A stretch of 64,000 bases of DNA from the NCBI RefSeq assembly GCF_014638275.1, contig NZ_BMFJ01000002.1:744001-808000 (forward strand), in the 5' to 3' direction. A program made the translations under genes and the position numbers. Below the pieces are notes generated by a model, which had not been told where the DNA came from, did not search any database, and saw only the letters and a program-made list of their open reading frames with translations. This DNA is from Primorskyibacter flagellatus. Its GTDB lineage: Bacteria; Pseudomonadota; Alphaproteobacteria; Rhodobacterales; Rhodobacteraceae. Below, one piece after another: positions 1-64,000 of this stretch (positions within the stretch are counted from its first letter, which is position 1; every line of letters begins with the position of its first letter).

Positions 1-67
1 GCTTGTCGGTCATGGCGCAGGCGGACAGCAGTCCCCCGAGGCAAAAGGAAAGCAACACCCTCAGCAT
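1..67 (-). CDS. Lipoprotein, N-terminal fragment (cut by window edge)
   Basis: Only the first 22 codons are inside the window and the gene continues beyond the left edge. The peptide begins at an ATG and reads as a lipoprotein signal peptide: Arg at residue 3, a short hydrophobic core and the lipobox LSAC, with the Cys to be lipidated at about residue 17. This predicts signal peptidase II processing and anchoring to a membrane. There is no strong Shine-Dalgarno sequence before the ATG. The mature protein is not visible, so no function can be named. It is transcribed in the same direction as the aldehyde dehydrogenase upstream of it, but a hairpin lies between them, so it is probably a separate unit. 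Confidence 0.6.
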   Translation of the reverse strand, partial: MLRVLLSFCLGGLLSACAMTDK

Positions 68-179
68 TCAGCTTGGCTCACATCTGTTTCACGCCAGTGT
101 TAGGCGACAGGACAGGGTGTCCGGGCAAGTGTCACGAAAGGATATGCGCGGATATCCGCGCGACGGAAGACCCGAAGAA

Positions 180-209
180 GAACGGGCGCAGCCGACGCCA
201 CGCCCGTTC
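180..209 (-). terminator. Hairpin terminator after the aldehyde dehydrogenase gene
   Basis: Perfect 9-bp arms GAACGGGCG (180-188) and CGCCCGTTC (201-209) around a 12-base loop lie about 35 bases past the stop codon. On the minus strand the stem is followed by TTCTTC, a weak U-rich tail, so termination may be partial. Confidence 0.55.
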
Positions 210-242
210 CAGTCTTTTGCTCGGGTCTCGATCAGGCCCGGA

Positions 243-1688
243 TCAGGCCGTCTTTGCGTCCCAGCCGGAGACCGCCTTGACCTCCATGAAGTCCTCCAGA
301 CCCCAGACGCCGCCTTCGCGCCCCTTGCCCGACGCCTTCATGCCGCCGAACGGAGCTCCGGCACCACGTGCCTGACCGTTCATCTCGACCATGCCGGACC
401 GCAGGGCCAGCGCCATGCGGTTGGCCTTTTCCCCGTCCGTGGTCTGGACATAGTTCGTCAGGCCATAGGGCGTGTCGTTGGCGATCTCGATCGCCTCTTC
501 CTCGGTGTCGAAGGGCATGATCGTCAGCACCGGGCCGAAAATTTCCTCGCGCGCGATGGTCATCTGGTTGTTGGCGTCGGCAAAGACCGTCGGCTTGACG
601 AAGAACCCGCGGTTCAGTCCGTCCGGCCGGCCCGTGCCACCGGCGACGAGCCGCGCGCCTTCGTCGATCCCCTTCTGGATCAGCGCCTGGATTTTGTTGA
701 ACTGCACCTCGTTCACCACCGGACCGATATGCCGCCCTTCCTCATGTGCCGAACCCACGGTCACGGAATTGGCAACCGCGGCCGCCTCTTCTACCGCCGC
801 GTCGTAGCGTTCGCGCTGCACCAGCATCCGCGAGGGCGCGTTGCAGGATTGGCCCGAGTTGTTCATCATGTGCAGCACACCGCGCTTCACCGCCTTGTCG
901 TCGGCATCGGCGAAGATCACGTTGGCACCCTTGCCACCCAGTTCAAGATGCACCTTCTTCAGGGTCTGCGCCGCGTTCTGCGAAATCGCGATGCCTGCGC
1001 GGGTGGATCCGGTGAAGCTCACCATGTCGACGTCCTTGTGGCCGGTCAGAGCCGTTCCGACACCGGCGCCGTCGCCGTTGATCAGGTTGAAGACCCCGGC
1101 GGGGATTCCGGCCTCGTGGATCATTTCGGCAAAGAGCAGCGCGTTCAGCGGGCTCTCCTCGGACGGCTTGAGCACCATGGTGCAACCGGCGATCAGGCCG
1201 GCGATAACCTTCAGCGTTACCTGGTTCATCGGCCAGTTCCACGGCGTGATCATCGCGCAGACACCGAAGCCTTCATAGACGATGCGGGTGTTGGGCGCGT
1301 GGTCGCCGAGCGGGCGGATGAACTTGAACTCCTTCGCCGCCTTGATGAAATCCTTGGTGTGCCCGAAGCCGGCACCCCACTGCTGCGCCTTGGACATGTC
1401 GATCGGCGCGCCCATCTCCATGGAGATGGCCTTGCCCATCTCTTCCTGCTTGGTCTTGTAGATCTCCAGAAACTTCTCGACATAGGCGATCCGCTCTTCC
1501 GGAGACCGCTTCATCCAGGCCGGGAAGGCGGCCTTGGCGGCGGCCACGGCCTTGTCCACGTCGGCGGCAGAGCCGAGCGAGATCACCGCGCAGGGTTCCT
1601 CCGTCGAGGGGTCGATGACGTTGTGGTCGTTTGCGGTGACGGGATCCACCCACTCACCGTTGATGTAGAACTGGCGCTTCTCGATCAT
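243..1688 (-). CDS. NAD(P)-dependent aldehyde dehydrogenase
   Basis: 481-residue member of the aldehyde dehydrogenase superfamily, oxidising an aldehyde to a carboxylate with NAD(P)+. Seen in the sequence: the PWNWP motif with the oxyanion-hole Asn near 151, the general-base Glu in ELGGKG near 249, and the catalytic Cys in GQSCNAPS near 282. Length is normal for the soluble family. The start at 1688 is preceded by GGGAGAG at good spacing; the open frame extends further upstream without a ribosome site. It is divergent from the peroxiredoxin gene with 178 bases between. The substrate cannot be told from the sequence; nothing adjacent forms a pathway with it. The family call is firm. Confidence 0.93.
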   Translation of the reverse strand: MIEKRQFYINGEWVDPVTANDHNVIDPSTEEPCAVISLGSAADVDKAVAAAKAAFPAWMKRSPEERIAYVEKFLEIYKTKQEEMGKAISMEMGAPIDMSKAQQWGAGFGHTKDFIKAAKEFKFIRPLGDHAPNTRIVYEGFGVCAMITPWNWPMNQVTLKVIAGLIAGCTMVLKPSEESPLNALLFAEMIHEAGIPAGVFNLINGDGAGVGTALTGHKDVDMVSFTGSTRAGIAISQNAAQTLKKVHLELGGKGANVIFADADDKAVKRGVLHMMNNSGQSCNAPSRMLVQRERYDAAVEEAAAVANSVTVGSAHEEGRHIGPVVNEVQFNKIQALIQKGIDEGARLVAGGTGRPDGLNRGFFVKPTVFADANNQMTIAREEIFGPVLTIMPFDTEEEAIEIANDTPYGLTNYVQTTDGEKANRMALALRSGMVEMNGQARGAGAPFGGMKASGKGREGGVWGLEDFMEVKAVSGWDAKTA

Positions 1689-1866
1689 GTGTCTCTCCCA
1701 AAACTGGCTCGAAATAGGGGGCTGCTTTCCGCATTGCGGAGACCGGTCCCGCAGAATCCGCGCCACTCTGTCACCCTGCCTGCGGGCTTGCAAGGCAGGG
1801 GGGTGCAAATGGCGCTGCCGGTATCTAGATAAGGTCGGACAGAGCCCGAGCCAAACGGAGGACCCA

Positions 1867-2520
1867 ATGGCATTGCGCATCAACGAAACCATCCCGAACC
1901 TGACGGTCGAAACCGATCAGGGCTCCTTCGCCCTGCATGACTTCGTCGGCGACAGCTGGGCGATCCTGTTCTCTCATCCCAAGGACTTCACCCCCGTCTG
2001 CACCACCGAATTCGGTGCCGTCGCGCAGCTGGCCGACGAATGGGAAAAGCGCGGCACCAAGGTCATCGGCATCTCCGTCGACGGGGTCGAGGAACACAAG
2101 CGCTGGAAGGGGGACATCGAATCCTTCGCCGGGGCCAAGGCCGGCTTCCCGATCATTGCCGACAAGGGGCTGGAGGTGGCGAAAGCCTTCGACATGCTCC
2201 CGGCCGAGGCCTACCTGCCCGACAACCCGACGCCTGCGGACTCCGCCACAGTGCGGTCGGTCTTCATCATCGGTCCGGACAAGAAGCTGAAGCTGATGAT
2301 GACCTACCCCATGACGATCGGCCGCAACTTCGCCGAGGTCGTGCGCGCGCTCGACGCGCTGCAGGCGACCTACAATGTGCCGCTGGCCGCGCCTGCGAAC
2401 TGGGTGCCGGGCGATGACGTCATCGTCGCGCTGTCCCTGAACGACGAGCAGGCAGAGGAAAAATACGGCACGCTCGACAAGAAACTGCCCTACCTGCGGT
2501 TCGCCAAAGCCCCGAAATAG
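1867..2520 (+). CDS. 1-Cys peroxiredoxin (Prx6/AhpC-TSA family)
   Basis: 217-residue cytoplasmic thiol peroxidase that reduces H2O2 and organic hydroperoxides. The peroxidatic Cys is at 45 in PVCTTE, the form typical of the Prx6 subfamily, and the long C-terminal extension (to 217) also matches Prx6 rather than the shorter 2-Cys AhpC. The start at 1867 follows ACGGAGGACCC, a good ribosome site; the frame is open upstream but lacks one. It is a single gene, divergent from the aldehyde dehydrogenase, and ends just before a GC-rich hairpin at 2532-2556. Prx6-type enzymes often use glutathione or lipoic-acid systems as reductant; which is used here is unknown. Confidence 0.93.
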   Translation: MALRINETIPNLTVETDQGSFALHDFVGDSWAILFSHPKDFTPVCTTEFGAVAQLADEWEKRGTKVIGISVDGVEEHKRWKGDIESFAGAKAGFPIIADKGLEVAKAFDMLPAEAYLPDNPTPADSATVRSVFIIGPDKKLKLMMTYPMTIGRNFAEVVRALDALQATYNVPLAAPANWVPGDDVIVALSLNDEQAEEKYGTLDKKLPYLRFAKAPK

Positions 2521-2531
2521 GGCCTGACAAC

Positions 2532-2556
2532 GGGGCGGGTGCCATGCGCCCGCCCC
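2532..2556 (+). terminator. GC-rich hairpin after the peroxiredoxin gene
   Basis: An 11-bp stem (one G-U pair), GGGGCGGGTGC against GCGCCCGCCCC with a 3-base loop, begins 12 bases after the stop codon. No T-run follows, so it may stabilise the 3' end or help Rho rather than act as a classic intrinsic terminator. Confidence 0.5.
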
Positions 2557-2587
2557 TGGTCCGGGGCCGGGCCATCGACAGCGCCGC

Positions 2588-2615
2588 GTCATCCTCGGAC
2601 TTGATCCGGGGTCTC
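2588..2615 (+). repeat. Interspersed palindromic repeat, copy 1
   Basis: A 28-base near-palindrome beginning GTCATCCTCGG and ending CCGGGGTCTC. It matches two further copies at 8384-8412 and 8438-8466. All lie between genes, consistent with a REP-like family dispersed in the genome. A second dyad, ATGCCCT / AGGGCAT, follows at about 2657-2685. Confidence 0.6.
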
Positions 2616-2718
2616 TCCCCCTACCCGAAGCAAGACCCTCGCCACCCGGCGCACCACATGCCCTCCCCCCGCAAGGGAAGGGCATGGGAGGGGGTCGTTG
2701 CCAGCGTATTCCGCGCCT

Positions 2719-3753
2719 CTACCCCCAGAGCCGCTCCACCCGGAACGCCTCCGGCACCCCGTCCCGCCCGTCCAGAACCAGATCGGCCATGACCTCGGCC
2801 ACCTTAGGCGCCATGCCGAAACCGATCTTGAACCCGCCGTTCGCCACGAAATGCCCCGCCCGTCCCGGCCACGCGCCAAGCACCGGCGCGCGGCTGCGGG
2901 CGCGGGGGCGCACACCGGCCCAGGTTTCGACCACCTCGGCATCTCGCAGGACGGGCACAGCCGTACGCGCCGCCGAAATCACCTCAGACAGAGCCTCATC
3001 CACGCTGTCCGGCACGTCATAGTCACGCTCGCTCGTCGACCCGATGGCCACCGTTCCGTCGGCATGGGGCACGACATGCACCCCCCCGGCAAAGACCTGC
3101 GGCAGGTTCGGCGCGTCGAACTTCAGCACGGCCGCCTGTCCCTTGACCCCCGTTCCGGCCGCTCGCCCGTCTTTGGTCAGCGCGGCCAGGCCGGCGACTC
3201 CGGTGGCGTGGATCACGGCACCCTCTTCCGGACCCTCCGCGACGATCTCTCCGCCCCGCGCCCGGATCGCCCCGGCAAGCGCAAAACAGGCCTTGCGCGG
3301 ATGAATGCGGGCGCTCAGCGTGTCGCGCACGAACAGGCCCGTGGGGCTGACGGGGGGGAGCGCACCGCCCTGCTCCGTAACGAACCAGACCGCCGCGCCC
3401 TGCCACAGTCCTGCTGCGGAAACCGACCGGTCCCGCGCCAGCGCGACAGCCCTGTCATCGGCCAGCGGCTGGATCCTGCCAAGTCGCGCGTAACCCGGCG
3501 AAAGCCCTGAAACAGTCTCGATTTCCTGCCACCAATCCGGCGCCATCAGCAGGCTGTCGAGCTGAAACGCCTTCTTCTCGTTCCACTGTTCGGGCACATG
3601 CGGTGCCAGCGCCCCGACCACCCCGCCCGAGGCCCCGGCGGCCACGCCGAACGGATCGATCACCCGCACCTGCGCGCCGCGCCGCTGGCACGCCCAGGCG
3701 CAGGAAAGCCCGAAGACCCCGGCTCCCCGGACCGTCACCTCTGTCCTTGTCAT
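2719..3753 (-). CDS. FAD-dependent oxidoreductase, DAO family (MnmC oxidoreductase-like)
   Basis: 344-residue flavoprotein of the D-amino-acid oxidase/glycine oxidase fold. The Rossmann motif RGAGVFG for FAD is at residues 9-15, and the C-terminal region with VANGGFKIGFG is the usual second FAD contact. Start chosen at 3753, just before the Rossmann strand and behind GGAGGCGTGGGG; the longer frame only adds low-complexity residues. It diverges from mnmD across 64 bases. In gammaproteobacteria MnmC is one fused protein with a methyltransferase half and an FAD half of this family, so this gene is a candidate for the separate oxidase that strips carboxymethyl from cmnm5U34 in tRNA. A role in amine or amino-acid oxidation is the alternative. 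Confidence 0.85.
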   Translation of the reverse strand: MTRTEVTVRGAGVFGLSCAWACQRRGAQVRVIDPFGVAAGASGGVVGALAPHVPEQWNEKKAFQLDSLLMAPDWWQEIETVSGLSPGYARLGRIQPLADDRAVALARDRSVSAAGLWQGAAVWFVTEQGGALPPVSPTGLFVRDTLSARIHPRKACFALAGAIRARGGEIVAEGPEEGAVIHATGVAGLAALTKDGRAAGTGVKGQAAVLKFDAPNLPQVFAGGVHVVPHADGTVAIGSTSERDYDVPDSVDEALSEVISAARTAVPVLRDAEVVETWAGVRPRARSRAPVLGAWPGRAGHFVANGGFKIGFGMAPKVAEVMADLVLDGRDGVPEAFRVERLWG

Positions 3754-3817
3754 CCCCACGCCTCCGCTGCATGGTGCCGCCGCACCGCCTGTCCGGCGGG
3801 TTCTAGAGGATCCCTGC

Positions 3818-4519
3818 ATGTCCGGCCAGAGTCGGGGCCAGAGCGACGGCCATCCCCTCGGCACCGCAGCCGACCTGACCTGGCGCGATGATCGCACGCC
3901 GGTATCGACACGCTTTGACGATCCCTATTTCAGTCTCGAAAACGGACTGGCCGAAACGGAATACGTCTTCCTCACCGGCAATGACCTGCCTTCCCGTTTC
4001 CGCCCCGGCTTCCATATCGCCGAGCTCGGCTTCGGCACCGGTCTCAACCTTCTCGCCGCGCTGAAACTGTGGCGCGCGGCGGGTATCGACGGTCCCCTGC
4101 GTTTCACCACGTTCGAGGCCTGGCCCATGGCCCCGGCAGACATGGTCCGCGCCCACGCCGCCTTTCCCGAGGTCGCCGCCATCGCCGCCGATCTGGCGCC
4201 CCACTGGGGCACCGCCGAAATCGCCCTGCCCGACCTGCACCTGACCATCGTCACCGGCGACGCCCGCGCCACCTTGCCGGACTGGGACGGATTGGCGGAC
4301 GCATGGTTCCTCGACGGGTTCGCGCCGGCCAGGAACCCCGAACTCTGGGACCCGGCGCTGATGCAGGCGGTCTTCGACCACACTGCCCCCCAAGGCACCG
4401 CCGCCACCTATACCGCCGCCGGGCACGTCCGGCGCACGCTGGCCGGGGCCGGGTTCGACGTGACCCGTGAAACCGGCTACGGCCGCAAGAGACACATGAC
4501 GAAAGCCGCAAGTCCGTGA
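3818..4519 (+). CDS. mnmD: tRNA (mnm5s2U34) methyltransferase MnmD
   Basis: 233-residue stand-alone MnmD methyltransferase, equivalent to the N-terminal half of fused MnmC; it methylates the aminomethyl group at wobble U34 using S-adenosylmethionine. Visible family marks: FDDPYFS near 33-39, the SAM-binding loop ELGFGTGLNLL near 69-79, and FLDGFAPARNPELW near 163-176. The start follows GAGG with good spacing. The FAD oxidoreductase that could complete the MnmC function is divergent and 64 bases away. Its stop overlaps the GTG start of the DMT transporter gene, so the two are probably cotranscribed. Confidence 0.92.
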   Translation: MSGQSRGQSDGHPLGTAADLTWRDDRTPVSTRFDDPYFSLENGLAETEYVFLTGNDLPSRFRPGFHIAELGFGTGLNLLAALKLWRAAGIDGPLRFTTFEAWPMAPADMVRAHAAFPEVAAIAADLAPHWGTAEIALPDLHLTIVTGDARATLPDWDGLADAWFLDGFAPARNPELWDPALMQAVFDHTAPQGTAATYTAAGHVRRTLAGAGFDVTRETGYGRKRHMTKAASP

Positions 4520-5382
4520 CCGAACAGAACACCCGCCTCGGCATCCTGTTGATGATCGCCACCACACTGGTCTTTGCGGCGCAGGATGGAATCTCCCGCC
4601 TGCTGGCCGCCGATTATCCGGTGCTGATGATCGTGATGATCCGCTACTGGTTCTTCTCCGCCTTCGTCATGGTTCTGGCCGCACGCAAGGCCGGGGGCAT
4701 TGCCAATGCCGCGCGCACCGCACAGCCATTGGTGCAGATCGGGCGCGGGGTCCTGCTGGCCGCAGAGATTTGCGTGATGGTGGTCGCCTTCCACCGCCTT
4801 GGCCTGGTCGAAACCCACGCGGTCTTTGTGTCCTACCCGCTGCTCGTCGCCGCGCTTTCAGGCCCTATCCTTGGCGAATCCGTCGGCTGGCGGCGGTGGA
4901 GCGCCATCGGCATCGGCTTCGTCGGCGTGCTGATCGTGCTGCGCCCCGGCTTCGGCGTCTTCTCCGTCGACGCGCTGATCCCGCTCACCGCCGCGCTGAT
5001 GTTTGCGGTCTACGGTCTGCTCACCCGCTACGCGTCCCGCCGCGACAGCGCCGCCACCTCCTTCTTCTGGATCGGCATCACGGGGGGCGTGCTGATGACC
5101 GCCGTCGGGATCTGGAGCTGGACGCCGATGACGCCCGAAGCCTCCGTCTGGATGGGGTGCCTCTGCCTGACGGGGGCGCTTGGCCACTACCTGCTGATCC
5201 GGGCCTACGAGGTGGCAGAGGCTTCCGCCGTGCAGCCCTTCGCCTATTTCCAGCTGATGTTCGTCGCGGTCATCGGCATGATCTTCTTCAACGAGACCGT
5301 CCGCCTGAACGTCGCGATCGGCGCAGCCATCGTGGTGGCGGCCGGCCTATTCACCCTTTGGCGGGAACGTCGCAAGCGTTGA
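4516..5382 (+). CDS. DMT-superfamily (EamA) inner-membrane transporter
   Basis: 288-residue polytopic membrane protein with two EamA repeats and about ten hydrophobic segments; the family mostly exports amino acids or other metabolites. The start is GTG at 4516, overlapping the mnmD stop in GTGA, which implies translational coupling. A typical RR/KR-rich cytoplasmic C-terminus (WRERRKR) ends the protein. Its last 36 bases overlap the 3' end of the convergent lytic transglycosylase gene. The substrate cannot be deduced; coupling to mnmD need not mean a shared role. Confidence 0.9.
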   Translation: MTEQNTRLGILLMIATTLVFAAQDGISRLLAADYPVLMIVMIRYWFFSAFVMVLAARKAGGIANAARTAQPLVQIGRGVLLAAEICVMVVAFHRLGLVETHAVFVSYPLLVAALSGPILGESVGWRRWSAIGIGFVGVLIVLRPGFGVFSVDALIPLTAALMFAVYGLLTRYASRRDSAATSFFWIGITGGVLMTAVGIWSWTPMTPEASVWMGCLCLTGALGHYLLIRAYEVAEASAVQPFAYFQLMFVAVIGMIFFNETVRLNVAIGAAIVVAAGLFTLWRERRKR

Positions 5383-7353
5383 CCCGGAGAGTTCGGTGCT
5401 GAACGGCACAGGAAGCGGCGGCCGGCCCAGGCGCGCCCGGTAGATCGGCAGGCTTTCGGCCACCCGCTGCACGTAGTTCCGCGTCTCGCGGAAGGGGATA
5501 TGTTCCACCCAGTCCACCGGATCGACGGTTTCGAACCGCGGATCGCCGAACAGGCCGGACCACGACACCGCCCGCGACGGTCCCGCATTATAGCCGACCG
5601 AGACGAGCATGACGTTGCCCCCGAAGTCCTCTGCAAGCTTGGCCAGATAGGCTGAGCCGAGTTTCACGTTGTAGGCCCAGTAGCCAAGCCGCCCGGTCAC
5701 GTCATCCGTATCCCCGACCTGCCGCGCCATGGCCATCGCCGTTGGCGGCATCAGCTGCATCAGCCCGCGCGCCCCGACCTGGCTGGTGACGGAAGGGTCG
5801 AATTCGCTTTCCCGACGGGCAATCGCCAGCGCCATCTCCATCGACACCGGCAGGTCCATCTTCGCCATCGGATGCAGCGCGTAATAGTGCCGGGGAATGA
5901 CGATGCCGCGTCCCGCCGCCTCCTTGCCCAGCATGATCTCAAGATGCGGGTCGCCCGCCTCTTCCACCATGCGCCCCAGGGACTTCAGCTCCGCATCGCT
6001 CGCGGTTTCGGCCATGTGCTTGAGAAAGCGTTCCGCGTCGAAGTCCTGCCCCGCCGCATGCAGCAGCATGACCGCCTCGCGGAGGTCGCTTCTCGCCAGC
6101 GTGGTTTCCTGCCAGGGCCGCCCCTGTTCTGTCCCGGCAAGCGATGCGTCGAAGGGCATGCCCGCCTTCTCGGCCGCGAGCAGCCCGTAGAAAGTCGTCT
6201 GCTGTTCGCCCCCCTTGCGATAGGCCTCGAGCGCGCGCGCCTGTTCGCCCATGGCCTCGAGCGCGCGACCCCGCCAGTATCCGGCCCGGCCAAGGGAAAT
6301 CGGAGTCTGCACCCCTTCTTCCAGCCGGTTGAAATGGCGAAGCGCCACCTCGGGCTGTCTGAGATAGCGCAGCGCCACATAACCGGCGAGCCATTCCAGA
6401 TCCGCGAAATTCCCGCCCTCGGTCAGCTGATGCGTCGAGGCCAGCTTGTAGGCCAGTTCCGCATTGCCGTTGCGCATCTCGTCGCGGGCGTAGGACCGAC
6501 GGTTGTTCGCCCACTTGTCCGGAAAGCCGAGGCCCCCCGGAATCAGGCTCTGTTCCAGCAGAAGCTGCTTGGCATCGTCGTTCAGACCCTTGCGCACGCG
6601 CCAGCGGAACCGGTCATAGGCCAGCCCCGGATCCCGTCGCAGCTTTTCCGGCACCGCGTCGATCAGCGCGTTCACGTTCGCCGCATTGCCCTGCAGGCCA
6701 AGCCGTGCCTTCGCCAGCGTCACCTGTTCGGCACTGACCAGATCAAGCATCCTTTGCGTATCGCCGTCGCGGTCTTCCCAGATCGCCTGCGACAGACGCG
6801 CGGCGTGATGCGGAGTCAGCAGGTCGACGTAGCGGGCGCGGAACCGGTCATGTGCGGCGGCGTCGAGATCGAGCGTGCGCCAGGCCAGAACGACGGTCGC
6901 CTCCGCCTCTCCGGTCTGGCCGTTGTTTTCAAGCGCCTCGGCATAGCGCAGCGCGCCCGGTCCGGTGCGCGGAGTGTGGTCCCGGAAGAAGGCAATGACC
7001 TCTGCATGCGTGGCGGCGGCAAGGTTGTCCTCGTTCCGCTGGCGCAGGTAGTCGAGTCCGGGCCAGTGCCCGTGTGTCTCGAGGAACGCCAGCACCTCCG
7101 CACCCGTGCCCCGGCCCGACCGCAGGCGCAGCCATTCGACGTAGGACTCTGCCACCGGCCCGTCGCGCTCCGCCAGCGCTCGCGCCTTGGCCCAGTTGCC
7201 GTCCCGCACCGCATCCAGCGCAGAGGCCAGCGGGCGCGGCTCCATCTGTGAAATCGGGCTTTCCGTCGCGCGCACGACGGATCCCGGCGCACCAAGCGCC
7301 AAGGCCAGCCCCAGACCAAGGACCAGCCCACACCGCCGCAGGACTACTTGCAT
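5347..7353 (-). CDS. Soluble lytic murein transglycosylase (GH23, Slt-type)
   Basis: 668-residue periplasmic enzyme that cleaves the MurNAc-GlcNAc bond in peptidoglycan with formation of 1,6-anhydroMurNAc. The N-terminus from 7353 is a clear Sec signal peptide (RR, Leu/Gly-rich core, cleavage after about 29). A long alpha-helical superhelix follows, then the C-terminal SLT domain: catalytic Glu near 515 in ARRESEF, then GARGLMQLMP and VGYNAGPSR. Length matches Slt70-like proteins. The upstream ATGs at 7413 and 7389 would place extra residues before the signal peptide, so 7353 is preferred. It is divergent from dapA and overlaps the convergent transporter gene by 36 bases. Confidence 0.92.
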   Translation of the reverse strand: MQVVLRRCGLVLGLGLALALGAPGSVVRATESPISQMEPRPLASALDAVRDGNWAKARALAERDGPVAESYVEWLRLRSGRGTGAEVLAFLETHGHWPGLDYLRQRNEDNLAAATHAEVIAFFRDHTPRTGPGALRYAEALENNGQTGEAEATVVLAWRTLDLDAAAHDRFRARYVDLLTPHHAARLSQAIWEDRDGDTQRMLDLVSAEQVTLAKARLGLQGNAANVNALIDAVPEKLRRDPGLAYDRFRWRVRKGLNDDAKQLLLEQSLIPGGLGFPDKWANNRRSYARDEMRNGNAELAYKLASTHQLTEGGNFADLEWLAGYVALRYLRQPEVALRHFNRLEEGVQTPISLGRAGYWRGRALEAMGEQARALEAYRKGGEQQTTFYGLLAAEKAGMPFDASLAGTEQGRPWQETTLARSDLREAVMLLHAAGQDFDAERFLKHMAETASDAELKSLGRMVEEAGDPHLEIMLGKEAAGRGIVIPRHYYALHPMAKMDLPVSMEMALAIARRESEFDPSVTSQVGARGLMQLMPPTAMAMARQVGDTDDVTGRLGYWAYNVKLGSAYLAKLAEDFGGNVMLVSVGYNAGPSRAVSWSGLFGDPRFETVDPVDWVEHIPFRETRNYVQRVAESLPIYRARLGRPPLPVPFSTELSGSTLATFPPKGE

Positions 7354-7488
7354 TTCTTCTGCCGAACCCGGATAGACACGGAACGACATTAGTCGAGCCC
7401 CGCACGCGCTCAAGACACAAGGGCGTCAGCGGCGGGGATCCGCAACCGGGATGGCCTCAGCCTGCCCGCCAAAAGAAAGGAGCGTGTC

Positions 7489-8364
7489 ATGTTTCACGGG
7501 TCTCTGCCCGCCCTCGTCACGCCGTTCCAGAACGGCGAGTTGGATCTTGAGTGCCTCAAGAAACTTGTCGACTGGCATGTCGAACAGGGCTCGAACGGCC
7601 TTGTCCCCGTCGGCACCACAGGTGAATCGCCGACCCTGTCCCTGCGCGAACACGAGATCGTCGTCGAAAAGGTCGTCGAATTCGCCGCTGGCCGCATTCC
7701 GGTGATCGCAGGCGCGGGCGCCAACAACACCGCCGAGGGCATCCGCCTCATCAAGCACGCCGCTGACGTTGGCGCGGACGGGGCGCTGGTCGTCACGCCC
7801 TATTACAACAAGCCGACGCAGCGCGGTCTGATCGCGCATTTCACCGCAATGCACGACGCCTGCGACCTGCCGATCATCATCTACAACATCCCCCCGCGCT
7901 CGGTCATCGACATGACGCCCGAGACCATGGGCGAACTGGCGAAGCTGCCGCGCATCATCGGCGTCAAGGACGCGACCGCCAAGCTGGACCGCGTCGCTCT
8001 GCAGCGCATGACCTGCGGGGCGAAATTCGTGCAGCTGTCCGGCGAGGACGCCACCGCCGTCGGCTTCAATGCCATGGGCGGGGTCGGCTGCATTTCCGTG
8101 ACAGCCAATGTTGCGCCGAAACTCTGCGCCGAGATGCAGGCGGCCTGCCTTGCCGGCGACTACGCGAAGGCGCTGACCTACCAGGACCGGCTGATGCCGC
8201 TGCACGAGGCGGTGTTCACGGAGCCGGGGCTGTGCGGGGTGAAGTTCGCCATGTCCGAACTGGGGCTGTGTTCGGACGAGGTCCGCCTCCCGCTGATGAC
8301 GGTGACGGACGACACCAAGGACAAGCTGCGCGCCGGTCTGCGCCACGCCGGTCTGCTGAACTGA
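7489..8364 (+). CDS. dapA: 4-hydroxy-tetrahydrodipicolinate synthase
   Basis: 291-residue class I aldolase condensing pyruvate with aspartate semialdehyde, the first step of lysine and meso-diaminopimelate synthesis. Seen: GTTGES near 42-47, Tyr in IYNIPPR near 132 and the Schiff-base Lys in GVKDATAK at about 160, closely matching the E. coli enzyme. The start follows AAAGGAGCGTGTC. It stands alone, divergent from the transglycosylase gene; both serve peptidoglycan metabolism. A second DHDPS-family gene in this window (kdgD) has a different active-site context, so this copy is the biosynthetic one. Confidence 0.95.
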
Positions 8365-8383
8365 TCTTTACTGACGGACAGGC

Positions 8384-8412
8384 GTCATCCTCCGGCCTGA
8401 CCGGAGGATCTC
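8384..8412 (+). repeat. Interspersed palindromic repeat, copy 2
   Basis: Begins GTCATCCTCCGG and ends CCGGAGGATCTC, forming a near-perfect stem with a 5-base centre. Same family as the copy at 2588-2615. Confidence 0.65.
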
Positions 8413-8437
8413 CTGTCGTCTGTCGCGCCTTTGACCT

Positions 8438-8466
8438 GAGATCCTCGGGTCGAGCCCGAGGATGAC
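8438..8466 (-). repeat. Interspersed palindromic repeat, copy 3 (inverted)
   Basis: Begins GAGATCCTCGGG and ends CCCGAGGATGAC, the reverse orientation of copy 2, 25 bases away. The two copies together could fold into a larger cruciform or a bidirectional transcript end. Confidence 0.65.
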
Positions 8467-8748
8467 TCGCGGAGGGGTGGCTGCAGAAGTGTTCGAGGGC
8501 AGCGCCCGACTTGGGGACATCCTGAGCCTGCGCATCTGCTACGGGCGGGTGCGAAACCAGACCGGATACACCGTACCCCGCCCGATACGGCCGCAAGGCG
8601 GCCCGGCCAGCGGCCGACCGCCCCACGGGCGGCCGCTTCGTCACCGAAAGCGCGACGATTGACCTGACGGCTATCACGGGACCATCAAGCGACAACCACC
8701 GCCGGTAGAGCGGCACCCCCGCGGTCGGCCCCTGCCCTCTGTCGTGCC

Positions 8749-9777
8749 TCACACCCCCGACGGGTTGCTCAGACCCCTGAGCAGGTCGTCCTTGGAGAGC
8801 TGTCCGATCACCGCGCCGTTCTCCGTCACGCCGATTGGCCCGTCGGACCCGATCATCCGTTCCATCTCGTCCCGGATCAGCTGGTCCGCGTCGATCGTCA
8901 CGGATGGCGTCCCGGCCAGCGGCCGCATCAGATCCCGCGCCCGCAGAACGCCGAGCGGGTTCATGTGCTGCACGAATTCCTTGACGTAGTCGTTCTTCGG
9001 ATCGCGGAAGATGTCCTGCGGGGTGCCCATCTGTACGATCCGCCCGCCCTCCATGATCGCGATCTTGTTGCCAAGCTTGAACGCCTCGTCCAGATCGTGG
9101 GACACGAAGATCAGCGTGCGCTTCAGCTTCTGCTGCAACTCCAGCAGTTCGTCCTGCAGCTTCGTCCGGATCAGCGGGTCCAGGGCGGAGAAGGGTTCGT
9201 CCATCAGCAGAATCGGTGCCTGCGTGACAAACGCCCGTGCCAGCCCGACGCGCTGCTGCATGCCGCCCGACAGCTCTCCGACCTTGCGCTCGGCCCAGTC
9301 CGACAGGCTGACGAGCGCCAGCTGTTCGTCGATCTTGGCGTTGGCCTCCTTCGATCCCATGCCCGCCAGTTCCAGCGGCAGGCCGACGTTTTCGCGCACT
9401 GTGCGCCAGGGCAGCAGTCCGAACTGCTGGAAGACCATGGCGATCTGGTGCATCCGCATCCGCCGCAGCGTTGCCGGATCCGCATGGGTCACATCGACCA
9501 TGCCGTTTCCGTCATGCACCTTCACCGCCCCGCGCACCACCGGGTTCAGCCCGTTCACGGCGCGCAGCAGGGTCGACTTGCCCGAACCCGACAGGCCCAT
9601 GAGGACGAGGATCTCCCCCTCCTCCACCTGCAGTGTGCAGTTGTGCACCCCCAGCACCTGACCCGTGGCAGACTGGATTTCCCCGCGCTCCTGCCCCTTG
9701 TCCATCAGCGGCAGCGCCCGGTCCGGGTCCTGCCCGAACACGATGGAGACGTTGTCTATGTCGACGGCGACGGTCAT
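8749..9777 (-). CDS. choV: Choline ABC transporter, ATP-binding protein
   Basis: 342-residue ATPase of the proline/glycine-betaine/choline importer class. Walker A GLSGSGKST at 61-69, signature LSGGMQQ at 169-175 and Walker B ILLMDEP at 189-195 are intact. After the nucleotide-binding domain a C-terminal extension (about 275-342) looks like a single CBS-type module, the regulatory part known in OpuA/ProV relatives. The ATG at 9777 overlaps the choW stop in ATGA. Third gene of choX-choW-choV. Energises choline uptake for conversion to betaine by the divergent bet genes. Confidence 0.94.
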   Translation of the reverse strand: MTVAVDIDNVSIVFGQDPDRALPLMDKGQERGEIQSATGQVLGVHNCTLQVEEGEILVLMGLSGSGKSTLLRAVNGLNPVVRGAVKVHDGNGMVDVTHADPATLRRMRMHQIAMVFQQFGLLPWRTVRENVGLPLELAGMGSKEANAKIDEQLALVSLSDWAERKVGELSGGMQQRVGLARAFVTQAPILLMDEPFSALDPLIRTKLQDELLELQQKLKRTLIFVSHDLDEAFKLGNKIAIMEGGRIVQMGTPQDIFRDPKNDYVKEFVQHMNPLGVLRARDLMRPLAGTPSVTIDADQLIRDEMERMIGSDGPIGVTENGAVIGQLSKDDLLRGLSNPSGV

Positions 9778-10610
9778 TTGCGGCCTCCCACGTTCAGGAT
9801 GCGGTCCAGCATGATGGCGACCACGACGATAACGAAACCGGATTCGAACCCGAGCGCCGTGTTCACCTGGTTGAGTGCGCGCACCACCGGCACGCCCAGC
9901 CCGTTCGCCCCGACCAGCGCGGCGACCACCACCATGGACAGGGACAGCATGATCGTCTGGTTCAGTCCGGCCATGATCTGCGGCAGCGCATAGGGCAGTT
10001 CCACCTTGTAGAGCGTCTGGCGCGGGGTCGCGCCAAAGGCCCGCGCGGCCTCGAGCAGCGCCTGCGGGGTCGAGGACACCCCAAGATGCGTCATCCGGAT
10101 CGGCGCCGGAATCACGAAGATCACCGTGGCGATCAGGCCCGGCACCATGCCGATGCCGAAGAACACGATGGCCGGGATCAGGTAGACGAAGGTCGGCAGC
10201 GTCTGCATCAGGTCCAGGATCGGACGGATATAGGCATAGGCCTTGGGCCGGTGCGCGGTGAAGATGCCGATCGGCACCCCGATCGCCATGCAGACAACGC
10301 AGGCCGACAGCACCAGCGTCAGGCTCTGCGTGGTTTCCTTCCAGTACCCCTGGTTGAGGATGAACAGAAAGCCGAGCGCGACGAAGGCGCAGACCTTCCA
10401 GTTCCGCTGGATCAGCCAGGTCAGACCGACGAAAACGGCGACCACGATCAGCGGGTGCGGGGTCTGGAGCACCCAGAGAATCCCCTCGATCAACGTCTCC
10501 ATCACCACGGAGAGGAAGTTCAGGAACCACTCCCCGTTGTCGCGCACCCACTCGAAGATGGCCGATGCCACCTTGCCGACAGGTATCTTGTTATCCGTGA
10601 GCCATTCCAC
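9774..10610 (-). CDS. choW: Choline ABC transporter, permease
   Basis: About 278-residue inner-membrane permease of the BPD_transp_1 (ProW/OpuAB) type with several membrane spans and the EAA-like loop around EAARAFGATPRQTLYKV. The start is uncertain: the frame opens with TTG at 10643, but a GTG at 10610 lies behind GGGGGAA at good spacing and gives the N-terminus EWLTDNKIPVG after the initiator, as I would expect for ChoW proteins, so 10610 is chosen. It overlaps choV by four bases and is separated from choX by a hairpin. Confidence 0.9.
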   Translation of the reverse strand: MEWLTDNKIPVGKVASAIFEWVRDNGEWFLNFLSVVMETLIEGILWVLQTPHPLIVVAVFVGLTWLIQRNWKVCAFVALGFLFILNQGYWKETTQSLTLVLSACVVCMAIGVPIGIFTAHRPKAYAYIRPILDLMQTLPTFVYLIPAIVFFGIGMVPGLIATVIFVIPAPIRMTHLGVSSTPQALLEAARAFGATPRQTLYKVELPYALPQIMAGLNQTIMLSLSMVVVAALVGANGLGVPVVRALNQVNTALGFESGFVIVVVAIMLDRILNVGGRK

Positions 10611-10685
10611 TGGCCATTCCCCCGTAGCCTGGACCCTCTTCAAGGGGTCTCGATACGCATTTGCCCCCGTGTCAGGGACGGAAAC

Positions 10686-10719
10686 GGAAACCCCGCCGGC
10701 CTTTCGGCGGCGGGGTTCC
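10686..10719 (-). terminator. Intercistronic hairpin between choX and choW
   Basis: Arms AACCCCGCCG and CGGCGGGGTT-like (10689-10698 and 10707-10718, one bulged base) lie in the gap after choX. It has no strong T-run in the direction of transcription. Such hairpins commonly give the binding-protein gene higher transcript levels than the permease genes downstream. Confidence 0.6.
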
Positions 10720-10727
10720 TGTCAGGC

Positions 10728-11642
10728 TCAGAGCCCGAGCTTTTCTTTCACCGCGGCCGCGCCGTCACCGCCATCCGCGGTGGTCACACCGTCGACCCAG
10801 GCCATGACGGCATCCGGGTTGGCCTTGATCCATTCCATCGTGGCCTTGTCCGGATCCGCGCCGTCGTCGAGGATCTGCCCCATGATCCCGTTCTCCATCT
10901 CGAGCGTGAAGGACATCTGGCCGAACAGCTTGCCGAGGTTCGGGCATTCTTCCGCGAACCCCTTGCGGGTCACGGTATGAACGGTGCCTTCGCCGCCGAA
11001 GAAATCCTCGCCCCCGGTCAGGTACTTGAGCGAGAAGTTGGCGTTCATCGGATGCGGTTCCCAGCCGAGGAAGACGACGGGTTCCTCTTTCTTGTAGATC
11101 CGCGCGACCTGCGCCAGCATCCCCTGTTCAGAAGATTCAACAACCTCGAACCCGGCGAGATCGAACTTGTTCTCCTCGGTCAGCGAAACGAGGTAGGCGT
11201 TGCCTTCGTTGCCCGGCTCGATCCCGTAGATCTTCGAATCCAGCTCATCCTTGAATTTGTGGATGTCGGCATAGGTCTTGAGCCCTGCCTCGTAGGCGTA
11301 GGTCGGAACCGCCAGCGTGTACTTGGTGCCTTCGAGGTTGGTCGCCAGCGTCTCGATCTCGCCGGACTCCAAGTACGGCCCGATCGCGCCGGACTGCGCC
11401 GGCATCCAGTTGCCGAGGAACACGTCCACGTCGTCCGATTCCAGCGAAGCGAAGGTCACCGGCACGGACAGGATCTTCACGTCCACTTCGTAGCCGAGCG
11501 CCTCGAGCACATGCTTCGCGGCAGAGGTCGTCGTGGTGATGTCGGTCCAGCCCACATCGGACATCGCGACCGACCCGCAATCCGCCTGCGCGGCGGTGGC
11601 AAGGCCAAGGGCCAGTGCGGAAACAGTTGTCAGAAATCGCAT
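10728..11642 (-). CDS. choX: Choline ABC transporter, periplasmic choline-binding protein
   Basis: 304-residue binding protein of the OpuAC/ProX family. A Sec signal peptide (about 1-20, cleaved after AAQA) is followed by DCGSVAMSDVGWTDIT. Aromatic residues spread through the protein (W in GNWMP and LGWEPHP, Y in PTYAYE) fit the cation-pi cage that holds choline. The start follows GGGGAG. First gene of choXWV and divergent from betI, with an 18-bp palindrome in the shared control region. Acetylcholine or betaine as additional ligands cannot be excluded. Confidence 0.93.
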   Translation of the reverse strand: MRFLTTVSALALGLATAAQADCGSVAMSDVGWTDITTTTSAAKHVLEALGYEVDVKILSVPVTFASLESDDVDVFLGNWMPAQSGAIGPYLESGEIETLATNLEGTKYTLAVPTYAYEAGLKTYADIHKFKDELDSKIYGIEPGNEGNAYLVSLTEENKFDLAGFEVVESSEQGMLAQVARIYKKEEPVVFLGWEPHPMNANFSLKYLTGGEDFFGGEGTVHTVTRKGFAEECPNLGKLFGQMSFTLEMENGIMGQILDDGADPDKATMEWIKANPDAVMAWVDGVTTADGGDGAAAVKEKLGL

Positions 11643-11676
11643 GATTACTCCCCTTCAGTTTTGTTGGCAGGTTTTT

Positions 11677-11694
11677 TGATTGACCAGTCAATCA
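11677..11694. promoter_or_regulatory. Perfect palindrome, candidate BetI operator
   Basis: TGATTGACCAGTCAATCA is a perfect 18-bp dyad (8-bp arms, 2-base centre) lying between the divergent choX and betI starts, 35 bases upstream of choX and 51 upstream of betI. TetR-type regulators such as BetI bind short dyads of this size, and the TGATTGA arm resembles known bet operators. One site could control both the transporter and the enzyme operon. Confidence 0.75.
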
Positions 11695-11745
11695 GTCCAC
11701 GGCTACCAGATTATTGCAACCTTTTTCTACGCCAGGGGGCGCGGC

Positions 11746-12318
11746 ATGGCCACAATGTCCGATAGAAGGCAGCAGCTTGTCGAAGCTGCCATTCACGAGA
11801 TCGGCACAACCGGGTCCCTGAACGTGACCGTGGGCCAGATCGCCAAGCGGGCCGGGGTTTCCGCCGCCCTGGCCTTCCATTACTTCGGCGACAAGGACCG
11901 GCTGTTCCTGTCCGCCATGCGCTATGTCCTCACGATCTATGGCGCGGAAGTGAGGGGCGCGCTGGCCGCCGCCACGGACCCCCGCGCCCGGATCGACGGC
12001 GTGATTCGCGCCAACTTCAGCGCGACCAACTTCCGGGGCGAGATCATTTCCGCCTGGCTCAACTTCTATGTGCTTGCGCAGCGCTCGGACGAAGCGCGGC
12101 GGCTGCTCTCGGTCTATCACCGGCGGTTGCAATCGAACCTGACCCACGACCTGCGCCAGATCGCCGGCGACCGGGCGCCCGCCATCGCCGAACGCATCGG
12201 CGGCATGATCGACGGCTTCTACCTGCGCTACGCTCTCTATCCCGGCCAGACCAACGGCAAGCGCGCCGCCGCCCAGGTGCTGACCGCACTCGACACCGAA
12301 CTGAAAGCCCTGTCATGA
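11746..12318 (+). CDS. betI: Transcriptional repressor BetI (TetR family)
   Basis: 190-residue TetR-family regulator. The helix-turn-helix is at about 25-55 (TVGQIAKRAGVS followed by HYFGDKDRL), and the C-terminal part is the ligand domain that in BetI binds choline and relieves repression. Start chosen at 11746 behind AGGGGGC; a second ATG three codons later is possible. It is the first gene of betI-betC-betB-GST-betA, its stop overlapping betC in ATGA, so the repressor is made from the operon it controls. Confidence 0.92.
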   Translation: MATMSDRRQQLVEAAIHEIGTTGSLNVTVGQIAKRAGVSAALAFHYFGDKDRLFLSAMRYVLTIYGAEVRGALAAATDPRARIDGVIRANFSATNFRGEIISAWLNFYVLAQRSDEARRLLSVYHRRLQSNLTHDLRQIAGDRAPAIAERIGGMIDGFYLRYALYPGQTNGKRAAAQVLTALDTELKALS

Positions 12319-13823
12319 CCCAGCCCAATATCCTCATCCTGATGGTCGACCAGCTGAACGGGACGCTCTTCCCCGACGGCCCGGCAGACTGGCTTCACGC
12401 CCCGAACCTCAAGAAGCTGGCCGCGCGGTCGGCCCGGTTCAGTCACTGTTACACGGCGTCGCCGCTCTGCGCGCCCGGTCGGGCGTCCTTCATGTCGGGC
12501 CAGCTCCCCTCCGTCACCGGGGTCTACGACAACGCGGCCGAATTCCCTTCCGACCTGCCCACCTACGCGCACCACCTGCGCCGCGCGGGATACCAGACCT
12601 GCCTGTCGGGCAAGATGCATTTCGTCGGCCCCGACCAGATGCACGGGTTTGAAGAACGACTGACCACCGACATCTACCCCGCCGACTTCGGCTGGACCCC
12701 GGACTACCGCAAGCCGGGTGAGCGCATCGACTGGTGGTATCACAACATGGGGTCCGTCACCGGCGCGGGCGTGGCCGAGATCACCAACCAGATGGAATAC
12801 GATGACGAGGTCGCCTATCACGCCACCCGCAAGCTCTACGATCTGGCGCGCGGTCACGACAAACGCCCCTGGTGCCTGACCGTCAGCTTCACCCACCCCC
12901 ACGACCCCTACGTCGCCCGTAAGGAATTCTGGGACCTCTACGAGGACTGTGACCACCTGCTGCCGACGATGCCGGCGATCCCCTACGAGGATCAGGATCC
13001 CCATTCGAAACGCATCTTCGATGCCAACGACTGGCGCAATTTCGACATCACCGAAGAAGACATCCGCAAGTCCCGCCGCGCCTACTTCGCCAACATCACC
13101 TATCTCGACAGCAAGGTCGGAGAGATCCTCGACGTGCTCGAGCGCACCCGGCAGGACGCCGCGATCCTCTTTGTCTCCGATCACGGAGACATGCTGGGTG
13201 AGCGGGGTCTGTGGTTCAAGATGAACTTCTACGAAGGCTCGGCCCGCGTGCCGATGATGCTGTCGGCCCCAGGCATTGCCCCCGGTCTGGTCGCTGACCC
13301 CGTCTCCAACATCGACGTCTGCCCGACGCTCTGTGGGCTCGCCGGGATCTCCATGGACGAGGTCGCGCCCTGGACAGCCGGAGAGTCCGTCATCCCCTTC
13401 GCAAACGGCACCCCGCGCGAAACGCCTGTGCGGATGGAATACGCGGCGGAGGCCTCTTACGCCCCGATGGTTTCCCTTGTTCAGGGCCGCATGAAGTTCA
13501 ACCGCTGTACGCTCGACCCCGACCAGTTGTTCGACCTCGACGCCGATCCGCATGAGCTGACGAATCTCGCCGCCGATCCGGCCCATGCCGACACGCTGGC
13601 CCAATTCGCGGCCATGGCAGACCACCACTGGGACCTCGCGCGCTTCGACGCGGATGTACGCAAATCCCAGGCCCGCCGCTGGATCGTCTACGAAGCCCTG
13701 CGCAACGGATCCTACTATCCGTGGGAGTTCCAGCCGCTCCAGAAAGCCTCCGAACGCTACATGCGCAACCACATGGACCTGAACGTGGTCGAGGAAAACC
13801 AGCGGTTCCCGCGCGGAGAATGA
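12315..13823 (+). CDS. betC: Choline-sulfatase
   Basis: 502-residue type I sulfatase that hydrolyses choline-O-sulfate to choline and sulfate. The formylglycine precursor is Cys 52 in the motif CAPGR (CxPxR), the metal Asp is in LMVDQ near 12, and SDHGDMLGE near 289 supplies the second metal set. The C-terminal YYPWEFQP region is typical of BetC, which tetramerises through its tail. No signal peptide, so it acts in the cytoplasm. Overlaps betI by four bases; betB starts two bases after its stop. It needs a formylglycine-generating enzyme encoded elsewhere. Confidence 0.95.
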
Positions 13824-13824
13824 C

Positions 13825-15282
13825 ATGACCTATCCCACTCAGCCAACCGCCAGCCACTACATCAACGGCCAGTATGTCGAGGACACGGCCGGCGCGGAGA
13901 TCCCGGTGATCTACCCCGCAACCGGAGAGGTCATCGCCACGGTTCACGCCGGAACAGAGACTGTCGTCGACAAGGCCCTTGCCGCCGCGAAGGCCGCGCA
14001 ACCCGCCTGGGCCGCCATGACCGGGCGCGAACGGGGCCGCATCCTGACCCGCGCCGCCCAGATCATCCGCGAACGCAATTACGACCTTTCCGTGCTGGAA
14101 ACCTGGGACACCGGAAAGCCCCTGCAGGAAACCCTTGTCGCTGACGCCACATCCGCCGCCGATGCGCTGGAATATTTCGGCGGTCTGGCGGGCAGCCTGA
14201 CCGGGGAACACATCCCCCTGGGCGAAAACTGGGCCTATACGGTGCGCGAGGCGCTTGGCGTCTGCGTCGGTATCGGCGCCTGGAACTACCCGACCCAGAT
14301 CGCCTGCTGGAAGGCCTCCCCCGCGCTCGCCTGCGGCAATACGATGGTCTTCAAGCCGTCCGAGACGACCCCCCTCTGCGCCCTGAAGATCGCGGAAATC
14401 CTCACGGAGGCCGGAGCCCCCCCGGGCGTCTTCAACGTGGTGCAGGGCATGGGCGAGACCGGCGCGCAACTGGTCACCGATCCGCGCGTCGCCAAGGTGT
14501 CGCTCACCGGCTCCGTCCCGACCGGAAAGCGGGTCTATTCCGCCGCGGCGAGCCACATGAAGCACGTCACGATGGAGCTGGGCGGCAAGTCCCCCCTGAT
14601 CGTTTTCGAGGACGCCGACATCGACAACGCGGTCGGCGGCGCGATCCTCGGCAACTTCTATTCCTCGGGTCAGGTCTGTTCGAACGGGACGCGGGTCTTC
14701 GTGCATTCGGCGATCAAGGAGCAGTTCCTCACCCGCCTCGCCGAACGACTGAAAGGCGCGGTAATCGGCGACCCGATGGACGAGGCGACCTCTTTCGGGC
14801 CCATGGTGTCCGAGCGGCAGTTGGAGATCGTGCTCGGCTACATCGCCAAGGGCAAGGCGGAGGGTGCGCGGCTCATCACCGGCGGAAACAGGCTCGAAAC
14901 CGGGGGATTCTTCATCGAACCGACCGTTTTCGCCGATGTGACCGACGAGATGACAATTGCGCGGGAAGAGATCTTCGGCCCCGTCATGGCGGTGCTCGAC
15001 TTCACCGACGAGGACGAGGTGATCGAGCGCGCCAACGCCACCGACTTCGGCCTCTCCGCCGGCGTCTTCACCCGCGACCTGTCCCGCGCGCACCGCGTGA
15101 TCGGAAAACTTCAGGCCGGCGCCTGCTTCATCAACTCTTACAACGACGCACCCGTAGAGGCACCGTTCGGCGGCGTGAAGGCCTCTGGCGTGGGCCGCGA
15201 AAATGCGAAGGCGGCGATCGAACACTACAGCCAGTTGAAAACGGTTTTCGTCCGGATGGGCGATGTGGAGGCACCCTACTGA
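13825..15282 (+). CDS. betB: Betaine-aldehyde dehydrogenase
   Basis: 485-residue NAD(P)-dependent dehydrogenase oxidising betaine aldehyde to glycine betaine. Catalytic residues are present: Asn near 154 in GAWNYP, Glu near 251 in ELGGKS and Cys near 285 in [21 protein letters not shown] is characteristic of BetB among aldehyde dehydrogenases. It begins directly after betC and shares one base with the following glutathione-transferase gene (TGATG), so translation is coupled along the operon. Confidence 0.95.
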
Positions 15283-15920
15283 TGCTGACGATCTACGGTC
15301 GCGCGAATTCCTCCAACGTTTCGGTCGCCATGTGGGCCATCGGAGAGCTTGGCCTGCCGCACCGGCGCCTGGACTACGGGCGGGGCTATGCCACGACGCA
15401 TACGCCGGACTATCTGGCGATGAACCCGACCGGACTGGTGCCGACGCTGGATGACGGCGGGGTCGTGCTGTTCGAAAGCGGTGCGATTCTCCGTTATTTA
15501 GGGTCGAAATACGGCGACGCCACCTTCTGGCCCACTGACCCCGCGATCCGTGGCCCTCTCGACAGCTGGGCCGAATGGGGCAAGAACGCTTTCGTCGCCG
15601 GCGCGGCCGAGATCTTTTACGAGGTTGTCCGCCGAAAGCCCGAAAACAAGTCGCCCGAAGGGATGCGCCGCGCCGTCGCCGCCGTGACCCCGCTGGCCAC
15701 CATGTTGAACGCACGCCTGACCAGCCGCACCTGGATCGGGGGAGAGGACTTCACCTTCGCGGATGTTGCGGTCGGCCATCAGCTCTACCGCTATTTCACC
15801 ATATCCTGGGACCGCCCCGACCTGCCCGCGCTGGCCGCCTATTACGACCGTCTGACCGGACGCCCGGCGTTTCGCGAGCATGTCATGGTGTCCTACGACG
15901 CCCATTGGAACACCATGTGA
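15282..15920 (+). CDS. Glutathione S-transferase family protein inside the bet operon
   Basis: 212-residue cytosolic GST-fold protein: an N-terminal thioredoxin-like domain (about 1-80, with [10 protein letters not shown] where the catalytic Ser/Cys would lie, and [10 protein letters not shown], the gamma-Glu binding motif) and an all-helical C-terminal domain. It is wedged between betB and betA with one-base overlaps (TGATG) on both sides, so it is certainly cotranslated with them. The usual bet operon has no GST. It might detoxify betaine aldehyde or another reactive aldehyde, or protect the betaine enzymes; that is inference only. Confidence 0.9.
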
Positions 15921-17578
15921 TGCAGGCAGACTACGTCATCGTCGGCGCCGGGTCGGCCGGCTGCGCCATGGCCTACCGGCTGGCGGAGGCCGGGCGCTCC
16001 GTTCTGGTGATCGAGCATGGCGGGACCGACGCGGGCCCCTTCATCCAGATGCCGGGGGCGCTGTCCTACCCGATGAACATGCGCCGCTATGACTGGGGCT
16101 ATCAGACCGAGCCCGAGCCGCACCTGGGCGGACGGGTCCTTGCCACCCCGCGCGGGAAGGTGATCGGCGGATCCTCCTCCATCAACGGCATGATCTACGT
16201 GCGCGGCCACGCCCGCGATTTCGACACCTGGGCCGAGATGGGCGCGGATGGCTGGGGCTACGCCGACGTCCTGCCCTATTACAAGCGGCTGGAGGACTGG
16301 CACGACGGGGGGCACGGCGGCGTTGCGTCGTGGCGGGGCCGGGGCGGTCCCCTTCACGTGACACGCGGCAGCCGGGTCAACCCCCTCACCCGCGCTTTCG
16401 TCGAGGCCGGGCGCCAGGCGGGCTATCCGGTGACCGGCGATTACAACGGTGAGCAGCAGGAAGGCTTCGGCCCCTTCGACATGACCGTGTGGAAAGGGCA
16501 GCGCTGGTCGGCGGCGAATGCCTACCTGAAACCGGCTCTGAAACGGGAAAATTGTGACCTGATCCGCGCCTTCGCCCGCCGCGTCGTGATCGAGGAGGGG
16601 CGCGCGGTCGGCGTGGAAATCTCGCGCGGGGGTCGTATCGAAACCATCCGGGCGGAGCGCGAGGTGATCCTCGCCGCCTCCTCGCTCAACTCGCCCAAGC
16701 TGCTGATGCTGTCGGGTGTCGGACCCGCCGCGCATCTGGCGGAACACGGCATCCCGGTCGTCGCCGACCGCGCAGGTGTCGGCCAGAACCTCCAGGACCA
16801 TCTGGAGCTGTACATCCAGGCCGCCGCTTCCCGGCCCGTCAGTCTCTATTCCTACTGGAACCTGTTCGGAAAGGCCTATGTCGGCGCGCGCTGGCTGCTG
16901 ACCCGAACCGGCCCGGGCGCATCGAACCAGTTCGAAAGCGCGGCCTTCATCCGGTCTGCCGCCGGGGTCGATTATCCTGACATCCAGTATCATTTCCTGC
17001 CGATCGCGATCCGCTACGACGGCAAGGCCAGTGCGGAGGGCCACGGTTTCCAGGCCCACACCGGCCCGATGCGCAGCCCCTCGCGCGGGTCGGTCACGCT
17101 GCGCTCCGCCAATCCGGAGGACGCGCCGGTGATCCGGTTCAACTACATGGCGCACGAAAAGGACTGGGCCGATTTCCGTACCGCCATCCGCCTGACGCGC
17201 GAGATCTTCGCGCAGAAGGCCTTCGCGCCGTTCTACAAGCATGAAATCCAGCCGGGGAAGGACGTGCGGACGGATGATGAGCTGAACGGCTTCATCCGCG
17301 AACACGTCGAATCCGCCTATCACCCCTGCGGTACAGCGAAGATGGGCCGCCGCACCGATCCGCACGCCGTGGTCGATCCGGAGGCGCGGGTGATCGGCGT
17401 CGACAACCTCCGCCTCGCCGACAGTTCGGTGTTTCCGCAGATCACCAACGGCAACCTCAACGCGCCCTCGATCATGGTCGGAGAGAAAGCCGCCGATCAC
17501 ATCCTTGGCCGCGCGCCGCTGCCGCCGGAAAACTCGGAACCCTGGATCCATCCGGACTGGCGCGGATCCCAGAGATAG
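15920..17578 (+). CDS. betA: Choline dehydrogenase
   Basis: 552-residue GMC-family flavoenzyme oxidising choline to betaine aldehyde, membrane-associated and coupled to the respiratory chain. FAD motif GAGSAG at 9-14; [14 protein letters not shown] near 87-100 is the GMC signature; the C-terminal HPCGTAKMG near 468 and [10 protein letters not shown] carry the active-site His and Asn. The start at 15920 overlaps the GST stop. It is the last gene of the operon and is followed by a palindromic terminator element. Confidence 0.95.
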
Positions 17579-17580
17579 GA

Positions 17581-17642
17581 CGGGGGGCTGTCTGCCCCCC
17601 GGCTGTCTTTCAGACAGCGCCCCCCGAGGATATTTCGGGCAA
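17581..17642. repeat. GC-rich palindromic element ending GAGGATATTT, terminator for betA
   Basis: Right after the betA stop lie GGGGGGCTGTCTG and CAGACAGCGCCCCCC, nested with a smaller GGGGGG/CCCCCC stem, then GAGGATATTTCGGGC. The arrangement (G/C-rich stem, then a conserved A/T tail) resembles an intergenic element I recall as common in Rhodobacterales; a related one follows argG at about 28951-28986. It sits between the convergent betA and L,D-transpeptidase genes and can end transcription from both sides. Confidence 0.55.
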
Positions 17643-17650
17643 GGCGAAAC

Positions 17651-18151
17651 TCAGGGGTAGACGGTTATCACCGTGCCATCGCGGACCATCGCATAGATGT
17701 CTTCCATCTCGCGGTTCTTCACCGCGATGCAGCCGGCGGTCCAGTCCCGCTTGCTGACCTTCTTGAACCGGTTGGGTTCGCCGTGGATGAAGATGTCACC
17801 GCCCGCCCGTTTTCCCTGTGACGCCGCAAAGGCCACGTCGTTCACATTCGGATAGTTCATTCCGACGGAGAGGTGGAATTCGCTGTTCGGATTGCGCCGG
17901 TCGATCCGGTAGGTGCCTTCCGGAGTCTTGCCGTCCCCTTCGAACTGCTTGTGCCCGACCGGGGTGAAACCGAGGTCGATGTTGTAGCTTTCCAGCACCT
18001 TGTTGTGGTGCATGAGATACATCTTGCGGTCGGCCTTGTAGACGACGATCTGCGTCACCTCTGGCCCGCGGTAGGTCTTGAATTTTGTCGGAGCACAGGC
18101 CGAAAGGCCAAGCCCCAGTGCGATCACCAGGATCAGGGAAAGAAAACGCAT
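17651..18151 (-). CDS. L,D-transpeptidase (YkuD) lipoprotein
   Basis: 166-residue envelope protein. It starts with a lipoprotein signal (lipobox LSAC, Cys at about 19) and carries a YkuD domain with the family pattern HG near 125 followed by TAGCIAV, whose Cys is the nucleophile. These enzymes form 3-3 peptidoglycan crosslinks or attach proteins to peptidoglycan. The ATG at 18151 is preferred over a GTG one codon upstream. Small and monodomain, similar to other alphaproteobacterial ErfK-type proteins. Stands alone between betA and the RNA methyltransferase gene. Confidence 0.88.
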   Translation of the reverse strand: MRFLSLILVIALGLGLSACAPTKFKTYRGPEVTQIVVYKADRKMYLMHHNKVLESYNIDLGFTPVGHKQFEGDGKTPEGTYRIDRRNPNSEFHLSVGMNYPNVNDVAFAASQGKRAGGDIFIHGEPNRFKKVSKRDWTAGCIAVKNREMEDIYAMVRDGTVITVYP

Positions 18152-18222
18152 CACTGCCGCCCACTTGTTTTTTCGGGAGATATACCCGATTTCGCCTTAC
18201 CCGAGAAGGGGCGCGACGGCAT

Positions 18223-19446
18223 TCACGATGATGTGAGACGAAACCCCGCCACCAGTTCGACATGCGCCGACCAGCGGAACTGATCGACCACCGTGACCGG
18301 CCCCATCGCATAGCCCTCCGCTATCAGCTGCGCCGCGTCCCGGGCAAAGGTGACGGGGTTGCACGACACGTGCGCCACCACGGGCACCCGTGCGCGGGCG
18401 ATTTCGGCCACCTGTGCCTCTGCCCCGGCGCGGGGCGGGTCGATGACCACGGCGTCGACCTTTCTGAACTCGTCCGGCAGCAGCGGGTTGCGGAACAGGT
18501 CGCGGGTCAGCGTGCGGACCTGCTTGAGCCCCTGCGCCTCCCGCCAGCCCCGGTCGAGCGCGGCGGTCATCGCCGCGTCGCCCTCGACCGCCAGCACCTC
18601 CGCCCGCCGGGCGAGTGGCAGGGCAAAGGTGCCGACCCCGGCGAAAAGGTCCGCGATCCGCGCCGCGCCCCCGGTGATGCGTTCCACCTCGGCCAGCAGC
18701 GCCGCCTCCCCCTCCCGGGTCGCCTGCAGGAAGGCCCCGGGCGGCGGCGTCACGCGCGCCGGGCCGAAGACCTGCAGGGGCGGTCGGCGCATGGCGTGGG
18801 TCTCGCCGTCCCATGTCAGCCGCGCCAGGTCGTGCCGTTCGGCCAGGTCCGCCAGCGTGACCTCAAGCTCCCGGTCCATCGGTTTGCCGCCGGTGACCGC
18901 AATGTCCAGACCCGAATCCGACAGCGTCGCGGTGACCGAAAGCTCTCCCTTGCGCGATCCTCCGGTGACGGCCAGATCCTCTGCCACCCCGAGCGCCGGC
19001 ATCAGGTTGGGGTGCAGCAACTGGCAGGCCGGGATTTCGACGATGGTGCCCGAGGCGCGGCCGTGGAACCCCGCCAGCGCGCCCTTCTTGGTGCGCCGCG
19101 CCGACAGCGTCGCCCGGCGGCGGGACCGGGGCGGAGAGGTTTCGATCCCCGCGACCTCCGACTCTATCCCCTGCGCCAGAAGCGCCTGACGCACAACATC
19201 CGCCTTCCATCCCGCAACGAACCCGTCCGAGGCATGCTGCAACTGGCATCCCCCGCAGCTGCGGAAATGCCGGCAGGGGGCGGAAACGCGGTCGGCAGAG
19301 GGCCGGACGATGCGGATATCCTCTAGCCGGTCGCCGTCGACGGTTCCGGTGACGACCTCTCCGGGCAGGGTCATGGGGGCATAGACGGGGCCCGGCGCGA
19401 TGCCGTCGCCGTGGTGGCCAAGCCGCTGAATGGTGAATTCGCTCAT
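18223..19446 (-). CDS. 23S rRNA (uracil-C5)-methyltransferase, RumA/TrmA family
   Basis: 407-residue SAM-dependent RNA methyltransferase. The N-terminal part has the Fe-S cluster cysteines (CRHFRSCGGC, Cys 58, 64, 67, and a fourth in IPACQLL near 145). The C-terminal Rossmann domain has ADLFAGVGTF, DPPRAG and the catalytic Cys in VSCNP. The presence of the Fe-S motif points to RlmD (RumA, m5U1939) rather than TrmA, but RlmC-like specificity cannot be ruled out. The classical N-terminal TRAM domain is abbreviated. It lies 38 bases downstream of the ABC exporter gene on the same strand. Confidence 0.9.
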   Translation of the reverse strand: MSEFTIQRLGHHGDGIAPGPVYAPMTLPGEVVTGTVDGDRLEDIRIVRPSADRVSAPCRHFRSCGGCQLQHASDGFVAGWKADVVRQALLAQGIESEVAGIETSPPRSRRRATLSARRTKKGALAGFHGRASGTIVEIPACQLLHPNLMPALGVAEDLAVTGGSRKGELSVTATLSDSGLDIAVTGGKPMDRELEVTLADLAERHDLARLTWDGETHAMRRPPLQVFGPARVTPPPGAFLQATREGEAALLAEVERITGGAARIADLFAGVGTFALPLARRAEVLAVEGDAAMTAALDRGWREAQGLKQVRTLTRDLFRNPLLPDEFRKVDAVVIDPPRAGAEAQVAEIARARVPVVAHVSCNPVTFARDAAQLIAEGYAMGPVTVVDQFRWSAHVELVAGFRLTSS

Positions 19447-19484
19447 CCCCTGCCGATAGCCTGTCCGGGCGCGGCGGGCAAAGC

Positions 19485-21326
19485 CTATTCGGCGGCGTCG
19501 CGCGCCCCGAGGAACCCGCCGGACTGCCGCGACCAGTAGCGCGCGTAGAGCCCGTCCAGCGCCAGCAGTTCCTCGTGAGAGCCGAGTTCGACCACCCGCC
19601 CCTCGTCCAGGACCGCGATCCGGTCCATGTGGGAAATGGTCGACAGCCGGTGCGCGACGGCCAGCACCGTCTTGCCTTCCATCACCCGCTCCAGCGCGGT
19701 CTGGATAGAGGCCTCGACCTCTGAGTCGAGCGCGGAGGTCGCCTCGTCGAGCACCAGGATCGGTGCGTCCTTCAGGATGGCCCGCGCCAGCGCGATACGC
19801 TGACGCTGCCCGCCCGACAACTTCACGCCCCGTTCACCGAGCCGCGCGTCGTATCCTTCGTTGCCCAAATGATCGGCCAGCGTGCGGATGAACAGGTCGG
19901 CCTCGGCGCGGGAGGCGGCGTTGAACACCTCCTCCTCCGTCGCCTCGGGGTGGCCGTAGCGGATGTTGTCCATGGCCGACCGGTTGAACATCGCGGTTTC
20001 CTGCGTGACCATCCCTATCCGCCGGCGCAGGGAGTCCTGCGTGACCCCGGCGATGTCCTGCCCGTCGATCAGGATTCGACCCGATTCCGGCGCGTAGAGC
20101 CGCATGAGCAGCGCCACCAGCGTGGACTTCCCGGCACCGGAAGCCCCGACGATTCCCAGTTTCTCGCCCGGCCGGATGTCCAGCGTGATCCCCCGGATCC
20201 CGCCGACGTCGCGCCCGTAGGCGAAGGTCAGGTTGTCGAACTGAACCCGGCCTTCGGGCACGGCAAGCTCCGTCGCATCGGGCCGGTCGTCCAGCCGGAC
20301 CGGACGGGCGAGCGTGCGCATTCCGTCCTCGATTTCCCCGACGTTGGCCGAGATTCCCATGAGCGAGAAGCTGACCCATCCCGTCATCTGCGCCAGCCGG
20401 ATCGACACGGTCCCGGCGGCAACCACCCCGCCGATGGTGGCGGTGCCCGAGGACCAGAGCCAGAGGGCCCCGCCGACCAGCAGCACCGGCAGCACTCCTG
20501 CCAGCGTGAACAGGATGACCCGGAAACTGACCGCGACCCTGGCAAAGTCATAGGCCCGCTGGCGGAACTGCTCGATCGCCTTCAGGGCCACGCGGTCCTC
20601 GTGATCGGCATGGGCGAAAAGCTTCACCGTCTTGATGTTGGTAATCGTGTCTACCACCTGCCCCGACACCATAGCCCGCGCGGCCGCCCGCGCCTTGGAC
20701 CGGGCGCGGACACGGGGCAGGTAGTAGCGGATCAGCAGGACATAGGCGGTCATCCAGACCAGGAAGACCGCGACCAGCACCGGGTGAATGGTAAAGATCA
20801 GCGCCGCTGCGCCGAGGATGGAGGCGAAAGCGAAGACGATGGAGTTGATCGATTCCATCGCAACTTCGGTCATGGCCGAAGCGCTCTGCATCTGCTTTTG
20901 CGCAATCCGCCCGGCGAAGTCGTTGTCGAAATAGGTGACGGACTGACCAAGCGTCCAGCGATGCAGCCGGCTCAGCGTGAGGGAAAAGACGTTCGGCATG
21001 ATGAACAGCGTGTTGGTCGCCGAGCTCAGCCCCATCATCACGGGCCGCGCGATCACGAAGAAGGCAAAGGCCAGCAGGATCATGCTCAGGCTTTCGCCGG
21101 TAAAGGCGTTCTCGGGTCCCGCGGCGGTGGCCTTGTCGACCACGGCACCGAGGACCCAGGCCGATCCGATCTCGGCCACCCCGGCGATGACCGACAGGAT
21201 GCAGGCGGCGGAAATCACCGGCCAACCGCCGCGCAGAAGCCATCCGATATACGGCACGAGCGTCACCGGCGGCGGTCCGTCGGCGGGCTTGAAGGGGTCG
21301 ATGAAGCGTCTTGTGTCGAAAGGCAT
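19485..21326 (-). CDS. ABC exporter, fused permease and ATPase (MsbA/MDR type)
   Basis: 613-residue half-transporter: six membrane segments in about 30-330, then a nucleotide-binding domain with Walker A GASGAGKST, signature LSGGQRQR and Walker B ILVLDEATSALD. It should act as a homodimer in the inner membrane exporting a lipid, peptide or drug. Start at 21326 (MPF) chosen; the extension to 21383 has no ribosome site and would overlap the upstream gene. It is the last member of a same-strand run Hsp33 - Nudix - CCA enzyme - ABC exporter. The substrate is unknown. Confidence 0.92.
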   Translation of the reverse strand: MPFDTRRFIDPFKPADGPPPVTLVPYIGWLLRGGWPVISAACILSVIAGVAEIGSAWVLGAVVDKATAAGPENAFTGESLSMILLAFAFFVIARPVMMGLSSATNTLFIMPNVFSLTLSRLHRWTLGQSVTYFDNDFAGRIAQKQMQSASAMTEVAMESINSIVFAFASILGAAALIFTIHPVLVAVFLVWMTAYVLLIRYYLPRVRARSKARAAARAMVSGQVVDTITNIKTVKLFAHADHEDRVALKAIEQFRQRAYDFARVAVSFRVILFTLAGVLPVLLVGGALWLWSSGTATIGGVVAAGTVSIRLAQMTGWVSFSLMGISANVGEIEDGMRTLARPVRLDDRPDATELAVPEGRVQFDNLTFAYGRDVGGIRGITLDIRPGEKLGIVGASGAGKSTLVALLMRLYAPESGRILIDGQDIAGVTQDSLRRRIGMVTQETAMFNRSAMDNIRYGHPEATEEEVFNAASRAEADLFIRTLADHLGNEGYDARLGERGVKLSGGQRQRIALARAILKDAPILVLDEATSALDSEVEASIQTALERVMEGKTVLAVAHRLSTISHMDRIAVLDEGRVVELGSHEELLALDGLYARYWSRQSGGFLGARDAAE

Positions 21327-21375
21327 GGGGGACTCGCGGTCGGGCTCCGCAGAACCTAGCGCGGAACCGGGGCCT

Positions 21376-22530
21376 TCAACCATCCCCCTCGCCGCACAGC
21401 TGATCCCGCGTCAGTGCAAAGCCCGATGCAATCCAGCGGGTTTCCAGATGTCGGAGGCGTTCGCCAAGGTGCGCGCCCTTGTAGCGCGGCATCAGGTCCT
21501 TCGGTCTGACGGGAAAGCGGGCGCGGGCCCCCTTGGTAGCCAAGTCGAAATCCCGCACGGTCGGCGGCGTTTTCAGAAGCGCACCCCGCAGGAGGAGAAT
21601 GTCACCCGCCACCTCCGCTCCGACCCGGTAGCCAAGCTCACCCGGACTCATGCCGTTGCCGACACCGTCGATGAGCGTGTCGAGCGCCTTCGCCTCCGCC
21701 CTGGACAGCCGCAGCGCATCGGCAACCCCCGGGCCGCCCAGTACGGCGAGCCGGCGGATCCAGCTGACGGGCCGGTCGCCTTCCAGATGCACCAGCGGGG
21801 CGAGGGCACGGTCGTCAGCGCCCGGAAGAAGCTGCATCAACGCCCCGGTGGACCGCATCGCCGCCACGGCAGGCGCGGGATCGGGGGCGGAGAGCAGTTT
21901 GCGCATCTCTGCCCCGATGCGTTCGCGCGACAGGCGGGACAAACCGTCGGACCCGGCGGCGATGGCGGCCAGCGCCTCCGCATCCATGCCCGCCGCGGGA
22001 TCGCCGTACCAGGCATGAAACCGGAAGAAACGCAGGATCCGCAGGTGGTCCTCCGCGATCCGGGCCGCCGGGTCGCCGACAAACCGGACCCGCCGGGCGC
22101 GCAGGTCAGACAGCCCGCCAAGCGGATCGACCACCTCCCCTTCCGGTGTGGCGTACAGCGCATTCATGGTGAAATCCCGCCGCGCCGCATCCGTCGCCAC
22201 GTCGTCCGAAAACCGCACGACCGCATGCCGCCCGTCGGTTTCCACATCGGCGCGGAATGTCGTCACCTCATGGGCAAGGTCATGGGCGATGAGAGTCACT
22301 GTCCCGTGGTCGATGCCCGTCGGAACGGCGCGGATCCCCGCCTTCCGCGACAGGGCCACCACACGTTCGGGCCGTGCATCGGTGGCGATGTCGATATCCC
22401 CGACCGGACGGTCCAGAAGGGAATCCCGCACGCAACCCCCCACGAAAAGCGCCCGGTGGCCTGCACCGGTCAGCATCCCGCAGACAGCGCGCGTCCCCGG
22501 ATGATCCAGCCAGCCGCCCGTGATCTGCAT
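21376..22530 (-). CDS. CCA-adding / poly(A) polymerase family tRNA nucleotidyltransferase
   Basis: 384-residue class II nucleotidyltransferase. Seen: GGCVRDSLLDRPVGDIDIAT near 31-50 with the metal-binding Asp 45 and Asp 47, RRDFTMNALY for NTP selection and EDHLRILRFFRFHAWYG. It adds or repairs the 3' CCA of tRNA, although short alphaproteobacterial members can be A-adding or poly(A) enzymes. The ATG at 22530 overlaps the stop of the Nudix gene by one base, giving translational coupling. Sits between Nudix hydrolase and ABC exporter genes. Confidence 0.9.
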   Translation of the reverse strand: MQITGGWLDHPGTRAVCGMLTGAGHRALFVGGCVRDSLLDRPVGDIDIATDARPERVVALSRKAGIRAVPTGIDHGTVTLIAHDLAHEVTTFRADVETDGRHAVVRFSDDVATDAARRDFTMNALYATPEGEVVDPLGGLSDLRARRVRFVGDPAARIAEDHLRILRFFRFHAWYGDPAAGMDAEALAAIAAGSDGLSRLSRERIGAEMRKLLSAPDPAPAVAAMRSTGALMQLLPGADDRALAPLVHLEGDRPVSWIRRLAVLGGPGVADALRLSRAEAKALDTLIDGVGNGMSPGELGYRVGAEVAGDILLLRGALLKTPPTVRDFDLATKGARARFPVRPKDLMPRYKGAHLGERLRHLETRWIASGFALTRDQLCGEGDG

Positions 22531-23132
22531 CAGCCGAGCCGTCCGGCCAGCACCCGGCAGATACGCGCAGTGGCGCCCCATATGTAGTAGGGGCCCCAGG
22601 GCACCGTGAAATAGTGCCTGATCCGTCCCTGCCAGCGCCGCCCCTGGACCGAATAGTTCGCAGGGTCGAGAAGGTGGGACAGCGGCACTTCGAACACCTC
22701 TTCCACCTCGCCCGGTTCCGGCACCTTCACGAAGTCGCCTGTGATCCGCGCCACCACGGGCACCACCCGGAACACACTGACCGTCTCATGCGCGGGCAGA
22801 GTGCCCAGCACCTCGACCAGACCGCGTGGCAGGCCGATCTCCTCTTCCGCTTCGCGGATCGCGGCGGCGGTTTCGTCCGCGTCGCCGGGATCGACCTTGC
22901 CTCCGGGAAAGGCGATCTGGCCCGGATGGTGGGTCAGGTGAGACGTCCGCTTTGTCAGCACGACATGGATCTCTCCGCCCCGCTCCACCAGCGGAACCAG
23001 CACCCCGGCGGGTCGAAGCTGATCGGGCGGCAGGATCCCCTGCCGCCCGTTCAGGTCGAAATCCGACGACCCCTCGCCCGGACCGGCAAGGGCCGCACGG
23101 ATCCGGTCATAGCTCTCGGGCTCAGCTTTCAC
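22530..23132 (-). CDS. CoA pyrophosphohydrolase-type Nudix enzyme
   Basis: 200-residue Nudix hydrolase with the Nudix box GGKVDPGD ... REAEEEIGL, immediately preceded by the CoA-specific element LTKRTSHLTHHPGQIAFPGG. This points to hydrolysis of coenzyme A or acyl-CoA to 3',5'-ADP and phosphopantetheine derivatives (NudL-like). The start is GTG at 23132, inside the last codons of hslO (11-base overlap), and the stop overlaps the next gene, so the three are translated as a unit. Confidence 0.9.
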   Translation of the reverse strand: MKAEPESYDRIRAALAGPGEGSSDFDLNGRQGILPPDQLRPAGVLVPLVERGGEIHVVLTKRTSHLTHHPGQIAFPGGKVDPGDADETAAAIREAEEEIGLPRGLVEVLGTLPAHETVSVFRVVPVVARITGDFVKVPEPGEVEEVFEVPLSHLLDPANYSVQGRRWQGRIRHYFTVPWGPYYIWGATARICRVLAGRLG

Positions 23133-24114
23133 CCGGGTCCTCCGCCTCGAACCCGACGGTTTTCGGATCCATGACGTAATGCGCGCCGCAGTACTGACAG
23201 TCCGCCGTCACGGTGCCTTCGTCCGTCGTCATCTTCTCGATGTCCTTGGCCGAGTAGATCGACAGCGACTGCCGCACCTTGTCCTCGGAACAGGAACAGC
23301 CGAAACGCACGGGCTGCGCATCGAACACCCGCGGCTGTTCCTCGTGGAACAGGCGCACCAGAAGGTCGGTCGGCGCAACGCTCGGCCCGATCAGTTCAAG
23401 CGCCTCCACCGTATCGAGGTGGAAGTTCACGCGGTTCCAGTTCTCTTCCTCGTCCCCCTGCACGAGGTCCGAGGCGGCGAGCAGTCCGCCTTCGCCCGAC
23501 CCGCCCTCACCGGTGACATGCGGGCTGGCCTTGGGCATGACCTGAAGCATGACGCCCCCTGCGCGCCAGTGCTCCACGCCCCCGGCCTCCGTCGACTTGC
23601 CGAAGGACAGGGAAAACCGGGTCGGCAGCTGTTCGGACTGCGCGAAATAGGCCTCTGCACAGGACATCAGCGACCCGCCGGTCAGCGGCGTGATCCCCTG
23701 GTAGGGCTGCGTCCCCTGCCCCTGGTCGAGCATGATGGCAAAATACCCCTCGCCGACCTGATCCATCGGTGCCCCGTCGGTCAGCCGGTCGCGGTCAAAG
23801 CTGGCATAGGCGCGGATGCGTGCCGGTTCGCCGTCTTTCTCGGGTCCGTAGTAATCCGTCGCGATCATCCGCACCGGCCCCTTGGACTGCACCTGAAGCT
23901 GCAGCTTCCAGCGCAGCTTGATCGTCTGTCCGATGAGAGCGGTCAGCAGCGCCATCTCCGCGACCAACGCCTCGACCTGTGCCGGATAGTCGTGCTGCGA
24001 CAGGATCCCTTGGAGCACGCCGTCCAGCCGGGCCACCCGCCCGCGCACGTCCGACATGTCGAGCTGGAACGGCAGGACGGTATCGTCCCAGGCCAGTTTC
24101 GATCCTAGAGTCAT
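23122..24114 (-). CDS. hslO: Redox-regulated chaperone Hsp33
   Basis: 330-residue Hsp33. The redox zinc switch is complete: CSC at 273-275 and CQYC at 306-309. Oxidation of these cysteines releases zinc and activates the holdase that protects unfolding proteins during oxidative heat stress. Start at 24114 follows AAGGAAAC. It is slightly longer than the E. coli protein because of an insertion around the middle (GEGGSGEGG). Upstream on its strand, CTTGTAT (24179-24185) and CCCATAG (24159-24165) with 13 bases between resemble an RpoH promoter. First gene of a coupled operon. Confidence 0.95.
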   Translation of the reverse strand: MTLGSKLAWDDTVLPFQLDMSDVRGRVARLDGVLQGILSQHDYPAQVEALVAEMALLTALIGQTIKLRWKLQLQVQSKGPVRMIATDYYGPEKDGEPARIRAYASFDRDRLTDGAPMDQVGEGYFAIMLDQGQGTQPYQGITPLTGGSLMSCAEAYFAQSEQLPTRFSLSFGKSTEAGGVEHWRAGGVMLQVMPKASPHVTGEGGSGEGGLLAASDLVQGDEEENWNRVNFHLDTVEALELIGPSVAPTDLLVRLFHEEQPRVFDAQPVRFGCSCSEDKVRQSLSIYSAKDIEKMTTDEGTVTADCQYCGAHYVMDPKTVGFEAEDPGES

Positions 24115-24158
24115 GGGGTTTCCTTCCGCGCCTGTACTTGGCATATCTTGGCCGTCAC

Positions 24159-24185
24159 CTATGGGCAAGAACGCCGGGATACAAG
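24159..24185 (-). promoter_or_regulatory. Possible RpoH-type promoter of hslO
   Basis: On the minus strand CTTGTAT (-35) and CCCATAG (-10) are 13 bases apart, near the heat-shock consensus CTTGAAA / CCCCATNT. A sigma-70 reading (TTGCCC, 17 bases, TATGCC) is also possible in the same segment, so the assignment is tentative. Confidence 0.35.
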
Positions 24186-24197
24186 GCAGGGGTCAGG

Positions 24198-24632
24198 ATG
24201 AGACGCTACGGAGACAGCCCCGACCCCGCCCGCCGCTACGAAACCCGGCACGGAGTCTACGCGATCCTGCCGCGCGACGGCGCGCTTCTCCTGACCCATC
24301 AGAGCGAGCCGGAGCCGGAATTCCAGCTGCCCGGCGGCGGTATCGATCCCGGTGAATCCCCCCTGCGCGCCCTGCATCGCGAGGTGTTCGAGGAAACCGG
24401 ATGGGCCATCGCCGCCCCGCGCCGCATCGCCGTCTTCCGCCGCTTCACCTACATGCCGGAATACGACAAGTGGGCCGACAAGATCTGCGCGATGTACCTC
24501 GCCCGCCCCGTCCGCCCGCACGGCCCGCCGCGCGAACCGGGACATGCCGCGATCTGGACCCCGGCCGACCTCGCCGCAGACCTGATCGCCGATCCCGGCA
24601 GCGTCGGAGTCCTCCGCCAGCTGACCGGCTGA
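24198..24632 (+). CDS. Nudix hydrolase
   Basis: 144-residue Nudix protein with the box GGGIDPGE ... REVFEETGW, all catalytic Glu residues in place. The start chosen (24198) follows CAGGGG and is the first ATG in the gap; the upstream extension overlaps hslO on the other strand and is antisense. Divergent from hslO and convergent, three bases apart, with the response regulator/phosphatase gene. The substrate (a nucleotide diphosphate derivative or diadenosine polyphosphate) cannot be assigned. Confidence 0.87.
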   Translation: MRRYGDSPDPARRYETRHGVYAILPRDGALLLTHQSEPEPEFQLPGGGIDPGESPLRALHREVFEETGWAIAAPRRIAVFRRFTYMPEYDKWADKICAMYLARPVRPHGPPREPGHAAIWTPADLAADLIADPGSVGVLRQLTG

Positions 24633-24635
24633 GCG

Positions 24636-25907
24636 CTATCCGGGATACTCCAGCAGGATCGCGGAAATGTCGTCGTCGAACCGCGCCTCCCCCCGGCGCT
24701 GCGACAGGCTCCAGACCAGCGACTCGAGAAACCCGGTCCCCTCAGATCCCCGCAGGTCGGCGATCAGGCGGATCACCTCTTCCTCCGTCATCATGGTGCC
24801 GCTTTCGTCCAGGCATTCGGTCACCCCGTCCGACATCAGCAGCAGCCGGTCCCCGGGGTTGAGCCGGTCTTCCACAAGGTCGAACTGCGCCTGTTCGACC
24901 AGACCGACAGGAAACCCGCCCCCGCCGATGACGTCGATCCCCCCCGTCGACCGCTGGATCATCGGATGCGGATGCCCCGCCTGGACCAGCCGGACATGTC
25001 CCGACCGGAAATCGACCTCTGCGAGGGCGAGGGTGAAGTAATGCGTGCTGCCCAGATCCCGCAGCACGATGTCGTTCAGCTGCGCGGCGATCCGGTCCGG
25101 CGGCACGGCGGCGTGAAAGGCCCCGCCCCGGCTGATCAGCCCGATGTTCTGGTTGGGAACGGAGGAGGACAGGAACCCCGCCAGCCGCGCCGTCATCAAC
25201 GCGGAGCTGATGCCATGCCCCGACACGTCGAGAGAAAAGATCGCGATCCGGTCCGGACCCACCCGGTAATGCCCCACGAGGTCCCCGCCGACACGGTTGG
25301 CGGACTTGAGGATCTGGGACACCTGCGCCGGTCCGAAGTCCACCCGCCTTTCGCGGATCAGGGATTGCTGCAGCTTCTTCGCCTCGACCAGATCCGCGTC
25401 GATGGAATCGTACAGCCCCTGCAATTCACCAAGGGTTTCCTCGATCACGCGGTTTTTGAGCGTCAGCTCACGGTGCATGTCGTGGATGCGTTCGCCCGCA
25501 GTCAGCCGCGCGCGCAGTTCACCGCTGTTCACCGGCTTGGTCAGGAAATCGTCCGCCCCGCTGCCGAGGCCAAGCGCCACGTCCACCTTGTCCGCCTTCG
25601 ACGTCAGCAGGATGAAATAGCCGTACTGCGCCTTTGGCATGTCCCGAAAGACGCGGCAGAATTCCGGCCCGCTCATCCCCGGCATCATCCAGTCGGAAAT
25701 GACAATGTCGGGCGGTGCGGTCTGGCAGATCGTCAGCGCAGCCTCGGCCGATTCGGCTTCGGTCACGTCGTAGTCCCAGCGGGACAGCGTGGCGGCCAGG
25801 ACCCGGCGCTGCATCGCGCTGTCATCGACGACCAGCACGCGCGGACGGACATGGCTGTCCCTGCCGGGGTCGGGCCCCTGCCTGTCTGTCTGCATCGCGC
25901 GGGTCAT
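24636..25907 (-). CDS. Response regulator with SpoIIE-type PP2C phosphatase output
   Basis: 423-residue two-domain signalling protein. Residues about 22-140 form a receiver domain with the phospho-acceptor Asp 72 in ISDWMMPG, Thr/Ser in LLTSK and Lys 124 in TKPV. A coiled linker with DLVEAKKLQQSLIRERR leads to a PP2C/SpoIIE serine phosphatase domain (about 200-420) with GDLVGHYRVG, LDVSGHGISSALMT and MSDGVTE, the metal-binding Asp residues being present. Such proteins dephosphorylate anti-sigma-factor antagonists. A divergent Hpt gene lies 133 bases away and may feed phosphate to it. No STAS or anti-sigma kinase gene is nearby. Confidence 0.92.
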   Translation of the reverse strand: MTRAMQTDRQGPDPGRDSHVRPRVLVVDDSAMQRRVLAATLSRWDYDVTEAESAEAALTICQTAPPDIVISDWMMPGMSGPEFCRVFRDMPKAQYGYFILLTSKADKVDVALGLGSGADDFLTKPVNSGELRARLTAGERIHDMHRELTLKNRVIEETLGELQGLYDSIDADLVEAKKLQQSLIRERRVDFGPAQVSQILKSANRVGGDLVGHYRVGPDRIAIFSLDVSGHGISSALMTARLAGFLSSSVPNQNIGLISRGGAFHAAVPPDRIAAQLNDIVLRDLGSTHYFTLALAEVDFRSGHVRLVQAGHPHPMIQRSTGGIDVIGGGGFPVGLVEQAQFDLVEDRLNPGDRLLLMSDGVTECLDESGTMMTEEEVIRLIADLRGSEGTGFLESLVWSLSQRRGEARFDDDISAILLEYPG

Positions 25908-26040
25908 CTGCCTGCCTGTTCCGGATACCCCTCGCTACCCGACACCGGTCTAACAGCGCGTTAACCGCACCCCGGAGTCCGATTCAGATTTCCGAAATTC
26001 GTTCACGTTATGGTCCCGTCACGGCGGAGGCGCGAAACGC

Positions 26041-26364
26041 ATGATCGACTGGACCAAGGTGACGGAACTGGCTGACGACATCGGCCACGACAGCCTGGAG
26101 GAGGTGCTGGACCTGTTCCTTCAGGATGTCGAAACCGCGATGCAGACCATCGCTCTGGCCGAAGATCTCGAAGCCGCGCTGCACTTCGTGAAGGGCTGCG
26201 CGCTGAATCTGGGCTTCGCCGCCTTCGCCGACCTCTGTTCGGAGGGTGAGGCGCGCGCCGCCCGTGGCGATCCCGACAGCGTGGACATCGCCGGGCTCGC
26301 TCGGGCCTATCGCGAAAGCCGCGACCTGTTCCTGTCCGAATACCGCGCTCGGCTGGCCGCGTGA
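26041..26364 (+). CDS. Hpt (histidine phosphotransfer) domain protein
   Basis: 107-residue single-domain protein that fits a four-helix Hpt bundle. The phosphorylatable His is residue 48 in HFVKG, the classical HxxKG signature, followed by ALNLGF. Start behind GGAGGCGCGAAACGC. It diverges from the receiver-PP2C gene, which lacks any kinase next to it, so the pair plausibly forms the end of a phosphorelay whose hybrid kinase is elsewhere. Ends six bases before the convergent ilvA gene. Confidence 0.87.
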   Translation: MIDWTKVTELADDIGHDSLEEVLDLFLQDVETAMQTIALAEDLEAALHFVKGCALNLGFAAFADLCSEGEARAARGDPDSVDIAGLARAYRESRDLFLSEYRARLAA

Positions 26365-26370
26365 AACGGC

Positions 26371-27606
26371 CTAGATAAGGAATTCCGCAAGAATGGTGTC
26401 CTGGGTAATGTCGCGATACACGAACCCGTTCTCGTCCAGCCGCTGCCTGAGCCCGTCGAAATCGCTGGCCTTCCCCGCCTCGATCCCGATCAGAACCGAC
26501 CCGAAGTTGCGCGCGGATTTCTTGAGGTATTCGAACCGCGCGATGTCATCCTCCGGCCCTAGCAGGTTGAGGAACTCCTTCAGCGCGCCAGGCCGCTGCG
26601 GCAGCCTCAGGATGAAATATTTCTTCACCCCGGAATAACGCTGCGCCCGCTCCTTCACCTCCGGCAGGCGTTCGAAATCGAAATTGCCGCCGGACGTGAT
26701 GCAGATCACCCGCTTGCCCCGGATCTCGTCGCGCAGCGCGCCGAGCGCGTCGACCGCCAGCGCCCCCGCCGGTTCCAGAACGATGCCCTCGATGTTCAGC
26801 ATCTCCAGCATGGTGATGCAGATCCGGTCCTCCGGCGCCGAAAGCACGTCGTCCCGCGCGATCCCCTCCAGCCGCGCCCAGGGCCGCGCGCCGATCCGCG
26901 CCACCGCCGCCCCGTCGACAAAGCTGTCCACCTTGTTCAGCGTCACCGGCGATCCGTTGTCCACCGCCGCCGCCAGCGACATGCCCCCCGCCGGCTCCAC
27001 GAATTTCAGACCCTGTTGCGGGCCGAAATAGCTCCGGATCCCTGCCGACAGCCCGCCGCCGCCGACCGGCAGCACGATCAGGTCCGCGCCCTCCGGCATC
27101 TCCGCCTCGATCTCCGCGCCGATGCTGGCCTGGCCAAGTATGACGTCCTCGTCGTCGAACGGGGCAAGGAAATGCCCGCCCGCTTCGGCACAGAAGGTCT
27201 GCGCCTCGGCCAGCGTGTCGTCGAAATAGTCGCCGATCAGCCGGATCTCCACGAAATCCGCACCGAAGATCCGCGTCTTCTCGATCTTCTGCTGCGGCGT
27301 CGTAACCGGCATGAAGATCACGCCCTTCACGCCGAAATGCCGGCACATGTAGGCCACGCCCTGCGCATGGTTGCCCGCGCTCGCACAGACGAACAGCTCC
27401 GCCCCCTGCGCCCGCCGCATCGCATTGAACGCGCCGCGCAGCTTGTAGGACCGGACCGGGGACAGATCCTCCCGCTTCAGCCAGATGTCCGCACCGTACA
27501 TCTTGCTCAGATGATCGTTGCGCATCAGAGGTGTGGCCGGAAACACCGCCCGCATCGCCACCATCGCCGCACGGGCCCGGTCCCGGAAGTCTTCGAGTTC
27601 GCTCAT
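26371..27606 (-). CDS. ilvA: Threonine ammonia-lyase (threonine dehydratase)
   Basis: 411-residue PLP enzyme converting threonine to 2-oxobutanoate, the entry to isoleucine synthesis. PLP Lys 55 in SYKLRGAF, the [10 protein letters not shown] loop for substrate and the glycine-rich [10 protein letters not shown] for the PLP phosphate are visible. A C-terminal ACT-like domain (about 330-411) fits a regulated, shorter IlvA with one ACT module rather than the two in E. coli. Divergent from argG with about 105 bases between; both are amino-acid synthesis genes but of separate pathways. Confidence 0.94.
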
Positions 27607-27711
27607 CCCCCGTCTCTGCCCCGCGCCGCGCCTGCGGGCAAGGGGGCGCGACCTTGTATGGACGCGAAAAACCCGCTATCGCCTCGCCCGACTGCTAAGA
27701 GGGATCACCAC

Positions 27712-28938
27712 ATGAGCGCGCCGAAGAAAGTCGTCCTGGCCTATTCCGGGGGTCTCGACACCTCGATCATCCTGAAGTGGCTGCAGACCGAATACGGCTG
27801 CGAGGTGGTGACCTTCACCGCCGATCTCGGCCAGGGAGAGGAGCTGGAGCCGGCGCGCAAGAAAGCGGAACTTCTCGGGATCAAGCCCGAGAACATCCAC
27901 ATCGAGGACGTCCGCGAGGAGTTCGTGCGCGATTTCGTCTTCCCGATGTTCCGCGCCAATGCGCTCTACGAAGGGCTCTACCTGCTCGGTACCTCCATCG
28001 CCCGCCCGCTGATCTCCAAGCGGCTGGTGGAGATCGCGGCGGAATGCGGTGCCGATGCCGTCGCCCATGGCGCGACCGGCAAGGGCAACGATCAGGTGCG
28101 GTTCGAACTTTCCGCCTATGCCCTGAACCCCGACATCAAGGTGATCGCGCCCTGGCGGGAATGGTCCCTGTCTTCGCGAACCAAGCTGCTTGCCTTTGCC
28201 GAGGAGAACCAGATCCCGATCGCCAAGGACAAGCGCGGCGAAGCGCCCTTCTCCGTCGACGCGAACCTGCTGCACACCTCCTCCGAAGGCAAGGTGCTGG
28301 AAAATCCCGGTGAGGAGGCGCCCGATTACGTGCTTCAGCGCATCACCCGCCCCGAGGACGCGCCGGATCAGCCCGAGATGGTGGAGATCACCTTCGAAAA
28401 GGGCGACGCCGTGGCGATCAATGGCGAGGCGATGTCGCCTGCCTCGATCCTCACGAAGCTCAACGAACTGGGCGGAAAGCACGGTGTCGGCATCCTCGAC
28501 CTCGTGGAGAACCGCTTCGTCGGCATGAAATCCCGCGGCGTCTACGAGACCCCCGGCGGCACCATCCTTCTCGAGGCGCATCGCGGCATCGAACAGATCA
28601 CGCTCGACAGCGGCGCGGGCCACCTCAAGGATTCGATCATGCCCCGCTATGCGGAGCTGATCTACAACGGCTTCTGGTTCTCCCCCGAACGCGAGATGCT
28701 GCAGGCCCTGATCGACAAGAGCCAGGAACACGTCTCCGGCACTGTCCGGGTCAAACTCTACAAGGGCTCCGCCCGCACTGTCGCCCGCTGGTCCGACCAC
28801 TCGCTCTATTCCGAAGCGCACGTGACCTTCGAGGAGGACGCCGGCGCCTACGATCAGAAGGACGCAGCCGGCTTCATCCGGCTGAACGCCCTGCGCCTGA
28901 AACTGCTCGCCACCCGCAAGCGCCGCCTCGGCCGCTGA
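27712..28938 (+). CDS. argG: Argininosuccinate synthase
   Basis: 408-residue ATP-dependent ligase joining citrulline and aspartate in arginine synthesis. ATP loop AYSGGLDTS at 10-18, [13 protein letters not shown] for citrulline/aspartate binding and the C-terminal [11 protein letters not shown] are typical. Start at 27712 follows AGAGGG; the long frame upstream is the antisense of ilvA. Monocistronic and followed by a GC-rich palindromic element. Confidence 0.96.
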
Positions 28939-28950
28939 TTTCAACTTGCC

Positions 28951-28986
28951 GAAAGTATCCCGGGGGTCTGGGGGCAAGGCCCCCGG
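28951..28986. repeat. GC-rich palindromic element after argG
   Basis: CGAAAGTATCCCGGGGG begins the element, followed by a stem of GGGGG and CCCCC with CAAG in the loop. It resembles the element after betA (an A/T-containing TAT motif adjoining a G/C stem) but in the opposite orientation, and lies between the convergent argG and MocR genes. Confidence 0.45.
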
Positions 28987-28995
28987 TCCGCGCTG

Positions 28996-30336
28996 TCAGA
29001 CCAGGGAGCGCAGGAAGGAATAGAACCGGCTGTCCTGCACCCGGCTCCAGTTGACCCGCATCGACGGGCGGTGCCTGCCCGGATCGACCCGGAACAGGCT
29101 GCCGGGCGCCAGCAGGATCCCCTGCTGCGCCGCTTCGGACGACACCGCCATGTCGTCCAGCCCCTCTGGTAGCATGACCATCCCGTACAGCCCGTTGTCC
29201 GGCGGCGCGAACAGGTCGAACCCCAGGCGGTGCAGGCGGTCGATCCCCTCAGCCCGCGCCTGGTCGAGACGGCGGCGCAGTCCCGTGCGCACCTTCTCGA
29301 ACCGGCGCGACAGGATCGCATCGGCAATCAGCCGTTCGGTATAGTTCGAGGAGTTCACCGACAGGATCATCTTGAGTTCAGCCAGGCTGGCCGCGATCCC
29401 CGGCTCCGCGATCAGGAAGCCTGAGCGGAGCGAAGGCGAGAGGATCTTGGAATAGCTCCCGATCTGGATCACCCGGCGGAACTGGTCCAGCGCCGCCAGC
29501 CGCATCCCCGTCACGCCCGGCAGGTCGATGAAGGGGTCGTCGTCGATCACCAGCATGTCCCGCCGGTCCGCGACCTTCAGGATCGCGTGCGCTGTCGGCA
29601 GGTCGATCGAACAGCCCGTCGGGTTCTGCACCAGCGACTGCGTGAAGAAAAGCCGCGCGCGATGCCTTTCGGCCAGCACCTCCAGCGCCTCCGGGTCGGG
29701 GCCGCGCGGGGTGCGGGGCACGCCGACGAAATTGACCTCCGACAGTTTCAGTTTGGAAAACAGTGGGTAGTAGCCCGGATCGTCCACCAGAACCGTATCG
29801 CCGGGCCGGGTGAAGCGGCGGATCACGAGGTCCAGCGCGTTGTTGGCGCCGAAGGTGGTCACGATCTGCGCCGGAGTCGCCACCAGCCCGGCGGCGATCT
29901 GCGCGGCGGCGATGCATTCGCGCAGGGTGAGCAACCCGTGCGGAGAGCCGTAGCCGCCTTCGCCCGCGGGCAGGGACACGGCGGGCAGGCTGGTCATCAG
30001 CCAGGCCTCCGGCGGGCGGCCGTCCCCTGCCAGCACCTTGTAGGGCCGGTCAAGCTGGACGTGCAGCAGGGATACGGTATCCGACGCCTCCCGCAGGTTG
30101 GTGGGTGCGGCGATGGCCGGGGCGACGCGGGCGACGTAAAAACCGGACCCCTGCCGCGACACCGCGAGGCCGTGCGCCACCAGCCGGTCATAGGCCGTCA
30201 CGATCACGTTCTTGGAGGCGCCGAACTGCTCTGCCGCTTGCCTGAGGGACATCAGCTTGGTCCCTTCCGGCAGGTCGCCGCTGTCGATACGCTGCCGCAG
30301 GGTTTCGAAAATCCGGTCGGTCTTGCTCTGACTCAT
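28996..30336 (-). CDS. MocR/PdxR-type regulator (GntR wHTH fused to aminotransferase fold)
   Basis: 446-residue chimeric transcription factor. Residues about 8-72 are a GntR winged helix (MSLRQAAEQFGASKNVIV, RQGSGFYV). The rest is a fold-type I aminotransferase domain that keeps the PLP Lys 297 in GSYSKILSPSLRSG and the NPTG loop. MocR proteins normally activate a divergent gene and repress themselves in response to PLP or an amine. It is divergent from the HMG-CoA reductase gene; a large dyad in the 112-base gap is a likely operator. The ligand is unknown and a mevalonate operon is an unusual target for this family. Confidence 0.92.
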   Translation of the reverse strand: MSQSKTDRIFETLRQRIDSGDLPEGTKLMSLRQAAEQFGASKNVIVTAYDRLVAHGLAVSRQGSGFYVARVAPAIAAPTNLREASDTVSLLHVQLDRPYKVLAGDGRPPEAWLMTSLPAVSLPAGEGGYGSPHGLLTLRECIAAAQIAAGLVATPAQIVTTFGANNALDLVIRRFTRPGDTVLVDDPGYYPLFSKLKLSEVNFVGVPRTPRGPDPEALEVLAERHRARLFFTQSLVQNPTGCSIDLPTAHAILKVADRRDMLVIDDDPFIDLPGVTGMRLAALDQFRRVIQIGSYSKILSPSLRSGFLIAEPGIAASLAELKMILSVNSSNYTERLIADAILSRRFEKVRTGLRRRLDQARAEGIDRLHRLGFDLFAPPDNGLYGMVMLPEGLDDMAVSSEAAQQGILLAPGSLFRVDPGRHRPSMRVNWSRVQDSRFYSFLRSLV

Positions 30337-30362
30337 GGAATATCTGTATCCAGTCTCACATA

Positions 30363-30395
30363 GGTACAGTAGGGAAAAATTTCCTTAACTGTACC
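30363..30395. promoter_or_regulatory. Large inverted repeat between MocR and HMG-CoA reductase genes, candidate operator
   Basis: Perfect arms GGTACAGT (30363-30370) and ACTGTACC (30388-30395) flank a 17-base A/T-rich centre containing GGAAA/TTTCC, itself a smaller dyad. Arm spacing places both half-sites on the same face of the helix roughly two turns apart. It is the only strong dyad in the divergent gap. Confidence 0.65.
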
Positions 30396-30448
30396 AATAC
30401 ATCAATCGACATTTCGCCGATGGTCCCCGCCAAGACGGAGGAGATTTC

Positions 30449-31753
30449 ATGTCACAGGCAGCACAGGGCGGCACCCCCGCCGTCAATTCCCGCATCGAGG
30501 GTCTTCGCGACATGGAGCCGGTGGACCGCCGCCGCGCCATCGCCGCCGCCGCCGGCATGGACCAGGCCGGAGAGGCCGCCCTGTCCGGTGAAGGGGCGCT
30601 CGCCCTTTCAGTCGCGAACGGCATGATCGAGAACGTGATCGGAAAGTTCGAGATGCCGCTCGGCGTTGCCGCGAACTTCCTCGTCAACGGGCGCGACTAC
30701 CTCGTTCCCATGGCGGTGGAGGAGCCCTCCGTTGTCGCCGCGGCCTCGTACATGGCCAAGCTGGCGCGCCAGGGCGGCGGGTTCACCGTCAGCTGCACCG
30801 CGCCGATCATGCGCGCGCAGATCCAGGTCATCGGCATCTCCGACCCCTATGGCACCCGTGCCGCGATCCTCGCCCACGAAGAGGAGCTGATCGAACAGGC
30901 CAATTCCCGCGACGTCGTGCTGGTGAGCCTTGGCGGCGGCTGCAAGGGGATCGAGGTCGAGGTCTTCCCGGAAAGCGCCATCGGTCCGATGGTCGTGCTT
31001 CATCTGCTGGTCGACGTGCGTGATGCCATGGGCGCGAACGCCGTCAACTCCATGGCCGAAATGCTTGCCCCCCGGGTCGAGGAGATCACTGGCGGAAAAG
31101 TCCGCCTGCGCATCCTGTCGAACCTCGCTGACCGCCGCATCGTGACCGCCAGCGTGCGGATCCCGCCCTCTGCGCTTGATACCAAAACGCTCAAGGGGGC
31201 CGAGGTCGCACAGGGCATGGTCGAGGCCTGTACCCTCGCCATGATCGACCCGTACCGCGCTGCCACCCACAACAAGGGCATCATGAACGGCATCGACCCC
31301 GTCGTCGTCGCCACCGGCAACGACTGGCGCGCGATCGAGGCCGGGGCCCATGCCTATGCCGCCCGCTCGGGTCGCTACTCTTCGCTCACCACATGGGAAA
31401 TCGCGAAGGACGGCACGCTGGTCGGCACGCTGGAAATGCCGATGGCGCTTGGCATCGTCGGCGGCGCGACCCGGACCCATCCGACCGCGCAGGCGTCGCT
31501 CAGACTGATGCGGATCACCACCGCGCGCGAACTGGCGGGAATCACCGCCGCCGTCGGGCTGGCCCAGAACATGGCCGCCCTGCGCGCCCTGTCGACCGAA
31601 GGCATCCAGCGCGGCCACATGGCGCTGCATGCCCGCAACATCGCGATCACGGCAGGTGCGGTCGGCGCAGACATCGACAGGGTGGCCAAGGCCATCGTGG
31701 CGGCGGGCGACGTCAGCGTCGGCCGCGCAAAGCAGGAGCTGGAAAGCACCTGA
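30449..31753 (+). CDS. mvaA: Hydroxymethylglutaryl-CoA reductase, degradative (class II)
   Basis: 434-residue class II HMG-CoA reductase, the form that in Pseudomonas mevalonii oxidises mevalonate to HMG-CoA with NAD+ and CoA. The catalytic set is present: Glu in [10 protein letters not shown] near 91, Lys in HNKGIMNG near 276, an Asp shortly after, and His in GHMALHARN near 393-397. [16 protein letters not shown] is the class II N-terminal signature, and length matches the bacterial enzyme. Start follows GGAGGAGATTTC. The context, a TRAP transporter immediately downstream and no mevalonate-pathway isoprenoid genes, supports a catabolic role. HMG-CoA lyase, the next step, is not in the window. 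Confidence 0.94.
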
Positions 31754-31778
31754 AAGCAATCCAAGGGAGGAGACTGAC

Positions 31779-32819
31779 ATGACCATCACCAACCGGCGCG
31801 GGATGCTGCGCCACACCGCGGCCGGCCTGCTGGCCGCCCCGGCCATCGTCGCCGCAAGCTCAGTGCGCGCACAGGGCGTGACGAAATGGCGGATGCAGGC
31901 GCTCTGGGGCGGCGGCACCACCCCGCAGCTGTACGAAGAGAAGTTCTGCGAGCGGGTAAAACAGCTTACCGGCGGCAGCCTGGAAATCACGCCCTTCGCA
32001 GGCGGACAGATCGTGCCCGCCGCACAGGCCTTCGACGCCGTCCGTGGCGGCGCTTTCGAGATGATGAAAACCTTCGACGGCTACACTGCAGGCAAGATCC
32101 CCGCGCACGGCTTTTCCTCCACCGTTCCCTTCGGTTTCCCCGAAGCGGACCAGTACGAGGCCTGGTTCTATGAGCGCGACGGCCTTGCCATGGCGAAGGA
32201 AAGCTATGAAGCCGCGGGCCTGACCTATGTCGCGCCGACCGTCTACGGAGAGGAGCCAATCCACTCCAAGGTCGAAATTCGCAAGATTGCCGACATGAAC
32301 GGTCTCAAGGGCCGCTTCGTTGGCCTGGCCTCCGCGGTGATGGCCGACTTCGGCGTCTCCGTCTCTCCGCTGCCGACGTCCGAGGTCTACTCCGCGCTCG
32401 ACAAGGGGCTTGTCGACTTCGCCGACCGCGGCGACATCAAGGCGAACTACGAGGAAGGTCTGCAGGAAGTCGCGAAGTTCCTCATCCTGCCCGGCGTGCA
32501 TCAGCCGTCGACCGCCACCGCCTATGTTGCCAATACGGCAGCGTACGGCCGGCTGGACGATCAGCAGAAGGCAGCGCTCGAGGTCGCGGCCCGCGAGGTG
32601 TCCGGCGCCCTGCGGCAGAACATCATCGTGGACAACGGCGAATACCTCAGGAAATACGAGGAAGCCGGGGTCGAGATCATCGACCTTGACGCCGACGACG
32701 TGGCCGAGGCCCGTGCCAGGGCGGTCGAGTCCTGGAAGAAAGCCGCGGGCGAAGATGATCTTGCCAAGCGGATGATGGAAAGCCAGATGTCGCTGATGCA
32801 GGAACTGCGCCTGCTCTGA
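31779..32819 (+). CDS. TRAP transporter substrate-binding protein (DctP family), mevalonate candidate
   Basis: 346-residue periplasmic binding protein of a TRAP transporter. The N-terminus NRRGMLR plus hydrophobic AAGLLAAPAIVAA and a cut after VRA looks like a twin-arginine (Tat) signal. The DctP fold is seen in GGQIVPAAQAFDAVRGG, GLKGRFVGLAS (Arg expected to bind the ligand carboxylate) and EVYSALDKGLVDFADRGD. Start at 31779 behind AAGGGAGGAG. It lies 25 bases after mvaA, so its ligand is most simply mevalonate, a small hydroxy-acid suited to TRAP systems; this is inference from context. Confidence 0.9.
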   Translation: MTITNRRGMLRHTAAGLLAAPAIVAASSVRAQGVTKWRMQALWGGGTTPQLYEEKFCERVKQLTGGSLEITPFAGGQIVPAAQAFDAVRGGAFEMMKTFDGYTAGKIPAHGFSSTVPFGFPEADQYEAWFYERDGLAMAKESYEAAGLTYVAPTVYGEEPIHSKVEIRKIADMNGLKGRFVGLASAVMADFGVSVSPLPTSEVYSALDKGLVDFADRGDIKANYEEGLQEVAKFLILPGVHQPSTATAYVANTAAYGRLDDQQKAALEVAAREVSGALRQNIIVDNGEYLRKYEEAGVEIIDLDADDVAEARARAVESWKKAAGEDDLAKRMMESQMSLMQELRLL

Positions 32820-32826
32820 CGGAATA

Positions 32827-32855
32827 CGCGCCGTGCCCGTCCGGGGCGCGGCGCG
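32827..32855 (+). terminator. Intercistronic hairpin between binding protein and small permease gene
   Basis: Twelve-base-pair stem CGCGCCGTGCCC / GGGCGCGGCGCG with one G-U pair and a 5-base loop starts eight bases after the binding-protein stop. No T-run follows, so read-through to dctQ is expected while the upstream message is stabilised. Confidence 0.6.
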
Positions 32856-32876
32856 ACCACGACCCGGAGACCCAGA

Positions 32877-33365
32877 ATGACCGCCATCGCCCGGAGCGTG
32901 ACCGCGCTGAACCGGCTGCTGTTTGCACTGGCCAAATGGCTGGTCTACGCCATTGTTCTGCTTATGCTCTGGGAGGTGCTGTCGCGCTATATGCTTGCGT
33001 CGCCGACCTCCTGGGCCCCCGAACTCGCCATGCTGATCTTCGGGCCCTTCTTCCTGCTTGGCGGTCCCTACCTTCTGCACCTCGGCGGTCACGTCGCCGT
33101 GGACATCCTGTCGGAAAAGGCGACCGGTCGCTTCGCCACGGTGCTGGCCCTCATCGGCTACGTGCTGGCCGCCGTCTTCGGCGCGATCCTGCTGTGGTTC
33201 AGCGTGCCGCTCGCCATGCAGTCCTACAGTTACGGTGAGACGAGCTATTCCGCCTGGAACCCGGTGATCTGGCCCGCCAAGGCTTTCCTGCCGCTGGCCT
33301 CCTTTCTGCTCATGCTTCAGGCGCTGGCCGAAATCGTGCTGGCCCTGCGCGGGGAGAAAGTCTGA
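32877..33365 (+). CDS. TRAP transporter small permease (DctQ)
   Basis: 162-residue membrane protein with four predicted helices, the size and topology of DctQ subunits. It couples the binding protein to the large permease in a Na+-driven importer. WEVLSRYMLASPTSWAPELA is the usual DctQ pattern in which an aromatic/Arg pair and a W follow helix 1. Stop and the following dctM start overlap (TGATG), so the two subunits are cotranslated. Confidence 0.92.
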   Translation: MTAIARSVTALNRLLFALAKWLVYAIVLLMLWEVLSRYMLASPTSWAPELAMLIFGPFFLLGGPYLLHLGGHVAVDILSEKATGRFATVLALIGYVLAAVFGAILLWFSVPLAMQSYSYGETSYSAWNPVIWPAKAFLPLASFLLMLQALAEIVLALRGEKV

Positions 33366-34690
33366 TGGAAAGCTCTCTGATCCTTCTCTTCATGTTCACC
33401 TCGCTGGTGGTGTTCATGCTCTCCGGGGCCGGGCTGGCCTTCGTGCTGGGTGCCATCGCGTTCATCTCGACGATCCTGCTCTGGGGCCCCTCCGCCCTGA
33501 TCGTCGCCGTCCTGAACACGTTTGAAACGATGACCTCGGAATCGCTCATGGCGATCCCGCTCTACGTGCTCATGGCCTCGATCCTGCAGAAATCCGCGAT
33601 CATCGACGCGCTCTACGACGCGATGGAGACGTGGTTCTCCAACGTGAACGGTGGCCTCGCCGTCGGCACCATCGCCATCTGCACCATTCTCGCCGCCATG
33701 ACGGGTGTCGTCGGCGCGGCGGTCGCGGCTATGGGGATCCTCGCACTGCCGTCGATGCTGTCGCGGGGCTATCACCCGCCTCTGGCGCTTGGCGCGATCT
33801 GCGCGGGGGGCACGCTTGGCATCCTGATTCCGCCTTCGGTCGTGACCATCGTCTACGCGATCACCGCGCAAATCTCGATCGGCAAGATGTTTGCCGCCGG
33901 GATCGTGCCGGGGCTGATCCTCGCCGCCAGCTATTCGGCCTATATCCTCGTCCGCACCTGGCTGAACCCGTCGCTCGCGCCCAAGCCGGAACAGGCCGTG
34001 ACCGTTCCCCTGTCGGTCAAACTGTCCAAGCTGAAGGCGCTGATCCTGCCCGGCCTCGTGGTGATCGGCGTGCTCGGATCCATCTACGCCGGCATCGCCA
34101 CCCCGACGGAGGCCGCCGCCGTCGGGGTTCTGGGCGCCGCCGCCTCGGCGATCGTCACCCGCCGCCTGTCCGTCCCCATGCTGTCCGAAGCGGCCACCGA
34201 CACCCTGCGCGTCACCGCCATGATCCTCTGGATCACCATTGGTGCGCGCGCCTTCATCTCGGTCTTCGTCGCCACCGGAGGCGCGGATTCCCTGCTGAAC
34301 TTCGTGGAGACGCTGGAGGCGTCGCGCTGGATCGTTCTGGGCGCGATGGTGCTGATCCTGATCTTCCTCGGCCTGTTCCTGGACGAGATCGGCATCATCC
34401 TGCTCTGTGTGCCGGTCTTTTTGCCGATCGTGTCGGCGCTGGAATTCGACCCGCTCTGGTTCGGCGTGCTCTTCATGATCACCGCGCAGATGGCCTATAT
34501 CACCCCGCCCTTCGGCTACACACTGTTCTACCTCAAGGGCGTGCTGCCCCCCGGCATCGGCATCGGCCAGGTCTATCGCGGGGTCATCCCCTTCTTCCTG
34601 ATCCAGGTCGCGGTGCTGATCCTGTTTGCGCTCTTCCCCGGTCTCGTCACCTGGCTTCCCGAGATGATGATGTCCAACGCGAAACCCTAG
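33365..34690 (+). CDS. TRAP transporter large permease (DctM)
   Basis: 441-residue inner-membrane protein with about 12 segments and the DctM marks LGILIPPSVVTIVYA and TPTEAAAVGVLGA. It forms the Na+-coupled translocation path with the preceding DctQ. Last gene of the mvaA-TRAP operon. Its stop codon TAG overlaps the stop of the convergent gli gene inside the palindrome CTAG, so there is no space for a terminator between the two operons. Confidence 0.93.
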   Translation: MESSLILLFMFTSLVVFMLSGAGLAFVLGAIAFISTILLWGPSALIVAVLNTFETMTSESLMAIPLYVLMASILQKSAIIDALYDAMETWFSNVNGGLAVGTIAICTILAAMTGVVGAAVAAMGILALPSMLSRGYHPPLALGAICAGGTLGILIPPSVVTIVYAITAQISIGKMFAAGIVPGLILAASYSAYILVRTWLNPSLAPKPEQAVTVPLSVKLSKLKALILPGLVVIGVLGSIYAGIATPTEAAAVGVLGAAASAIVTRRLSVPMLSEAATDTLRVTAMILWITIGARAFISVFVATGGADSLLNFVETLEASRWIVLGAMVLILIFLGLFLDEIGIILLCVPVFLPIVSALEFDPLWFGVLFMITAQMAYITPPFGYTLFYLKGVLPPGIGIGQVYRGVIPFFLIQVAVLILFALFPGLVTWLPEMMMSNAKP

Positions 34691-35546
34691 CGCCAGCCGA
34701 AGAACACTTCGGGATTATCCAGCACCGCCATGCGCCGCGTCGCGAGGTCGAGCCAGCCGAGCACGGTGTCCAGCAGCACACCGTCATCCGGGTATTCTGC
34801 GGTCGTCCTGGCAAGGTTGTGCGGCCAGTTGGTCCCCCAGAGCAGCCGGTCCGGTGCATGCCCGGCAATCGCGCGGGTGTTGGCGGCGATGTCGTCGAAA
34901 CCGGGCGCGCCGGTCTTTGAACTCTCATAGCACCCGGCAAGCTTGAACCAGCAGTTCCCGCCGTCGATCAGACGCTTCACGGCAGCGATCTCCGGCCCGT
35001 CGGGTGCGGCACCACGGAAGAACTTCCCGTGGTGATCCAGGACCCAGTTGCTTTTCAGCGCGGCCAGCCGGGCTTCGTGATCCAGAATGTCGGAGCCGTC
35101 GAACTGTACCGCGAGCACCCAGCCCCGGTCCGCCGCCTTCGCATCCACCGCCTCGAGCGCGTCGAGCCCCACGGCCCCGCCCGGCAGGTCCATGATCCGC
35201 GCCCCCACGATCCCCGCATCGGCCAGCCGGTCCAGCTCCGCCTCCGGCGTTTCGGCGTCGATCACCGCCATGCCCTTCGCGATGTCCCCAAGCTCTGCGA
35301 GACATGCCAGCAGGCAGGAATTGTCCCGCTGCTGCGCATTGCCCTGCGTCACCACCACCCGACCGATGCCAAGCCACCGCGCCATCTCAAGATACATCGA
35401 CGGAGTCGGCAGCGGGTCCGGCGGATTGCCCGGACCACCGGGCAGCGCGGGATAGCCGGGCAGGTAGATGTGGCACTGCGCGTCGATCGCCCCCTCGGGC
35501 AGGGAAATCGCCGGCGCGGCGCCGGTCAGCTTGCGGTCGATCATGC

Positions 35547-35550
<4 letters not shown>
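34687..35550 (-). CDS. gli: D-galactarolactone isomerase (amidohydrolase-like)
   Basis: 287-residue TIM-barrel protein of the amidohydrolase (COG3618) group. It keeps the fold marks DAQCHIYLPGYP, HHGKFF and LLWGTNWPHN. In Agrobacterium such a protein converts galactaro-1,5-lactone (the Udh product) to the 1,4-lactone used by Gci. The assignment rests on position: gli, gci and kdgD form one unit by ATGA overlaps, facing udh and the TRAP genes. Start at 35550 overlaps the gci stop; a second ATG two codons later is possible. It could instead be a plain lactonase, but the pathway is complete with the isomerase reading. Confidence 0.85.
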
Positions 35551-37657
<2,107 letters not shown>

Positions 37658-38395
37658 CTATTTGGACGAGTCGCGCAGAAGGCTGCGATAGCGCTGCTGG
37701 CTGCCTTTCAGATGTTTGCGCATCGCATCGCGCGCCGCCCCCGCATCCCCGGCGGCTATCGCGTCGGCAATCGCGCGGTGTTCACCAGAAATCAGCGCGA
37801 TGTAGGATTCGGGGCTGCGCTGGCTGGCCGAGACCTGGAGATTCGACCGCGGAATCACCGTCGGGCCCATCACGTCCAGGAACTCTGCGAACCGCGGATT
37901 GTTTGCGGCCAATGCCACGGCGCGATGAAAACGGAAATCGGCTTCGGTGGTCGCCTGACCTTCCCGCGCCAGGGCGCGCACCTCTGCCTCGGCGTCGTAA
38001 ATCTCTTCCTCCTGCGCTGGCGACCGGCGGGCCGCGGCGAGCGCCGCCGCCTCCATCTCAACCGCCGTACGCAGCTCAAGCATCTCGATTATAGACGAAA
38101 TCTTGTCCAGATCGACGATCTGAAAGGGCCGCTGCGCCGCCTCGACGGGTTCCAGTACGAACACCCCGGCCCCCTGCCGCGGCTCCACCAGACCGTCGGC
38201 GCGCAGGGTCGCGATCGCCTCGCGGATCACCGTGCGCGAAACCGAGAAGCTTTCGGTCAACTGCGCTTCGGACGGCAGACGGTCCCCGACCGCAAAAGCC
38301 CCCCCGCCGATCTGGTCGCGCAGTTCCTGCACCACTTCGGCCACTAGGTTCCTGCGGGCGCGGGGGGCGGGCTTCTGCATCCGGGTCTGTTTCAT
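37658..38395 (-). CDS. FadR-subfamily GntR regulator of the uronate cluster
   Basis: 245-residue GntR regulator: winged helix in about 15-85 (GDRLPSEAQLTESFSVSRTV, EPRQGAGVFV) and an all-helical FCD ligand domain with the metal-binding Asp/His pattern (FHRAVALAANN, EHRAIADAI). Start behind AGGTGAC. It sits between the kdgD-gci-gli unit and the divergent TRAP-udh operon, each with a similar operator-like sequence. The likely role is a repressor released by a uronate or a pathway intermediate, comparable to UxuR/ExuR. Confidence 0.9.
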   Translation of the reverse strand: MKQTRMQKPAPRARRNLVAEVVQELRDQIGGGAFAVGDRLPSEAQLTESFSVSRTVIREAIATLRADGLVEPRQGAGVFVLEPVEAAQRPFQIVDLDKISSIIEMLELRTAVEMEAAALAAARRSPAQEEEIYDAEAEVRALAREGQATTEADFRFHRAVALAANNPRFAEFLDVMGPTVIPRSNLQVSASQRSPESYIALISGEHRAIADAIAAGDAGAARDAMRKHLKGSQQRYRSLLRDSSK

Positions 38396-38473
38396 GTCAC
38401 CTGTCCTCTGGAAGAACAGATAAGCGGACTCGGGGGGGAATTGTCAAATGGCATCGCAAATGCATCAGACGTA

Positions 38474-38503
38474 TTGACAAGTTATATGATGATTTCGCAT
38501 ACC
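38474..38503 (+). promoter_or_regulatory. Candidate promoter and operator of the uronate TRAP-udh operon
   Basis: TTGACA at 38474-38479 is followed after 18 bases by CATACC (38498-38503), a workable sigma-70 promoter 50 bases upstream of the binding-protein ATG. The spacer begins with ACAAGTTATATGAT, matching the ACAAGTTAT core upstream of kdgD. The regulator bound here would occlude RNA polymerase. Confidence 0.6.
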
Positions 38504-38551
38504 CTGCGCATCAGCGGTTCAAAGCCGCCGGAGTATCAGGGAGGACTCACC

Positions 38552-39526
38552 ATGACTTTCACTCGCTTTGCGCTGTCCTGTGCCCTTGCGGCGCTGGTCA
38601 CCGCACCCGCAATGGCCGACCAGTGGCGCGGCTGGAACATTCACCCCGAAGACTATCCGAATTCCATCGCGCTGGAAGGATTCGCCAAGGAGGTCGCCGA
38701 AAAGACCGCCGGCCGGATCGAACCGCAGGTCTACCACAACGCGGTGCTGGGCGATCAGCCGGACGCGATCGAACAGACCCGCAACGGCGGCCTGGACTTC
38801 GCGAACTTCAACATGGGTCCCATGGGCCAGATCGTGCCCGCGACCAACGTCCTTTCGCTGCCGTTCATCTTCAAGAACGTCGACCAGATGCACACCGTCA
38901 TGGACGGCGAGATCGGTCAGCGCTTCTCCGACGCCCTGGCCGAGGAAGGCCTCGTCGCGCTCAGCTGGTTCGACAGCGGGTCGCGCAGCTTCTACAACAC
39001 CAAGAAACCGATCGAGACGCCTGCCGACGTGGCCGGCATGAAGTTCCGCGTCATGAACAACGACCTCTATGTCCAGATGGTCGACAAGCTTGGCGGCAAC
39101 GCCACGCCCATGGCCTATGGTGAAGTCTACCAGTCGCTCAAGACCGGTGTGATCGACGGGGCGGAGAACAACTATCCTTCCTACGACAGTTCGAACCACT
39201 TCGAAGTCGCGCCCTATTACTCGATCACCAACCACCTCATCATTCCGGAATGCCTCTGCGTATCGACCGCGTCATGGGAGAAGCTCTCGGACGAGGACAA
39301 GGCGATCGTGAAGGAAGCCGCCGTCAATGCGGCCGAGGAACAGCGCTCCCTCTGGGCGGAGCGCGAGATGAAGAGCCGCGAGAAGGTTGAGGCGGCGGGT
39401 TCCAAGATCAACGAGGTCAAGGATCCGCAGGCCTTCCAGGACGCCATGGGGCCGGTCTACGAGACCTTCATCAAGGCGAACCCCGATCTCGAAAGCCTGA
39501 TCAAGGATATTCAGGCCACCATGTGA
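38552..39526 (+). CDS. TRAP transporter substrate-binding protein, uronate candidate
   Basis: 324-residue DctP-type binding protein with a Sec signal peptide (cleavage after APAMA near 23). Family marks: GMKFRVMNN with the carboxylate-binding Arg, GEVYQSLKTGVIDGAENN, and FDSGSRSFYNTKKPI. Start behind AGGGAGGACTCACC. Next to udh and KGSA dehydrogenase genes, so the cargo should be galacturonate and/or glucuronate, as known for UxuP-type TRAP proteins. A 10-bp hairpin separates it from dctQ. Confidence 0.92.
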   Translation: MTFTRFALSCALAALVTAPAMADQWRGWNIHPEDYPNSIALEGFAKEVAEKTAGRIEPQVYHNAVLGDQPDAIEQTRNGGLDFANFNMGPMGQIVPATNVLSLPFIFKNVDQMHTVMDGEIGQRFSDALAEEGLVALSWFDSGSRSFYNTKKPIETPADVAGMKFRVMNNDLYVQMVDKLGGNATPMAYGEVYQSLKTGVIDGAENNYPSYDSSNHFEVAPYYSITNHLIIPECLCVSTASWEKLSDEDKAIVKEAAVNAAEEQRSLWAEREMKSREKVEAAGSKINEVKDPQAFQDAMGPVYETFIKANPDLESLIKDIQATM

Positions 39527-39542
39527 TCGGCTACTCTCCGAC

Positions 39543-39568
39543 TGCCCCGGCCCGACCCGGCCGGGGCA
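39543..39568 (+). terminator. Intercistronic hairpin after the uronate binding-protein gene
   Basis: Perfect 10-bp stem TGCCCCGGCC / GGCCGGGGCA with a 6-base loop, 17 bases after the stop codon, without a long T-run. Same position as the hairpins after the other two binding-protein genes in this window. Confidence 0.65.
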
Positions 39569-39590
39569 TTTCCATGTCCCGGAGGCGCGG

Positions 39591-40148
39591 ATGACCCTTC
39601 CCGATACCGACAGGCCCCTGCAAAACGGGCTACACGACGGGCCCTTTGCGGAAAAGCCGCGTGACCCGGTCTACCGGCTGCTCGACCTCATGGCGCGGAT
39701 CTGCATGACCGTGGCGGGTGTTCAGATGGTCTCTCTCATCGCCATCTTCGGCTGGCTGGTCTTCGGCCGCTACGTGCTGAACGACACGCCGACATGGGTG
39801 GAACAGGCCGCGCTGGTTCTGGTGGTCTGGATCACCTTCCTCGGCGGCGCGGCGGGCGTCTGGAACAAGGCGCATCTCTCCATCGATTTCGTCCGCGAGA
39901 TGATGCCGCCCCGTGTCCGCATCCCCCTGCGATGGATCGCCGTGATCGGCGTGCTGATCTTCGGCGCCTACCTCGCATGGTATGGCTGGGACCTTGCCGA
40001 AAAGACCTGGCGGCGACGCATTCCGATGCTGGCCATCGCCGAAGGCTGGCGTGCCGTGCCGATGGCAATCTGTGGTGCGCTGACCGTGCTCTTCTCTCTT
40101 TATCACATGGCCGCTCTGATCCGCGGCGAAGACCCGACGGAGCGATAA
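39591..40148 (+). CDS. TRAP transporter small permease (DctQ), uronate system
   Basis: 185-residue four-helix DctQ subunit with an N-terminal cytoplasmic extension of about 30 residues before the first helix. FGRYVLNDTPTWVEQAALV and NKAHLSIDFV are the usual DctQ pattern. Start behind CCGGAGGCGCGG. Its stop shares one base with the dctM start (TAATG). It completes the uronate importer with the flanking genes. Confidence 0.92.
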   Translation: MTLPDTDRPLQNGLHDGPFAEKPRDPVYRLLDLMARICMTVAGVQMVSLIAIFGWLVFGRYVLNDTPTWVEQAALVLVVWITFLGGAAGVWNKAHLSIDFVREMMPPRVRIPLRWIAVIGVLIFGAYLAWYGWDLAEKTWRRRIPMLAIAEGWRAVPMAICGALTVLFSLYHMAALIRGEDPTER

Positions 40149-41425
40149 TGGGCCTTTCAATCCTATTCGGCCTCTTCGCGCTTGGCCTGATTTCGGGCAT
40201 GCCGGTGGCCTTTGCGCTTGGCCTCGCCACGGTTGGCGGGTTCCTCTACGAAGGCCTGCCGATGTTCATCGGCTTCCAGCGGATCCTCTCGGGCATCTCC
40301 GTCTTCTCCCTGCTCGCCATCCCCTTCTTCATCTTCGCCGGAGAGCTGATGATGCAGGGCGGTATCGCTGGCCGTCTCGTCCGCCTCGCCGCCTCCGCCG
40401 TCGGCAAGTCGCGCGGAGGGCTGGGGGTCGTCAACGTCGCCTCCTCCATGCTTTTCGGCGGCATCTCCGGTTCCGCTGTCGCAGATACCTCCGCGCTTGG
40501 CGCGATCCTGATGCCGGTGATGAAGGAAAAGGGTTACGATGCCGACTACGCGGTGAACGTGACCGTCACCTCCTCGGTCGCCGGTGTGGTGATCCCGCCC
40601 TCGCACAACATGATTCTCTACGCGGTCGCAGCCGGAGGCGTCTCCGTCTCCCAGCTGTTCATGGCGGGCGTGGTGCCGGGCGTTCTGATGTGCCTTTGCC
40701 TCGGCGTGGTGGCGTGGTGGATCGCCGTCCGCCGCGGCTACCCGTCCGAGGAGTTTCCGGGCTGGCGCGCGCTCTTCATCTCTTTCGCCGCCGCGATCCC
40801 CGGCCTGCTGACCGCCGTCATCATCGTGGGCGGGGTGCTCTCCGGCGTCATGACCGTCACGGAGTCGGGGGCATTCGGGGCGATCTGGGCGCTGCTCGTC
40901 ACCGTCTTCGTCTATCGCGAACTGACCTGGCCGGGGTTCAAGCTGGCGGTGGTCGCCGCCGTCCGTACCACCGCGCTGGTAATGATCCTCGTCGCGACCG
41001 CATCCTCCTTCGCCTATCTGCTGGCGCTCTACCGCGTGCCGGACAATCTGGCGACCTTCGTGACCTCCATCTCCTCCAACCCGATCGTGATCCTTCTGCT
41101 GCTGAACCTGACGCTGCTGGTGCTTGGCATGATCATGGACATGGCCGCGCTCATTCTGATTTGTACCCCGATCTTCCTGCCCGTCGTCGTCGGGCTGGGC
41201 ATGGACCCGGTGCAGTTCGGCGTCATCATGATGATGAATCTCGGGCTCGGCCTCTGCACCCCGCCGGTCGGCGCCTGCCTCTTCGTCGGCTGCGTCGTCG
41301 GCGGAATCCGGATCGACCAGGCGGTGCGCACGATCTGGCCGTTTTACCTCGCGATCCTCGTTGCGCTGATGCTGGTGACCTATGTTCCGGCCATCTCGCT
41401 CACCCTGCCCAATCTGCTGAAGTAA
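40148..41425 (+). CDS. TRAP transporter large permease (DctM), uronate system
   Basis: 425-residue DctM protein with about 12 membrane segments; SGSAVADTSALGAILMP and VIPPSHNMILYAVAAGG are strong family marks. The start at 40148 overlaps the dctQ stop; longer upstream frames are other-frame readings of dctQ. Followed after 11 bases by udh, so import and the first oxidation are cotranscribed. Confidence 0.93.
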   Translation: MGLSILFGLFALGLISGMPVAFALGLATVGGFLYEGLPMFIGFQRILSGISVFSLLAIPFFIFAGELMMQGGIAGRLVRLAASAVGKSRGGLGVVNVASSMLFGGISGSAVADTSALGAILMPVMKEKGYDADYAVNVTVTSSVAGVVIPPSHNMILYAVAAGGVSVSQLFMAGVVPGVLMCLCLGVVAWWIAVRRGYPSEEFPGWRALFISFAAAIPGLLTAVIIVGGVLSGVMTVTESGAFGAIWALLVTVFVYRELTWPGFKLAVVAAVRTTALVMILVATASSFAYLLALYRVPDNLATFVTSISSNPIVILLLLNLTLLVLGMIMDMAALILICTPIFLPVVVGLGMDPVQFGVIMMMNLGLGLCTPPVGACLFVGCVVGGIRIDQAVRTIWPFYLAILVALMLVTYVPAISLTLPNLLK

Positions 41426-41436
41426 GGAGCCGCGCC

Positions 41437-42231
41437 TTGAAACGACTGCTCATCACCGGTGCTGCCGGCAACCTCGGGAAACTGGCCCGCGCCCGGCTCG
41501 GCCACCTCGCCGACACCCTGCGCCTGTCCGACATCGCCGACATGGACCCGGCCGGCCCCGGAGAGGAGGTCGTCACCTGCGACCTTGGCGACGAGGCGGC
41601 CGTCTTCGAACTGGTGAAGGACTGCGACGGCATCCTGCATCTTGGCGGGGTGTCCGTCGAACGCCCCTGGGACATGATTCAGCGCGGCAATATCACCGGC
41701 CTTTACAACCTGTACGAGGCCGCCCGCGCCCATGGTCAGCCACGCATCTTCTTCGCCTCCTCCAACCACACCATCGGCTACTACCGGCAGGACGAGGTGA
41801 TCGACACCACCATGCCGATGAAGCCCGACGGGCTCTACGGCGTGTCCAAGTGTTTCGGCGAATCCCTCGCCGCGCTCTACCACGCCAAGTTCGGGCAGGA
41901 GACCGCGCTGATCCGCATCGGATCCTGTTTCGAGAAACCGCGCGACCGGCGGATGCTGGCCACCTGGATGTCGCCGGACGACTTCGTGTCTCTGGTGGAA
42001 TGCGTCTTCCGTGTGCCGATGCTGGGCTGCCCGGTGATCTGGGGCGTCTCCGACAACGACGAAGGCTGGTGGAACACCGAAACCGCCCGCCTGATCGGCT
42101 GGCGCCCGAAGGACAACTCCGAAACCTACCGGGCCGAGGTCGAGGCCGCCGCCCCCCGCCCCGCGCCGGACGCACCGGAAAGCCTGTACCAGGGCGGCAA
42201 GTTCATCGCCGAACCGATCCACAAGAGCTGA
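41437..42231 (+). CDS. udh: Uronate dehydrogenase
   Basis: 264-residue short-chain-type NAD+ dehydrogenase oxidising galacturonate or glucuronate to the aldaro-1,5-lactone. Rossmann motif GAAGNLG near 8-14; catalytic Tyr 134 and Lys 138 in YGVSK; FASSNHTIGYY and LVECVFRVPMLGCPVIWGVS match the Agrobacterium Udh as I remember it. The start is TTG at 41437, behind AAGGAG with 8-base spacing; this gives the family's MKRLLITGAAG N-terminus and normal length, so the rare start codon is real. First enzyme of the oxidative uronate pathway. Confidence 0.95.
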   Translation: MKRLLITGAAGNLGKLARARLGHLADTLRLSDIADMDPAGPGEEVVTCDLGDEAAVFELVKDCDGILHLGGVSVERPWDMIQRGNITGLYNLYEAARAHGQPRIFFASSNHTIGYYRQDEVIDTTMPMKPDGLYGVSKCFGESLAALYHAKFGQETALIRIGSCFEKPRDRRMLATWMSPDDFVSLVECVFRVPMLGCPVIWGVSDNDEGWWNTETARLIGWRPKDNSETYRAEVEAAAPRPAPDAPESLYQGGKFIAEPIHKS

Positions 42232-42249
42232 CAGAGAGAGGCCGTTCCG

Positions 42250-43773
42250 ATGTACATACCGCATGGCAGACACCTGATCGCAGGAGACTGGGTCGCGGGA
42301 AGCGACCACTTCCGTTCCGCCCCGCTGAAGGGTGAGGGGATCGAGGTCGCACGCGGCACCCCCGCAGAGGTGGACCGGGCCGTGACCGCGGCGGAAGACG
42401 CGTTCGAAAGCTTCGGCTGGTCCACCCGCGCCGACCGTGCCGCCTTCCTCAACGCCATCGCGGACGAGATCGAACAGCGTGCCGATGCGATTACCGCCTA
42501 CGGCACCGTGGAAACCGGCCTGCCCGAGGCACGGCTTCAGGGCGAACGCGGTCGCACCACGGGGCAACTGCGCCTGTTCGCGGACCACATCCTGAAGGGC
42601 GATTACCTCGACATCCGCCACGACGCCGCCCTGCCCGACCGCCAGCCCCTGCCGCGTCCGGACCTGAAGATGGTGCAACGCCCAATCGGTCCCGTGGCGG
42701 TCTTCGGCGCGTCGAACTTCCCGCTCGCCTTCTCCACCGCCGGGGGCGACACGGCCGCCGCCCTCGCCGCCGGCTGCCCGGTTGTGGTTAAGGGCCACCC
42801 CGCCCATCCCGCAACCGGAGAGATCGTCGCAGACGCCATCGCAGCAGCCATCGCGAAGACCGGCGTGCATCCCGGCACCTTCAGCCTGATCCAGGGCGAT
42901 CAGGTCGCCTATGCCCAGGCACTCGTTCAGCATCCCCTGATCCGCGCGGTCGGCTTCACCGGATCGCTTGGCGCAGGTCGCGCTCTGTTCGACCTCTGCG
43001 CGCAACGCCCCGAACCGATCCCGTTCTTCGGAGAGCTCGGCTCAGTGAACCCCATGTTCATCCTGCCCGTCGCCGCGCGCGAAAGGTGGGCCGCCCTCGC
43101 ATCCGGCTGGGCCGCGTCGCTCACCATGGGTGCGGGGCAGTTCTGCACCAACCCCGGCCTCGTCATCATCGACAGGGGCCCGGACGGCGACGCCTTTGTC
43201 GCCGCCGCGGCAGAGGCACTGTCCAATGTCGCCCCCCAACCCATGCTCACCGACGGCATCGCCAACGCCTACCGCTCCGGGCGGGACCGGATGCAGGCCC
43301 GCAACGCCATCCGCCCCGTTCTCGTGACCGATGCCGACGGTCGCCACGCCACGCCCAACCTGTTCGAAACCGACGCGGACGCCTACCTCGGCGATCACGC
43401 CATGGGAGAGGAGGTCTTCGGGCCCCTCGGGCTCATCGTCCGCACCTCAGGGACGGAGGAGATGACGCGCCTGGCCCGCGGGCTTGAGGGCCAGCTGACC
43501 GCCACCCTGCACATGGACGACGCCGATACGGAGACCGCCGCACGGCTTTTGCCGGTGCTGGAACGCAAGGCGGGCCGTATCCTGGTCAACGGTTTCCCGA
43601 CAGGGGTGGAGGTTGCGGACGCCATGGTGCACGGCGGGCCTTACCCGGCCTCCACCAACTTCGGCGCCACCTCGGTCGGCACACTGTCGATCCGCCGTTT
43701 CCTGCGCCCGGTCTGCTACCAGAATCTGCCCGACGCGCTGATCCCTGCCGACTTGCCGCCGGCTAGACCTTAG
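42250..43773 (+). CDS. 2-oxoglutarate semialdehyde dehydrogenase
   Basis: 507-residue aldehyde dehydrogenase of the longer KGSADH type. SNFPLAFSTAGGDTAAALAA and VVVKGHPAHP are distinctive for this group, and the catalytic Cys is at about 299 in GAGQFCTNPG. It oxidises 2-oxoglutarate semialdehyde from KdgD to 2-oxoglutarate, delivering carbon to the TCA cycle. Last gene of the TRAP-udh operon. Its stop overlaps by four bases with the stop of the convergent thioesterase gene. Confidence 0.93.
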   Translation: MYIPHGRHLIAGDWVAGSDHFRSAPLKGEGIEVARGTPAEVDRAVTAAEDAFESFGWSTRADRAAFLNAIADEIEQRADAITAYGTVETGLPEARLQGERGRTTGQLRLFADHILKGDYLDIRHDAALPDRQPLPRPDLKMVQRPIGPVAVFGASNFPLAFSTAGGDTAAALAAGCPVVVKGHPAHPATGEIVADAIAAAIAKTGVHPGTFSLIQGDQVAYAQALVQHPLIRAVGFTGSLGAGRALFDLCAQRPEPIPFFGELGSVNPMFILPVAARERWAALASGWAASLTMGAGQFCTNPGLVIIDRGPDGDAFVAAAAEALSNVAPQPMLTDGIANAYRSGRDRMQARNAIRPVLVTDADGRHATPNLFETDADAYLGDHAMGEEVFGPLGLIVRTSGTEEMTRLARGLEGQLTATLHMDDADTETAARLLPVLERKAGRILVNGFPTGVEVADAMVHGGPYPASTNFGATSVGTLSIRRFLRPVCYQNLPDALIPADLPPARP

Positions 43774-44198
43774 ACAGGCTTGCGCTTGAGCTTCTTCCAG
43801 ACGCCATGCGCCCGGCCGATCATGTCGCCATCGGCGAATATCTCGCCCTGCATGAACACCAGCCCGCCGGTCTCTTTCGTGACCGTCGGGCGCAGGTCGA
43901 TGAACCGCCCGATCCGCGCCGCGCCGAGGAAGTCGTAGGAAAAGCTCACCGTCGCCACAGGGTTCCCGCCGTGCCGCATCCGCGCCACCCGACCCATTCC
44001 ACGGTCCGCGAGCGTCATCAGCATCCCGCCCTGCACGACGCCGTTCAGGTTCTTGTGATGATCCGCCGCCCGGAACCCGATCCACGGCGGTCCGTCGCCG
44101 GTCTCGCGCACATAGATCGGCCCGACGTGATGGATAAACCCCTGATCCTCGACCGGACTCCAGCTGTCATCGGGGGGTGTTGGGGTCGTCATGTCCAT
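43770..44198 (-). CDS. Hotdog-fold thioesterase (PaaI-like)
   Basis: 142-residue single hotdog-domain protein. HKNLNGVVQGGMLMTLADRGMG matches the PaaI/4HBT pattern with the general-base Asp/Glu replaced as is usual in this subgroup, followed by VATVSFSYDFLGAARIG. It should hydrolyse an acyl-CoA. Start at 44198 behind GGAAGGCGACAGG; the frame extends a little further without support. It is convergent with the KGSA dehydrogenase and divergent from the rimP operon. Natural substrate unknown. Confidence 0.87.
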   Translation of the reverse strand: MDMTTPTPPDDSWSPVEDQGFIHHVGPIYVRETGDGPPWIGFRAADHHKNLNGVVQGGMLMTLADRGMGRVARMRHGGNPVATVSFSYDFLGAARIGRFIDLRPTVTKETGGLVFMQGEIFADGDMIGRAHGVWKKLKRKPV

Positions 44199-44263
44199 CC
44201 TGTCGCCTTCCGCTGTCGTTCCATGGCGCATAGCACGACCCCGCCGGGGGTGCGAGATAGCCC

Positions 44264-44292
44264 TTGCGATTCGCCGAACCCCGGCCTATATG
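44264..44292 (+). promoter_or_regulatory. Promoter of the rimP-nusA-infB operon
   Basis: TTGCGA (44264-44269), 17-base spacer, TATATG (44287-44292). This is the best sigma-70 match in the region and predicts an RNA start near 44299, leaving a leader of about 90 bases before the rimP ATG. Confidence 0.65.
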
Positions 44293-44295
44293 CCC

Positions 44296-44371
44296 CTTCA
44301 ACAGCGGCGTGTTGAGGCCCCGGCCGAAACGCTCCACCGGAGAGTTCAACGGGCCGCGTGCCCGTTTTTTT
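44296..44371 (+). terminator. Leader of the rimP operon: hairpin followed by intrinsic terminator (candidate attenuator)
   Basis: A first hairpin TCAACA/TGTTGA (44298-44303, 44310-44315) is followed by a textbook intrinsic terminator: AACGGGC (44348-44354), a 5-base loop, GCCCGTT (44360-44366), and a run of seven T ending at 44371. It lies between the promoter and the rimP ATG at 44387. TGTTGA could pair instead with TCAAC at 44346-44350, which overlaps the terminator arm, so alternative folds are possible. NusA, encoded downstream, stimulates such terminators, giving a simple autoregulation model. Confidence 0.7.
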
Positions 44372-44386
44372 GTTCCCGGAGTCCGC

Positions 44387-44971
44387 ATGGACCTCATCGC
44401 CAAAACCGCCATCGACCGCCGCCTGGCCGAGATCGTGAGCCCCGTCGTCGAAGACATGGGTTTCGAACTTGTCCGGCTTCGGCTCATGGGCGGACAGACC
44501 AAGACGCTGCAGATCATGGCCGAACGCCCCGAGGGCGGGATCGAGGTCGACGACTGCGCCGCGATCTCCAACGCCATCAGCGCCATTCTCGACGTGGAAG
44601 ACCCGGTCAGCGACGCCTACACGCTGGAGGTCTCCTCTCCCGGCATCGACCGGCCGCTGACCCGGCTGAAGGATTTCGACACCTACGAGGGTTACGAGGC
44701 GCGGGTCGAGACGGCGGAGCTGATCGAAGGACGCAAGCGCTTCAAGGGCGTGCTTGCGGGGATCGAGGGCGACGAGGTCCTCATCAATATCGAGGAAGGC
44801 ACCGTCGGACTGAAATTCGACTGGCTGGCGGATGCCAAGCTGATCCTGACTGACGATCTCATCAAGGAAATGCTACGCGCCCGCAAGGCCGCCGGAAACG
44901 CGCCGGACGGCGATCTGGACGAAACCCAATTCGACGACATCGAGACCGACACAGGGACGGAAGAGGACTGA
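44387..44971 (+). CDS. rimP: Ribosome maturation factor RimP
   Basis: 194-residue 30S assembly factor. [33 protein letters not shown] and [14 protein letters not shown] are the family's key segments; an acidic C-terminal tail follows ([17 protein letters not shown]). Start at 44387 behind CCCGGAGTCCGC. First gene of rimP-nusA-ylxR-infB, the conserved order in most bacteria; three bases separate it from nusA. It is preceded by a promoter and an intrinsic terminator in the leader. Confidence 0.96.
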
Positions 44972-44974
44972 GAC

Positions 44975-46585
44975 ATGGCAATTACCTCTGCAAACCAGCT
45001 GGAACTGCTGCAGACCGCCGAGGCGGTGGCCCGCGAGAAGATGATCGACCCGGCCCTCGTGGTCGAGGCGATGGAAGAGTCGCTCGCCCGTGCCGCCAAG
45101 AGCCGCTACGGCGCGGAGATGGACATCCGCGTTAAGATCGACCGCAAGACCGGTCGCGCGACCTTCACCCGCGTCCGCACCGTGGTCGAGGATGATCTGC
45201 TTGAAAATTACCAGGCAGAGATGACGGTCGAGCAGGCCAAGCAGTACATGGCCGATCCTGCCGTCGGTGACACCTTTGTCGAGGAAGTGCCGCCGGTAGA
45301 CATGGGCCGGATCGCCGCCCAGTCCGCCAAGCAGGTCATCCTTCAGAAGGTGCGCGAAGCCGAGCGTGACCGCCAGTTCGAGGAATTCCAGGACCGCGCC
45401 GGCACGATCATCAACGGCGTCGTCAAGCGCGAGGAATACGGCAACATCATCGTCGACGTGGGCCGGGGCGAAGCCATCCTGCGCCGGAACGAGAAGATCG
45501 GCCGCGAAAGCTATCGCCCGAACGACCGCATCCGCTGCTACGTCAAGGACGTGCGTCGCGAACAGCGTGGGCCGCAGATCTTCCTGTCCCGTACCGATCC
45601 GCAGTTCATGGCCGAGCTGTTCAAGATGGAAGTGCCCGAGATCTACGACGGCATCATCGAGATCAAGGCTGTTGCCCGCGACCCCGGCTCGCGCGCGAAA
45701 ATCGCCGTGATCTCCTACGACAACTCCATCGACCCGGTCGGGGCTTGCGTCGGTATGCGCGGGTCGCGCGTGCAGGCGGTCGTGAACGAGCTTCAGGGCG
45801 AAAAGATTGACATCATTCCGTGGAACGAAGATCAGCCGACCTTCCTGGTGAACGCGCTTCAGCCCGCCGAAGTGTCCAAGGTGGTTCTGGACGAGGAAGC
45901 CGGCAAGATCGAGGTCGTCGTGCCGGAAGAGCAGCTGTCGCTTGCCATCGGGCGTCGCGGTCAGAACGTTCGCCTTGCGTCGCAGCTGACGGGTCTGGAC
46001 ATCGACATCATGACGGAAGAGCAGGAATCCGCCCGCCGTCAGAAGGAATTCGAAGAGCGCACCAAGCTGTTCATGGACAACCTGGACCTGGACGAATTCT
46101 TCGCGCAGCTTCTGGTGTCCGAAGGGTTCACCAACCTCGAGGAAGTCGCCTATGTCGAGGTCGACGAACTGCTGGTGATCGACGGCGTGGACGAAGACAC
46201 CGCCAACGAACTGCAGGCACGTGCCCGCGACGTTCTGGAAGCGCAGGCCAAGGCCGCACTGGAACGCGCGCGTGAACTGGGTGCGGAGGACAGCCTCATT
46301 GAATTCGAAGGCCTCACCCCCCAGATGGTACAGGCACTGGCCGAAGACGGCATCAAGACGCTGGAAGACTTCGCCACCTGCGCCGACTGGGAACTGGCCG
46401 GCGGCTGGACCACGGTCGAGGGCGAGCGCGTGAAGGACGACGGCCTGCTGGAGCCCTTCGAGATCTCGCTCGAGGAAGCACAGCACATGGTGATGACCGC
46501 GCGTGTCCTGCTTGGCTGGGTCGATCCGGCAGAGCTTGAGGCCGAGGAAGCCTCCGAAGAGGTCGAGACTCAGGCCGACGCCTGA
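44975..46585 (+). CDS. nusA: Transcription termination/antitermination factor NusA
   Basis: 536-residue NusA: RNA-polymerase-binding N-terminal domain (1-125), S1 domain (about 135-200, [20 protein letters not shown]), two KH domains (about 230-345, [18 protein letters not shown] and [17 protein letters not shown]), then helix-hairpin-helix repeats and an acidic tail as in other proteobacterial NusA with C-terminal repeats. It modulates pausing, termination and antitermination and may act on the operon's own leader terminator. Confidence 0.96.
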
Positions 46586-46602
46586 GTCCCGGAGCTGCCG
46601 CG

Positions 46603-47193
46603 ATGAGCCGAGGCGGACAGGATACCGATCGCCCGGACGGGCCGGAGCGCAAGTGCATCGCGACCGGAGAGGTTCAGCCCAAACACGGGCTGATCCGCTT
46701 CGTCGTCGGTCCGGACGGGACGATCGTGCCGGACATCATGGAAAAGCTGCCCGGCCGGGGTATATGGGTCAGTGCGGACCGCGCCGCTCTTGATCTGGCC
46801 ATGAAGAAAAAGTTGTTCGCCCGCGCGGCGAAGCAGCCGGTTCAGGTGCCCGAGGACCTTGTGGCGCAGGTCGAAACGCAGCTGGCGTCGCGTGTGGTCA
46901 GCCTGCTGGCAATGGCCCGCAAGTCCGGCGATGCGGTCGGCGGGTTCGAGAAGGTGAAGGACTGGCTGGGCAAGGACGAGGCCGAGGTGCTGATCCAGGC
47001 CAGCGACGGGTCCGGCCGGGGAAAGAGCAAATTGTCCACGCCCTACGGCGGCTCCTTCATCGGCTGGCTTACCGCTGACGAGCTGGGGTTGGCCTTCGGG
47101 CGCGAAACTGTCATACACGCCGCCTTAGGAACTGGCGGTCTGAGCAAAAGAGTTGTAGAGGAGGCCGCAAGACTGAAGGGTCTGCGCCCCTGA
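46603..47193 (+). CDS. RNA-binding protein: YlxR (DUF448) fused to an L7Ae-like domain
   Basis: 196-residue protein. Residues about 14-80 are the YlxR domain ([25 protein letters not shown]). From about 90 on, [25 protein letters not shown] continues with an L7Ae/YbxF-like fold that normally binds kink-turn RNA. In Firmicutes these are two adjacent genes between nusA and infB; here they are one polypeptide, an arrangement found in other alphaproteobacteria. Likely acts with nascent rRNA or ribosomes. 17 bases after nusA. Confidence 0.9.
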
Positions 47194-47197
47194 AGGC

Positions 47198-47214
47198 GGC
47201 GGGAGGGTCCCGCC
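47198..47214 (+). promoter_or_regulatory. Small hairpin directly before the infB ribosome site
   Basis: Perfect 7-bp stem GGCGGGA/TCCCGCC with a 3-base loop ends one base before CGGAAGGA, the infB Shine-Dalgarno sequence. It cannot mask the site but may set re-initiation after ylxR or mark an mRNA processing point. Confidence 0.4.
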
Positions 47215-47225
47215 CGGAAGGAAAT

Positions 47226-49739
47226 ATGAACCATATGAGCGACAACGACGGAAAGAAAACTCTGGGTGTACGTGGCGGCGGTCCCTCTTCCGGGAACGTG
47301 AAGCAGAGCTTCAGCCATGGCCGCACCAAGAACGTCGTGGTGGAAACGAAGCGCAAGCGGGTCGTGGTGCCCAAGCCCGGCGCCGGCAAGCCCGGCGGCA
47401 CCGGCTCTCTTGGCGGTGATCCGTCCAAGCGCCCCGCCGGCATCACCGATGCGGAGATGGAACGCCGTCTCAAGGCCGTGCAGGCCGCGAACGCCCGTGC
47501 AGCAGAGGAAGAGGCGCAGCGCGAGGCCGACGAAAAGGCCCGCGAGGAGGAGCGTGAGCGCCGCCGCGAGGAAGCCGAACAGAAGGCCCGCGAGGAGAAA
47601 GAGCGCGAAGAGGCCCTTAAAGCCAAGGCCGAAGAAGAGGAACGCGTCCGCCGCGAGGCAGAGACCGCCGCGAAGCGCGCGGCCGCCGCCCCGGTTGCCG
47701 ATCCCGCCGATGACGGCGGAGCCTCGCGCGCCGCCAAGTCCGGCGCCGCCCGCCCCGCCCCCTCGGATCGTCCCGCGCGCGCGAACACCAAGACGGACCG
47801 CGACGACGGTGCCGGGCGTGGCAAGGGCCGCGATGACGGCCGTCGTGCCGGCAAGCTGACCCTGAACCAGGCCCTGACCGGCGGCGAAGGCGGCCGGCAG
47901 AAATCCATGGCGGCGATGAAGCGCAAGCAGGAGCGTGCGCGCCAGAAGGCCATGGGCGGCCCCGTCACCCGCGAGAAGGTCGTGCGCGACGTTCAGGTGC
48001 CCGAAGCGATCATGGTCGGCGAACTCGCCAACCGGATGGCCGAACGTGTCGGCGACGTCGTGAAGGCGCTGATGCAGAACGGCATGATGGTCACCCAGAA
48101 CCAGACCATCGACGCCGATACCGCCGAACTCATCATCGAGGAATTCGGCCACAACATCGTGCGTGTCTCTGACTCCGACGTCGAGGACGTGATCAAGGTC
48201 GAGGACGACAAGCCCGAAGACCTGAAGCCGCGTGCCCCGGTGGTGACCATCATGGGCCACGTCGACCACGGCAAGACCTCTCTTCTCGACGCGATCCGCA
48301 ACGCCAAGGTGGTTGCGGGCGAAGCCGGGGGGATCACCCAGCATATCGGTGCCTATCAGGTCGTGACGGACAGCGGTCAGACGCTGACCTTCCTCGATAC
48401 GCCGGGCCACGCGGCCTTCACCTCCATGCGTGCCCGTGGTGCGCAGGTGACGGACATCGTGGTTCTGGTTGTGGCGGCCGACGACGCCGTGATGCCGCAG
48501 ACGGTCGAGGCGATCAATCACGCCAAGGCCGCCGGGGTCCCGATGATCGTGGCGATCAACAAGATCGACAAGCCCGAGGCGAACCCCCAGAAGGTCCGCA
48601 CCGACCTGCTCCAGCACGAAGTCATCGTTGAAAAGATGTCCGGCGACGTGCAGGACGTGGAGGTTTCGGCCCACACCGGCGACGGTCTCGACGACCTGCT
48701 CGAAGCCATCGCGCTGCAGGCCGAGGTGCTCGAGCTCAAGGCCAACCCCGACCGCGCCGCCCTCGGCGCCGTGATCGAGGCGCAGCTTGACGTGGGCCGC
48801 GGCCCGGTTGCCACCGTTCTGGTGCAGAACGGCACGCTGCGGCAGGGCGACATCTTTGTCGTCGGCGAACAGTACGGCAAGGTCCGCGCGCTGGTGAACG
48901 ACAAGGGCGAACGTGTCAAAGAGGCCGGTCCGTCGGTTCCGGTGGAAGTTCTCGGCCTGAACGGCACACCCGAAGCGGGCGACGTCCTGAACGTGACCTC
49001 GACCGAGGCGCAGGCGCGCGAGATCGCGGAATACCGCGAGAAGGCTGCCAAGGACAAACGCGCCGCCGCAGGTGCTGCCACGACGCTGGAACAGCTGATG
49101 CAGCGCGCCAAGGACGACGAGAATGTGACGGAGATGCCGATCCTCGTGAAGGCAGACGTCCAGGGTTCGGCCGAAGCGATTGTCCAGGCGATGGAAAAGA
49201 TCGGCAACGACGAGGTCCGCGTGCGCGTTCTGCATTCGGGCGTCGGCGCGATCACCGAATCCGACATCGGCCTGGCCGAAGCGTCGGGTGCTCCGGTCTT
49301 CGGCTTCAACGTCCGTGCCAACGCGTCCGCCCGGAACGTGGCGAACCAGAAGGGCGTGGAGATCCGGTACTACTCGGTGATCTACGATCTCGTGGACGAC
49401 GTGAAGGCGGCGGCCTCCGGCCTGCTGTCCAACGAAATCCGCGAGAACTTCATCGGCTACGCACAGATCAAGGAGGTCTTCAAGGTCTCCAACGTTGGCA
49501 AGGTCGCGGGCTGCCTCGTCACCGAAGGCGTTGCGCGCCGCTCTGCCGGTGTGCGCCTGCTGCGCGACGATGTGGTCATCCACGAAGGCACGCTCAAGAC
49601 GCTCAAGCGCTTCAAGGACGAAGTGGCCGAAGTCATCTCGGGCCAGGAATGCGGGATGGCGTTTGAAAACTACGACGACATCCGCGCAGGCGACGTCATC
49701 GAAATCTTCGAACGCGAGGAAGTCGAGCGCACGCTCTGA
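47226..49739 (+). CDS. infB: Translation initiation factor IF-2
   Basis: 837-residue GTPase that delivers initiator tRNA to the 30S subunit. The N-terminal 250 residues are a charged, Ala/Glu/Arg-rich low-complexity region predicted to be helical. The G domain has GHVDHGKTS near 343 and NKID near 445; domains II-IV follow, ending with [16 protein letters not shown]-type sequence. Start at 47226 behind AAGGAAAT; an in-frame ATG three codons later (MSDNDGKK) could be used too. Last gene of the operon; a strong terminator follows. Confidence 0.96.
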
Positions 49740-49759
49740 CTTTTCCCTGCCGGAAAGAA

Positions 49760-49793
49760 AAACGCGCCGCCCTGTGACCGGGGCGGCGCGTTT
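49760..49793 (+). terminator. Intrinsic terminator of the rimP-infB operon
   Basis: Perfect 13-bp stem AAACGCGCCGCCC / GGGCGGCGCGTTT with an 8-base loop, 20 bases after the infB stop, followed by TTTCG. Very stable; the A-rich 5' side (GAAAGAAAAA) would let it work in both directions. Confidence 0.8.
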
Positions 49794-49849
49794 CGTATTC
49801 CGTGAGCGATCAATGCGTTCCGGGTGAAGAGCTCAGCCCCGGAGAGTCA

Positions 49850-49883
49850 AAAAGGGGCGAGCATCCCCTCAAACGCTCGCCCC
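49850..49883 (-). terminator. Intrinsic terminator of the small-protein gene
   Basis: On the minus strand GGGGCGAGC (49883-49875), a 12-base loop, GCTCGCCCC (49862-49854) and TTTTTGA form a textbook intrinsic terminator, 18 bases after the stop codon of the 48-residue gene. Its presence supports that gene being a real, separately transcribed unit. Confidence 0.8.
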
Positions 49884-49901
49884 ATCCTGCGGTATCGTTG
49901 T

Positions 49902-50048
49902 TCAGGCAGCTGCTGCGCCCGAAACCGGAAAACCGCGGAAAATCTGGTTGCCGACCCGCACCTCGACGCGACCGTCGCTGGTGGTTCCGACATACGTCCC
50001 CTGCACCGAAACACAGGACCCAACTGTGATAGTTCTGAGCATAGTCAT
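49902..50048 (-). CDS. Small protein of 48 residues, unknown function
   Basis: Short gene with every sign of being real: a strong ribosome site GGGGAGAAG directly before the ATG at 50048, its own intrinsic terminator, and an A/T-rich upstream region that can hold a promoter (for example TTCATAAATGGGCTAAACTATG on the minus strand, in two parts about 115 bases upstream). The peptide reads as beta-rich: RTITVGSCVSVQGTYVG, then TSDGRVEVRVGNQIFRGFPV and a short Ala-rich tail. No membrane helix, no signal peptide. The alternating hydrophobic pattern suggests a small beta-barrel (SH3- or OB-like). I do not recognise a named family. An alternative start two codons later is possible. Confidence 0.7.
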   Translation of the reverse strand: MTMLRTITVGSCVSVQGTYVGTTSDGRVEVRVGNQIFRGFPVSGAAAA

Positions 50049-50243
50049 CTTCTCCCCACAAAGATTGTTTCCATAGATACCGGAATTCCGGGCGTACGCC
50101 TACTACTTCTTGTGCATAGTTTAGCCCATTTATGAAGATTTTCTGAATTTATTTTAGGCAAACACCTTTTTATCGATTTTTTTATTGCAACGCAGCAATA
50201 ATTGTTGCAGCGCAGCGAAGCTTTTTTGACGCGATTCAGTCCC
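50049..50243. other. A/T-rich gap with direct repeats
   Basis: This 195-base gap is far richer in A/T than its surroundings (runs such as TTTTTATCGATTTTTTTATT). It holds two 12-base direct repeats, TTGCAACGCAGC (50185-50196) and TTGCAGCGCAGC (50205-50216), starting exactly 20 bases apart. It must contain the promoter of the small-protein gene and the 3' end of the mutT transcript. Confidence 0.5.
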
Positions 50244-50645
50244 TTACAGCCAGTCTCGGAGAATCGGTATCAAGGGGATATCCGCCGGAGGCATCGGAAA
50301 ATCGCGCAATTGCTGCGCCCGCGCCCATGCCAGACGCTGTCCTTCGCGCGGCTGAGGCGTGCCCTGCCACTTGCGGCAAGCAAACAGCGGCATGAGCAGA
50401 TGGAAATCGTCATAGGCATGGGATGCAAAGGTCAGCGGGGCGAGGCAGGAATTCCAGGTTTCGATCCCCAGCTCCTCGTGCAGTTCGCGGATCAGCGCGT
50501 CTTCGGGGCTTTCACCCGCTTCGACCTTGCCGCCCGGAAACTCCCACAGCCCTGCCATGGATTTGCCTTCTGGACGTTGCGCCAGCAGCACCCGTCCGTC
50601 CGGATCGATCAGTGCGACGGCGGAAACAAGGACGACCTTCGTCAC
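50244..50645 (-). CDS. mutT: 8-oxo-dGTP diphosphatase MutT
   Basis: 133-residue Nudix enzyme removing oxidised dGTP. Nudix box GGKVEAGESPEDALIRELHEELGI is intact (GGKVEAGE ... RELHEELGI), and LLAQRPEGKSMAGLWEFPGG is the MutT-type substrate region. The start is GTG at 50645 in a GTGA overlap with the argJ stop, so it is translationally coupled to argJ. Third gene of ppiC-argJ-mutT. Confidence 0.93.
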   Translation of the reverse strand: MTKVVLVSAVALIDPDGRVLLAQRPEGKSMAGLWEFPGGKVEAGESPEDALIRELHEELGIETWNSCLAPLTFASHAYDDFHLLMPLFACRKWQGTPQPREGQRLAWARAQQLRDFPMPPADIPLIPILRDWL

Positions 50646-51871
50646 GACCTGTAATCGGCATTGATCGAGATATAGCCATGCGTCAGGTCGCAGGTCCAGA
50701 CCGTCGCCGTTCCGCCGCCAAGGCCGAGGTCGACGCGAATGTCGATCTCCTCACCCTTCATATGCGCGGCGCAGGCCTCCTCTGAATAGGACGGCGCACG
50801 CCAGCCCTTGTCGGCCACCTGTTCGTCGCCGAACCAGATCGACAGCAGATCCCGATCCGCCGCCGCGCCCGACTTGCCGACCGCCATGACGATCCGGCCC
50901 CAGTTGGCGTCTTCCCCCGCGATGGCCGTCTTGACCAGCGGAGAATTGGCGATGGACATGGCATGCACCCGTGCATCGGCATCCGAGGCCGCCCCCGTCA
51001 CGGCGATCTGCACGAATTTCGTCGCGCCCTCGCCGTCCTTCACCACCTGATGCGCCAGATCCAGCATGACGCCCCGCAGCGCGTCGATGAAGGCGGTGTC
51101 CTTTTCGGTCACCCTGACACCCGACGCTCCGGTCGCGGCGCAAAGCAGCGTGTCGGAGGTGGAGGTGTCGGAATCCACGGTGATGCAGTTGAAGGTCAGG
51201 TCGGCATTGGCCGACACCATGGACTGCAGCACGGGACGGTCGATGGCGGCATCCGTAAAGATGTAGACCAGCATCGTCGCCATGTCCGGCGCGATCATGC
51301 CCGACCCCTTGGCGATCCCGGCGATCTTCACCACTTGCCCGCCGACCGATACCTCAGCCGCCGCGCCCTTAGGATAGGTGTCGGTCGTCATGATCGCCCT
51401 GGCGGCGGCCGCGATCCCGCCTGCATCCAGCGCGCCGGACAGTTCCGCCATCTTCGCGGTGATCCGGTCATGCGGCAGCGGTTCCCCGATCACACCGGTG
51501 GAAGAGGAGAAGACGCGCGACTCCTCGATCCCGAGCGCCTTTGCCGCTGCCGTTGTCACCGCGCGGGTCGATTCGACCCCGTTGCGGCCCGTGAAGGCGT
51601 TGGAGTTGCCCGAATTCACGATGATCGCCGCCGCACCTGTGCCGTCGCCGCCGATCTTGGCCTGACAGTCCAGCACCGGCGCCGACCGGGTCGCCGACCG
51701 GGTGAACACCCCCGCTACCGAAGTCCCCGGCGCCAGACGCGCCAGCATGACATCGGTACGCCCCTTGTATTTCACCCCCGCCTGCGCGGTTGCGAATTCC
51801 ACCCCGCCGATCACCGGCAGGTCGGGAAAGGCCGCGGGGGCCAGGGGCGAAAGCGGGGGCGTACCACCCAT
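50642..51871 (-). CDS. argJ: Bifunctional ornithine acetyltransferase / N-acetylglutamate synthase
   Basis: 409-residue enzyme of the cyclic arginine pathway, moving acetyl from N-acetylornithine to glutamate. The self-cleavage site is in MIAPDMATML: Thr 199 becomes the N-terminal nucleophile of the beta chain after processing. KGSGMIAPDMATML and the C-terminus THGYISINADYRS are hallmarks. Starts one base after ppiC ends and overlaps mutT. Together with argG elsewhere in this window it serves arginine synthesis. Confidence 0.95.
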   Translation of the reverse strand: MGGTPPLSPLAPAAFPDLPVIGGVEFATAQAGVKYKGRTDVMLARLAPGTSVAGVFTRSATRSAPVLDCQAKIGGDGTGAAAIIVNSGNSNAFTGRNGVESTRAVTTAAAKALGIEESRVFSSSTGVIGEPLPHDRITAKMAELSGALDAGGIAAAARAIMTTDTYPKGAAAEVSVGGQVVKIAGIAKGSGMIAPDMATMLVYIFTDAAIDRPVLQSMVSANADLTFNCITVDSDTSTSDTLLCAATGASGVRVTEKDTAFIDALRGVMLDLAHQVVKDGEGATKFVQIAVTGAASDADARVHAMSIANSPLVKTAIAGEDANWGRIVMAVGKSGAAADRDLLSIWFGDEQVADKGWRAPSYSEEACAAHMKGEEIDIRVDLGLGGGTATVWTCDLTHGYISINADYRS

Positions 51872-51872
51872 G

Positions 51873-52793
51873 TCACTTCTCCAGCAGGTCGAGATTGCTC
51901 AGGTTCGCGGGGTCGATGCCTTCGGCACCGCTCTTGTCGACATTCGCTTTTTCGACCAGCGCGTCAATATGCGCCTTCACGGCCTCCTGTTCGACCTGTG
52001 CCTTCAGCTCGCCCCGGACCTCGTCCAGAGCGGGGGCTTCCTTGACCCGCGTTTCCTCCAGCTTGATGACGTGCCAGCCGAACTGGGTCTTCACCGGATC
52101 GGACACGGCGCCCGGCTCCATCGCCATGACGGCGGTTTCGAATTCCGGCACCATCATGCCCTTGCCGAACCAGCCAAGCGCACCGCCGTTCGGACCCGAC
52201 GGCCCGGTCGATTTCGCCTTGGCGACCTCGGCAAAGTCGGCACCGCCCTTGACTTCCTCGGCCACGGCCTTGGCTTCTTCCTCGGTCTCCACGAGGATAT
52301 GCGCAGCCTTGAACTCCGTCTCACCCTCCGCATTGGCATAGGTCGCGTCATAGGCCTTCTGAATCGCCTCGTCGGTCACCGCGGTCTCAAGCAGCTCCCC
52401 GACCTCTTCCGCGGCGAGCAGCGCGCGCTCCTCGTTCTCCATCGCGAGCCGCACCCGGACCGGTATGTCGCCGGAGTAGTTGCCCTGAAGCGCGCTCTGC
52501 TGGATCAGCTGGTCGAGGATCCCCTGAAACAGCACGTTGTCGGGAAGCTGGGCGTATTGCTGCGGCAGCGACTGCCGGATCAGGATCATGTGGCCAAGGG
52601 TGATATCCTTGCCGTTCACGGTGGCGACCACGGTCTCGGCGGTCACGTCCTTGGCCGGGGTCGAAGAGGCGGTCTCCTCCGTCGTGGCGGCGGGGGCTTC
52701 GGTTGCCGGCGCGGTGGTGTCCTGTGCCCATGCCGGGGCAGAGAGGGCGAGGGCAAACGCCATTGCGGCGGAGCGCTGGAATCGTTGCGTCAT
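51873..52793 (-). CDS. Periplasmic parvulin-type peptidyl-prolyl isomerase
   Basis: 306-residue exported folding factor. A Sec signal (cleavage after PAWA near 22) leads to a Thr/Ala-rich linker, an N-terminal helical region and a PpiC rotamase domain (about 160-255: AAHILVETEEEA, GGALGWFGKGMMVPEFE, TQFGWHVIKLEE). It assists folding of secreted proteins. Divergent from secA with 175 bases between; sharing a control region with the export ATPase fits its function. Confidence 0.92.
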   Translation of the reverse strand: MTQRFQRSAAMAFALALSAPAWAQDTTAPATEAPAATTEETASSTPAKDVTAETVVATVNGKDITLGHMILIRQSLPQQYAQLPDNVLFQGILDQLIQQSALQGNYSGDIPVRVRLAMENEERALLAAEEVGELLETAVTDEAIQKAYDATYANAEGETEFKAAHILVETEEEAKAVAEEVKGGADFAEVAKAKSTGPSGPNGGALGWFGKGMMVPEFETAVMAMEPGAVSDPVKTQFGWHVIKLEETRVKEAPALDEVRGELKAQVEQEAVKAHIDALVEKANVDKSGAEGIDPANLSNLDLLEK

Positions 52794-52968
52794 GTACTGA
52801 ACCTTCGATGTGCTGCGACAGGGCGCGGCGTTGACAGTGCAGGGGGGTCCCCTTACATCGCACTATGGCTTTGCGGGCCCCCCGTCTCGGGCCTGTCTTA
52901 TTGGCTGCGGCGCAGGGGTACAAGCGACGCGCCAACACATCGGTGTCAACAAGCGGAACGGATCTGAC

Positions 52969-55707
<2,739 letters not shown>

Positions 55708-55822
55708 CCATCGGACCCAGCCGACAAGCATGACGGGAGTGCGACGTTAATCTTTCGCGCCCCTGCCACAACATTGCCCTTTTTTCCGGTCATCTTCGTG
55801 GCACGAACGATCGGAGAAGACG

Positions 55823-56881
55823 ATGTTTGACGTCAAAACTGTCGCAATCGCCGGGGGAACCCTGGTGCTTGCCGCCGGTGCCGGGCTCTACATGCAGGCC
55901 GCGCCCGCCGCGCCTGTGCACGCGACCGCACCTGCCCCAGTCGATGACATGCCCATGCCTGCCGAGGCCATGGCCGAACACACCCTGGCCGCCCTTCCGG
56001 ACGAGGCAGAGGCGCCCGCCGATCTGGACGAAACCCCGGTTGAACTGGCCGCGATCACCCTGACCTCCTCCGACGTCACGGACCTGCCGGTCACGATGAC
56101 CGCCGATGCCTTCCCTGCCACGCCGACGCTCGCCGCGGCGTCTTCGGACGACCTGATGCAGCCGGACCCGGAACCGCAGCCCGAACCGGCCGCGGAACCC
56201 GACTGCACCGTCGACCTGACCGGAGAATCCCGCGCCGCCGCCATGGTGGCGCTGACCCTCTCTGCCGCCTGCCAGCCGAACGCGCGCGTTCTGTTCAAGC
56301 ATGCCGGCATGAACTTCACCGCCGCCACGGATGAGACCGGCTCCGTCACGGTCGAGGTCCCGGCCCTGGCGGAGGACGCCACCTTCATCGCCATGCTCGA
56401 CGACGGCAACGGCGCGGCCGTGGAAATGACCGTCGACAGCCTGTTCTTCTACGACCGCGCCATCGTGCAATGGCGTGGCGATGCCGGGATCGGCATTCAC
56501 GCCCTGGAATTCGGCGCCACCTATGACGACGCCGGCCATGTCTGGTCCGGCGCCCCCCGCGACGCGACCGTCGCCGCGCGTGGCGAAGGCGGCTTCGTTG
56601 TCCGCCTGGGTGATACCGAGATCGACGGCGCCAGCATGGTCGACGTCTACACCTTCCCGACCGCCACCACCAAGCTGTCCGGCGACGTCGACCTGAGCGT
56701 AGAGGTCGAGGTCACCGACCTGAACTGCGGCCGCGACGTGTCGGCCGAGGTACTCAAGGTCTCGCAGGGCATGGCCTCTCCGGTGACGAAGCTTGCCATG
56801 ACGATGCCGGACTGCGATGCGGTCGGCGACTATCTCCTGTTGAATAATCTCGTCGATGACCTGAAGATCGCCTCCAGGTAA
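55823..56881 (+). CDS. Exported or membrane-anchored protein of unknown function downstream of secA
   Basis: 352-residue protein. The N-terminus VKTVAIAGGTLVLAAGAGLYMQ is one hydrophobic helix (signal or anchor), followed by about 100 residues rich in Ala, Pro, Asp and Glu, probably disordered. From about 128 (DCTVDL) to the end there is a compact domain with Cys residues near 128, 151, 316 and 338 that could pair in the periplasm, with many short beta-type segments. I recognise no family. The repeated acidic/Pro stretch suggests a spacer reaching through the periplasm. Start behind GGAGAAGACG. Followed after 21 bases by the PstS-OmpA fusion, so the two may work together in the envelope. Confidence 0.8.
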   Translation: MFDVKTVAIAGGTLVLAAGAGLYMQAAPAAPVHATAPAPVDDMPMPAEAMAEHTLAALPDEAEAPADLDETPVELAAITLTSSDVTDLPVTMTADAFPATPTLAAASSDDLMQPDPEPQPEPAAEPDCTVDLTGESRAAAMVALTLSAACQPNARVLFKHAGMNFTAATDETGSVTVEVPALAEDATFIAMLDDGNGAAVEMTVDSLFFYDRAIVQWRGDAGIGIHALEFGATYDDAGHVWSGAPRDATVAARGEGGFVVRLGDTEIDGASMVDVYTFPTATTKLSGDVDLSVEVEVTDLNCGRDVSAEVLKVSQGMASPVTKLAMTMPDCDAVGDYLLLNNLVDDLKIASR

Positions 56882-56902
56882 CTGGCGGTTTTCGGGGTCT
56901 CC

Positions 56903-58459
56903 ATGACAGGACTGCGTGCGGCGCTCTGCGCCGCATTTTTCATGTGTCACGCGGGGATTGCCCCGGCTCAGGATGTCACCCTGTCCTCGCGCGACGGTTC
57001 GGTCACGATCCGCGGGATGCTGCTTGGGTTCGACGGGGCCTACTACCGGGTGGAAACCGAATTCGGTGAGCTGACGCTCGACAGTTCCGGCGTGACCTGC
57101 GACGGGCCGGGCTGTCCCGGCCTTGGCCCGTTTGTCGCCGAATTCGCCATCTCGGGTGCTGCCGTCGGGGCCGAGGTGCTGATTCCCGCCCTGCTGCGCG
57201 CCTTCGCCGATCAGGCGGGCTACGGGTTCGCCACCGCGATGGACGGCGAGGGGCGGACGGTGATCTCTCTCTCCGACCCGGTCACCGCAACGGACCTTGG
57301 CCGCTTCACCATCCGCGCCTCCAACAGCGACGAAGGCTTTGCCGACCTTCTGGCGAACGAAGCCGACCTTGTCGTCGCCCTGCGCGAAATCCACCCCGGA
57401 GAGCTGCACCGCGCGATAGAGGCGGGCATGGGCAACCTGCGCGCCACCGGCCGCTTCCGCGTCGTCGCGCTGGATGCCCTTGTTCCCGTTGTCGCGCCCG
57501 GCAATCCCGTGCAATCCATCACTCTGCCTGACCTGGCCCGCGTCTTTTCCGGAGAAATCGACAACTGGGCCGCGCTTGGCGGTCCCGACGCCCCGATCGT
57601 GCCGCATCTGCGCGACGCCCGGTCCGGACTGGGACAATTGGTTGAGGAACGCCTGCTGGCCCCCGTCGGTGCCGTGCTCTCCCCCGCCGCGCTCCGTCAC
57701 GACAGCGATCAGGACCTGACCGAAACCGTGTTATCGGACCCCTTCGCCATCGGCATGACCGCCGTATCCGCCGCCGACGGGACCGTGCAGCTTGGCCTCT
57801 CCGGGGCCTGCGGCTTTACGATTGCCGCGACCCGGCGCAACGCCAAGACCGAGGACTACCCGCTCACCGCGCCCGTATTCCTTTACCTGCCCGCCCGCCG
57901 GATGCCGCAGCTTGCCCGCGATTTCCTCGCCTTCACCCGCCAGCCCGCCGCGCAACTCGCCATCCGGGATGCCGGATTCATCGACCAGCTGCCCGAACAG
58001 ATCACGCCCGAGGATCAGGGCGCCCGTTTCGCCAACGCCATCCTGCAGGCCGGGCCGGAGGTGACGCTGGACGACCTGCAGCGCATGACCCGCACGTTGA
58101 CGCCCATGAATCGCCTGTCCCTGACCTTCCGCTTCGATGCCGGGTCGGCGCTGCTGGATGCGCAGTCCCGGTCCAACGTGGAACAGCTTGCCGCGGGGAT
58201 CGAGGCCGGAGCCTATGACGGTCACAGGCTGGTCTTCGTCGGCTTTTCCGACGGGCAGGGCGACGCCGGAGGCAACCGCCGCATCGCGATGGAGCGCGCC
58301 GAATCCGTCCGCCGGGCCGTCATGACGCAGGCGCGTTCTGCTGATCTGACCCGCATCGACATGGCGACAGAGGCCTTCGGAGAAGCGATGCCCATGGCCT
58401 GCGACGATTCTGCCTGGGGCCGCCACGCCAACCGCCGGGTCGAGGTCTGGCTGCGCTAG
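56903..58459 (+). CDS. Fusion of phosphate-binding (PstS-like) domain and OmpA peptidoglycan-binding domain
   Basis: 518-residue secreted protein: signal peptide (1-22, cut after APAQ), a short beta-domain of about 50 residues (VTLSSRDGSVTIRG, YRVETEFGELTLDSSGV), a periplasmic-binding-protein domain of the PstS type (about 75-350; LPDLARVFSGEIDNWAALGG, RDARSGLGQLVEE) and a C-terminal OmpA domain (about 395-518; [38 protein letters not shown]). The OmpA part would fix it to peptidoglycan, so the binding domain acts as an anchored sensor or scavenger rather than a free ABC-transporter partner. No phosphate transporter genes lie nearby. The stop overlaps the convergent IclR gene in CTAG. Confidence 0.88.
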   Translation: MTGLRAALCAAFFMCHAGIAPAQDVTLSSRDGSVTIRGMLLGFDGAYYRVETEFGELTLDSSGVTCDGPGCPGLGPFVAEFAISGAAVGAEVLIPALLRAFADQAGYGFATAMDGEGRTVISLSDPVTATDLGRFTIRASNSDEGFADLLANEADLVVALREIHPGELHRAIEAGMGNLRATGRFRVVALDALVPVVAPGNPVQSITLPDLARVFSGEIDNWAALGGPDAPIVPHLRDARSGLGQLVEERLLAPVGAVLSPAALRHDSDQDLTETVLSDPFAIGMTAVSAADGTVQLGLSGACGFTIAATRRNAKTEDYPLTAPVFLYLPARRMPQLARDFLAFTRQPAAQLAIRDAGFIDQLPEQITPEDQGARFANAILQAGPEVTLDDLQRMTRTLTPMNRLSLTFRFDAGSALLDAQSRSNVEQLAAGIEAGAYDGHRLVFVGFSDGQGDAGGNRRIAMERAESVRRAVMTQARSADLTRIDMATEAFGEAMPMACDDSAWGRHANRRVEVWLR

Positions 58460-59211
58460 AAGTCGCCCCGCCCCGACAGGTCCGCCGCGATGCCCGTGAC
58501 CAGCCCGACGCAGCGCGCCACCTTCTCCGGCGTCATACGCGCGGCGAGACCGGAGACGGAGACTGCAGCCACCGCGTCCCCCTCCGGTCCGCGAACAACG
58601 GCGGCGACACAGCGCAGGCCGATCACGAATTCCTCGTCATCCAGCGCATAGCCCTGCGCCCGGATCTGCGCGATTTCGGCATGAACAGTGTCTAATCTCG
58701 TCAGGCTCTTCGCCGTGGCCGGGGTCAGCCCGTAAAGATCCACCAGCCTGTCGATCTGCTCGTCTTCCCAGGTCGCCACGATCGCCTTGCCCATGCCGGA
58801 ACAGAAGATCGGCGCGTGCCCTCCGGGCGGAGAGATCGCGCGCATGATCTCCCGGCTTTCGGCCTGCGCGACGGTGATGACGTGCCCGTCTTCGATCACG
58901 CCAAGGTTCGCCGTTTCGCGCGTGGCATCCCTGAGCCGTCGGAGGTACGGCATCGCCGGGGCCAGCAGGTTCCGCGCCGTGCCCCAGGCTGCACCGACCG
59001 AATGCGCGCGGCTGCCGATATGCCATCGCCCCGTCGCCGCGTCCGTCTGCACGAAGCCGCGCTGTTCCAGTGTGGTCAGAAGCCGGTGCGTGGTCGACAC
59101 GGCCAGCGCGGCGGCGCGGGCAAGGTCCGACAGCCGGTGCCCCTCGGGCTCGGCGGCGATCAGTTCCAGCAGGGTCAGGGCCCGGTCAAGCGACTGCACG
59201 GCGGTTGTCAT
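58456..59211 (-). CDS. IclR-family transcriptional regulator
   Basis: 251-residue IclR regulator: N-terminal winged helix (about 1-65, [20 protein letters not shown]) and GAF-like effector domain ([45 protein letters not shown]). Divergent from malate synthase G with 102 bases between, so control of glcB by glyoxylate or a related acid is the simplest model, as IclR itself controls the glyoxylate shunt. Its stop overlaps the fusion gene in CTAG. Confidence 0.9.
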
Positions 59212-59313
59212 GGCCGCACCCTAGCCGCTTTCCACGATGTGGAAAAGTCGTCCGACCCCCGCGCCATGCCGCGGCACGCGATATATGCTGCACGGGAATC
59301 AAGGAGACATGAC

Positions 59314-61467
59314 ATGACCGACTATGTCGAACGCGCCGGATTGCAGGTCGCAACCGTCCTCGCCGATCTGGTGGAGCACCGCATCCTGCCCGGCCTGGAT
59401 CTGACCGCCGATGCCTTCTGGGGCGGCTACGCGACCATGCTGGGCGACCTCGTGCCCGAAAACCTGCGCCTGCTGGAAAAGCGGGACAAGCTGCAGGCGG
59501 AGATCGACGACTGGGTTGCCGCCCGCCGCGGCCAGCCTCTCGACAGGAAGGCCTACCGCGCCTTTCTGGAAAAGATCGGCTACCTCGTCCCCGAAGGCCC
59601 GGACTTCACCATCGGTACGGAGAATGTCGACCCCGAGATCGCCAGCGTCGCCGGGCCCCAGCTTGTGGTGCCGGTGATGAACGCGCGCTTTGCCCTGAAC
59701 GCCGCCAACGCGAGATGGGGGTCGCTCTATGACGCGCTCTACGGCACCGATGCCCTGCCCGGCGCACCCGAAGGCAAGGGATATGACCCGAAGCGCGGGG
59801 CGCAGGCCGTCGCCTGGGCGGCGGAGTTCCTCGACGGTGCCGTTCCGCTGTCCGGAGCCTCCCATGCCGATGTCACGGCCTATCGCCGCGACGGCGCCGA
59901 ACTGGTGGCCGAAGCCGGCGGATCGACCGTGCCCTTCGCCGACCCCGCTGCCTTCGTGGGCTATGCGGAAGACGGCGACACCGCTTCCTACATGCTGCGC
60001 CACAACGGGCTGCACATCGAACTGGTGATCGACCCGAACCACCCTGTCGGGGCCGCATCCGCCTCCGGCCTGCGCGACGTGGTGCTGGAATCCGCCCTGA
60101 CCGCGATCCAGGACTGCGAGGATTCCGTCGCCGCCGTGGATGCCGCCGACAAGGCGGAGGTCTACGCCAACTGGCTTGGCCTGATGACCGGCGACCTGAC
60201 GGAGACCTTCGAGAAGGGCGGCAAGCAGGTGACCCGCGCGCTCAACCCCGACAAGGTCCTGACCGCGCCCGACGGTTCCAACCTGACCCTGCCCGGCCGC
60301 GCCCTTCTGCTGGTCCGCAACGTCGGCCACCTGATGACGACCGACGCCGTGCTGTTCGAAGGCGAGGAGACGCCGGAGGGCATGCTCGACGCGCTCATCA
60401 CCGTCGCCGCCGCCATGCACGACCTGAAGAAGACCTCAGGGCCGCGCAACTCCCGCGCCGGGTCCGTCTACGTGGTGAAACCCAAGATGCACGGGCCGGA
60501 GGAGGTCGCCTTTGCCGACACGATGTACGCGCGGGTTGAGGCGATCCTTGGCCTGCCGCTGAACACCGTGAAGCTGGGCGTGATGGACGAGGAGCGCCGG
60601 ACCTCCGCCAACCTGCGCGAATGCATGCGCGCGGTGAAGAACCGGCTGGTCTTCATCAACACCGGCTTCCTCGACCGCACAGGCGATGAAATCCACACCT
60701 CCATGCTGCTCGGGCCCTTTGTCCCGAAAGGAGAGATGGCGGGGTCCGTCTGGCTTGGCGCGTATGAAAACGGCAACGTCGATGCGGGTCTTGCCCTTGG
60801 CCTGCGCGGCAAGGGGCAGATCGGCAAGGGCATGTGGGCCAAGCCCGACATGATGGCCGAGATGCTGAAAACAAAGACCAATCACCCGATGGCCGGGGCG
60901 AACACGGCCTGGGTACCCTCTCCGACCGCCGCGACCCTGCACGCGACGCATTACCATCAGGTCGACGTCGCGGCGCGCCAGGACGAACTGGCGGACCGCG
61001 CCCGCGCTTCGCTGGATGACCTGCTGACCCCCCCGGTGCTCGCCGGCCGCAACCTGACCGAAGAGGAGGTGCAGCGCGATCTCGACAACAACTGCCAGGG
61101 GATCCTCGGCTATGTGGTGAGATGGGTTGATCAGGGCGTCGGCTGTTCCAAGGTGCCCGACATCCACGACGTCGGGTTGATGGAGGACCGCGCGACGCTG
61201 CGCATTTCCTCCCAGTACCTCGCCAACTGGCTGGAACACGGGCTGGTGACGGAGGCCGAGGTCGAAGCGGCGCTGAAACGCATGGCCGCAAAGGTCGACG
61301 CGCAGAACGCCGGAGACCCGCTTTACAAGTCGCTGGTCGACAACCCCGACGCCCCCGCCTTCCAGGCGGCGCGCGATCTCATCTTCACCGGAAAACAGCA
61401 GCCTTCGGGTTATACAGAGCCTGTCCTGCACGCAGCCCGCCGACAGGCAAAGGAGTACTGGGCATGA
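59314..61467 (+). CDS. glcB: Malate synthase G
   Basis: 717-residue monomeric malate synthase condensing glyoxylate with acetyl-CoA. Typical marks are [33 protein letters not shown] (metal and glyoxylate binding) and [20 protein letters not shown]. The start at 59314 is set by AAGGAG (59301-59306); the ATG at 59309 is out of frame. Overlaps the next gene by ATGA. Allows growth on C2 compounds, glycolate, purines or products of acetyl-CoA metabolism, including acetyl-CoA from mevalonate breakdown. Confidence 0.95.
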
Positions 61468-61886
61468 TCACCGTTCAACGACTGGACCTCACCGACGCCC
61501 GCGTGATGATCGACGCAGCCAAGGCGAAGGCGGCCGAAATCGGCGTTCCCATGTGCATTGCCATAACCGATGACGCGGGTAACCTTGTCGCCTTCGAACG
61601 CATGGACGGCGGCAAGGTGACCTCCACCACCATCGCGATCGACAAAAGCTATACCGCCTCGGGCGCGAAGAAGGCGACGCATGAATACGGTGACGCCAGT
61701 CAGCCCGGCAAACCCGCCTACGGCATCGCCTCCGCAATCGGCGGGCGGCTGATGGTGGTGGGTGGCGGACTGCCGGTCATGGTCGGCGGGGCCTGCGTCG
61801 GCGGCATCGGCGTCTCCTCCGGCACTCCCGCGCAGGACATGGAGGTCGCGCAGGCGGGGCTCGACGCCATTCTGGCGACGCTCTGA
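61464..61886 (+). CDS. GlcG/HbpS-family protein
   Basis: 140-residue GlcG/HbpS domain protein: [24 protein letters not shown] begins it (in parts) and [21 protein letters not shown] is the hallmark glycine-rich segment. Homologues bind haem (HbpS) or sit in glycolate operons (glcG) without a settled role. Coupled to glcB by a four-base overlap and followed directly by the VOC gene, which ties it to glyoxylate metabolism here. Confidence 0.88.
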
Positions 61887-62501
61887 ATGCTGGAACTCGA
61901 CCATATCGTCGTCGCTGCGCCCTCTCTGTCCGAGGGCGTGGCGCATGTGCGGGACCGCACCGGGCTGGACATGCCCAAGGGCGGGGAACACCCGCTCATG
62001 GGCACGCACAACCACCTGCTCAGGCTCGGAGAGGCGGAGTTTCTCGAGGTCATCTCGGTGAACCCCGACGCCCCCGCGCCCGACCGCCCGCGCTGGTTCG
62101 GTCTGGACCGCCCGGTCCGGACCCCGCGCCTGTCGCACTGGGTTGTCCGCTGCGCCGACATGAATGTCGCCCGCCCGCGTCTGCCCGATTTCCTCGGTCC
62201 CGCGATCCCCGTGACGCGCGGCGCGCTCAGCTGGCTGCTGACCGTGCCCGACGACGGCAGCCTGCCGCTGGACGGCACCTTTCCCAGCCTGATCGAATGG
62301 AAGGCCGATCCGCTGCCCCCGACGAAGATGCAGGGCGCGGGGGCTGACCTGATCGAACTGACCGTAAGCCATCCGGAAGGCGTCAGAACAGGCTCTGTTC
62401 TGCGCGATCTGCTGCCCGATCCCCGTATCCGTTACATCAACGGTCCAGTCGGCCTTTCGGCGGTCATCTCCGTGAACGGCACCGCGCGACGGCTGTCCTA
62501 G
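61887..62501 (+). CDS. VOC-superfamily (glyoxalase-like) protein
   Basis: 204-residue protein beginning MLELDHIVVAAPSLSEGV, the start of a VOC/glyoxalase-like (Glyoxalase_3) domain, with GGEHPLMGTHNHLLRLGEAEFLEV containing probable metal ligands in parts. The second half (SLIEWKADPLPP) is typical of a family of uncharacterised large VOC proteins. Start immediately follows the previous stop. Possibly a dioxygenase, isomerase or glyoxalase; the operon suggests a substrate related to glyoxylate or a keto acid. Function not assigned. Confidence 0.85.
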   Translation: MLELDHIVVAAPSLSEGVAHVRDRTGLDMPKGGEHPLMGTHNHLLRLGEAEFLEVISVNPDAPAPDRPRWFGLDRPVRTPRLSHWVVRCADMNVARPRLPDFLGPAIPVTRGALSWLLTVPDDGSLPLDGTFPSLIEWKADPLPPTKMQGAGADLIELTVSHPEGVRTGSVLRDLLPDPRIRYINGPVGLSAVISVNGTARRLS

Positions 62502-62550
62502 ACAGCGACGCCAAAGCGCTTCATCCTCCGCCCCGAGGATGGAGGACAGG

Positions 62551-62937
62551 ATGCAGGACAGCAAGGAATACGGCGGCCACCTGAAATTTTCGACCGAGGT
62601 GCTCTCGCCGGAAGAAGCGCGCGGCACCATGCCGGTGCAGCCCGGCGTGCTGAACCCCTTCGGCACGGTCCACGCTGGCGCGCTGGTGTGGTTCGCCGAT
62701 GTCACCGCGACGCGGCTGGCGCTTCAGGGCGCGGATGTGTCCGGGGGCATGTCGGGCTTTCCGCTGGCGATCAACCTTCAGGCGCAGCTGATGTCGAACG
62801 TCACCGAAGGCACGCTGACCGCCCGGTCGCGCTTCGTGAAGAAGGGGCGGACGCTCAAGATCGTGCGGACCGAGGTGAGGAGCGCCGAGGGCGTGCTGCT
62901 GATCGAACTGACGAGCAGCCATATTTCCTCGCGTTAG
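62551..62937 (+). CDS. Hotdog-fold thioesterase (PaaI-like)
   Basis: 128-residue single-domain thioesterase: NPFGTVHAGALVWFADVTAT gives the HxG...D-type active-site helix, then SGFPLAINLQAQLMSNVTEG. ATG at 62551 is chosen because GGAGG ends five bases before it; the ATG at 62539 lies inside a hairpin (CATCCTC/GAGGATG) and lacks a site. About 50 bases after the VOC gene on the same strand, perhaps the last gene of the glcB operon. Acyl-CoA substrate unknown. Confidence 0.87.
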   Translation: MQDSKEYGGHLKFSTEVLSPEEARGTMPVQPGVLNPFGTVHAGALVWFADVTATRLALQGADVSGGMSGFPLAINLQAQLMSNVTEGTLTARSRFVKKGRTLKIVRTEVRSAEGVLLIELTSSHISSR

Positions 62938-62947
62938 AGACACAAAA

Positions 62948-62971
62948 GGGGCGCGGCCATCGCCGCGCCCC
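62948..62971 (-). terminator. Terminator between the thioesterase and Hsp20 genes
   Basis: Perfect 10-bp stem GGGGCGCGGC / GCCGCGCCCC with a 4-base loop. On the minus strand it is followed by TTTTGTG, so it terminates the hsp20 transcript; it starts 10 bases after the convergent thioesterase stop and may serve both. Confidence 0.7.
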
Positions 62972-63027
62972 AGTGTGAAATCGAGGGTAAGTCCCGGAGT
63001 TGTTCCGGCGGTACTCCGCCCTTTGCG

Positions 63028-63498
63028 TCAGACGGTTTCCTGTGCCGAGAGCGCCTTCGCCTCGACCGTCTCACCCTTTTGCGAGGTGATCTCGATCCGG
63101 CGGGGTTTCAGCGCCTCGGGTACTTCGCGCACCAGGTCGATGTGCAGCATGCCATCGGCATGGGTCGCACCCGTCACCTTGACATGATCGGCAAGGTGGA
63201 AGCGGCGTTCGAAGGCACGGTTGGCGATGCCACGGTGCAGGTAGGTGCGCTTGTCCTCATCCGCCTTCTTGGCGGTGACGATCAGGGCATGTTCCTTGAC
63301 CTCGATCCCAAGCTCGTCGGCGGCGAAACCCGCGACGGCGATCGTGATCCGGTAGCTGTCCTGATCCAGCTTTTCGATGTTGTAGGGCGGGTAGGTCGGC
63401 TGTGCGACCTCGGTGCTCAGCACCCGGTCCATCATGTCGGCGATCTGGTCGAATCCGACGGTGGCGCGGTAAAGCGGGGCAAGATCAAAGTTACGCAT
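63028..63498 (-). CDS. Small heat-shock protein Hsp20 (IbpA-type)
   Basis: 156-residue alpha-crystallin chaperone. The N-terminus MRNFDLAPLYRATVGFD is the proteobacterial IbpA form; the crystallin domain spans about 40-130 (YNIEKLDQDSYRITIAVAGF, HLADHVKVTGATHADGMLHIDL in parts), and RRIEITS is the tail. Start at 63498 behind AGGATGACC; upstream ATG/TTG codons add only a few residues. A heat-shock promoter lies upstream. Holds unfolding proteins during stress; with Hsp33 it is the second stress chaperone in the window. Confidence 0.94.
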   Translation of the reverse strand: MRNFDLAPLYRATVGFDQIADMMDRVLSTEVAQPTYPPYNIEKLDQDSYRITIAVAGFAADELGIEVKEHALIVTAKKADEDKRTYLHRGIANRAFERRFHLADHVKVTGATHADGMLHIDLVREVPEALKPRRIEITSQKGETVEAKALSAQETV

Positions 63499-63590
63499 GG
63501 TCATCCTCATCAAAGCGATAACGGTTGGGCCTTCCCGTCAGGGACAGGCCGTGTTGGCACGGGACCCGTTGTGGCGTCCCGACACCGGGG

Positions 63591-63619
63591 ATCTGGGGTC
63601 CCCGCGTCATCGTTTCAAG
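63591..63619 (-). promoter_or_regulatory. RpoH-type heat-shock promoter of hsp20
   Basis: On the minus strand CTTGAAA (63619-63613), 14-base spacer, CCCCAGAT (63598-63591). This nearly equals the sigma-32 consensus CTTGAAA / CCCCATNT with ideal spacing, and predicts a leader of about 85 bases before the hsp20 ATG. Confidence 0.75.
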
Positions 63620-63630
63620 AGGGTCGGCGA

Positions 63631-64000
63631 TCAGTTGCCGGGTCGCACGAACTTCGCCCCGATGCCGGACCGCGCCGCCGCGCCGCCCACGGTGATCCGG
63701 TTGGTCCGCGGCGCCGGGGCAAGGTTGGACCCGCCGCCCGCGTCGAGATCCGCCATAAGATGCGAAATCTGCCCGAGGTCTGTGCCAAGCGACACGTTCT
63801 CGCCCTCCACTTCCGCCTTGGCGGACACGACCGACACGATACGCGGTTCGCCGCCCGACAGGGAAAACACCGGCGCGCCCGAGGAACCGAAATCGACGTC
63901 GCAGGACATGATCAGGACGCCTTCCTGCCGGGTGATGACGGAACAGATTTCCTGCAGGCTCGGCGCCTCTGCCCGGTCATGGGCATAGGAGACGACGGCG
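63631..64000 (-). CDS. Trypsin-like serine protease, C-terminal part (cut by window edge)
   Basis: The last 122 codons of a gene whose 5' end is beyond the window. CDVDFGSSGAPVFS carries the catalytic Ser of a chymotrypsin-fold (S1) protease in GSSGAP, and the preceding SVITRQEGVLIMSCD is the strand before it; the frame stays open to the edge. The His and Asp of the triad would lie outside. The tail (TVGGAAARSGIGAKFVRPGN) is Gly/Arg-rich. Probably exported, but the signal is not visible. Confidence 0.8.
   Translation of the reverse strand, partial: AVVSYAHDRAEAPSLQEICSVITRQEGVLIMSCDVDFGSSGAPVFSLSGGEPRIVSVVSAKAEVEGENVSLGTDLGQISHLMADLDAGGGSNLAPAPRTNRITVGGAAARSGIGAKFVRPGN

What the first reader, a model, noticed from the sequence alone, without database searches (positions are those of the whole stretch)
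28996..34690. Putative mevalonate uptake and oxidation operon controlled by a MocR regulator
Seen: a class II HMG-CoA reductase with its catalytic Glu, Lys and His segments, followed 25 bases later by a full TRAP transporter, with a PLP-type MocR regulator divergent. Known: in Pseudomonas mevalonii the class II enzyme works in the direction mevalonate to HMG-CoA during growth on mevalonate. Inference: this is a self-contained import plus first-oxidation module for mevalonate (or a close hydroxy-acid) in a marine bacterium. HMG-CoA lyase is missing from the window, and a PLP-dependent regulator for a carboxylic-acid operon is unexpected.
Basis: partly seen in the sequence, partly recalled or inferred. 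Interest (0 to 1): 0.75.

Follow-up and report, generated by a model that had tools for sequence, protein, structure and literature searches.

The report
Mevalonate uptake and breakdown operon
This bacterium carries a switchable set of genes that most likely imports mevalonate, the isoprenoid building block, and uses it as food, and a related regulator and DNA switch recur beside the same enzyme in other bacteria.

Summary
In detail: divergent MocR regulator, class II HMG-CoA reductase (HMGR) and complete TRAP transporter at the stated coordinates. The main inference is supported. The genome has MEP-route genes (DXR, IspE), no HMG-CoA synthase match and no other GHMP kinase over cut-off; it does have HMG-CoA lyase elsewhere and acetoacetyl-CoA synthetase. 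So HMGR should oxidise mevalonate. The 'unexpected' MocR is a conserved partner: 30 of 37 proteobacterial loci examined have one divergent to HMGR. A predicted operator, GGTACAGT-N17-ACTGTACC, lies between the genes. This pattern (gap 8-30) occurs once in this genome and in 5 of 295 family genomes, each time within 1.75 kb of HMGR. The transporter is interchangeable around this core (38 linked loci: TRAP 9, TctA-like 20, branched-chain-type ABC 4, CoA-transferase/hydratase variant 3, none seen 2), which supports mevalonate or a close precursor as cargo. Not shown: ligand of the binding protein, effector of MocR, growth on mevalonate. It is a new variant of the known Pseudomonas mevalonii catabolism; the most interesting open point is a regulator that keeps the PLP-site residues checked in a pathway without an amine.

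The parts
28996..30336 (-). MocR-type regulator (GntR DNA-binding domain plus aminotransferase-like domain); PLP-site residues N238, D267, K297 and R427 kept
30363..30395 (.). Predicted MocR operator: inverted repeat GGTACAGT (30363-30370), 17 bases, ACTGTACC (30388-30395); only place in the genome with the pattern GGTACAGTN{8,30}ACTGTACC
30449..31753 (+). Class II HMG-CoA reductase, predicted to run mevalonate to HMG-CoA; E92, K276, D292, H390 active site; D155 at the position recalled for NAD preference
   Evidence: only copy found in the genome
31779..32819 (+). DctP-type TRAP solute-binding protein; nearest solved relative by sequence TTHA0766 (lactate-binding); ADRGD at residues 215-219, shared by the nine HMGR/MocR-linked binding proteins aligned
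32877..33365 (+). DctQ small TRAP membrane subunit
33365..34690 (+). DctM large TRAP membrane subunit

Best explanation
This is an inducible mevalonate-use operon. The TRAP transporter brings mevalonate (or a close relative) into the cell. [quoted passage not shown] An HMG-CoA lyase encoded on another contig splits HMG-CoA into acetyl-CoA and acetoacetate, and acetoacetyl-CoA synthetase activates the acetoacetate again. The divergent MocR protein controls the operon, and probably its own gene, by binding the inverted repeat GGTACAGT-N17-ACTGTACC between them. Shown here: genes, genome content, conserved neighbourhood, conserved operator-like sequence. Inferred: cargo, direction of the enzyme, binding of MocR, repression or activation, and the effector.
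For: Complete active site and gap-free alignment to the P. mevalonii enzyme. Own genome: one HMGR; no HMG-CoA synthase N-domain; the one GHMP kinase over cut-off is IspE; DXR present; HMG-CoA lyase 446.8 bits, near carboxylase-, carboxyltransferase- and acyl-CoA-dehydrogenase-like genes as in a leucine cluster (no equivalog over cut-off among these three); acetoacetyl-CoA synthetase 707 bits against 520.9. 32 of 33 HMGR-bearing family genomes lack an HMG-CoA synthase match. MocR divergent to HMGR in 30 of 37 proteobacterial loci L007-L043. Lyase ORF within 9 kb in 20 of 38 linked loci, plus a remnant in L008. Exact operator half-sites in the 250 bases at HMGR's start in 28 of 30 linked and 0 of 7 unlinked loci, 10 others in 602 kb; full pattern in 5 of 295 family genomes, all beside HMGR. 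P. mevalonii can grow on mevalonate only: passage in PMC7503714.
Against: No experiment. The binding protein's nearest solved relatives are named lactate- or keto-acid-binding, so another hydroxy acid is possible. The lyase is not in this operon and has no exact operator pattern of its own (one site in the genome). The TIGR00532 label 'degradative' is a family name and does not prove direction. Most HMGRs of the family do not have MocR beside them: only 7 of the 33 other regions fetched do. The number of operator patterns is not above the reversed control (5 against 9 by my count). The DctP structure model failed.
Confidence: 0.77

Rival explanations
1. The cargo and inducer are not mevalonate itself but a related acid that ends in mevalonate or HMG-CoA, such as anhydromevalonate, mevalonolactone or 3-hydroxy-3-methylglutarate.
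For: Some relatives have an SMP-30/gluconolactonase-like gene in the row (L012, L020, L041; Pfam match tested on L041). Others have a class III CoA-transferase plus a hydratase or dehydratase beside HMGR: L145, L146, L149, L033 and L037, L042.
Against: None of these extra enzymes is in the five-gene window locus; HMGR itself acts on free mevalonate.
Confidence: 0.17
2. HMGR works in the reductive, biosynthetic direction as part of a mevalonate pathway.
For: Class II enzymes do so in Gram-positive cocci (general knowledge).
Against: No HMG-CoA synthase match, no GHMP kinase over cut-off other than IspE, MEP-route genes present; coupled to an importer.
Confidence: 0.03
3. The TRAP transporter belongs to another pathway and lies next to HMGR by chance.
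For: TRAP systems are common here; a second one begins at 38441 in a sugar-acid-type cluster.
Against: The orthologous DctP-DctQ-DctM set follows HMGR in 9 of 38 linked loci, including a Rhizobium and Tistrella mobilis, with ADRGD in 9 of 9 and in none of the 6 other DctP rows aligned; other loci place other importers at the same spot.
Confidence: 0.04

Closest known systems
Pseudomonas mevalonii mevalonate catabolism (mvaA HMG-CoA reductase, mvaB HMG-CoA lyase)
   Same: Same class II reductase (aligned without gaps to 1qax) and same predicted first step. In the five Pseudomonas loci examined (L031, L032, L033, L037, L041) HMGR and lyase are adjacent.
   Different: Here a TRAP set stands where those five Pseudomonas loci have a TctA-like permease, the lyase is off-site, and the proposed regulator is MocR. 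The regulator described for P. mevalonii mvaAB is MvaT (title of Rosenthal and Rodwell 1998, seen only in a reference list; paper not held); the next title in that list calls MvaT an H-NS family member.
MocR/GabR regulators (GabR, TauR, EhuR/EutR, PdxR)
   Same: Same two-domain architecture and PLP-site residues; divergent from a transport and catabolic operon.
   Different: The named NCBIfam MocR models score under their cut-offs; the regulated pathway has no nitrogen. I did not compare the operator with published MocR motifs.
DctP-type TRAP binding protein TTHA0766 (2zzv) and keto-acid binders
   Same: Best solved relatives by sequence; Arg in LKGRF (R179) kept, recalled as the carboxylate-binding position of this family.
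   Different: ADRGD where TTHA0766 has ADFVG and unlinked relatives have TEWVG or TEFSL.

Membership tests
Mevalonate catabolism of the P. mevalonii kind | Class II HMG-CoA reductase with complete active site | tested here: met
Mevalonate catabolism of the P. mevalonii kind | HMG-CoA lyase in the genome | tested here: met
   L004, PRK05692 446.8 bits against 246; second relative L005 265.1 bits
Mevalonate catabolism of the P. mevalonii kind | Lyase in the same operon | tested here: not met
   No hit in the window. ORF after dctM in L007, L011, L142; remnant of 137 aligned residues in L008
Mevalonate catabolism of the P. mevalonii kind | No biosynthetic mevalonate pathway that would explain the reductase | tested here: met
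   (assembly 93.9% complete)
Mevalonate catabolism of the P. mevalonii kind | Growth on mevalonate | not testable with these tools
   needs culture
MocR/GabR regulators | GntR wHTH plus fold-type I aminotransferase domain | tested here: met
   PF00392 and PF00155 over cut-off
MocR/GabR regulators | PLP-binding residues kept | tested here: met
   N238 in 38 of 38 linked rows; D267, K297, R427 each in 37 of 38, the other being the cut-short L022 ORF
MocR/GabR regulators | Member of a named MocR subgroup (PdxR, YczR, EhuR, GabR, rhizopine MocR, PtsJ) | tested here: not met
   all below curated cut-offs
TRAP transporters (DctPQM) | All three subunits | tested here: met
   PF03480, PF04290, PF06808 over cut-off
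TRAP transporters (DctPQM) | Mevalonate as ligand | not testable with these tools
   context only; AlphaFold model unusable, pLDDT 46.8

The most novel reading that the evidence does not exclude
A proteobacterial 'mevalonate regulon' run by a MocR branch whose effector has no amino group (mevalonate, HMG or a CoA thioester), although the protein keeps its PLP lysine. In some members the same operator controls a CoA-transferase/enoyl-CoA-hydratase(/TRAP) operon that would turn anhydromevalonate, for example from fungal hydroxamate siderophores, into mevalonate by a carnitine-like CoA-recycling step. That would make this a general route for feeding on isoprenoid and siderophore building blocks.
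Probability: 0.3. Interest if true: 0.7.

Novelty: new variant of a known kind. Interest (0 to 1): 0.52.

Why it matters
Mevalonate breakdown is known mainly from P. mevalonii, and in what I could read its specific regulator and importer are not settled. This locus and its relatives offer a testable regulator, a predicted operator and three alternative importers. It also sets a clean puzzle for the MocR family, whose characterised members bind PLP and control PLP, GABA and taurine genes (start of the abstract of PMC5320631), with ectoine and beta-alanine systems also known (listing of PMC8739950; passage of PMC7057948): how does a PLP-site regulator sense a pathway without nitrogen? A mevalonate-responsive MocR would also be a useful sensor in isoprenoid engineering.

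Tried and rejected
Structure of DctP: AlphaFold2 with 9 sequences gave pLDDT 46.8 and pTM 0.38; not used, no fold search made. Biosynthetic role of HMGR: rejected on genome content. Idea that the weaker HMGRs of the family (51-55% identity, 14 genomes) are biosynthetic, as recalled for Paracoccus zeaxanthinifaciens: not supported, since 32 of 33 HMGR genomes lack an HMG-CoA synthase match (the exception, G056, is not of that group); in the one such locus whose neighbours I scanned (L162), malic/PTA, acyl-CoA synthetase and sigma-54 activator genes lie upstream. The strict operator (gap 14-20) as a class-wide marker: failed, 1 of 385 genomes, the window's own, against 3 genomes with the reversed control by my count. 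In the family scan too the number of sites is not enriched: the reversed control gives 9 sites in 8 of the 295 genomes by my count of the list, the real pattern 5 in 5; only the placement is informative. Two linked loci (L025, L029) have no exact half-site upstream, only near matches. Weak hits (26-41%) of the ABC query in L015, L020, L024, L145 and L149 were not counted as transporters. Literature: searches for mevalonate with TRAP, catabolism, solute-binding protein, MvaT, sole carbon source, and MocR listed no paper on this system; one search listed 20 of 959 and one search listed 12 of 41, mostly not opened. One listed paper with both words (PMC6018831) was checked and concerns non-mevalonate isoprenoid synthesis and C4 TRAP systems (passages). 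The library lacks most subscription papers, and I recall but could not see a large ligand screen of TRAP binding proteins (Vetting et al. 2015).

Rows dropped or relabelled: L022 (cut-short MocR ORF) left out of the tree; L037 MocR relabelled from 'other' to 'linked' because its over-long ORF lies beside HMGR. ORF and gene picking in the scripts is mechanical. L008 was first counted as having the lyase; the check showed a remnant only, and the counts were changed.
Full report
What is there. On the minus strand, 28996-30336 is a MocR-type regulator; 112 bases away, on the plus strand, come a class II HMG-CoA reductase (30449-31753), 25 bases later a TRAP binding protein (31779-32819), then the small (32877-33365) and large (33365-34690) TRAP membrane subunits, which share one base. 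Family scans put each of the five over its Pfam cut-off. HMGR scores 408.5 bits on TIGR00532 (cut-off 259.95). It aligns without gaps to chain 1qax, the P. mevalonii enzyme, so the active-site Glu, Lys, Asp and His fall on E92, K276, D292, H390, and the Asp recalled for NAD preference falls on D155. The best solved relative is 9v7y.

Direction of the enzyme. In the window's own genome (4.61 Mb, 10 contigs, 93.9% complete) HMGR has one copy. There is no match to the HMG-CoA synthase N-domain, the only GHMP kinase match is IspE of the MEP route, and DXR of the MEP route is present. HMG-CoA lyase is on contig C1 (L004, 286 aa, PRK05692 446.8 bits), within about 9 kb of biotin-carboxylase-, carboxyltransferase- and acyl-CoA-dehydrogenase-like genes, the usual set of a leucine cluster (none of the three passes an equivalog cut-off, so the name is inferred). 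A second, weaker lyase relative lies on C3 (265.1 bits, L005). Acetoacetyl-CoA synthetase is present (707 bits). The genome can therefore take mevalonate to acetyl-CoA on paper, and I found no route that needs HMGR for isoprenoids. In the family, HMGR was found in 33 of 295 genomes, and 32 of these 33 have no HMG-CoA synthase match; the exception is G056.

The regulator is a recurrent partner. In 30 of the 37 a MocR gene lies divergent to HMGR, in Rhodobacterales, Rhizobiales, Burkholderiales, Pseudomonas and Salinicola among others. In the family, 33 regions around HMGR were fetched (of 35 matches, the others being the window itself and one fragment), and 7 of these have MocR beside HMGR, so within the family MocR linkage is the minority. 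On a tree of 46 MocR proteins the 37 linked ones are one side of a branch against 9 others (support 89/81; six of the nine are paralogues of the own genome; long branches make this provisional). Of 38 linked proteins, 38 keep the Asn and 37 each the Asp, Lys and Arg of the PLP site (N238, D267, K297, R427 here), the missing one being a cut-short ORF. A PLP-binding form is therefore expected, although the pathway has no amine.

The operator. Between MocR and HMGR lies GGTACAGT (30363-30370), 17 bases, ACTGTACC (30388-30395). The pattern GGTACAGT-N8..30-ACTGTACC occurs once in the genome, here. In 295 family genomes it occurs in 5, one site each, with gaps of 17 or 18, and in all five the site lies within 1.75 kb of HMGR (coordinates). 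All five are among the seven genomes, window included, that have MocR beside HMGR in the regions seen. In two of them (G000, G002) the site is between MocR and HMGR; in three (G092, G222, G234) it lies before the CoA-transferase gene on the other side of MocR. The reversed control gives 9 sites in 8 genomes by my count, so the number of sites is not enriched; their placement is. With half-sites GG[TG]ACAGT or ACTGT[AC]CC, 28 of 30 MocR-linked loci have at least one (15 have two or more) in the 250 bases at HMGR's start, 0 of 7 unlinked loci have one, and the linked loci hold 10 others in 602 kb. With a relaxed pattern, two sites stand 26-27 bases apart, start to start, in 11 loci (25 in the window), and 17-18 apart in 9 loci; others differ, such as 46 in L011 and 20 in L024 and L025. 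L012, L015 and L020 use GGGACAGT/ACTGTCCC. A class-wide scan of the strict form (gap 14-20) found only the window's own site in 385 genomes, against 3 genomes with the reversed control by my count.

The transporter is interchangeable. Over 38 MocR-linked loci (window, 30 named, 7 of the family), by my tally: orthologous TRAP set right after HMGR in 9 (window, L007, L008, L011, L023, L024, L141, L142, L157); a TctA-like permease with a small partner gene in 20 (on L041 the permease matches PF01970 with 66.6 bits and the small gene has no family match); branched-chain-type ABC in 4 (after HMGR in L018 and L025, on the far side of MocR in L040 and L043); a CoA-transferase/hydratase variant in 3 (L145, L146, L149; TRAP subunits in two); none seen in 2 (L016, L021). 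A lyase ORF lies within 9 kb in 20 of 38, and L008 has a remnant: intact in L007, L011 and L142, broken off in L008 and absent in the window, it looks like a gene being lost from this operon type. Different importers at the same place beside the same enzyme and regulator argue for a shared cargo. The nine linked binding proteins share ADRGD at 215-219, which none of the 6 other DctP rows has. The nearest solved relative is the lactate-binding TTHA0766, which fits a hydroxy acid. The structure prediction failed.

Literature. That P. mevalonii can grow on mevalonate only and uses the enzyme in reverse is stated in PMC7503714 (passages). PMC12292504 (passages) reports that the HMGR of Ruegeria pomeroyi predominantly uses NADH; its main text has no 'operon' or 'catabol'. 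PMC13370337 (passages) states that the P. mevalonii and Burkholderia cenocepacia enzymes use only NADH. PMC5320631, the survey of MocR regulons, does not mention mevalonate or HMG-CoA in its main text (find). PMC13001223 (find) has none of the catabolism terms tried. MvaT as named regulator of P. mevalonii mvaAB was seen only as a title in a reference list. The searches listed no paper on this system. No claim of novelty beyond this library is made.

Verdict. Import, direction and induction by mevalonate are inferred, not shown. It is a new variant of a known kind.

Noticed in passing
L145:5864-7966, L146:12091-16183, L149:3683-7749: In three family genomes the exact operator sits directly before a class III CoA-transferase gene (58-59% to that of L033) followed by an enoyl-CoA hydratase (and TRAP subunits in L146 and L149), with MocR and HMGR next door. 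This CaiB/CaiD-like pair could convert anhydromevalonate to mevalonate by CoA exchange.
   Followed up: partly
L042:9995-14644: Peristeroidobacter soli: HMGR, class III CoA-transferase, enoyl-CoA hydratase and an esterase-like gene in a row, without MocR: the same enzyme trio outside the Rhodobacterales.
   Followed up: partly
L144:5829-14342: Unnamed family genome: TRAP-like genes, HMGR, a phenylacetate-CoA-ligase-like gene and an enoyl-CoA hydratase on one strand, without MocR: a ligase in place of the CoA-transferase.
   Followed up: partly
L033:12377-14477, L037:11066-13142: Two Pseudomonas loci have a class III CoA-transferase, a FAS1-type dehydratase and a further small gene (no Pfam match in L037) between HMG-CoA lyase and the TctA-like transporter.
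   Followed up: partly
L012:13262-14293, L020:13241-14275, L041:14169-15191: SMP-30/gluconolactonase-like genes (Pfam match tested on L041 only) with N-termini that look like signal peptides by eye, after the transporter: possible periplasmic mevalonolactone hydrolase.
   Followed up: no
L008:14217-14627: Pseudooceanicola spongiae: only the first 137 residues of HMG-CoA lyase align after dctM, a remnant, while L007, L011 and L142 have a full ORF there.
   Followed up: partly
L159, L161-L173: A second, weaker HMGR group (51-55% identity) in the family, without MocR or lyase hits beside it; in the one locus scanned (L162) malic-enzyme/PTA and acyl-CoA synthetase genes lie upstream, and L171 has a different TRAP set nearby. 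No HMG-CoA synthase match in these genomes, so its role is open.
   Followed up: partly
L009:7949-11281: Roseovarius litorisediminis: HMGR divergent from a GntR/FCD regulator followed by a different TRAP binding protein and permease, a possible independent version of the module.
   Followed up: no
34687-41425: Convergent neighbour whose stop codon end overlaps dctM by 4 bases: amidohydrolase, enolase-superfamily dehydratase, KdgD, GntR/FCD regulator and a second TRAP system; looks like a sugar-acid (glucarate/galactarate type) cluster.
   Followed up: partly
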